From positions 1 to 27,782 of the IMG/VR virus record IMGVR_UViG_3300025880_000074: 27,782 nucleotides of DNA. One strand, 5' to 3'. Below the pieces are notes generated by a model. That model had not been told where the DNA came from and ran no database searches. It worked only from the letters and a program-made list of their open reading frames with translations. Below are positions 1-27,782 of this stretch, one piece after another (within the stretch, counting starts at the first letter, position 1; every line of letters begins with the position of its first letter). The stretch is from a virus. A program made the position numbers and the translations under genes.

Positions 1-273
1 TATTTTCAAGATGGTTCAAATCAATTTGTACTTCAGGTAAGGCAAGGAACTAGTTTTCCAGCCAACAATGATTTTTTACTTCAATCAAGGGTTCTATCCA
101 ACAATGTCCTATTAGATCAATACACTATGGGAACAATTAATTTGAATGGCACAGAAATTCCTCTTTTAGAAAACACTGGTTTGTATATAGGCCCAAAAGA
201 TAATTTGCCAATAACTCAAGGAGACGGCACGGTTTCTGTTTCTTTTTTATATAGAATTTTAGAATTACCATAG
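1..273 (+). CDS. Phage structural protein, C-terminal fragment
   Basis: An open frame enters from the left edge in frame 1 and stops at TAG 271-273, leaving 90 residues (begins YFQDGSNQFVLQV, ends LYRILELP). The N-terminus lies outside the window. The fragment is rich in beta-branched, Asn, Gly and Leu residues, with no membrane segment and no recognisable catalytic motif. It is followed immediately by virion and fibre genes, so a virion or tail-associated role is inferred from context and composition only. The reading frame is continuous with no internal stop, and its stop codon shares a base with the next gene's possible GTG start, as is usual for cotranscribed phage genes. I do not recognise the family. 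Confidence 0.6.
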   Translation, partial: YFQDGSNQFVLQVRQGTSFPANNDFLLQSRVLSNNVLLDQYTMGTINLNGTEIPLLENTGLYIGPKDNLPITQGDGTVSVSFLYRILELP

Positions 274-563
274 TGGCAGATAAAAGTAAAATGGCTTGTA
301 ATAAGCCAATGCGTTCAGACAGAGCTGGAAAAAAGAAAATGGTTAAAGGTTGTGAAAGTGGAAAGGAAAAACTTATACATTTTGGCGCAAAAGGATATGG
401 ACACAATTATAGTGTTGCTGCTAGAAAATCTTTTAAAGCTAGACATAAATGCGGAACTGCAAAATCGAAGTTGACAGCTCGATACTGGGCCTGTAAAAAT
501 TTATGGGCTGGAAAAGGCGGCAGCACTAAGTCCTCTCCAAAAAATAAAAAAGGGAAATATTAG
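273..563 (+). CDS. Small basic phage protein (GAKGYGHNYS motif)
   Basis: This 96-residue, strongly basic protein is full of Lys, Ser and Gly. It carries the segment FGAKGYGHNYS (about residues 37-47) followed by ARKSFKARHKCG and KLTARYWACKNLW, with four cysteines in all. Similar small Lys-rich proteins with a GAKGY segment and an ARHKC...ARYW pattern occur among marine phage genes near virion or fibre genes, but I know of no assigned function. The start is uncertain. A GTG at 273 overlaps the previous stop by one base, while an ATG at 291 would give a protein six residues shorter. Nucleic-acid or virion binding is possible from charge alone, but that is a guess. Confidence 0.7.
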   Translation: MADKSKMACNKPMRSDRAGKKKMVKGCESGKEKLIHFGAKGYGHNYSVAARKSFKARHKCGTAKSKLTARYWACKNLWAGKGGSTKSSPKNKKGKY

Positions 564-589
564 CTTAAAAAATATACTCAAATAATTAT

Positions 590-597
590 TATCTTTG
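590..597 (+). promoter_or_regulatory. Bacteroidota-type -7 promoter box (TATCTTTG)
   Basis: TATCTTTG matches the TAnnTTTG -7 consensus of Bacteroidota housekeeping sigma factors and lies 24 nt before the ATG at 622, in a short A/T-rich gap. No clear TTG -33 element is visible at the expected distance, so the promoter call rests on the -7 box, its position, and the recurrence of the same box elsewhere in the window. Confidence 0.5.
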
Positions 598-621
598 AAT
601 TAAATATATCATTAAAGTATT

Positions 622-819
622 ATGAAAAAACAAGGTTATAACTCAAGGTTAGATGAATCTTTAGGATCAAAAAATGGAAAAAAATCTCAATCATTAAAAT
701 CAAGAAGAGATGAAAGCAAAGCAATGTCTAAAAAAGATTATGGTCATGCTTATGGTGGAGATCATTCTATGAAGTATGAAAAACATTTAGGAAATAATTC
801 TAAAATTTTTAAAAAATAA
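622..819 (+). CDS. Small lysine-rich hypothetical protein
   Basis: The 65-residue product is basic and hydrophilic, with many Lys, Ser, Gly and Asp, and a central segment KKDYGHAYGGDHSMKYEKHL. That segment loosely resembles the KGYGHNYS stretch in the gene before it. There is no membrane helix, signal peptide or known catalytic motif. It begins with ATG after an A/T-rich leader and a TATCTTTG box at 590, and its TAA overlaps the ATG of the next tiny gene. I do not recognise the family. A small virion-associated or DNA-binding protein would fit its composition and location, but nothing in the sequence proves it. Confidence 0.6.
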   Translation: MKKQGYNSRLDESLGSKNGKKSQSLKSRRDESKAMSKKDYGHAYGGDHSMKYEKHLGNNSKIFKK

Positions 820-917
820 TGAATAAATTAATTTGTATTTGGAATCAATGTATTTCTAAACTTTTAATTGATTTAAAAAAGTGTTCTAAAAAAGAATGCA
901 AGTGTAATAAAAAGTAA
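819..917 (+). CDS. Tiny Cys-rich basic ORF (32 aa)
   Basis: An ATG at 819-821 overlaps the TAA of the previous gene (taATG) and opens a 32-codon frame ending at TAA 915-917. The product is MNKLICIWNQC, then a hydrophobic stretch, then a Lys-rich tail CSKKECKCNKK. It has five cysteines (residues 6, 11, 22, 27, 29), three of them in the basic tail. The stop/start overlap and the otherwise empty 110-base gap favour a real gene. Its shortness means chance cannot be excluded. A metal-binding or membrane-associated microprotein is possible. Confidence 0.4.
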   Translation: MNKLICIWNQCISKLLIDLKKCSKKECKCNKK

Positions 918-929
918 AACAATAAAATT

Positions 930-2786
930 ATGGCAATAATTCCAGATGAATGTAAGTTTCATGTAGTATCAGAAAATGTCAATACAGTAGACAAAGGGTC
1001 AAAGTTGGCTCAATCAAAAAGAGAATCAATAACAATGGCTGACATTAAGCAGTCAATTCCTACACCTGAAGGAATATTTGAAAGGGGTTCAGGTGATTTT
1101 AGTATAAAACCAGTTACTAACCCTGCGTATTCTACTTATAACAATGTTGTAACTGCAAATCAAGGAAGTGTATTAGGGGGTTTAAATAATAGAATATATA
1201 ATACAGAACCTTCTGGAAGTCAAGGTTCTTATTATTGTGTTGGAGATGTTATTGCTGGTGGGTACGGTAATTATGTATATTCAAAAGGAACTAGACAAAC
1301 TCAAAATTTTATAGGTGGGGGTAATTTTAACTACATTTTATATAATGGAGAGAGTAATCGATATGGTGAATATTATACAGCCACCAATGTTGTTGGAGGT
1401 GGAAGTAGCAATGCAGTTTATGGGTATGTAAAAAGTGCCAGTATTTTAGGAGGTGATTTTAATAACATAAGTACTCGAGGTGGTAGAGCAGGGGGTGGTG
1501 CTAACCGAGGCTTTATTGGAGGAGGATTAGGTAATAAAATTTGTGCGAGAACTAATGGTGATCATTATTCTACTGGAGCTTGCGGTGTTATCTCTGGAGG
1601 TGCAAGAAACTGTATAACTAGTCTTAATTGCGCACAATCTTCTAACTCTACTATTAGTGGTGGTACTTATAATTGTGTTCAAGCTATTGGGGGTGTTGTA
1701 GTTGGAGAAATAGGATGCACATTAGGGTCTGTTGTTTCTGGTGGAAAGTTAAATAAAATAATCTCTGAATGTGAAATTGCTAATTATAATGCTATTGGGG
1801 GTGGTACAGAAAATCAAATTAATAGCGCATATGGCTCTACTATTAGTGGAGGTGGTTCTAATGTGATTTGTGGAAGTGCCACGTGTAACTCTACTATTGG
1901 TGGTGGTTATTATAATGAGATTTATGGAGCTTACTCACCTAACACTACTATTAGTGGAGGTTATTGTAATAAGATTTATGGAGATTGCGCATATGGCTCT
2001 ACTATTAGTGGAGGTTTTTGTCAGGTTCTTCTTTCCTGCATAGGTACTATTGGAGGAGGTGCATATAATTTGGTTAGTAACAAAAACGCTTACGTTACAA
2101 TAGCAGGAGGATGTGCTAATAAAATATGCGGAGAATATAACCGTGGAGTTTTTATTGGTGGTGGAGTTTCTAATAATGTAAATGGATATGAGGCTAGTTA
2201 CACTACTATTGCAGGTGGTTATCAGAATACTATTATTGCGCCTTATGTTGTAGGAGGCGATTCTGGATATGCTCCTTATAATACTATTTCTGGTGGTAGA
2301 TACAATCAAATAACTACAACTTTAAATGGATTTTCTAAATCAGGTGTTATTGCAGGAGGAGAATGTAATTCCATTAGTGGTAATTTATCATATTATTCTA
2401 CAATTTCAGGTGGTTACAATAACTCTATAAGTGGTAGTTATGCACCAAGAAATATAATTGTTGGAGGTCAAAATAATAGTATTGACAATGGTAATACTTC
2501 AGTAATTGGAGGTGGTAGAAACAATCAAATTAATAATGCATATTGGTCTGGAATTATGTCAGGTCAGTGTAATGTTATTAATGGTGGTTATCATCAAACA
2601 ATTTTAGGGGGTGTTAGTAACACTAACGGTAGCTACTGTTCTCATGTTATAGGAAGTAATATTACTACCGACAGGGTTTGTACTACCTTTGTAAACAATT
2701 TATCAATTAAAAGTATTCCAACGGCAGCAGCAGGATTGCCAGCAGGTTCAGTATGGAACAACGCAGGAGTTTTAAATATAGTATAA
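930..2786 (+). CDS. Repeat-rich fibre-like protein (GG-x-x-N beta-helix)
   Basis: A 618-residue protein whose body, from about residue 85 to 580, is a long series of short units of the type STISGGYxNxIxGxY, as in STISGGYNNSISGSY. The spaced Gly-Gly, Asn and beta-branched residues are the pattern of left-handed beta-roll or beta-helix stalks, such as YadA-like heads and phage fibre or spike shafts. The N-terminus (residues 1-60) contains SKRESITMADIKQSI, resembling N-terminal attachment segments of other Bacteroidota phage tail proteins. The C-terminus SIPTAAAGLPAGSVWNNAG matches a short end motif common in marine viral structural proteins. There is no signal peptide. I infer a trimeric tail fibre or host-contact protein. 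It is followed 10 nt later by a small coiled-coil gene. The exact receptor role cannot be read. Confidence 0.7.
   Translation: MAIIPDECKFHVVSENVNTVDKGSKLAQSKRESITMADIKQSIPTPEGIFERGSGDFSIKPVTNPAYSTYNNVVTANQGSVLGGLNNRIYNTEPSGSQGSYYCVGDVIAGGYGNYVYSKGTRQTQNFIGGGNFNYILYNGESNRYGEYYTATNVVGGGSSNAVYGYVKSASILGGDFNNISTRGGRAGGGANRGFIGGGLGNKICARTNGDHYSTGACGVISGGARNCITSLNCAQSSNSTISGGTYNCVQAIGGVVVGEIGCTLGSVVSGGKLNKIISECEIANYNAIGGGTENQINSAYGSTISGGGSNVICGSATCNSTIGGGYYNEIYGAYSPNTTISGGYCNKIYGDCAYGSTISGGFCQVLLSCIGTIGGGAYNLVSNKNAYVTIAGGCANKICGEYNRGVFIGGGVSNNVNGYEASYTTIAGGYQNTIIAPYVVGGDSGYAPYNTISGGRYNQITTTLNGFSKSGVIAGGECNSISGNLSYYSTISGGYNNSISGSYAPRNIIVGGQNNSIDNGNTSVIGGGRNNQINNAYWSGIMSGQCNVINGGYHQTILGGVSNTNGSYCSHVIGSNITTDRVCTTFVNNLSIKSIPTAAAGLPAGSVWNNAGVLNIV
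1825..2015. repeat. 29-bp perfect direct repeat inside the fibre gene
   Basis: The 29 bases at 1825-1853 recur exactly at 1987-2015. The offset is 162 bases, an in-frame 54 codons. Both copies encode the same stretch ending in STISGG. They are the most conserved part of a longer degenerate repeat array spanning roughly 1180-2660. Because the spacing is in frame, recombination between the copies would shorten or lengthen the protein by whole repeats. Confidence 0.75.
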
Positions 2787-2796
2787 AAATAAAAAA

Positions 2797-2964
2797 ATGA
2801 AAGATTTAAAAACAATAGAAGAAAAGTTTGCTAAAAAAATAGAAAAACTTGAAGAAAGAAAAGCCAAACAATTATCAAAACAAAAAGATAGAGAGGCAAA
2901 AAAAGAATTAGTTCAATCACTTAAAGAAGAAGCTAAAAAAGAAGCTAAAGCTAAAAAATCTTAG
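2797..2964 (+). CDS. Small charged coiled-coil protein
   Basis: An ATG at 2797 opens a 55-residue frame ending at TAG 2962-2964. The product begins MKDLKTIEEKFAKKIEKLEE and is almost entirely Lys, Glu, Ala and Leu, which predicts one continuous charged helix or coiled coil. It starts 10 nt after the fibre gene's stop, so the two are probably co-translated. The absence of Pro, Gly and Cys and the uniform helical composition make it look like a genuine small protein rather than random sequence. It could be a fibre chaperone, a linker or an internal protein. I do not recognise a named family. Confidence 0.6.
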   Translation: MKDLKTIEEKFAKKIEKLEERKAKQLSKQKDREAKKELVQSLKEEAKKEAKAKKS

Positions 2965-2973
2965 GAATATAGA

Positions 2974-3001
2974 TTGCATATTATATTATTTACTATATTT
3001 G
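2974..3001 (+). promoter_or_regulatory. Predicted promoter for the sulfation operon
   Basis: TTG at 2974-2976 and TATATTTG at 2994-3001 are separated by 17 nt, matching the Bacteroidota -33 TTG / -7 TAnnTTTG arrangement. The -7 box is preceded by TAC, giving TACTATATTTG, a form shared with the boxes at 5717 and 14833. The ATG of the sulfotransferase is 28 nt downstream, after an A/T-rich leader. This is the best-matched complete promoter in the window. Confidence 0.65.
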
Positions 3002-3029
3002 TGTGAAATCAAATTTAATTTAATGTAAT

Positions 3030-3848
3030 ATGCAAGAAATATTTTATAATTCTTCCTTGCCTAGAAGTGGCTCTACACTTCTTCAAAACATTTTAGCACA
3101 AAATCCTGAATTTTATTGTTCACCCACTAGTGGAGTTTCTCAACTAATATCTGCTTGTATAAGACAATTTAATCATGGTGATGCTTGGAAAGCTCAAGGT
3201 CATAACGAAATGACTCCGCACTTTCTCTCTTTTTGCAAGGGAGGTATTTTTACTTATTACTCATCATTAACTAAAAAAAGGTATATCGTAGACAAGTCTA
3301 GGGAATGGACTCAGCAGTATGCTTTACTAAAAAAACTTGACCCTAATCTAAAGGTTGTTTGCATGGTCAGAGACCTTCGTTCAGTTTTTGCTTCCTTAGA
3401 AAAAAAGGTTAGACAAAATCCTGAAAGAGAAAATTGGGTTACAAATGTAGGGGAGCTTAAAGGTTTAACTGTAGAATCTAGAGTACAGCAATGGTCTAGA
3501 GTTGTTCCATTAGGGCCTCCAATAAACTTTTTAATGAATGCTATTGAAACAGGCTATGCGGAAAATATTCTTTTTATAAAATACGAAGAATTTGTTAAGA
3601 ATCCTGAAAAGGAAATTAAAAAAGTTTACAAGTATTTTGGTGCAGATTTTTACCCAGAACATAATTTTAAAAATATAACTCAACTAACTCACGAGAACGA
3701 TACTATATTTGGAATATATGGGGATCATCAGTTAAGGGGTGAGTTAAAAGCTTTACCTGAAGATTATGAAAAAATTTTAGGTAAAACTGTTTCTAATAAT
3801 ATTAAAATTTCATACAAGTGGTTTTATGATTACTTCAAATATAAATAG
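3030..3848 (+). CDS. Sulfotransferase family protein
   Basis: This 272-residue protein would move a sulfuryl group from PAPS to an acceptor hydroxyl or amine, probably a glycan, in the host cytoplasm or at its membrane. The N-terminal PRSGSTLL (residues 11-18) is the 5'-phosphosulfate-binding loop of the family. VRDLRSVFAS (about 113-122) fits the 3'-phosphate-binding segment, with R114 and S118 in the expected places. The length suits the bacterial Sulfotransfer_3-type group. There is no signal peptide. It heads a tight operon: the APS kinase ATG follows its stop by only 3 nt, so PAPS supply and use appear linked. The acceptor cannot be inferred from the sequence. It could be host surface polysaccharide or a virion glycan. 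Confidence 0.85.
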   Translation: MQEIFYNSSLPRSGSTLLQNILAQNPEFYCSPTSGVSQLISACIRQFNHGDAWKAQGHNEMTPHFLSFCKGGIFTYYSSLTKKRYIVDKSREWTQQYALLKKLDPNLKVVCMVRDLRSVFASLEKKVRQNPERENWVTNVGELKGLTVESRVQQWSRVVPLGPPINFLMNAIETGYAENILFIKYEEFVKNPEKEIKKVYKYFGADFYPEHNFKNITQLTHENDTIFGIYGDHQLRGELKALPEDYEKILGKTVSNNIKISYKWFYDYFKYK

Positions 3849-3851
3849 GAT

Positions 3852-4280
3852 ATGATATATTGGTTTACAGGGCAGCCTGCTCACGGAAAAACAATTTTAG
3901 CTAATATGTTAAAAGAAAAATTACCTAACGCTTTTAGGATTGATGGAGACGAAATGCGAGAGCTTTTTACAAACAAGGATTATTCTATTAACGGAAGAGT
4001 AGTTAATGTCGGTACGGCTCAGAAAATAGCTCATTATCTAAACAATCAGGGTCACGATGTTATTGTTTCCTTGGTTTCTCCATATATTGACCAAAGGGAA
4101 GATTTTAAAACTTTGATGGGTGACGACATAATTGAGTTTTATGTTCACACATCTGAGCCAAGGGAAAGAGACCACTTCAAAGCAATAGCCTATGTTGCTC
4201 CTTCTAAAAACTTTATTGATATAGATACTACTTACGATACTTCTGAACAGTCATTTAAAAAAATTATAGATGAAATATAA
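3852..4280 (+). CDS. cysC: Short APS-kinase-like protein (adenylylsulfate kinase)
   Basis: A 142-residue P-loop protein resembling adenylylsulfate kinase, which phosphorylates APS with ATP to give PAPS. Visible motifs are the Walker A GQPAHGKT (residues 7-14), RIDGDEMREL (29-38, matching the LDGDxxR segment), SLVSPYIDQRED (ISPxxxxR-like) and ERDHFKA (the xERDxKG-like segment). It is shorter than cellular CysC (about 200 residues). The usual RxENxRR substrate segment is replaced by GRVVNVGTAQKIA, so activity on APS is likely but not certain. It sits between the sulfotransferase (3 nt gap) and the nucleotidyltransferase (11 nt overlap), strongly suggesting a PAPS-producing role. A related small-molecule kinase is the alternative. 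Confidence 0.75.
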   Translation: MIYWFTGQPAHGKTILANMLKEKLPNAFRIDGDEMRELFTNKDYSINGRVVNVGTAQKIAHYLNNQGHDVIVSLVSPYIDQREDFKTLMGDDIIEFYVHTSEPRERDHFKAIAYVAPSKNFIDIDTTYDTSEQSFKKIIDEI

Positions 4281-4668
4281 AGCTCAAGCAGAAACAGAAA
4301 GTTCAAGCACGAAAAAAAAGTATTCTATGTTTGTTGGAAGATGGCAGCCTTTACATAAAGGTCATCTTTGGTTAATTAATCAAAGACTTAAGGAAGGAAA
4401 AAATGTATGGCTTGCAATTAGAGACGTTAAGCCAGATAAAAAAAATCCTTGGACTGCTGAACAAATTGAAGAAATGATTCACGAAGGAGAACTTAAAGAA
4501 TTAATTGTTGAAGGTAAAGTTATTGTTTCTATCATTCCAGATATTGAATCTATTAACTATGGTAGAGGGGTTGGATATGATGTTATAGAACACATACCTC
4601 CAGCTAAAATAGGAGAAATTTCAGCAACGTCTATTAGAAATCAAATGAAGAAAGATGGTAAGTTATAA
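4270..4668 (+). CDS. HxGH-type nucleotidyltransferase
   Basis: A 132-residue member of the cytidylyltransferase-like superfamily. FVGRWQPLHKGH (residues 21-32) contains the signature HxGH nucleotide-binding motif, and ISATSIRNQMKK near the C-terminus is the ISxTxIR phosphate-binding motif. The middle carries IPDIESINYGRGVGYDV, a stretch I recall as conserved in marine phage homologues. The overall pattern resembles NadM-type NMN adenylyltransferases. The GRDH motif of Sat-type ATP sulfurylase is absent. Flanking APS kinase and sulfotransferase genes suggest that it may adenylylate sulfate or a sugar or cofactor for the same pathway, but the substrate is unknown. The ATG at 4270 overlaps the previous gene by 11 nt. 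An internal ATG at 4327, just before the motif, is an alternative start. Confidence 0.75.
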   Translation: MKYKAQAETESSSTKKKYSMFVGRWQPLHKGHLWLINQRLKEGKNVWLAIRDVKPDKKNPWTAEQIEEMIHEGELKELIVEGKVIVSIIPDIESINYGRGVGYDVIEHIPPAKIGEISATSIRNQMKKDGKL

Positions 4669-4858
4669 AAGACATTTTGCAAAAACATTAAGTTGGAGAA
4701 TTATTGGGACTATAGATACAATGCTGTTGTCATCTGTTATAACTGGTAGCTGGGAAATGGGATTAACAATAGGAGGTGTAGAAGTTGTTACAAAAATGGT
4801 GTTATATTTTTTACACGAAAGAATCTGGTACAAATACTTTAAATACGGAATAAAATGA
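4655..4858 (+). CDS. DUF2061 family small membrane protein
   Basis: The 67-residue product matches the DUF2061 pattern: a basic N-terminus with KTLSWRIIGTIDTMLLSS, a second hydrophobic segment after a Gly-Thr-Ile-Gly-Gly stretch, and a C-terminal HERIWYKYFKYG. Two short transmembrane helices are predicted by eye, roughly residues 18-34 and 38-56. DUF2061 genes are known to occur beside, or fused to, sulfate-activation enzymes in bacteria, which agrees with its place here after the APS kinase and nucleotidyltransferase. Its biochemical role is not established. It overlaps the preceding gene by 14 nt and the following one by 4 nt (ATGA), so it is firmly part of the operon. Confidence 0.8.
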   Translation: MVSYKRHFAKTLSWRIIGTIDTMLLSSVITGSWEMGLTIGGVEVVTKMVLYFLHERIWYKYFKYGIK

Positions 4859-5730
4859 ATATAATTTTTAAAATTGATGGAGGCTTAGGTAAGTCTATTA
4901 TGGGAACTGCTATAATAAAAGTTATTAAGAAAAAATATCCTAAATCAAAAATAATAGTTTTAACTCATTACAAGGATGTTTTTTTAAACAACCCTGATGT
5001 ATACAAATGTCTTAAATTAAACGAGACATTTGAAATTTACAAGAATCACATTAAAGATAAAGACTGTAAAGTTTTTATAGCCAACCCATATGGTACAAGT
5101 GACTTTATTCTAAATCAAAATCATTTATATACAATTTGGTGTAATATGTTTGGTCTTGAATACAATGGAGAGATGCCTGAAATTTATTTAACAAATACAG
5201 AAAAAAATTACTACTTTAATGTTTATCATTCAAACAAGCCAATATTTGCATTGCAGACGCATGGGGGTGGTCAGAACCAAGAACTAAAATACAACTGGTC
5301 AAGGGATATGCCATTTCCTTTAGTCCAGGATGTTATTAATAGGTTTAAAGATGAGTATACTATTTGTCATATTAAAGGAAAGTCTCAACCATCATATAAT
5401 CACACTAAGGAATGCACAGAGTCTTACAGGGGTGTGGCTATCTTGCTTCTTCATTCTAAAAAAAGATTATTTATAGATAGTTTTTCACAACATATGGCTG
5501 CCGCTTTAAGATTACCATCAGTAGTTTGTTGGGTTAATACAAATCCTGAAATGTATGGGTATGAAATTCATAAAAATATTTTGGCAAATAAATTTATTAA
5601 AACACCTGAATATAGTCATAGTGAATTGCAACCTTTTTCTTTATATGAGGATATTAAAACAATACCTTACAATAATTTAAATGAAATTTTTGACTCAGAA
5701 ACTGTTATAAAAAATATACTATCTTTGTAA
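4855..5730 (+). CDS. GT9-like glycosyltransferase
   Basis: A 291-residue GT-B-type protein resembling the heptosyltransferase family GT9, which transfers a nucleotide-activated sugar to a growing glycan. The N-terminus IDGGLGKSIMGTAIIKVI followed by KKYPKSKIIVLTH is the family's first Rossmann motif. LFIDSFSQHMAAALRLPSVV (about residues 202-221) matches the nucleotide-sugar-binding 'DSxxxHxAaAlxxP' motif near the C-terminus. There is no signal peptide or membrane helix, so it should act in the cytoplasm. It is translationally coupled (ATGA) to DUF2061 in the sulfation operon, which suggests that the glycan it builds may also be the sulfotransferase's acceptor. Sugar donor and acceptor are unknown. 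Confidence 0.7.
   Translation: MNIIFKIDGGLGKSIMGTAIIKVIKKKYPKSKIIVLTHYKDVFLNNPDVYKCLKLNETFEIYKNHIKDKDCKVFIANPYGTSDFILNQNHLYTIWCNMFGLEYNGEMPEIYLTNTEKNYYFNVYHSNKPIFALQTHGGGQNQELKYNWSRDMPFPLVQDVINRFKDEYTICHIKGKSQPSYNHTKECTESYRGVAILLLHSKKRLFIDSFSQHMAAALRLPSVVCWVNTNPEMYGYEIHKNILANKFIKTPEYSHSELQPFSLYEDIKTIPYNNLNEIFDSETVIKNILSL
5717..5727 (+). promoter_or_regulatory. Promoter -7 box (TACTATCTTTG)
   Basis: TATCTTTG at 5720-5727 matches the Bacteroidota -7 consensus and is preceded by TAC as in two other boxes of this window. It abuts the stop codon of the glycosyltransferase gene and lies 17 nt upstream of the small gene at 5745. No TTG occurs at standard spacing; the nearest is 27 nt upstream. Confidence 0.45.
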
Positions 5731-5744
5731 GAAGAGAAATCTAT

Positions 5745-5912
5745 ATGGGAATTGTAAAAAAGTCAACAGGGTTAGGCGATAGTGTTGAGAAAGTAGCTAA
5801 ATTTATAGGTGCTGATAAACTGTCAAAAACTTATGAAAAAATTACAGGAAAGCCATGTGGATGCTCAAAAAGAAAAAATACTTTAAATAGAGTTTTTCCA
5901 TATAAAAAATAA
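5745..5912 (+). CDS. Small phage protein with CGC...LN..FPY motif
   Basis: An ATG at 5745 opens a 55-residue frame ending at TAA 5910-5912. The product begins MGIVKKSTGLGDSVEKVAKF and ends KPCGCSKRKNTLNRVFPYKK. The layout GLGDxVEKV...CGCxxRKxxLNxxFPY is one I recognise from small proteins repeatedly found near virion genes of Bacteroidota phages. No function is known to me. The paired cysteines in CGC followed by basic residues could bind metal. It has its own upstream -7 box and precedes the next gene by 5 nt. Confidence 0.7.
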   Translation: MGIVKKSTGLGDSVEKVAKFIGADKLSKTYEKITGKPCGCSKRKNTLNRVFPYKK

Positions 5913-5917
5913 TAAAA

Positions 5918-6184
5918 ATGGCATATCAAAAATTACAAACAAGTAGAGGGGCAGCAGTTACACCAAGTGACACTTTAAATATTCCAAGTGTATCTACTCA
6001 AAACGGTAGAGGCAACAATGGTTGTGTATTATATGTAGCCACAGGAGGTGATTTAAAGGTACTAACCTCAGGAGGCGATGAAGTTAGTTTTGCAGGATTC
6101 CCAGATGGATCTTTTTTACCAGTTAACGTAGTAAGAGTTTTTGCAACAGGAACTTCAGCAACAGGAATTATAGCACTTTGGTAG
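5918..6184 (+). CDS. Small virion-type structural protein
   Basis: An 88-residue protein beginning MAYQKLQTSRGAAVTPSDT and dominated by Gly, Val, Ser, Thr and Asn, with beta-strand-prone stretches such as VNVVRVFATGTSATGIIAL. The opening is similar to that of small structural or decoration proteins in marine phages, which often sit next to fibre genes. There is no signal peptide, membrane helix or catalytic motif. Its stop is separated by 1 nt from the ATG of the BspA-type repeat protein, so the two are almost certainly made together. A role as an adaptor or decoration subunit for that protein is an inference from this coupling. Confidence 0.55.
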   Translation: MAYQKLQTSRGAAVTPSDTLNIPSVSTQNGRGNNGCVLYVATGGDLKVLTSGGDEVSFAGFPDGSFLPVNVVRVFATGTSATGIIALW

Positions 6185-6185
6185 T

Positions 6186-7655
6186 ATGTTTATATCTATC
6201 GCAAATGCAATAGGGTCATCTTCATCTTCAGGTAAAGGAGGGGCTGAAACTAACGACCCTTTAACTGACGCAACCTTTCAGCAAGCAGTAAACGATATAT
6301 TAGCTCAAGACCCTGTAAGTGGGGATTATAACCTTGTACCCTATGGTAAGCTTCCAAATTGGGATGTAAGCCAAGTTACAAATATGCAATCGGCATTTAA
6401 TGGTAAAACTACATTTAATGGAGATATAAGTGCTTGGGATGTTTCTAGTGTAACTAATTTTAGTGTTATGTTTCAAAATGCAAGAGTCTTTAATCAAGAT
6501 TTAAGTAGTTGGAACACCTCTAGTGCTACTAGTATGATTTCTATGTTTTTAAATGCTTTTATTTTTAATAGCGATATAAGTTCTTGGGATGTTAGTAATG
6601 TTACTAATTTTAGTAATATGTTTTTTAATAGTAGAGATTTTAATCAACCGATAGGTAATTGGAATGTTAGTAGTGCAACTAATACGGCTAATATGTTTGG
6701 TGGTGCTAGTGATTTTAATCAACCCTTAAATAATTGGAATGTTAGTAATGTTACTTTAATGAATACAATGTTTCAAAACACCAGTTCATTTAATCAAGAT
6801 TTAAGTTCTTGGAATGTGAGTAATGTTACTAATATGAATCAGATGTTTAAAAGTGCTGCAGCTTTTGAACAAGATTTAAGTTCTTGGGATGTTTCTAGTG
6901 TACAGGATATGTACAGAATGTTTGCTTTTGTTTATACAGCAGCTAAAACTTACAATATATCAAATTGGAATACAAGTAGTGTTACTACAATGAGAGAAAT
7001 GTTTAGAAACAATAAATTTAATGAAAATATCAACTCTTGGGATGTTTCAAATGTAACTGATATGAAAGGGATGTTTCAAAGCGCAACTTTATTTAATCAG
7101 CCTTTAAATAACTGGAATGTTAGTAACGTTACTAGTATGGCAGCTATGTTTCAAGGAGCGTCTGTTTTTAATGGCGATATAAGTGCTTGGGATGTTTCTA
7201 GTTGTGTAAACTTTAGTAATATGCTTCAAAACATGAACGCATTCAATCAACCATTAAATAGTTGGAACATGACTAGAGCGTCAGGTATTGTTCAGGTAGG
7301 TTATATGTTTGCAAATTCTGTTTTTAATCAGCCTTTAAATAATTGGGATACAAGTAAATTTAATGCTTTCCTTGGTATGTTTGCTAGTGGCGCTTCATTT
7401 GACCAAGACATATCTTCTTGGGATACAACAGGATTTACAACAACAGCAGCAGGTAATGATTTCTTTACAACTTCAGGATTGTCAACTGCTAATTATGATG
7501 CATTGCTTATTGGTTGGTCAGCACAGGCAGTTATACCTTCAACAAACTTTAATTTTGGTACTGCTCAATACACACTAGGTGGAGCAGCAGAGGCAGCTAG
7601 AAACACATTAATCAATACTTATGGTTGGACGATAACAGATGGTGGTGGAATATAA
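6186..7655 (+). CDS. BspA-type leucine-rich-repeat protein (DUF285)
   Basis: A 489-residue protein made of about fifteen roughly 25-residue units of the form FNQDLSSWDVSNVTNMxxMF. This is the BspA/DUF285 (PF03382) repeat known from bacterial and mycoplasma surface proteins, where it mediates adhesion. Units start at residue 59 (WDVSQVT) and run to about residue 417. The C-terminal block GLSTANYDALLIGWSAQ ... YGWTITDGG matches the usual BspA-family end domain. The N-terminus has no convincing signal peptide, unlike bacterial BspA proteins, which fits a virion protein rather than a secreted one. It lies between other fibre genes and the lysis cassette. I infer a receptor-binding or tail-fibre role. 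Confidence 0.8.
   Translation: MFISIANAIGSSSSSGKGGAETNDPLTDATFQQAVNDILAQDPVSGDYNLVPYGKLPNWDVSQVTNMQSAFNGKTTFNGDISAWDVSSVTNFSVMFQNARVFNQDLSSWNTSSATSMISMFLNAFIFNSDISSWDVSNVTNFSNMFFNSRDFNQPIGNWNVSSATNTANMFGGASDFNQPLNNWNVSNVTLMNTMFQNTSSFNQDLSSWNVSNVTNMNQMFKSAAAFEQDLSSWDVSSVQDMYRMFAFVYTAAKTYNISNWNTSSVTTMREMFRNNKFNENINSWDVSNVTDMKGMFQSATLFNQPLNNWNVSNVTSMAAMFQGASVFNGDISAWDVSSCVNFSNMLQNMNAFNQPLNSWNMTRASGIVQVGYMFANSVFNQPLNNWDTSKFNAFLGMFASGASFDQDISSWDTTGFTTTAAGNDFFTTSGLSTANYDALLIGWSAQAVIPSTNFNFGTAQYTLGGAAEAARNTLINTYGWTITDGGGI
6360..7437. repeat. BspA-type leucine-rich repeat array (~75 nt units)
   Basis: In-frame units of about 75 nt begin at the TGG codon at 6360, each encoding W-[DN]-[VT]-S-x-[VA]-T...MF...FN. 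I count fifteen W-starting units to about 7437. Stretches such as AATTGGAATGTTAGTAATG recur nearly exactly, for example near 6728 and 7110, whereas other units have drifted. This implies both old and recent duplication. Confidence 0.75.
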
Positions 7656-7665
7656 ATAAATAAAA

Positions 7666-7821
7666 ATGGAACAAACTGATTTAAAAATATACTTATTTAA
7701 TACAATAGCTTTTTTTACCTCTTTTGCAAATGTAGAAATGTGGTTACAAATAATTTTATTAATAACTACTATTATATATACAATTCAAAGAATAATAAAA
7801 AATGATAAAAAAGATAAGTAA
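7666..7821 (+). CDS. Small membrane protein, candidate holin
   Basis: An ATG at 7666, 10 nt after the previous stop, opens a 51-residue frame ending at TAA 7819-7821. The product starts MEQTDLKIYLFNTIAFFTSF. It has a hydrophobic segment (about residues 9-22), an Asn-Val-Glu-Met-Trp turn, a second hydrophobic segment LQIILLITTIIYTI (27-40) and a charged tail RIIKNDKKDK. Short two-segment proteins of this kind directly upstream of endolysins in Bacteroidota phages are usually holin-like. It overlaps the M15 peptidase gene by 20 nt, which is strong contextual support for a lysis role. Another membrane accessory function is possible. Confidence 0.6.
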   Translation: MEQTDLKIYLFNTIAFFTSFANVEMWLQIILLITTIIYTIQRIIKNDKKDK

Positions 7822-8290
7822 ACACATATCAGAGAAAGAGGCTACAAAATCTATTACCGCATTAAGACTAGGCATAGCTAACACACCAAATGGTACAGCG
7901 CTAGCTAACATGAAAATTCTTGCCGAAAAAATATTTGAGCCACTTAGAAAATGGGTTGATGGTCCAATAAAGATTAATTCTTTTTATAGATCAGAGGCAC
8001 TTAATAAAGCTATTGGTGGTGCATCTAAAAATGGTAAACAAACAAGCCAGCATTGTTATGGTCAAGCTATGGATATAGATGATATATATGGTCATAAAAC
8101 AAACAAAGAAATGTTTAATTTTATAAAAGAAAAATTAGACTTCGATCAACTCATCTACGAATTTGGAAACGAAGAAAACCCAGATTGGGTTCATGTATCG
8201 TATGTTAACAAAGATGATAACAGGAACAGGATATTAAAAGCTGTAAGAGATAAAGGAAAAACAATATATATAGATATAACAAATGGGTAA
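7802..8290 (+). CDS. M15-family peptidase, phage endolysin
   Basis: A 162-residue peptidase M15-type protein, a zinc L,D- or D,D-peptidase that cuts peptidoglycan cross-links or stem peptides at the end of infection. SQHCYGQAMDID (residues 82-93) supplies zinc ligands H84 and D91. The NPDWVHVSY segment supplies the third ligand H131, and the preceding IYEFG segment (about 118-122) probably holds the catalytic acid. SFYRSEALNKAIGG (60-73) is the conserved core strand region. The length is that of small phage M15 endolysins. No signal peptide is visible, so release depends on a holin. The gene overlaps the small membrane protein upstream and precedes a second membrane gene pair. Confidence 0.88.
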   Translation: MIKKISKHISEKEATKSITALRLGIANTPNGTALANMKILAEKIFEPLRKWVDGPIKINSFYRSEALNKAIGGASKNGKQTSQHCYGQAMDIDDIYGHKTNKEMFNFIKEKLDFDQLIYEFGNEENPDWVHVSYVNKDDNRNRILKAVRDKGKTIYIDITNG

Positions 8291-8323
8291 TAAAAGTGTA
8301 GAAAAAAAATCAGTTTACATAAT

Positions 8324-8623
8324 ATGTCAGAGCCGTTAAAAGAAACTTCGCAAATTCAGTTAGACATAAAAACATTAATAGGAATAGTTTTTGGAATAGT
8401 GTCTATTGCAGGCATATGGTTTAATCTTACGGCTGAAATTGCAAAACTTGATAGAGACGTTTCTAGATTACAATACAATCAAACATTAAATGATGAGTTT
8501 AGAATAAAATGGCCAAGAGGTGAGATGGGGGCTTTGCCTGACGATGCTAAACAAGATTTAAGAATTGAGTATATGGAAAAAGAACTAGAAGAAATATATG
8601 TAATATTAAAAGAATTAAAATGA
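8324..8623 (+). CDS. Single-TM coiled-coil lysis accessory protein
   Basis: A 99-residue protein with one hydrophobic helix, TLIGIVFGIVSIAGIWF (about residues 17-33). This is followed by a heptad-like helical region (ETAEIAKLDRD-like, about 36-55), a polar linker around WPRGEMGALPDD, and a second acidic helix ending MEKELEEIYVILKELK. An inner-membrane helix plus periplasmic coiled coil is the architecture of i-spanin-like or holin-accessory proteins. It overlaps the GTA-type holin gene by 4 nt and follows the endolysin. No outer-membrane lipoprotein partner is visible nearby, so the spanin assignment is tentative. Confidence 0.5.
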   Translation: MSEPLKETSQIQLDIKTLIGIVFGIVSIAGIWFNLTAEIAKLDRDVSRLQYNQTLNDEFRIKWPRGEMGALPDDAKQDLRIEYMEKELEEIYVILKELK

Positions 8624-9018
8624 AAAATATTTTAGCAAAACTATTTGGAGGTGTTGGTGCGGATATTGCAGGAAAAATATCTGGCATCATAGATAAACAT
8701 ACTTTTTCAAAAGAAGAGCGTGCAAAGTTAAAACAAGAAATGGATAAGGTCTTTATTGATGCAGAGGCTGATATGCAAAAAAATGTTACAGAAAGGTGGA
8801 AGGTAGATTTGCAACATGGAAACTGGTTAACTAAATCAGTACGCCCACTTACCCTTATATTTTTAGTTGTTTCTACTGTTATAATGGTTTTTATAGATAG
8901 TGGATTTATTGCTTTTGAAGTTGAAGAAAAATGGACAGAGCTTTTACAGCTTGTTTTAATAACAGTGATTGGAGCTTATTTCGGAGGAAGGTCGATTGAA
9001 AAAGTAAAAAAAAGATAA
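8620..9018 (+). CDS. GTA-type 3TM holin-like membrane protein
   Basis: A 132-residue protein whose N-terminal 75 residues are amphipathic or helical and charged. Two clear hydrophobic helices follow, after NWLTKSVRPL: TLIFLVVSTVIMVFI (about residues 78-92) and ELLQLVLITVIGAYF (about 107-121), ending in GGRSIEKVKK. The combination of W-L-x-K-x-V-R-P-L before the first helix and AYFGGRS(I/L)EK at the end is the signature of the GTA holin family. It would permeabilise the inner membrane so that the M15 endolysin reaches peptidoglycan. It closes the lysis cassette, after which a new promoter box occurs. With the 51-residue protein upstream there are two holin candidates. Confidence 0.75.
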   Translation: MKNILAKLFGGVGADIAGKISGIIDKHTFSKEERAKLKQEMDKVFIDAEADMQKNVTERWKVDLQHGNWLTKSVRPLTLIFLVVSTVIMVFIDSGFIAFEVEEKWTELLQLVLITVIGAYFGGRSIEKVKKR

Positions 9019-9051
9019 AAAACTTTACAAAAAATTCTCTTAAAAATAAAT

Positions 9052-9059
9052 TATATTTG
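9052..9059 (+). promoter_or_regulatory. Promoter -7 box (TATATTTG) before packaging genes
   Basis: TATATTTG fits the Bacteroidota -7 consensus and lies 19 nt before the ATG at 9079. A weak TTTAC at 9024-9028, about 23 nt upstream, may stand in for the -33 element. The leader (AAATTAAATTTAATTAAATG) is of the repeated A/T type seen at other gene-group starts here. Confidence 0.5.
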
Positions 9060-9078
9060 TTAAATTAAATTTAATTAA

Positions 9079-9312
9079 ATGAATGATATAAGAAAAATAT
9101 CAATTGGACAAGATTATAAAAACAATGCAATGCATTATATTGTTAATCAAGAGGTATTAAATGGTCACTACACAATTTATTTAATTAAAAAAATTCAATC
9201 TACTGATTCTATAAAAATATACATAGAAAATAAAGAAAATGAAATTTTTCTTTGGAAAGAATTTAATAATAATATGCCTGTTTCAATTGAATATAATTTA
9301 TTTTTTAAATGA
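9079..9312 (+). CDS. Conserved small phage protein upstream of terminase
   Basis: A 77-residue protein beginning MNDIRKISIGQDYKNNAMHY and ending with WKEFNNNMPVSIEYNLFF. The pattern of IGxDYKxxAMHYxVxQ near the start and WKEFNxxMPxSIEYN near the end is one I recognise from small proteins in the early packaging region of Bacteroidota phages, without known function. It is mostly predicted beta-strand, with no membrane helix. The ATGA overlap with the next gene (9309) means that it is probably translated with the GroES-like protein. Its job cannot be stated. Confidence 0.7.
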   Translation: MNDIRKISIGQDYKNNAMHYIVNQEVLNGHYTIYLIKKIQSTDSIKIYIENKENEIFLWKEFNNNMPVSIEYNLFFK

Positions 9313-9872
9313 AATCACCTTTTTATTTTATAGTAAAACCCAAAAATGGGGCAAGATATGATAGTATAAAAAAAATAGGAGATGTTAATTTTATAACTAG
9401 CACTTCAAAAGAAGATTTTAAATCTTCAAATAGATATGCTAAAGTTGTTGAAACTCCAATTAATTATACAGGACCTATTGAAATAGGAGATACACTTTTA
9501 GTGCATCATAATGTTTTTAAATATTATAACGATATAAAAGGAAAAGAAAGAAGTGGTAAAAGCTTTTTTAAAGATGATTTGTTTTTTATTGATAATGATC
9601 AATTTTTTATGTACAAAAAAAATAATAAATGGAAAGCTCATTCTAAATATTGTATGGTAAAACCTATTGAAAAACAAAATTATTATATTAAAACAAATCA
9701 AAATGAAGAACCTTTAAAAGGTATAATTAAATATCCAAATGAATATTTAATTAAAAAAGGCGTAAAAAAAGGAGATTTAATTTCTTTTAAACCTGATAGT
9801 GAATATGAATTTAATGTAGATGGAGAAAAACTTTACAGAATGTTTGATAAACATATAACTTTAGTATTATGA
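9309..9872 (+). CDS. GroES/gp31-like protein with two fused halves
   Basis: A 187-residue beta-rich protein that looks like a tandem pair of GroES folds. The first half (residues 5-104) runs FIVKP...RYAKVVETP...IEIGDTLLVHHNVFKYYN...DDLFFIDNDQFFMYK. The second (113-187) runs CMVKP...LKGIIKYPN...VKKGDLISF...YEFNVDGEKLYRM...ITLVL. Both follow the co-chaperonin order: start strand with VKP, then GxV, then GDxV, then a final 'seILAVi'-like strand. Phage co-chaperonins such as T4 gp31 pair with host GroEL to fold the capsid protein, which fits its place in the head-gene region. No mobile-loop motif is obvious, so GroEL binding is unproven. It overlaps both neighbours by 4 nt. Confidence 0.5.
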   Translation: MKSPFYFIVKPKNGARYDSIKKIGDVNFITSTSKEDFKSSNRYAKVVETPINYTGPIEIGDTLLVHHNVFKYYNDIKGKERSGKSFFKDDLFFIDNDQFFMYKKNNKWKAHSKYCMVKPIEKQNYYIKTNQNEEPLKGIIKYPNEYLIKKGVKKGDLISFKPDSEYEFNVDGEKLYRMFDKHITLVL

Positions 9873-10147
9873 ATGTAAATCAAATAAAATTAGATATTAT
9901 TGTAGCTGGTGAAAAAGCAGTCAAACAATTAATTAAAGTTGCTGAAGAACAAATAATTAAATATGGTGAAGACGATGAGCTTGCAGCAGATAAATTAAAA
10001 AATGCAGCAGCAACAAAAAAATTAGCAATATTTGATGCCTTTGAAATATTGACAAGAATAGAGTTAGAAAAAAATTTAATTGAAGGTAATGATTCCACAA
10101 CAGTAAAAAAATCAGTAGAAGGATTTGCAGAAAGAAGATCAAAATAG
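9869..10147 (+). CDS. Helical protein, candidate small terminase
   Basis: A 92-residue, almost wholly helical protein with many Ala, Glu, Lys and Ile (for example KAVKQLIKVAEEQIIKYG and a central Ala-rich stretch). It lies immediately before the large terminase, overlapping its likely TTG start by 23 nt, and no other candidate for a small terminase subunit is visible in the window. Small terminases are short helical DNA-recognition proteins in exactly this position, so the call rests on position and composition. There is no clear helix-turn-helix motif that I can point to. An unrelated conserved small protein is the alternative. Confidence 0.45.
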   Translation: MNVNQIKLDIIVAGEKAVKQLIKVAEEQIIKYGEDDELAADKLKNAAATKKLAIFDAFEILTRIELEKNLIEGNDSTTVKKSVEGFAERRSK

Positions 10148-12371
10148 TTTATGCAAAAGTTTAAAAAACTTTGTGCCAAAAACAGTCATAACAAATAAGA
10201 ACAAGGCTAGGTCTTGGAAATATGGATATGATGCTAAATATGATTTTGTTGTTATTTCTAAAAATGGTGAAATTGAAGATATTATAGAAATAGAAGGTTT
10301 AAAGATTGCGCTACCTAAGCCGCCAAAAGAAATTTATTCAAGAAATAAAAACATTAAAGAACAGTATTGGGAATCTTTTCAGTATCCTAAAAAATTACAA
10401 AAAATACAATCTATATTTCAATGGCACGCTACTCCTTCAAATTTCAAAAATGAATGGGTAGATTATATTGAAGAAGAATTTGACAGAAGAGATGAAGGTT
10501 TTTGGTTTATGAATAATGGTGTTCCTACATATATAACTGGATCTCATTATATGTATCTTCAATGGACAAAAATTGATGTTGGTTTACCAGATTACAGAGA
10601 TGCAAATAGAGTTTTCTACTTACATTGGGAAGCTTGTAAAGCAGATAAAAGATGTTTTGGTCAAGATTATTTAAAAATAAGACGATCAGGATTTTCATAT
10701 ATGGCAAGTGAAGAGTCTGCCAATATTGGAACTATTAGCAAAGATGCGAGATTGGGTATATTATCTAAAACAGGAGCAGATGCCAAAAAAATGTTTACAG
10801 ACAAAGTTGTTCCTATAGTTAGGAATTATCCTTTTTTCTTTAAACCTGTTCAAGATGGTATGGATAAACCAAAAACAGAATTAGCATTTAGAGTTCCTGC
10901 TTCAAAAATTACTAAAAAAAATATGTATATAGAAGAAGAAGATCTTGTTGAAGGATTAGATACTTCTATTGACTGGAGAAACACAGGAGACAATAGTTAT
11001 GATGGAGAAAAATTAAAACTTCTTGTACATGATGAATCTAAAAAATGGGAAAAACCTAATAATATTTTAAATAACTGGAGAGTTACAAAAACTTGTTTAC
11101 GTTTAGGAAGTAAAGTTATTGGGAAATGCATGATGGGTTCTACAGCAAATGCTTTAGAAAAAGGAGGGGAAAATGGAAAAAAATTATTTTATGATTCAAA
11201 AGTTGAAAAAAGAAATGCAAATGGTCAAACTAAAAGCGGACTATATTCACTTTTCATCCCAATGGAATATAACATGGAAGGGTTTATAGATATCTATGGA
11301 ATGCCTGTTTTAAGAACACCAACCAAACCAATATTAGGTATAGACAACGAAATGATTACTCAAGGAGCAATAGATTATTGGGAGGCAGAAGTAGATAGTT
11401 TAAAAAATGATGCCGATGCTTTAAATGAATTTTATCGTCAATTTCCTAGAACTGAGTCTCATGCATTCAGAGATGAAAGTAAACAATCCTTATTTAATTT
11501 AACAAAAATATATCAACAAATAGATTATAATGATTCTTTGATTAAGGATAGATTTATAACTCGTGGTTCATTTTCTTGGAAAAATGGAATAAAAGATACT
11601 GAGGTTGTTTTTTCTCCAAATAATTCAGGAAGGTTTTATGTTTCTTGGACACCTAATAAAACCTTGCAAAATAAAAAATATTCAAAAAACGGAATTTATT
11701 ATCCTGGTAATGAACACATGGGATCTTTTGGATGTGATAGTTATGATATTTCAGGAACTGTTGGTGGAGGTGGCTCAAACGGAGCTTTACATGGAATGAC
11801 CAAATACCATATGGATGAAGGGCCTGTAAACGAGTTTTTTTTAGAATATGTAGCTAGACCTCAAACAGCTGAGATATTTTTTGAAGATGTGCTTATGGCT
11901 TGTGTTTTTTATGGGATGCCTATTCTTATAGAAAACAATAAACCAAGATTATTGTATTATTTTAAAAATAGAGGATATAGAGGCTATTCTATGAATAGAC
12001 CTGATCGTTCATTTAATAAACTTTCTAAAAGCGAAAAAGAATTAGGAGGTATTCCAAATTCAAGCGAAGATATTAAACAAGCTCATGCGGCCGCAATAGA
12101 ATCTTATATAGAAAAATATGTTGGGTTAGATTTATTAGGCACTTTTAGGGAGATTGATTTAATGGGAACAATGTATTTTACAAGAACATTGGAGGATTGG
12201 GCTAGATTTAATATAAACAATAGAACTAAATTTGATGCATCAATAAGTTCAGGTTTAGCTATAATGGCAAATCAAAAATCATTATATCATCCCGTTAAAA
12301 AAAAATCAAAAATAAAACTTAACTTTGCTAAATATGATAATAAGGGGAGTTATAGCCAAATCTTAAGATAA
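10125..12371 (+). CDS. terL: Terminase large subunit (TerL)
   Basis: A 748-residue DNA-packaging motor: an N-terminal ATPase drives DNA into the prohead and a C-terminal RNase H-like nuclease cuts it. The Walker A equivalent is the deviant RRSGFSYMASE (residues 187-197), without the usual GK(S/T). Walker B is KLLVHDES (298-305) with D303 and E304, and a coupling motif GSTAN follows (338-342). GCDSYDISG (537-545) begins the nuclease, with D538 and D541 as metal-ligand candidates. No in-frame ATG lies near the N-terminus. TTG at 10125 gives a 23-nt overlap with the upstream gene, and GTG at 10173 is a shorter alternative. The portal ATG directly follows the stop. Confidence 0.85.
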   Translation: MQKEDQNSLCKSLKNFVPKTVITNKNKARSWKYGYDAKYDFVVISKNGEIEDIIEIEGLKIALPKPPKEIYSRNKNIKEQYWESFQYPKKLQKIQSIFQWHATPSNFKNEWVDYIEEEFDRRDEGFWFMNNGVPTYITGSHYMYLQWTKIDVGLPDYRDANRVFYLHWEACKADKRCFGQDYLKIRRSGFSYMASEESANIGTISKDARLGILSKTGADAKKMFTDKVVPIVRNYPFFFKPVQDGMDKPKTELAFRVPASKITKKNMYIEEEDLVEGLDTSIDWRNTGDNSYDGEKLKLLVHDESKKWEKPNNILNNWRVTKTCLRLGSKVIGKCMMGSTANALEKGGENGKKLFYDSKVEKRNANGQTKSGLYSLFIPMEYNMEGFIDIYGMPVLRTPTKPILGIDNEMITQGAIDYWEAEVDSLKNDADALNEFYRQFPRTESHAFRDESKQSLFNLTKIYQQIDYNDSLIKDRFITRGSFSWKNGIKDTEVVFSPNNSGRFYVSWTPNKTLQNKKYSKNGIYYPGNEHMGSFGCDSYDISGTVGGGGSNGALHGMTKYHMDEGPVNEFFLEYVARPQTAEIFFEDVLMACVFYGMPILIENNKPRLLYYFKNRGYRGYSMNRPDRSFNKLSKSEKELGGIPNSSEDIKQAHAAAIESYIEKYVGLDLLGTFREIDLMGTMYFTRTLEDWARFNINNRTKFDASISSGLAIMANQKSLYHPVKKKSKIKLNFAKYDNKGSYSQILR

Positions 12372-14807
12372 ATGGAAGACGTAAAAATAAATATAAACCC
12401 TACTGCATTTCCAAGTCAATTTGTTTCTGATGCAGAAAAAAAATCTTACGAATTTGGGTTACAGATAGGTCAAGCAATTCAATACGAATGGTTTCGAAAA
12501 GATGGAGGTCAAAGTAGATTTTATAATCAATGGGCTGATTTCCACAGGCTTCGTTTATATGCTCGTGGTGAGCAATCAATACAAAAATATAAAAATGAAT
12601 TAGCTATTGACGGAGATTTAAGTTATTTAAATCTTGATTGGACTCCAGTTCCTATTATACCAAAGTTTGTTGATATAGTGGTAAACGGCATGGCTGATAG
12701 AATATTTAAAGTAAATGCTTATGCTCAAGACGGAATGTCTTTAGATAAAAGAAGTAAATATCAAGTAAATTTAGAAAAAGATATGCTTGCTAAGAATGTA
12801 ATGAAGCAAGTACAAAATGATTTTGGCATTAATACTTTTGCAACATCTGAAGAAGAAATTCCAAATAGTTCAGAAGAGCTTGCATTACATATGCAATTAA
12901 AATATAAACCTTCCATTGAAATAGCAGAGGAAGAAGCTATAAATACAGTTTTAGCAGAGAATAGATATTATGAATTACAAAAACAAATCTATTACGATCA
13001 AACTGTTTTGGGAATTTCTATTTGTAAAAATACATTTCAACCTGGGGCAGGCATAAAAATTGAATATGTTGATCCAGCTAGTGTTGTATATAGTTATACA
13101 GAAAATCCTCATTTTCAAGATTGTTTTTATTGGGGAGAAATTAAAACACTACCAATAACAGAATTAAAAAAAATTGATCCAAGTCTTACTAACGAAGATA
13201 TGGATGAAATATCTAACTACAGTCAAAGTTGGTATGATTATAATAATACAGCTCAATATTATAACAACAGCTTGTTTAGTAAAGATAGTGCTACTGTTTT
13301 ATTTTTTAATTATAAAACAACTCAAACATTTACATATAAAAAGAAAATAAATGCTTCAGGTGGAGAAAGGTTAATAGAAAAAGAGGATACATTTAACCCT
13401 AGTCCTGAAATGATGGAAGAAGGTAATTTTAAAAAAATCTCTAAAACTATAGACGTTTGGTACGAAGGTGTTATGGTTATGGGAACGAATATTATTTTAA
13501 AATGGGAAATGTCAGAAAACATGGCTAGACCTCAATCTGCATCTCAAGAAGTTTATCCTGAATATGTAGCTTGTGCGCCAAGAATGTATAAAGGTGTGTT
13601 AGAGTCTTTAGTAAGACGTATGATTACGTTTGCTGATTTAATTCAAATAACACATTTAAAATTACAACAAGTAATTTCAAGAGTAGTTCCTGATGGTGTG
13701 TTTATAGATGCAGATGGATTAAATGAAGTAGATTTAGGAACAGGACAAGCTTACAATCCTGAAGACGCACTTAGAATGTATTTTCAAACAGGTAGTGTTA
13801 TTGGAAGAAGTTACACTCAAGACGGAGATTTTAATCAAGCAAAAGTTCCTATTGAGCAATTAAATAGTAATTCAGGACAAGCAAAAATTCAAAGTCTTAT
13901 AGGAAGTTATAATCATTATCTTTCTATGATAAGAGATGTAACAGGTCTTAACGAAGCAAGAGATGGTTCTACTCCAGATTCTTATTCATTAGTAGGTCTT
14001 CAAAAATTAGCAGCATTAAGTAGCAATACAGCAACTAGACACATATTAGATGCTGGGTTGCAAATGAGTCAAAGATTATGTACTGCTTTATCTAGTAGAA
14101 TAGCTGATATGTTGCAATATTCTGATTTTAGAGAAGAATTTGTAAATCAAATAGGAAAATATAATGTAGGAATTTTAGAAGAAATAAGTGAATTGTATTT
14201 AAGTGATTTTGGAATATTTATTGAAATTGAACCTGATGAAGAACAACAGAGAATGTTAGAACAAAATATTCAAATGGCTCTTCAAAGAGATTCTATTAAT
14301 TTAGAAGATGCAATTGATATAAGAGAAATAAGAAATATAAAATTAGCTAATCAAGTTTTAAAATTAAAAAGAAGATCTAAGCAAGATTTAGAAGAACAAC
14401 AAAAAGCAGCAGTAGCTCAACAACAAGCTCAAATAAATATGCAATCTCAACAAATGGCTGCACAAACAGCTATGCAAAAAGTTGAAATGGAAACTCAATC
14501 TTCAATAAAAATAGAAGAGGCAAAAGCTCAATACTCAATACAAAAAATGCAAGGTGAAGCTGCAATTAAAAAACAACTAATGGATCATGAGTTTGGATTA
14601 CAAATGAGTTTAAAAGGAGTTGAACAAAAAGGATTAGAAGATAGAGAGTCTCAAAGAGAAAAAGCAAAAGCTAATAGAATATCTCAAGCTAACACAGAGC
14701 AATCAAAATTAATACAACAAAGAAAAAATAACTTGCCTCCTGTAAGTTTTGAGTCAAATGAAGATACGTTGGATGGATTTGATTTAGCTGAATTTGAGCC
14801 TAGATAA
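12372..14807 (+). CDS. Portal protein
   Basis: An 811-residue protein directly following TerL, with the size and position of the portal, the dodecameric ring at the capsid vertex through which DNA passes. Portal-like features are an N-terminal helical region with QWADFHRLRLYARGEQSIQK, then a beta-rich wing with IIPKFVDIVVNGMADRIF and KIEYVDPASVVYSY. A long helical stem area follows around VRRMITFADLIQITHLKLQQ and the conserved GLNEARDGSTPDSYSLVGLQ. The last 150 residues are Gln/Lys/Ala-rich and coiled-coil, ending in an acidic tail. The length of about 800 residues is comparable with portals of crAss-like and related Bacteroidota podoviruses. The start is fixed by the TAA-ATG junction. Confidence 0.82.
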   Translation: MEDVKININPTAFPSQFVSDAEKKSYEFGLQIGQAIQYEWFRKDGGQSRFYNQWADFHRLRLYARGEQSIQKYKNELAIDGDLSYLNLDWTPVPIIPKFVDIVVNGMADRIFKVNAYAQDGMSLDKRSKYQVNLEKDMLAKNVMKQVQNDFGINTFATSEEEIPNSSEELALHMQLKYKPSIEIAEEEAINTVLAENRYYELQKQIYYDQTVLGISICKNTFQPGAGIKIEYVDPASVVYSYTENPHFQDCFYWGEIKTLPITELKKIDPSLTNEDMDEISNYSQSWYDYNNTAQYYNNSLFSKDSATVLFFNYKTTQTFTYKKKINASGGERLIEKEDTFNPSPEMMEEGNFKKISKTIDVWYEGVMVMGTNIILKWEMSENMARPQSASQEVYPEYVACAPRMYKGVLESLVRRMITFADLIQITHLKLQQVISRVVPDGVFIDADGLNEVDLGTGQAYNPEDALRMYFQTGSVIGRSYTQDGDFNQAKVPIEQLNSNSGQAKIQSLIGSYNHYLSMIRDVTGLNEARDGSTPDSYSLVGLQKLAALSSNTATRHILDAGLQMSQRLCTALSSRIADMLQYSDFREEFVNQIGKYNVGILEEISELYLSDFGIFIEIEPDEEQQRMLEQNIQMALQRDSINLEDAIDIREIRNIKLANQVLKLKRRSKQDLEEQQKAAVAQQQAQINMQSQQMAAQTAMQKVEMETQSSIKIEEAKAQYSIQKMQGEAAIKKQLMDHEFGLQMSLKGVEQKGLEDRESQREKAKANRISQANTEQSKLIQQRKNNLPPVSFESNEDTLDGFDLAEFEPR

Positions 14808-14832
14808 TCCTTAAAAATTAAATTAAATTAAA

Positions 14833-14843
14833 TACTAACTTTG
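14833..14843 (+). promoter_or_regulatory. Promoter -7 box (TACTAACTTTG) before capsid genes
   Basis: TAACTTTG at 14836-14843 matches TAnnTTTG, is preceded by TAC, and lies 18 nt before the scaffold-gene ATG. No TTG -33 element is visible. It would drive the scaffold and major capsid genes separately from the packaging genes, ending at the terminator at 17440. Confidence 0.5.
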
Positions 14844-14861
14844 TAAATAAAATCAAATCAA

Positions 14862-15971
14862 ATGGAAATTAAAGTATCTGAGGTAAAACCTTTAGACCAA
14901 AAGTCAGTTCAAGAAGTGGAAAAAACGCTTTTAGACAAGCATGATCAAGAATTAAATGAGCAATCACAAGAAGTTGAATCAGAGAAAGTTGAATCAACAA
15001 ATAAAGAACCTCTTGTAGTAGAGGAAACAGAAGTTGATCGTCCAACTATAAAAGACGAAGACGTTCTTTCATATATTAAGAATAGATACAATAAAGAAAT
15101 ATCATCGGTAGATGAGTTATTTAATGAAAAAGAAAATAACGAATCATTGCCTGAAGATGTTTCTAAATATTTAGAATTTAAAAAAACAACTGGTCGAGGG
15201 TTTGACGATTTCGTAAAAGCAAATAAGAATTTCGATAAATTAAATGACGATCAGTTATTAGCAGAATATTATTCTTTAACAGAAGAAGATTTAGATAGTG
15301 AAGATATTTATTATTTAATGGATTCAAAATTCGGAATTGATGAAGATATTGATGATGAAAAAGATGTTAAAAAGAAAAGTATAGCTAAAAAACGAGAACT
15401 TTCTAAGGCAAAAAAATATCTTAATGATTTTAAAGATAAATACAGCATTCCTCTTGAGTCAAGCGGGAATTCTTTATCTAATAAAAATCAAGAAGAAATT
15501 GATGCTTATAAAAAGTACATTCAAGAATCTAAAACTATTCAAGAAGCTAATCGAAAAAAGAATGAGTATTTTAAACAGAAGACAAATGAAGTTTTTAACT
15601 CTGAGTTCAAAGGTTTTGAGTTCAATGTAGGAGATAAAAAAATCGGATATTCTTATGGGGATGCTCAAGAAATGAAAGCTAAACAATTAAATCTAGACAC
15701 TTTTATAAGTAAATATGTTGGAGACGATGGTTTAATTTCAGATGCTAAAGGGTGGCATAAAGCAATTAGTGCCGCTATAGATCCTAATCGTTTTGCTCAG
15801 TATTTTTATGAGCAAGGTAAATCAGATGCTGTTGGTGATATTTCTAAAAAAAGTAAAAATATAAATATGGATATTAGAAAATCTCCTCAAGCAATTGGTA
15901 GTGATGGGTTTAAAGTTAAGTCGGTTAACAAGGATAGTGGTAGAGGATTGAGAATAAGAAGTAAAAAATAA
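14862..15971 (+). CDS. Scaffold-like head morphogenesis protein
   Basis: A 369-residue, very acidic and then mixed-charge protein between portal and major capsid genes, the standard position of a scaffolding protein. Residues 1-70 are Glu/Val/Ser-rich and probably disordered. The middle has acid clusters (TEEDLDSEDIYYL, DEDIDDEKDV) and then a long Lys/Glu helical segment, KKSIAKKRELSKAKKYLNDF and onward to about residue 245. The tail ends in a basic RGLRIRSKK, which could contact the capsid shell or DNA. There are no cysteines, transmembrane helices or protease motifs. The family is not recognised beyond this pattern, and scaffolding is inferred from order and composition. Confidence 0.6.
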   Translation: MEIKVSEVKPLDQKSVQEVEKTLLDKHDQELNEQSQEVESEKVESTNKEPLVVEETEVDRPTIKDEDVLSYIKNRYNKEISSVDELFNEKENNESLPEDVSKYLEFKKTTGRGFDDFVKANKNFDKLNDDQLLAEYYSLTEEDLDSEDIYYLMDSKFGIDEDIDDEKDVKKKSIAKKRELSKAKKYLNDFKDKYSIPLESSGNSLSNKNQEEIDAYKKYIQESKTIQEANRKKNEYFKQKTNEVFNSEFKGFEFNVGDKKIGYSYGDAQEMKAKQLNLDTFISKYVGDDGLISDAKGWHKAISAAIDPNRFAQYFYEQGKSDAVGDISKKSKNINMDIRKSPQAIGSDGFKVKSVNKDSGRGLRIRSKK

Positions 15972-15997
15972 ATTAAAAAATTAAAAAAATTAAAATT

Positions 15998-17425
15998 ATG
16001 GCAGGACAAGTTAATAATGTACCAGGATTCGATCTACAACCTAGTTCAGAACAGGTACTTTTACAAACAAATTATATTACAAACTTTGATTTCTTAAATC
16101 AGTATCTTCCAGATACTTATGAAAAAGAATTTGAAAGATATGGAAACAGAACAGTAGCATCATTCTTAAGAATGGTAGGTGCTGAAATGCCTTCTAACTC
16201 TGACCTTATAAAATGGGCAGAGCAAGGAAGATTACATACAAAATACACGAATGTAACTTCAGCAGCAGCAGCAGCTCAAGATACTGCAACTCTTACAATT
16301 GCAGATGTATTAGTACCAGGCTCTGGTTCTATAGCAATTAGAGTTGGTCAAACAATTATGTTGTCTGACAGTTCTATTAACTCAACAAACAGTAACAAAG
16401 CAATTGTAACAGCAGTAGATACTGCAGCTGGAACAATTGATGTAGCTTACTATGAAGCTGGAGGTCAGACAATGGGTGCAGGAGTAGTATGTTCTTTATT
16501 TATCTATGGTTCTGAATTCCAAAAAGGAGCTATCGGAATGCAAGGACAATTAGAAGCAGATGATCAAATCTTTCAAAACTCACCAATTATCATTAAAGAT
16601 AGATACGCAGTTAGTGGATCTGACATGGCTCAAATTGGATGGATTGAAGTAACAACAGAAAACGGAGCAACTGGATTCTTATGGTACTTAAAATCAGAGC
16701 ATGAGACTAGATTAAGATTTGAAGACTACTTAGAAACAGCAATGGTTGAAGCAGTACCAGCTGAAGTAGCTAGTGGCGCAGCAGCAATTGTTGAAGGTGT
16801 AGCTTCAGGTGTAGGTAACAAAGGATCTGAAGGTCTTTTCTATGTTGTTGAAGAAAGAGGAAATGTATGGGCAGGAGGAAATCCTGATGCATTAGCAGAT
16901 TTTGATGCAATCATTTCTCGTTTAGACAAGCAAGGTTCTATTGAAGAGAATGTAATTTTCTTAAACAGAGATTTCGGATTTGACATTGATGATATGTTAG
17001 CAGCTCAAAACTCTTATGGAGCAGGTGGTACTTCTTATGGTCTATTTGACAATGATGAAGAAATGGCTTTAAACTTAGGTTTTACAGGGTTTAGAAGAGG
17101 TTATGACTTCTACAAAACTGACTGGAAATACTTAAATGATCCAACAATGAGAGGGGATATCGTAGGTGGAGCTATAAATGGTATATTAGTACCTGCAGGT
17201 TCTACAACTGTTTATGACCAAGTACTTGGTAAAAACGCTAAGAGACCTTTCCTTCATGTTAGATATAGAGCTTCAGAAACTGAAGACAGAAGATATAAAA
17301 CTTGGATTACAGGTTCAGCTGGTGGAGCTGCTACATCGGATTTAGATGCGATGGAAGTAAACTTCTTATCAGAAAGAGCTTTATGTACTTTAGGTGCTAA
17401 TAACTTCTTTATATTTAAGCAGTAA
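15998..17425 (+). CDS. Major capsid protein
   Basis: A 475-residue protein placed after the scaffold gene and followed by a strong terminator, as expected for the major capsid protein. It begins MAGQVNNVPGFDLQ, with an N-terminal arm (LPDTYEKEFERYGNRTVASF). A Thr/Ala/Val-rich beta insertion spans about residues 85-155, and an HK97-like core follows, with FQKGAIGMQGQLEADDQIFQ, the long helix around LRFEDYLETAMVEAV, and a C-terminal region ending NFFIFKQ. Size and pattern are compatible with capsid proteins of crAss-like and related Bacteroidota phages. Codons for Phe, Tyr, Asp and Asn end in C more often than in neighbouring genes, consistent with high expression. The gene is introduced by an A/T-rich leader. 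Confidence 0.75.
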   Translation: MAGQVNNVPGFDLQPSSEQVLLQTNYITNFDFLNQYLPDTYEKEFERYGNRTVASFLRMVGAEMPSNSDLIKWAEQGRLHTKYTNVTSAAAAAQDTATLTIADVLVPGSGSIAIRVGQTIMLSDSSINSTNSNKAIVTAVDTAAGTIDVAYYEAGGQTMGAGVVCSLFIYGSEFQKGAIGMQGQLEADDQIFQNSPIIIKDRYAVSGSDMAQIGWIEVTTENGATGFLWYLKSEHETRLRFEDYLETAMVEAVPAEVASGAAAIVEGVASGVGNKGSEGLFYVVEERGNVWAGGNPDALADFDAIISRLDKQGSIEENVIFLNRDFGFDIDDMLAAQNSYGAGGTSYGLFDNDEEMALNLGFTGFRRGYDFYKTDWKYLNDPTMRGDIVGGAINGILVPAGSTTVYDQVLGKNAKRPFLHVRYRASETEDRRYKTWITGSAGGAATSDLDAMEVNFLSERALCTLGANNFFIFKQ

Positions 17426-17439
17426 TATAGTAGTAATAT

Positions 17440-17475
17440 TTACCCTCGTTATAATGACGAGGGTAATTATTTTTT
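17440..17475 (+). terminator. Rho-independent terminator after the capsid gene
   Basis: A 10-bp perfect stem (17440-17449 pairing with 17457-17466, arms TTACCCTCGT and ACGAGGGTAA) encloses a 7-nt loop and is followed by TTATTTTTT at 17467-17475. It lies 15 nt after the capsid stop codon and should end the abundant capsid transcript. Confidence 0.85.
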
Positions 17476-17477
17476 AT

Positions 17478-17499
17478 AAATTAAATTAAATTAAATTAA
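17478..17499 (+). promoter_or_regulatory. AAATT-repeat leader before ATG 17500
   Basis: Four to five tandem AAATT pentamers run into the ATG at 17500. Similar A/T pentamer leaders precede the genes at 3030, 9079 and 14862. In Bacteroidota, translation does not use a strong Shine-Dalgarno, and unstructured A/T-rich leaders favour initiation, so this is a likely ribosome-loading segment. No TAnnTTTG box is present here. Confidence 0.4.
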
Positions 17500-18246
17500 A
17501 TGAAACCAAAAAAACAAAGCAATTTTGTAGATAAAGTCTACAAATTAACACACGACAGAGCGCCTTTAAGCTATTCAATTCCTTCAAGAAACACAAAAAG
17601 GAAATCTTTACTTTATTTTGATGAAGAGACAGGGGTAAATAGACCTTTGCGTTATTCTAGAAATCAAAAAAGCATTTTTCAAGATGAACAAGACAATACT
17701 GCTATCTTAGAGCCAATTATTTTTGAAGATGGATTATTATTTGTTTCAAAACAAAATCAAGTATTACAGAAGTTTTTAGAATATCATCCGAATAATGGGA
17801 ATATGTTTATTGAAGTTGATAAAGAAAAAGATGCATCTGTAGATGTAGAGTCGTTAGATTTATCTTTAGACGCTCAATTAATGGCTAAAGAATTAAGTAT
17901 TGAAATGCTTGAAACTGTAGCAAGAATTGTTATTGGATTAAGAATAGATACTTTAACTTCTGCTGAATTAAAAAGAGATGTTCGAGTATTTGCAAGTAGA
18001 TATCCTAAAGATTTTATAGAAGCATTAAATGACCCCTTATTAAAACTACAAAATAAATGCGCTCAATTTTTTGCAGAAAACATTTTAGTTTTAAAAAACA
18101 AAAAAGATGTTTACTATAATATTAAAGGAAACAAAAATAAATTACTTACAGTTCCTTACGGTGAAGATCCATTATTTATTTTAGCATCATTTTTGCAAAG
18201 TGACGAAGGTTTAGAAGTATTAAGAATACTTGAATCTAAATTATAA
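17500..18246 (+). CDS. Conserved phage protein of unknown function
   Basis: A 248-residue protein between the capsid terminator and the connector genes. Residues 1-60 contain SIPSRNTKRKSLLYFDEETG and LRYSRNQKSIFQDEQDNTA. A beta-rich part follows with FEDGLLFVSKQNQVLQKFL and an acidic patch VDKEKDASVDVES. A helical part (about 125-170) includes a TSAELKRDVRVFASR segment, and the end is LLTVPYGEDPLFILASFLQS plus an acidic helix. I recall this arrangement from phages near head genes, but it has no function that I can name. It has no catalytic motif and no membrane helix. Bracketed by two terminators, it appears to be a separate transcription unit. Confidence 0.65.
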   Translation: MKPKKQSNFVDKVYKLTHDRAPLSYSIPSRNTKRKSLLYFDEETGVNRPLRYSRNQKSIFQDEQDNTAILEPIIFEDGLLFVSKQNQVLQKFLEYHPNNGNMFIEVDKEKDASVDVESLDLSLDAQLMAKELSIEMLETVARIVIGLRIDTLTSAELKRDVRVFASRYPKDFIEALNDPLLKLQNKCAQFFAENILVLKNKKDVYYNIKGNKNKLLTVPYGEDPLFILASFLQSDEGLEVLRILESKL

Positions 18247-18268
18247 TAGAATATATCGTTTATACACT

Positions 18269-18302
18269 AAAGAGGTTTCAAAATTATGAAGCCTCTTTTT
18301 TT
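18269..18302 (+). terminator. Rho-independent terminator before connector genes
   Basis: An 11-bp stem with one T-G wobble (18269-18279 with 18288-18298) surrounds an 8-nt loop AAAATTAT and runs into seven T's at 18296-18302. It follows the gene ending at 18246 by 22 nt and is followed immediately by a -7 promoter box. Confidence 0.85.
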
Positions 18303-18303
18303 G

Positions 18304-18311
18304 TATCTTTG
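18304..18311 (+). promoter_or_regulatory. Promoter -7 box (TATCTTTG) after terminator
   Basis: TATCTTTG begins two bases after the terminator's T-tract and lies 18 nt before the connector-gene ATG at 18330. The 17-nt string TTTTTTTGTATCTTTGT here (18296-18312) is identical to one at 26295-26311. No TTG -33 is visible. Confidence 0.55.
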
Positions 18312-18329
18312 TGTAAAGATAATTAAGAA

Positions 18330-19025
18330 ATGGCATCAATAATTAATACAGTTAGAGCTACTGTTCTTTCAATAGCAAATAAAAATAATTTTGGATACAT
18401 AACTCCAAATGATTTTAATTTGTATGCAAAACAAGCTCAATTAGATATATTTGAGGATTACTTTTATCAATATAATTCATGGATAGTAAAACAGAACGCA
18501 AGAGTTTCAGGAAGCGGATACGCTGATATAATAAAAGGATTGGTAGAAGTAATAGATGGGTTTTCAAATACAGAAGTTTTAACACCTATTACAGGAGGAT
18601 ACAGTTTGCCTATTGATTATTATTTGATAAATAAAGTATTTCAATTAAATACAGAAATAGAAAGAGTTAGTCAAAGTAAAATACTTTTGCTTAATAGTTC
18701 TCAACTAACTACACCTACATCAATGTTTCCTGCATATACACTTGAAGGAAATACCATTTCAGTTTATCCTGTTTTGACTGGAGATGTAAACTGTCAGTAT
18801 ATTAGATATCCTAAAGATCCAAAATGGACTTATGTAGAATTAGCTGGTGGAGAACCTTTGTTTGATGAAACTGCAATAGGTTATCAAGACTTTGAGTTAC
18901 CTCTTTCAGATCAGGTTAATTTGATTAATAAAATATTACAATATGCTGGAATGTCTATTAGAGAATTGCCATTAGTGCAATTTGGACAATCAGAAGAAAA
19001 TATAGAAAATACACAACAAGGATAA
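18330..19025 (+). CDS. Head-tail connector (ring) protein 1
   Basis: A 231-residue protein opening the connector operon. The N-terminal half is helical (NDFNLYAKQAQLDIFEDYFY), followed by a beta-rich middle with LPIDYYLINKVFQL and a strand pair around ISVYPVLTGDVNCQYIRYP. The end is a helix LSDQVNLINKILQYAGMSIR and a polar tail. This order and its place just before a second connector-like gene and the giant nozzle gene match ring or adaptor proteins of Bacteroidota podoviruses, including crAss-like phages. It would sit below the portal. The call depends mainly on order and fold pattern. It lies 3 nt before the next gene. Confidence 0.55.
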   Translation: MASIINTVRATVLSIANKNNFGYITPNDFNLYAKQAQLDIFEDYFYQYNSWIVKQNARVSGSGYADIIKGLVEVIDGFSNTEVLTPITGGYSLPIDYYLINKVFQLNTEIERVSQSKILLLNSSQLTTPTSMFPAYTLEGNTISVYPVLTGDVNCQYIRYPKDPKWTYVELAGGEPLFDETAIGYQDFELPLSDQVNLINKILQYAGMSIRELPLVQFGQSEENIENTQQG

Positions 19026-19028
19026 GAT

Positions 19029-19952
19029 ATGGCATACTTAACACAATACCAATATTATGAGAATGACGGAAATAATCCTATTAATGAAAATTGGGGTTCG
19101 TATCAATATGTAACATTAAAAGATATAGTTAATAATTTTATGTTAATGTATGTAGGTAATGATAAGCTAATAAATAATGTTGAAAGATATAATGTTTTAT
19201 TTCATGCAAAAAGAGCAATACAAGAATTAAATTATGATTCTTTAAAAGAAATTAAAATACTAGAATTAGCAGTAGATGATCAATTAAGATTTATTTTACC
19301 AAATGATTATGTAAATTGGGTTAGAATTTCTATGTACAGAAATGGAGTTTTATTTCCATTAACTGAAAATATTCAAACTAATTGGAGTGACTCATATTTA
19401 CAAGACAATAATTATAAAATACTATTTGATCAAAATGGTAACGTATTAAAGCCAGAGTTTTCTACTGTAGATATAGATAGAATAAAAGGAAGTAGTCGTA
19501 CAATTTATTTAAATGCTCAAAGCCCTTATGATGGTCAAGAAGGTTATTTTTATAACGGCATTTGGTATTTTGAATATCCTATTGGAGGACGTTATGGATT
19601 AAATACAGAAACAGCTAATCAAAATCCTACTTTTAAGATAAATAAAAAAAGCGGTGTAATTAACTTTAGTTCAGATATGGCAGACGAGTTAGTTGTATTA
19701 GAATATGTTTCAGATGGAATGGAAGGTGGTGTAGATGCAGATATAAGTGTAAACAAGTTATTTGAAGATTTTATTTATTCATATATAAAGTTTGTAATAT
19801 TATCTAGTAAATACGGTATTCAAGAGTATATCATAAATAGATCTAAAAAAGAAAAATCAGCTCTTTTGAGGAATGCAAAAATTAGACTAAGCAATATACA
19901 TCCTGGAAGATTATTAATGAATCTGAGAGGTCAAAATAAATGGATAAAGTAG
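19029..19952 (+). CDS. Head-tail connector (ring) protein 2
   Basis: A 307-residue protein with a helical N-terminus leading to RYNVLFHAKRAIQELNYDSL and then a beta domain with RFILPNDYVNWVRISMYRNG, a pattern I recall as conserved in marine Bacteroidota podoviruses and compatible with P22 gp4-like adaptors. The end is a helix DFIYSYIKFVILSSKYGIQE and a basic tail. It lies between ring protein 1 and the nozzle gene, with gaps of 3 and 1 nt. I infer that it is part of the portal-to-tail connection. Whether it is the ring touching the portal or the one touching the nozzle cannot be decided. Confidence 0.6.
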   Translation: MAYLTQYQYYENDGNNPINENWGSYQYVTLKDIVNNFMLMYVGNDKLINNVERYNVLFHAKRAIQELNYDSLKEIKILELAVDDQLRFILPNDYVNWVRISMYRNGVLFPLTENIQTNWSDSYLQDNNYKILFDQNGNVLKPEFSTVDIDRIKGSSRTIYLNAQSPYDGQEGYFYNGIWYFEYPIGGRYGLNTETANQNPTFKINKKSGVINFSSDMADELVVLEYVSDGMEGGVDADISVNKLFEDFIYSYIKFVILSSKYGIQEYIINRSKKEKSALLRNAKIRLSNIHPGRLLMNLRGQNKWIK

Positions 19953-19953
19953 T

Positions 19954-22900
19954 ATGGCTAAAATTCAAAAGAACTTTATAAAAGGGCGAATGAATAAATC
20001 CGTTGATGAACGATTAGTTCCTCAAGGAGAATATATTGATGCTTTAAATGTTAGATTAGGTTCAACAGAAGGAACTGAAATAGGTGCTGTAGAAAATTCA
20101 AAAGGAAATGAACTTATAGTTGAGTTGATTTATGACGGAAATCCTTTAAGTAGCAATGCTAAATGTATTGGCGCTTATGAAGATGGTGTGAATGAAACAA
20201 TTTATTGGTTTGTTAATGATGAACAAAACATATCCTCTCCTACAGGTAATGTCGATTTAATTGTATCATATAACACAAGAACATCAATTTTATTTTATCA
20301 TGTTGTTTCGACATCTGTTTTAAATTTTAATAAAGATTATTTAATAAATGGTATAAATTTAATAGATGATTTACTTTTTTTTACGGATAACTTAAATCCT
20401 CCAAGAAAAATAAACATAAACAGAACTTACGCTCAGCCTTTATTAGGAGTTGATCAAGTTACAGAACAAGATATAGGCGTAATTGTTGCTCCTCCTTTAA
20501 AAGCTCCTGTATTAAGTCAATTTCAGTTAGGTGGAGGTGAAAATTACATGGAAGATTTGTTTTTAAGTTTTGCTTATAGATGGCAATATGAAGACGGAGA
20601 ATACTCAGCTCTTTCACCATTCAGTCAAGTTGCTTTTACACCTGGTCCTTTTCAGTTAAATTATGACACCTATGACAATGATTCAATGCAGAATATATTT
20701 AATAGTGTATCTATAAGTTTTGACACAGGCGGTAAAAATGTAAAAGATGTAGATATTATTTTTAAATTTTCTACAAGTCAATCGGTAAATGTAATTGAAA
20801 GATATAACAAAGTAAATCAAGGATGGTTAGACAATGTTAATCAATCTATTGATTTTACTAATAAAAAAATATATACAACACTTCCAGAAGAACAATTGCT
20901 TAGGCTTTATGATAATGTTCCTAAAATAGCTCAAGCTCAAACCATTATGGGTAATAGGGTAATGTATGGTAATTATGTAGATGGGTATGATATTGTTAAT
21001 GAAAACGGAAAACAAATATACTTAGACTATAATTTGTCTTTAATTACGGAAAGCTTAACAAATGAAGAAATTCAAGGTGTTAGATCTAATTATTCATATG
21101 ATATAGACGTATTAACTTCTGTTGTAAATGCTAAAGCTTCAATTAATTTTGGTGGATTAGATTTAATTAATGGCTCACAAATAGGTATTGTATTTAATTA
21201 TCAAAGTCAATTGTTTGGTGGAGATCCTACATATGATGACGGAACACAGCCTTTAAATCAATTTGATTATACTTTTTTATTTAATTTACAACAAGACTAT
21301 CCTAGTGTTCACGATCTAGTGACTAGTCCAGAGTTTGTAGCTGCAGTATCTGATTTTGAAGTTAATTGTGCAGATGGCTTTTCAGTGACTGATGTTTATA
21401 ATTGTGGTATAACTTCTAAATCTGGATGGATTTTTGATGGATTTGGAGTAACAACTACAAATCAAGGATTCGTTATAGAAAGTTCTTTAGGTAGTGATAT
21501 TGTAAGTATAATAATACCAGGTTTAAGATTTGAAGAAATTGCAAATCCAGGGACTTTTGCTTATGAATATTTAAGCTCTATAGAAACTACAGGATTATAT
21601 TCATTAACTTCTTCTAAACAAAGCTTACACAGTAATAGAGATTATGAAATTGCTGTTGTCTATATGGATGATTATGGAAGAAGTACAACTGCTTTAGTTG
21701 ATACTAATAATACAGTTTATGTTCCTTGTCAAAATTCTATAAACAAAAACACTATAAGGGTTCAGTTAAATAGTTACCCTCCTTTTTGGGCAACAAAATA
21801 TAAATTTGTTGTTAAAGAATCAAAAACAGGATATAGAACAATTTATTCTAATATATTTTTTAGAGAAGAAACTACAGGAGATGTATACTATAAACTAGAA
21901 GGTGATAATAGAGATAAAGTTAAAGATAACGAATCTTTATATGTAAAAGCTGATACAGGTGGCCCTGTTTTAAGGTGTACAAAAACAAAAGTATTAGAAT
22001 TTGGTTCTAAAACTGAAGATTTTTTATGTACTAAAGATGCAGATGGAGTTGTAATTTCAGGTACTTGTGGACAACCTTCAGGTACTTACATGAAATTAAA
22101 GCCATCTAATTTTAACGCTAATTTAGTTGAAAATGCATTTATAGATAGGACTGATAACGGAGGGCCTTCAAGCTATAGTAGCGCTAGTGTTTCTTGTAGT
22201 GTAGAAGATGAAACTAACCCTGGTAATTATTTAGATATTGATATTCCTGCGGGTTCTTTAATAACTTTTAGATTTACTACTACTAGGTTTGAAAGAGGAA
22301 GTAGATGCGGAGGAAGAACTTATGATTATGATAAAACATTTACATCAGGAAATGATTACACTGATTTAGCTTCATTTGTTACAGGAGAGCAAATAGATTT
22401 TACAAACGGAATTTCAGGAGGTACTGACAGTACTATAAATGTAATTAATCAACCTAATACCATATACCCATTTTACACTTCATTGGCAAGTGGTGGTCAA
22501 ACGTATATTACTTTTCAAAGAGATGCTTCAGACAACAGGCTTTTATTAGTAATTCAAACAGGAACACCTAAATGCGGGGGAGTAGATCAAAGAGGATCTT
22601 ATGAAAGTGTTCAAATAATATTAAACAGAGCGGCAACTTTAAATATATTTGAGACAGAACCAATTCAAGCAAATGATGAATTATATTATGAAAACGAACA
22701 AGTTTTTGATATTTCAGGTGGTTTTCATTTATCAGGTAATTCTGCATTTGATCAAAATCAAACCGCAGTTCTTCCTGCTGTAATAGATTTAACATTTTTT
22801 AATTGTTATGTTTTTGGAAATGGTGTAGAGTCAGATAAAGTTCTTGACGCTCTAACAACTCCTACATTATCGTTAGGAGAAAAAGTTACTTCAGTTTCTG

Positions 22901-24543
22901 AAGAGGAATATAAAGAAATTCATAGATTATCAGATATTACTTATAGTGGAGTGTACAATCAAGAAAGTGGATTAAATAAATTAAATCAATTTAATCTAGC
23001 TTTATCAAATTTTAAGACTTTAGAAAGATCATTTGGGCCATTAAGAAAATTGCATTCAAGGCAGACTGATATTCTTGCTTTACAAGAAGATAAGATATCG
23101 TATGTATTGGTTGGTAAAAATTTATTATCTGATGCTGCTGCAGGAGGAGCTATAACTTCTATACCTGAAGTTTTAGGAACTCAGTTAGCAAGAATTGAAG
23201 AATTTGGAATAAGTAATAATCCTGAAAGTTTTAGTTCATATGGTTATGATGTTTATTTTACAGACTCAAAAAGAAGTAGTGTAATTAATTTAAAAGGAGG
23301 ATCTGCTAAATCAGATCAATTAAATGTTATTTCTCAAGCGGGAATGCGTAGTTGGTTTAGAGATTTATTTACTGAAGCATTACCTACTCAGAAACTAGGT
23401 GGATTTGATCCTTACATGAATGAGTATGTGTTATCATCAACAGAAACATTAGTTCCTACGCCACCAATTGAAAGACAATGTGGTTATCAATTGATTCAAC
23501 AATCTAGTAATGATGCAGTTATTTTTAATTTAAATTTAACCACAATTATAGGTGATGTAGATTTAAACTATAATGTATCTGTAGGCTCTGTAAATATTAA
23601 AGTAGTATACAATGGTATTACAGAAATAGATAATATTGTAACAGGAGTAGGGGTTTTACAGTTTACAAAAAATTTAAATAATCCTATTTTAGCTCAAGTA
23701 TTTATTACTCCTCAAGCATTATCAACATACGACATTACATTCGGATGTTCTGTTGCACCACGATTAACAGTAAAACAGATTGTAATTAATAACGCAGGAG
23801 ACGTTAGTTTAACAACTACTTCAAGATATAATTGGAAACTAGGCAGTGATTTAAGCCCTTTTAGCACTAATTCAATTGTTTTAGAATCTGATGGAATTTC
23901 TTTGTTTGTAGAAGAAACAGGTGAACAGTCATTTGGATCAATACCTACTGAAGGATCGGTAGTTAATATGCAAATGATACAAGAGAAAGGACAAACATTT
24001 GTGTTTAATGCGGCTAGTGATAATATGAAGTATTTAATTTCTAATGTAAATTATAATGAAACTGACATAAATACTTTAATTCCTTTATTAGTAAATTCTG
24101 GACCAGTTGTGGGAGGGCCTTTAAATTATGTGTCTAAATTTACTTATACTAATTTAACTAATCAAGATTATTTATATTTAGTATGGGATTTAAGAAGTCC
24201 TTCAGAATTAAGTTTTTGTTATGATGCAACTTCAGCAATAAGTGCTTGTTGTGATTGTTCAACACCACCTGCTTTAACTTTATTTCCTATTGTCTTAGAG
24301 TATGGTAGTATAAGTTGTGCTGCAGTTTGTTCTAATTTTGGAGCAAATAATTCAGGCACTTTTTATGTAGACGTAGGGACACCTTCTGGAGGAGTATTTG
24401 CACTATCAACAAAAATATATTTAGATTCAGCTGGAACTTCTTTTGCGCCATCATTCTTTTATACGGATGGAACGGAATGTAGACCAGTGGATGGGAATGG
24501 TAATTTAGGAATAACATCAGGGTGCGGTGCGCCTCCACCATAA
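19954..24543 (+). CDS. Giant tail nozzle/muzzle-type virion protein
   Basis: A 1529-residue protein, the largest in the window. Its start, KNFIKGRMNKSVDERLVPQG followed by EYIDALNVRLGSTEGTEIGA, is a hallmark of the nozzle/muzzle or tail-stabilisation proteins of Bacteroidota short-tailed phages (analogous to T7 gp12). A second family-typical stretch is LHSNRDYEIAVVYMDDYGRS with WATKYKFVVKESKTGYRTIY in the middle. It is mostly beta-strand, Asn/Thr/Gly-rich, without a signal peptide. The last 60 residues (from F1470, nucleotide 24361) switch to a cysteine-containing module that recurs three times in the next gene. It would form the distal tail tip and DNA exit valve. The family assignment is good; its exact position in the particle is inferred. 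Confidence 0.72.
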   Translation: MAKIQKNFIKGRMNKSVDERLVPQGEYIDALNVRLGSTEGTEIGAVENSKGNELIVELIYDGNPLSSNAKCIGAYEDGVNETIYWFVNDEQNISSPTGNVDLIVSYNTRTSILFYHVVSTSVLNFNKDYLINGINLIDDLLFFTDNLNPPRKININRTYAQPLLGVDQVTEQDIGVIVAPPLKAPVLSQFQLGGGENYMEDLFLSFAYRWQYEDGEYSALSPFSQVAFTPGPFQLNYDTYDNDSMQNIFNSVSISFDTGGKNVKDVDIIFKFSTSQSVNVIERYNKVNQGWLDNVNQSIDFTNKKIYTTLPEEQLLRLYDNVPKIAQAQTIMGNRVMYGNYVDGYDIVNENGKQIYLDYNLSLITESLTNEEIQGVRSNYSYDIDVLTSVVNAKASINFGGLDLINGSQIGIVFNYQSQLFGGDPTYDDGTQPLNQFDYTFLFNLQQDYPSVHDLVTSPEFVAAVSDFEVNCADGFSVTDVYNCGITSKSGWIFDGFGVTTTNQGFVIESSLGSDIVSIIIPGLRFEEIANPGTFAYEYLSSIETTGLYSLTSSKQSLHSNRDYEIAVVYMDDYGRSTTALVDTNNTVYVPCQNSINKNTIRVQLNSYPPFWATKYKFVVKESKTGYRTIYSNIFFREETTGDVYYKLEGDNRDKVKDNESLYVKADTGGPVLRCTKTKVLEFGSKTEDFLCTKDADGVVISGTCGQPSGTYMKLKPSNFNANLVENAFIDRTDNGGPSSYSSASVSCSVEDETNPGNYLDIDIPAGSLITFRFTTTRFERGSRCGGRTYDYDKTFTSGNDYTDLASFVTGEQIDFTNGISGGTDSTINVINQPNTIYPFYTSLASGGQTYITFQRDASDNRLLLVIQTGTPKCGGVDQRGSYESVQIILNRAATLNIFETEPIQANDELYYENEQVFDISGGFHLSGNSAFDQNQTAVLPAVIDLTFFNCYVFGNGVESDKVLDALTTPTLSLGEKVTSVSEEEYKEIHRLSDITYSGVYNQESGLNKLNQFNLALSNFKTLERSFGPLRKLHSRQTDILALQEDKISYVLVGKNLLSDAAAGGAITSIPEVLGTQLARIEEFGISNNPESFSSYGYDVYFTDSKRSSVINLKGGSAKSDQLNVISQAGMRSWFRDLFTEALPTQKLGGFDPYMNEYVLSSTETLVPTPPIERQCGYQLIQQSSNDAVIFNLNLTTIIGDVDLNYNVSVGSVNIKVVYNGITEIDNIVTGVGVLQFTKNLNNPILAQVFITPQALSTYDITFGCSVAPRLTVKQIVINNAGDVSLTTTSRYNWKLGSDLSPFSTNSIVLESDGISLFVEETGEQSFGSIPTEGSVVNMQMIQEKGQTFVFNAASDNMKYLISNVNYNETDINTLIPLLVNSGPVVGGPLNYVSKFTYTNLTNQDYLYLVWDLRSPSELSFCYDATSAISACCDCSTPPALTLFPIVLEYGSISCAAVCSNFGANNSGTFYVDVGTPSGGVFALSTKIYLDSAGTSFAPSFFYTDGTECRPVDGNGNLGITSGCGAPPP

Positions 24544-25210
24544 AAACAAATAAATGGCAACAACAGTAAATAAATACATTGATAGTAATGATTTTTTAAC
24601 AGCATCTGCTGTTTTTGATGACGTAAGTCTAACTATTCCATCTTCTGATGGATACTATCAAATTGATGGAATATATAGACAACAAGTCTCGGGTCTTTTA
24701 TTAAGCGGATCTAGTTTATGCGAATCATGTGATGGTCAAGATTTAAGGTATAATGTTACAAGTGGTTCTGATTTATGCTGTGTAAGTGGAACTATATTTA
24801 CATATTATTTTTCTCCAGGTGATTCGTTTACCGATCCAAGTACAACTTTAATGTATTCAGACCAAGCTTTAACAACTTTAGCACCAGATGGATTTTATAA
24901 TATTAGTCCATCAGGAGATTATAGAGAGCAATCTTCAGGTGTATTAGGAGTTCTTACATCTTGTCCAAGTTGTTTTACATCTACAACTGTAGAGTATAGT
25001 TCAGTATCTGCTAATGATTTATGTTGTGGATCTCCAACATCAGGAACTTATTATCTTGACTTTGGAACTACATTCTTAACAACAAGTAATTTATATACAG
25101 ACACTTTAGGAACAATAGCACCAGATGGATTTTATAAAGAAATTTTGACAAACACATATAGAGAAATGGCACTTAGTGTTTTAGATTCACAGAATCCTTG
25201 TAATCCTTGT
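24361..25210. repeat. Cys-rich module repeated across two adjacent genes
   Basis: A degenerate protein module of 50-57 residues occurs at the end of the muzzle gene (24361-24540) and three times in the next (24575-24730, 24803-24973, 25049-25210). Shared elements are [FY]Y-x-D/F-x-G...LY[ST]D...APDG[FY]Y...Y-R-[EQ]..., ending in C-x-x-C in the three later copies. DLCC precedes copies 2 and 3 of the second gene. Confidence 0.6.
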
Positions 25211-25483
25211 ACTACTCAATCTTGGAGAGCTACAGAATGCGGAGGTGGAGGAGCAACATATTATTTAGATCAGTCAAATGGTTTTGATGGATCTTTATCT
25301 GTGATATTAGCTTATTCATATAACATAGGTGATGTTGTTTGGGTAAAACAAACATCTACTGGAGTAATTACTTGTGCTGAAATACAGTCATTATCATCTA
25401 CACCTCCTAATTATTTTATAGATGAGGCGGCAAATAGCGGAAATGGACCTTATAGCAATTGTGTTTCTTGCGCAATACCTTAA
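24554..25483 (+). CDS. Cys-repeat tail/virion protein
   Basis: A 309-residue protein built from three copies of a module at residues 8-59, 84-140 and 166-219. Each has LYSD/T, APDG[FY]Y and a Y-R-[EQ] turn, and ends in CxxC (CESC, CPSC, CNPC). DLCC precedes the second and third. A different C-terminal part has a Gly-rich joint ECGGGGATYYLDQ and a region ending NCVSCAIP. No signal peptide or catalytic motif is visible. It sits 10 nt after the muzzle gene, whose C-terminus carries the same module, so it is probably a tail-tip protein that stacks on or extends the muzzle. The regularly spaced cysteines might bind metal or form disulfides once outside the cell. Confidence 0.6.
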   Translation: MATTVNKYIDSNDFLTASAVFDDVSLTIPSSDGYYQIDGIYRQQVSGLLLSGSSLCESCDGQDLRYNVTSGSDLCCVSGTIFTYYFSPGDSFTDPSTTLMYSDQALTTLAPDGFYNISPSGDYREQSSGVLGVLTSCPSCFTSTTVEYSSVSANDLCCGSPTSGTYYLDFGTTFLTTSNLYTDTLGTIAPDGFYKEILTNTYREMALSVLDSQNPCNPCTTQSWRATECGGGGATYYLDQSNGFDGSLSVILAYSYNIGDVVWVKQTSTGVITCAEIQSLSSTPPNYFIDEAANSGNGPYSNCVSCAIP

Positions 25484-25511
25484 AATAAATTAAAAATTAA
25501 AATAATAAACA

Positions 25512-26294
25512 ATGGCACAAGAAGAATATACTTTAACATATAGCGAATCTGTAAGCGGATGGCCTTCATTTTACAGTTTTATTCCTGATTTTATTTTAGG
25601 AATGAATCAATATTTATATACTTTTAAAAATGGTAATTTATTTAAACACAATTCTAATAATACTAGAAATAATTATTATGGTGTTCAATATAATTCTAAA
25701 ATAACAAGTGTTTTTAATCAAGAACCAACAACCACAAAAGTTTTTAAAACTATTGAACTTGAAAGCGATGATTCTTGGGACTGTTCTTTAGTTTCAGATT
25801 TAGGATCTGGGTTTATGCCATCAACTTATTTCGTAGAAAAAGAAGGAACTTATTTTAGCTACATAAGAAGATTAGCAAATTCTAAAAATTTATCTTTAAG
25901 ATCTGCACAAGGTATAGGAACAATAAAAGGAAGCACAGGAGTAGGGCCAAATCCTATAACGATAGAGTTTGGGTTTTTATTAGGTTCAATGATTAATATT
26001 GGTGATGCGTCTGACCCTACTAGTGTAGGTGATGTGGCATATTACAATAATAGCGGAACACCTGTTGAAATAGGAGAAATTACAGGTATAAGTGCAGATA
26101 ATAAATCTATTACTATAGATAATCCTGTTATAGTTGGAGCTTTGCCTGCGTCATATATATTGTATTTAAAAAACAGTGTAGCTGAGTCTTATGGAGCGTT
26201 AGGATATTTTTTAGAATTTACATTAACTAACTCAAATACTGAACCAGTTGAATTGTTTACAGTTGATTCTGATGTATTTAAAAGCAATCCTTAG
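25512..26294 (+). CDS. Virion structural protein (SFYSFIPDF motif)
   Basis: A 260-residue protein starting MAQEEYTLTYSESVSGWPSF and continuing SFIPDFILGMNQYLYTFKNG, then NLFKHNSNNTRNNYYGVQY and TTTKVFKTIELESDDSWD. I recognise this sequence of blocks from conserved tail-associated proteins of Bacteroidota phages, where its precise function is not established. A FVEKEGTYFSYIRR segment follows. From about residue 130 it has a compact all-beta domain with GDVAYYNNSGTPVEIGEITG, resembling small beta-barrel inserts. There is no signal peptide. It lies in the tail-gene block between the Cys-repeat protein and a GNAT-like gene. I infer a tail or virion subunit. Confidence 0.6.
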   Translation: MAQEEYTLTYSESVSGWPSFYSFIPDFILGMNQYLYTFKNGNLFKHNSNNTRNNYYGVQYNSKITSVFNQEPTTTKVFKTIELESDDSWDCSLVSDLGSGFMPSTYFVEKEGTYFSYIRRLANSKNLSLRSAQGIGTIKGSTGVGPNPITIEFGFLLGSMINIGDASDPTSVGDVAYYNNSGTPVEIGEITGISADNKSITIDNPVIVGALPASYILYLKNSVAESYGALGYFLEFTLTNSNTEPVELFTVDSDVFKSNP

Positions 26295-26302
26295 TTTTTT
26301 TG

Positions 26303-26310
26303 TATCTTTG
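26303..26310 (+). promoter_or_regulatory. Promoter -7 box (TATCTTTG) close to ATG 26316
   Basis: TATCTTTG follows seven T's and ends only 5 nt before the ATG at 26316. If it is a promoter, the transcript would begin at or next to the start codon and be nearly leaderless. The surrounding 17 bases are identical to those at 18296-18312. No -33 TTG is present at standard distance. Confidence 0.45.
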
Positions 26311-26315
26311 TTTTA

Positions 26316-26726
26316 ATGAATTTCGAAGTAAGGAAATTAAATAATACTGATTATAATTTAATCTTAACAAAATGGTGGAAAGATTGGAGATGGACACCAC
26401 CGCCTAAAGACTTTTTACCAGAGAATGGTGAAGGAGGATTTATTGTTTATGATAAAGAAATACCTGTTTGCGCAGGATTTATTTATGTAACTAATTCTAA
26501 AGTAGGATGGTGTGATTGGATTGTATCTAATTTTGATTATAAAAATAAAGAAAAAAGAAAAAAAGCATTGACATATTTAATAACAATATTAACAAATACA
26601 TTGAAATTATCGGGTTGTAGATATTCATATGCTCTTTTAAAATCTAAATCTCTTATTGATCATTATAAAGAAAATGGTTACACTAAGGGGGATTCATATA
26701 ATTCGGAAATGATAAAAACATTATAA
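26316..26726 (+). CDS. GNAT-like acetyltransferase
   Basis: A 136-residue protein resembling the GNAT N-acetyltransferase fold that transfers acetyl from acetyl-CoA to an amine. Likely landmarks are the N-terminal NFEVRKLNNTDYN strand-helix, a central strand pair with GGFIVYDKEIPVCAGFIYV and WCDWIVSNFDY, a helix KKALTYLITILTNTLKLSG, and the final LIDHYKENGYTKGD segment typical of the GNAT end ('yekxGF'). The acetyl-CoA-binding loop (R/QxxGxG/A) is not clear, so activity is uncertain. GNAT-like genes of this kind occur in marine phage structural regions, with unknown targets. It sits among virion genes with its own -7 box. Confidence 0.55.
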   Translation: MNFEVRKLNNTDYNLILTKWWKDWRWTPPPKDFLPENGEGGFIVYDKEIPVCAGFIYVTNSKVGWCDWIVSNFDYKNKEKRKKALTYLITILTNTLKLSGCRYSYALLKSKSLIDHYKENGYTKGDSYNSEMIKTL

Positions 26727-26727
26727 T

Positions 26728-27678
26728 ATGGCAGCATTTACAACAATAGCAGCGTATACAGTAGCAGTAGGAGGCAATGTAGCAAAAGGGATTTTAGCTG
26801 GAGACTCAGCTACAGTTGCTTCTAGAGAAGCAGGAAGATTACGGCTTCAGCAAGAAGAATTAGAACAAGAATCAGTCGCTAGACTAGAAGAAAATTTTTA
26901 CGATGCTGTAAGAGCAACTACAGATATTTATGACAAGCAGTTACAGGCAGGAAATGTAATGGGTTCTCAAATACTAGAAGCTGTTCAAGAAGGAGATCAG
27001 AGAGGTGTAGCAGCAGGGGCAGGAAAAGTTAAACAAGCTTCAGATGCTACGTTTGAAAAAAGTGCCGATAAAATGGCTCAACAAAAATTAATTATAGACA
27101 TGGCTCGTGCTAAGGCAGGAGAAATGTCTGCTTCAGAAATAGCTAAGTTACAAGATGATAGAGCGGCAGCAGCAGGATTGAAAGCTGCTGGATTAACAGC
27201 TCAAGCGAATAAATTAAAAGGAGAGGCTACGGGTTCATTTATTGACGCAGGTGCTAGCGCACTACAAGCGGGAATTTCACTAGCAGGATCTATACAAGGT
27301 AAAGCTGGCCAAGACGCTATAGATAGTGGATTAGATAAAGCTACAGTAGCTAAAATGACCCCAAAAGAAATAAGACAATATAATAGAGGTGATTCTGAAG
27401 GAATATTAGCTTCAGTAAATGCTGGAAGCAGATCTTTACCAGGAGTAAGCTCTGAAACTCAAGAATTGGCAGGTATACCGACAGAAAACACACTGACAAA
27501 CGAAAATAATGAAGATTTATCAGAATCTCCGATGTCATTTAACATTAATGGTGCTAACTTTAGTTTTAATGAAATAACGGATTTAGCTAATAAACAACAG
27601 GCGGAAAGAGAAGAAGCCGCTAAAACTGACATTGAGAAACTTTTAGAAACCTTTTCGTCAGGTATAACAAGATTTTAA
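26728..27678 (+). CDS. Ala-rich helical internal virion protein
   Basis: A 316-residue protein with a hydrophobic Ala/Gly/Val N-terminus (FTTIAAYTVAVGGNVAKGIL). A long charged helix follows with EAGRLRLQQEELEQESVARL, then Ala/Gly/Lys-rich helices (about residues 85-200), and a polar, partly disordered tail ending SSGITRF. This is the composition of internal or ejection proteins of short-tailed phages, which sit inside the capsid and enter the cell with DNA. Its place near the end of the tail block, 1 nt after the GNAT gene and just before another Ala-rich gene, agrees. There is no sequence motif that names a family. Confidence 0.55.
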   Translation: MAAFTTIAAYTVAVGGNVAKGILAGDSATVASREAGRLRLQQEELEQESVARLEENFYDAVRATTDIYDKQLQAGNVMGSQILEAVQEGDQRGVAAGAGKVKQASDATFEKSADKMAQQKLIIDMARAKAGEMSASEIAKLQDDRAAAAGLKAAGLTAQANKLKGEATGSFIDAGASALQAGISLAGSIQGKAGQDAIDSGLDKATVAKMTPKEIRQYNRGDSEGILASVNAGSRSLPGVSSETQELAGIPTENTLTNENNEDLSESPMSFNINGANFSFNEITDLANKQQAEREEAAKTDIEKLLETFSSGITRF

Positions 27679-27683
27679 TAGTT

Positions 27684-27782
27684 ATGGGTAATAAATTAGA
27701 AGCAACAAGAGCAGCAATTGCAGCAGGTTTTACAGGAGTTAGTGATCCTAGCGCTACTCTTTCTGCAATAAGCAAAGGAGCA
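27684..27782 (+). CDS. Start of a further virion protein, truncated by window
   Basis: An ATG at 27684, 5 nt after the previous stop, opens a frame that runs to the window edge (33 codons). The visible product begins MGNKLEATRAAIAAGFTGVS and is Ala/Gly/Ser-rich, similar in character to the internal virion protein just before it. The rest lies outside the window. A second internal virion or ejection protein is plausible from order, but nothing else can be said. Confidence 0.6.
   Translation, partial: MGNKLEATRAAIAAGFTGVSDPSATLSAISKGA

Follow-up and report, generated by a model that had tools for sequence, protein, structure and literature searches.

A probable sulfate activation and transfer operon in a marine phage, centred on an APS-kinase-like protein, a small HxGH nucleotidyltransferase and DUF2061

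The window, that is the whole stretch of DNA analysed here, comprises 27,782 bases and is a virus contig from IMG/VR. Its structural genes are of the podovirus type and have kin in MW202828 and in Flavobacterium and Cellulophaga phages. The five tightly packed genes described in the initial annotation were all recovered as open reading frames on the plus strand (Table 1). They encode, in order, a sulfotransferase (ST), an APS-kinase-like protein (KIN), an HxGH nucleotidyltransferase (NT), a DUF2061 protein and a glycosyltransferase (GT), successive frames being spaced by +3, -11, -14 and -4 bases; the Pfam matches of the first four are all above cut-offs. The operon does lie, as annotated, between two fibre-type genes. 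Short ORFs, rich in lysine and some 55 codons long, flank it on both sides (window positions 2798-2965 and 5744-5912); they are smaller than the size limit of the ORF list. None of the five genes is present in the 42 kb read of MW202828, the nearest complete relative found (terminase 73% identical), which indicates that the cassette is accessory.

Table 1. Position and family assignment of the operon genes and neighbouring features in the window
Feature	Position	Strand	Matches and remarks
Repetitive fibre-like protein	930..2786	+	directly upstream of the operon; possible acceptor or host-contact protein
Bacteroidota-type promoter-like match, TTG-N17-TATATTTG	2974..3001	+	ahead of the operon
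PAPS-dependent sulfotransferase (ST), 272 aa	3030..3848	+	PF13469 9.5e-21; PF00685 7.3e-16
APS-kinase-like protein (KIN), 142 aa	3852..4280	+	PF01583 APS_kinase 5.8e-16
HxGH nucleotidyltransferase (NT), 132 aa	4270..4668	+	PF01467 CTP_transf_like 1.6e-6; proposed APS-forming adenylyltransferase
DUF2061 small membrane-type protein, 67 aa	4655..4858	+	PF09834 1.4e-22
GT9-like glycosyltransferase (GT), 291 aa, weak assignment	4855..5730	+	heptosyltransferase III 2.4e-4; PHROG 8954 1.5e-5
Short tail-fibre-like gene	5918-6184		PHROG 12296 1.3e-12
DUF285-repeat gene, fibre-like position	6186-7655		3.4e-138; protein mostly DUF285 repeats

The statement that the best-matched promoter precedes the operon held only in part. 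The best sigma-70 match within bases 1-12000 (2980-3007) lies on the minus strand and faces away from the operon; matches of this kind are not enriched (65 observed against 65.3 in shuffles). The Bacteroidota-type match is on the proper strand, but its pattern is no commoner in the window than in shuffles (3 plus-strand matches against 2.3 expected), so that it is suggestive only.

Viral contigs were gathered separately with NT, KIN and DUF2061 and, together with other loci, were placed into 111 groups by shared sequence; one of these, the MW202828 region, contains none of the genes, leaving about 110 independent viral contigs. Linkage was counted at loci flanked by 3 kb or more of sequence in both directions, for partners within 3 kb and on one strand. 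KIN and NT were both found at 39 of the 42 loci retrieved with DUF2061, and the whole KIN-NT-DUF2061 trio at 37 of 41 retrieved with NT and 49 of 53 retrieved with KIN: NT accompanies KIN at all 53 KIN loci, and KIN accompanies NT at 40 of the 41 NT loci. The trio is found in most of the roughly 110 contigs, most commonly in this order. ST and GT, each present in 23 of them (about a fifth), are only optional partners, and the conserved unit is thus sulfate activation: the core of the operon is the trio, not the sulfotransferase and the glycosyltransferase. Conserved linkage, which the initial annotation proposed as a check, is therefore strong for three of the five genes. Among 50 large viral records, only 14-17 have a Sulfotransfer_3 protein; Pfam families tallied among the viral neighbours include glycosyltransferases, oxygenases and a few other sulfotransferases, with no one recurring acceptor pathway.

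KIN is assigned to the APS-kinase family by profile, predicted fold, P-loop lysine, LDGD motif and two putative phosphosulfate-binding arginines. It scores 59.3 bits on PF01583 (cut-off 21.1) and falls below the stricter apsK model TIGR00455 (56.4 versus 138.7). Its AlphaFold model (pLDDT 92) matches APS-kinase structures or domains in all 50 PDB matches listed. K13, D31-G32-D33, R36 and R49 are invariant in an alignment of 25 relatives and correspond to Lys456, LDGD, Arg483 and Arg497 in CysC of M. tuberculosis. For that enzyme, arginines that bind phosphosulfate and further residues in contact with APS have been described (PMC4373884), and KIN retains their equivalents; the position of CysC Phe492 is occupied by Tyr or Phe. 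In the same enzyme, a lid carrying Phe576 (the FTG phenylalanine) and Lys562 closes on APS (PMC4373884). The segment of about 16 residues bearing both is missing from KIN and its close viral relatives in the alignment, and present in L208 and in the bacterial APS-kinase partners of NT.

The HxGH protein, left without a role in the initial annotation, turns out to be the most interesting part of the operon, being probably the missing ATP-sulfurylase step. Its motifs, GRWQPLHKGH and ISATSIR, are of the NadM type (GRFQPxHxGH, ISxTxIR), with a score of 26.8 bits versus 181.2 on the NadM equivalog TIGR01527. Both in sequence and in the nearest folds of its model, which is of moderate confidence only (pLDDT 75.5), NT is closest to NadM NMN adenylyltransferases rather than to ATP sulfurylases, several of which appear further down among the fold matches, none with E < 0.001. 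The Sat family PF01747 is absent from its Pfam matches; five viral ORFs of 130-133 aa, at least two of them at NT coordinates, score 14-17 bits on this profile, against a cut-off of 24.3. PHROGs and NCBIfam give no specific function for NT.

NT relatives are found in Marinimicrobia, Bacteroidota, Omnitrophota, Dadabacteria, Nitrospirota, Patescibacteria, SAR11 and archaea. The partner is often a full-length APS kinase with GLSGAGKT, LDGD, FSxxDRxENIRR and FTGI motifs. Nomurabacteria and Omnitrophota have fusions of the two in which either may come first, and in haloarchaea and marine Bacteroidota NT is fused or adjacent to the kinase. On haloarchaeal plasmids the fusion is annotated cysC and has a sulfotransferase gene just upstream; the small ORFs between the two show no DUF2061 match.

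Sulfate activation normally begins with ATP sulfurylase, which comes in two textbook kinds, Sat and CysDN, and genomic distribution suggests that NT may take their place. In 119 Flavobacteriales genomes, each searched for NT, CysD and APS kinase, the latter was above cut-off in 53. CysD is present in 50 of these, none of which has a close NT; the only three without CysD (G014, G024 and G136) coincide with the three in which NT is present (E ~1e-50), its gene lying no more than about 0.5 kb from that of the APS kinase, and no Sat was found when looked for in them. Fisher's test gives p = 4.3e-5 for this exclusion, a figure that ignores relatedness and genome incompleteness and rests on three related draft genomes. 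More generally, 22 of 38 NT-bearing genomes contain a canonical APS kinase; neither Sat nor CysD is seen in at least 12 of these 22. In four other genomes NT coexists with a bifunctional Sat-APS kinase fusion, so replacement by NT is not universal. The 50 large viral records yielded no Sat above cut-off and no CysD.

The window DUF2061 protein scores 80.3 bits on PF09834 (cut-off 23.1). In Flavobacteriales, DUF2061 genes adjoin CysC-CysD-CysN in about 8 of 20 regions, judged by gene order and size, and CysH-CysD-CysN in others; family assignments were checked on L346 and L349 for the former arrangement, and on L334 for the latter. CysQ is also present in the L346 region. The association of DUF2061 with bacterial sulfate activation, given as established in the initial annotation, is thus real and directly visible in its neighbours.

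The identification of ST as a sulfotransferase was also borne out. It matches PF13469 (Sulfotransfer_3) with 75.5 bits against a cut-off of 27, and the PAPS motifs SLPRxGST and cMvRDl..xxaS, conserved in 21 viral relatives, retain both the 5'-phosphosulfate (PRxGST) and the 3'-phosphate (RD...S) loops. For GT, neither a Pfam GT9 profile nor a curated family was matched, and its description as GT9-like is left with the weak similarities in Table 1. Relatives of the upstream fibre gene are found in 7 of 23 ST-positive viral loci and in none of 87 ST-negative ones (p = 7.7e-6, relatedness ignored); in several cases they immediately precede ST or are separated from it by one gene. This favours a fibre or a surface as the target of sulfation.

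In our reading, the operon probably activates sulfate and then attaches it to a sugar or a fibre. The explanation we prefer, and consider reasonably probable, is a self-contained module in which NT, KIN and ST act in turn, on a glycan or fibre. NT would join sulfate to the AMP of ATP to give APS, a step suggested only by fusion, linkage and CysD displacement; KIN, in view of its family, fold and active-site residues, would phosphorylate APS at the 3' position to give PAPS; and ST would use PAPS to sulfate its acceptor, probably a glycan that is made with the adjacent GT or sits on the neighbouring fibre. DUF2061 may support sulfate activation at the membrane. As accessory cargo, the cassette might alter the surface of the infected cell or decorate the virion. 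The wider proposal, that NT proteins of about 130 residues constitute an NMNAT-like class of their own among ATP sulfurylases, common to viruses, bacteria and archaea, which feeds APS kinase directly and gives phages PAPS autonomy without Sat or CysDN, seems to us slightly more plausible than its opposite. Trio linkage, DUF2061 context and ST motifs all support the sulfate activation and transfer originally suggested for this phage. Against the preferred explanation stand the missing lid of KIN, the NMNAT-like character of NT, a SAR11 pair with a divergent kinase and no sulfotransferase among the neighbours scanned, the co-occurring Sat-APS kinase fusions, the small proportion of large viral records with a Sulfotransfer_3 protein and the dependence of the CysD exclusion on three related draft genomes.

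Some of these points would also fit a different chemistry. NT and KIN might make another 3'-phosphorylated or CDP-type activated donor, the ST-like protein transferring another group or acting independently; a precedent exists in Campylobacter, whose O-methyl phosphoramidate pathway includes an APS-kinase homologue with a CDP compound as its substrate. NT belongs to the cytidylyltransferase-like/NMNAT superfamily and matches no ATP-sulfurylase profile above cut-off, which agrees with such a donor, as do the loss of the APS lid in KIN, the many cassettes missing a recognised sulfotransferase and the polysaccharide genes among bacterial neighbours. We nevertheless judge it unlikely: NT is paired, in several phyla, with full-length canonical APS kinases having the FTGI lid, occupies CysD's place in Flavobacteriales and has ATP-using enzymes as its nearest folds, while DUF2061 is tied to CysD/CysN and ST keeps both PAPS motifs.

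The genes could instead be ordinary cysC-type auxiliary metabolic genes, KIN using host APS and boosting assimilatory sulfate reduction or sulfation, with an unrelated role for NT. APS could indeed come from the host, and phages bearing cysC are known and interpreted in this way in PMC10914622; however, the near inseparability of NT and KIN in viruses and the NT-APS kinase fusions elsewhere argue that the two act in sequence, and we hold this account to be quite improbable. NadR-like NAD salvage, with KIN as a nucleoside kinase and NT as an NMN adenylyltransferase, perhaps directed against an NAD-depleting defence, would explain why NT is closest to NadM in both sequence and fold, and why a NADAR gene lies beside a fused pair in Stenotrophomonas phage Bhz60. 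It appears highly improbable, as KIN folds like an APS kinase and conserves the phosphosulfate arginines, and the pair keeps company with APS kinase, sulfotransferase and DUF2061 rather than with NAD genes.

The preferred sulfate module resembles several known systems. Bifunctional ATP sulfurylase-APS kinases (PAPS synthases, such as Aquifex 2gks and human PAPSS) likewise join an HxGH adenylyltransferase to an APS kinase, producing PAPS, but NT is a protein of about 130 aa, NMNAT-like and devoid of the PF01747 ATP-sulfurylase family. Bacterial CysC-CysD-CysN operons with DUF2061 and CysQ share with the cassette an APS kinase, DUF2061, an adenylyltransferase and sometimes a phosphatase; NT stands in the cassette for CysD/CysN and, in other viruses, a HAD protein possibly for CysQ. 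Cyanophage sulfotransferases (S-SCSM1, S-SRM01, S-SKS1) are relatives of ST with 26-32% identity, the S-SRM01 copy lying beside glycan genes; KIN and NT were not found in the examined flanks of the S-SCSM1 and S-SRM01 genes. Phage-borne APS kinase is already known as cysC, treated as part of assimilatory sulfate reduction in PMC10914622, whose consulted passages describe no NT, DUF2061 or sulfotransferase cassette. Searches of the open-access literature turned up neither the trio nor the proposed replacement enzyme, and nothing relevant on a link of DUF2061 to sulfate metabolism, on sulfotransferases of phages or on an ATP sulfurylase resembling NMNAT. If the proposal is correct, a third, small ATP sulfurylase fills the gap in genomes that have APS kinase and no recognised ATP sulfurylase, many ocean phages produce the universal sulfate donor themselves, and phage "cysC" genes read as sulfate assimilation may serve surface or virion sulfation.

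Several families recur around the pair. A 114-aa HAD phosphatase family, not present in the window, is found in 41 viral contigs (e.g. L086:6429-6770), typically between KIN and NT; weakly similar to polynucleotide 3'-phosphatases, it is a candidate PAP phosphatase and may clear this by-product in the many related cassettes that carry it. A QueC-like family lies near the trio in 13 viral contigs (L113:4507-5319 and 12 others), which suggests 7-deazaguanine chemistry in some trio-bearing viruses. The fused KIN-NT proteins of Stenotrophomonas phages (L295:3084-3824 and L296:3090-3821), including the NADAR-adjoining pair of Bhz60, are annotated "kinase" or hypothetical. In SAR11 genomes (L257-L294) a KIN-NT pair is widespread, with a divergent kinase in which LNAD replaces LDGD; it adjoins Rieske oxygenase, M24 peptidase and enoyl-CoA hydratase genes, with no sulfotransferase among the scanned neighbours. 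NT occurs without an adjacent kinase in Nitrospirota (L225, L226 and L229, which also carry a Sat-APS kinase fusion) and in Dadabacteria (L238-L250). In marine Bacteroidota a second, TagD-like HxGH protein (L242:7567-7962) is encoded between a canonical cysC and NT, near a SAM synthetase gene, and Leu/Phe-tRNA transferase genes are recurrent among the tallied bacterial neighbours of NT.
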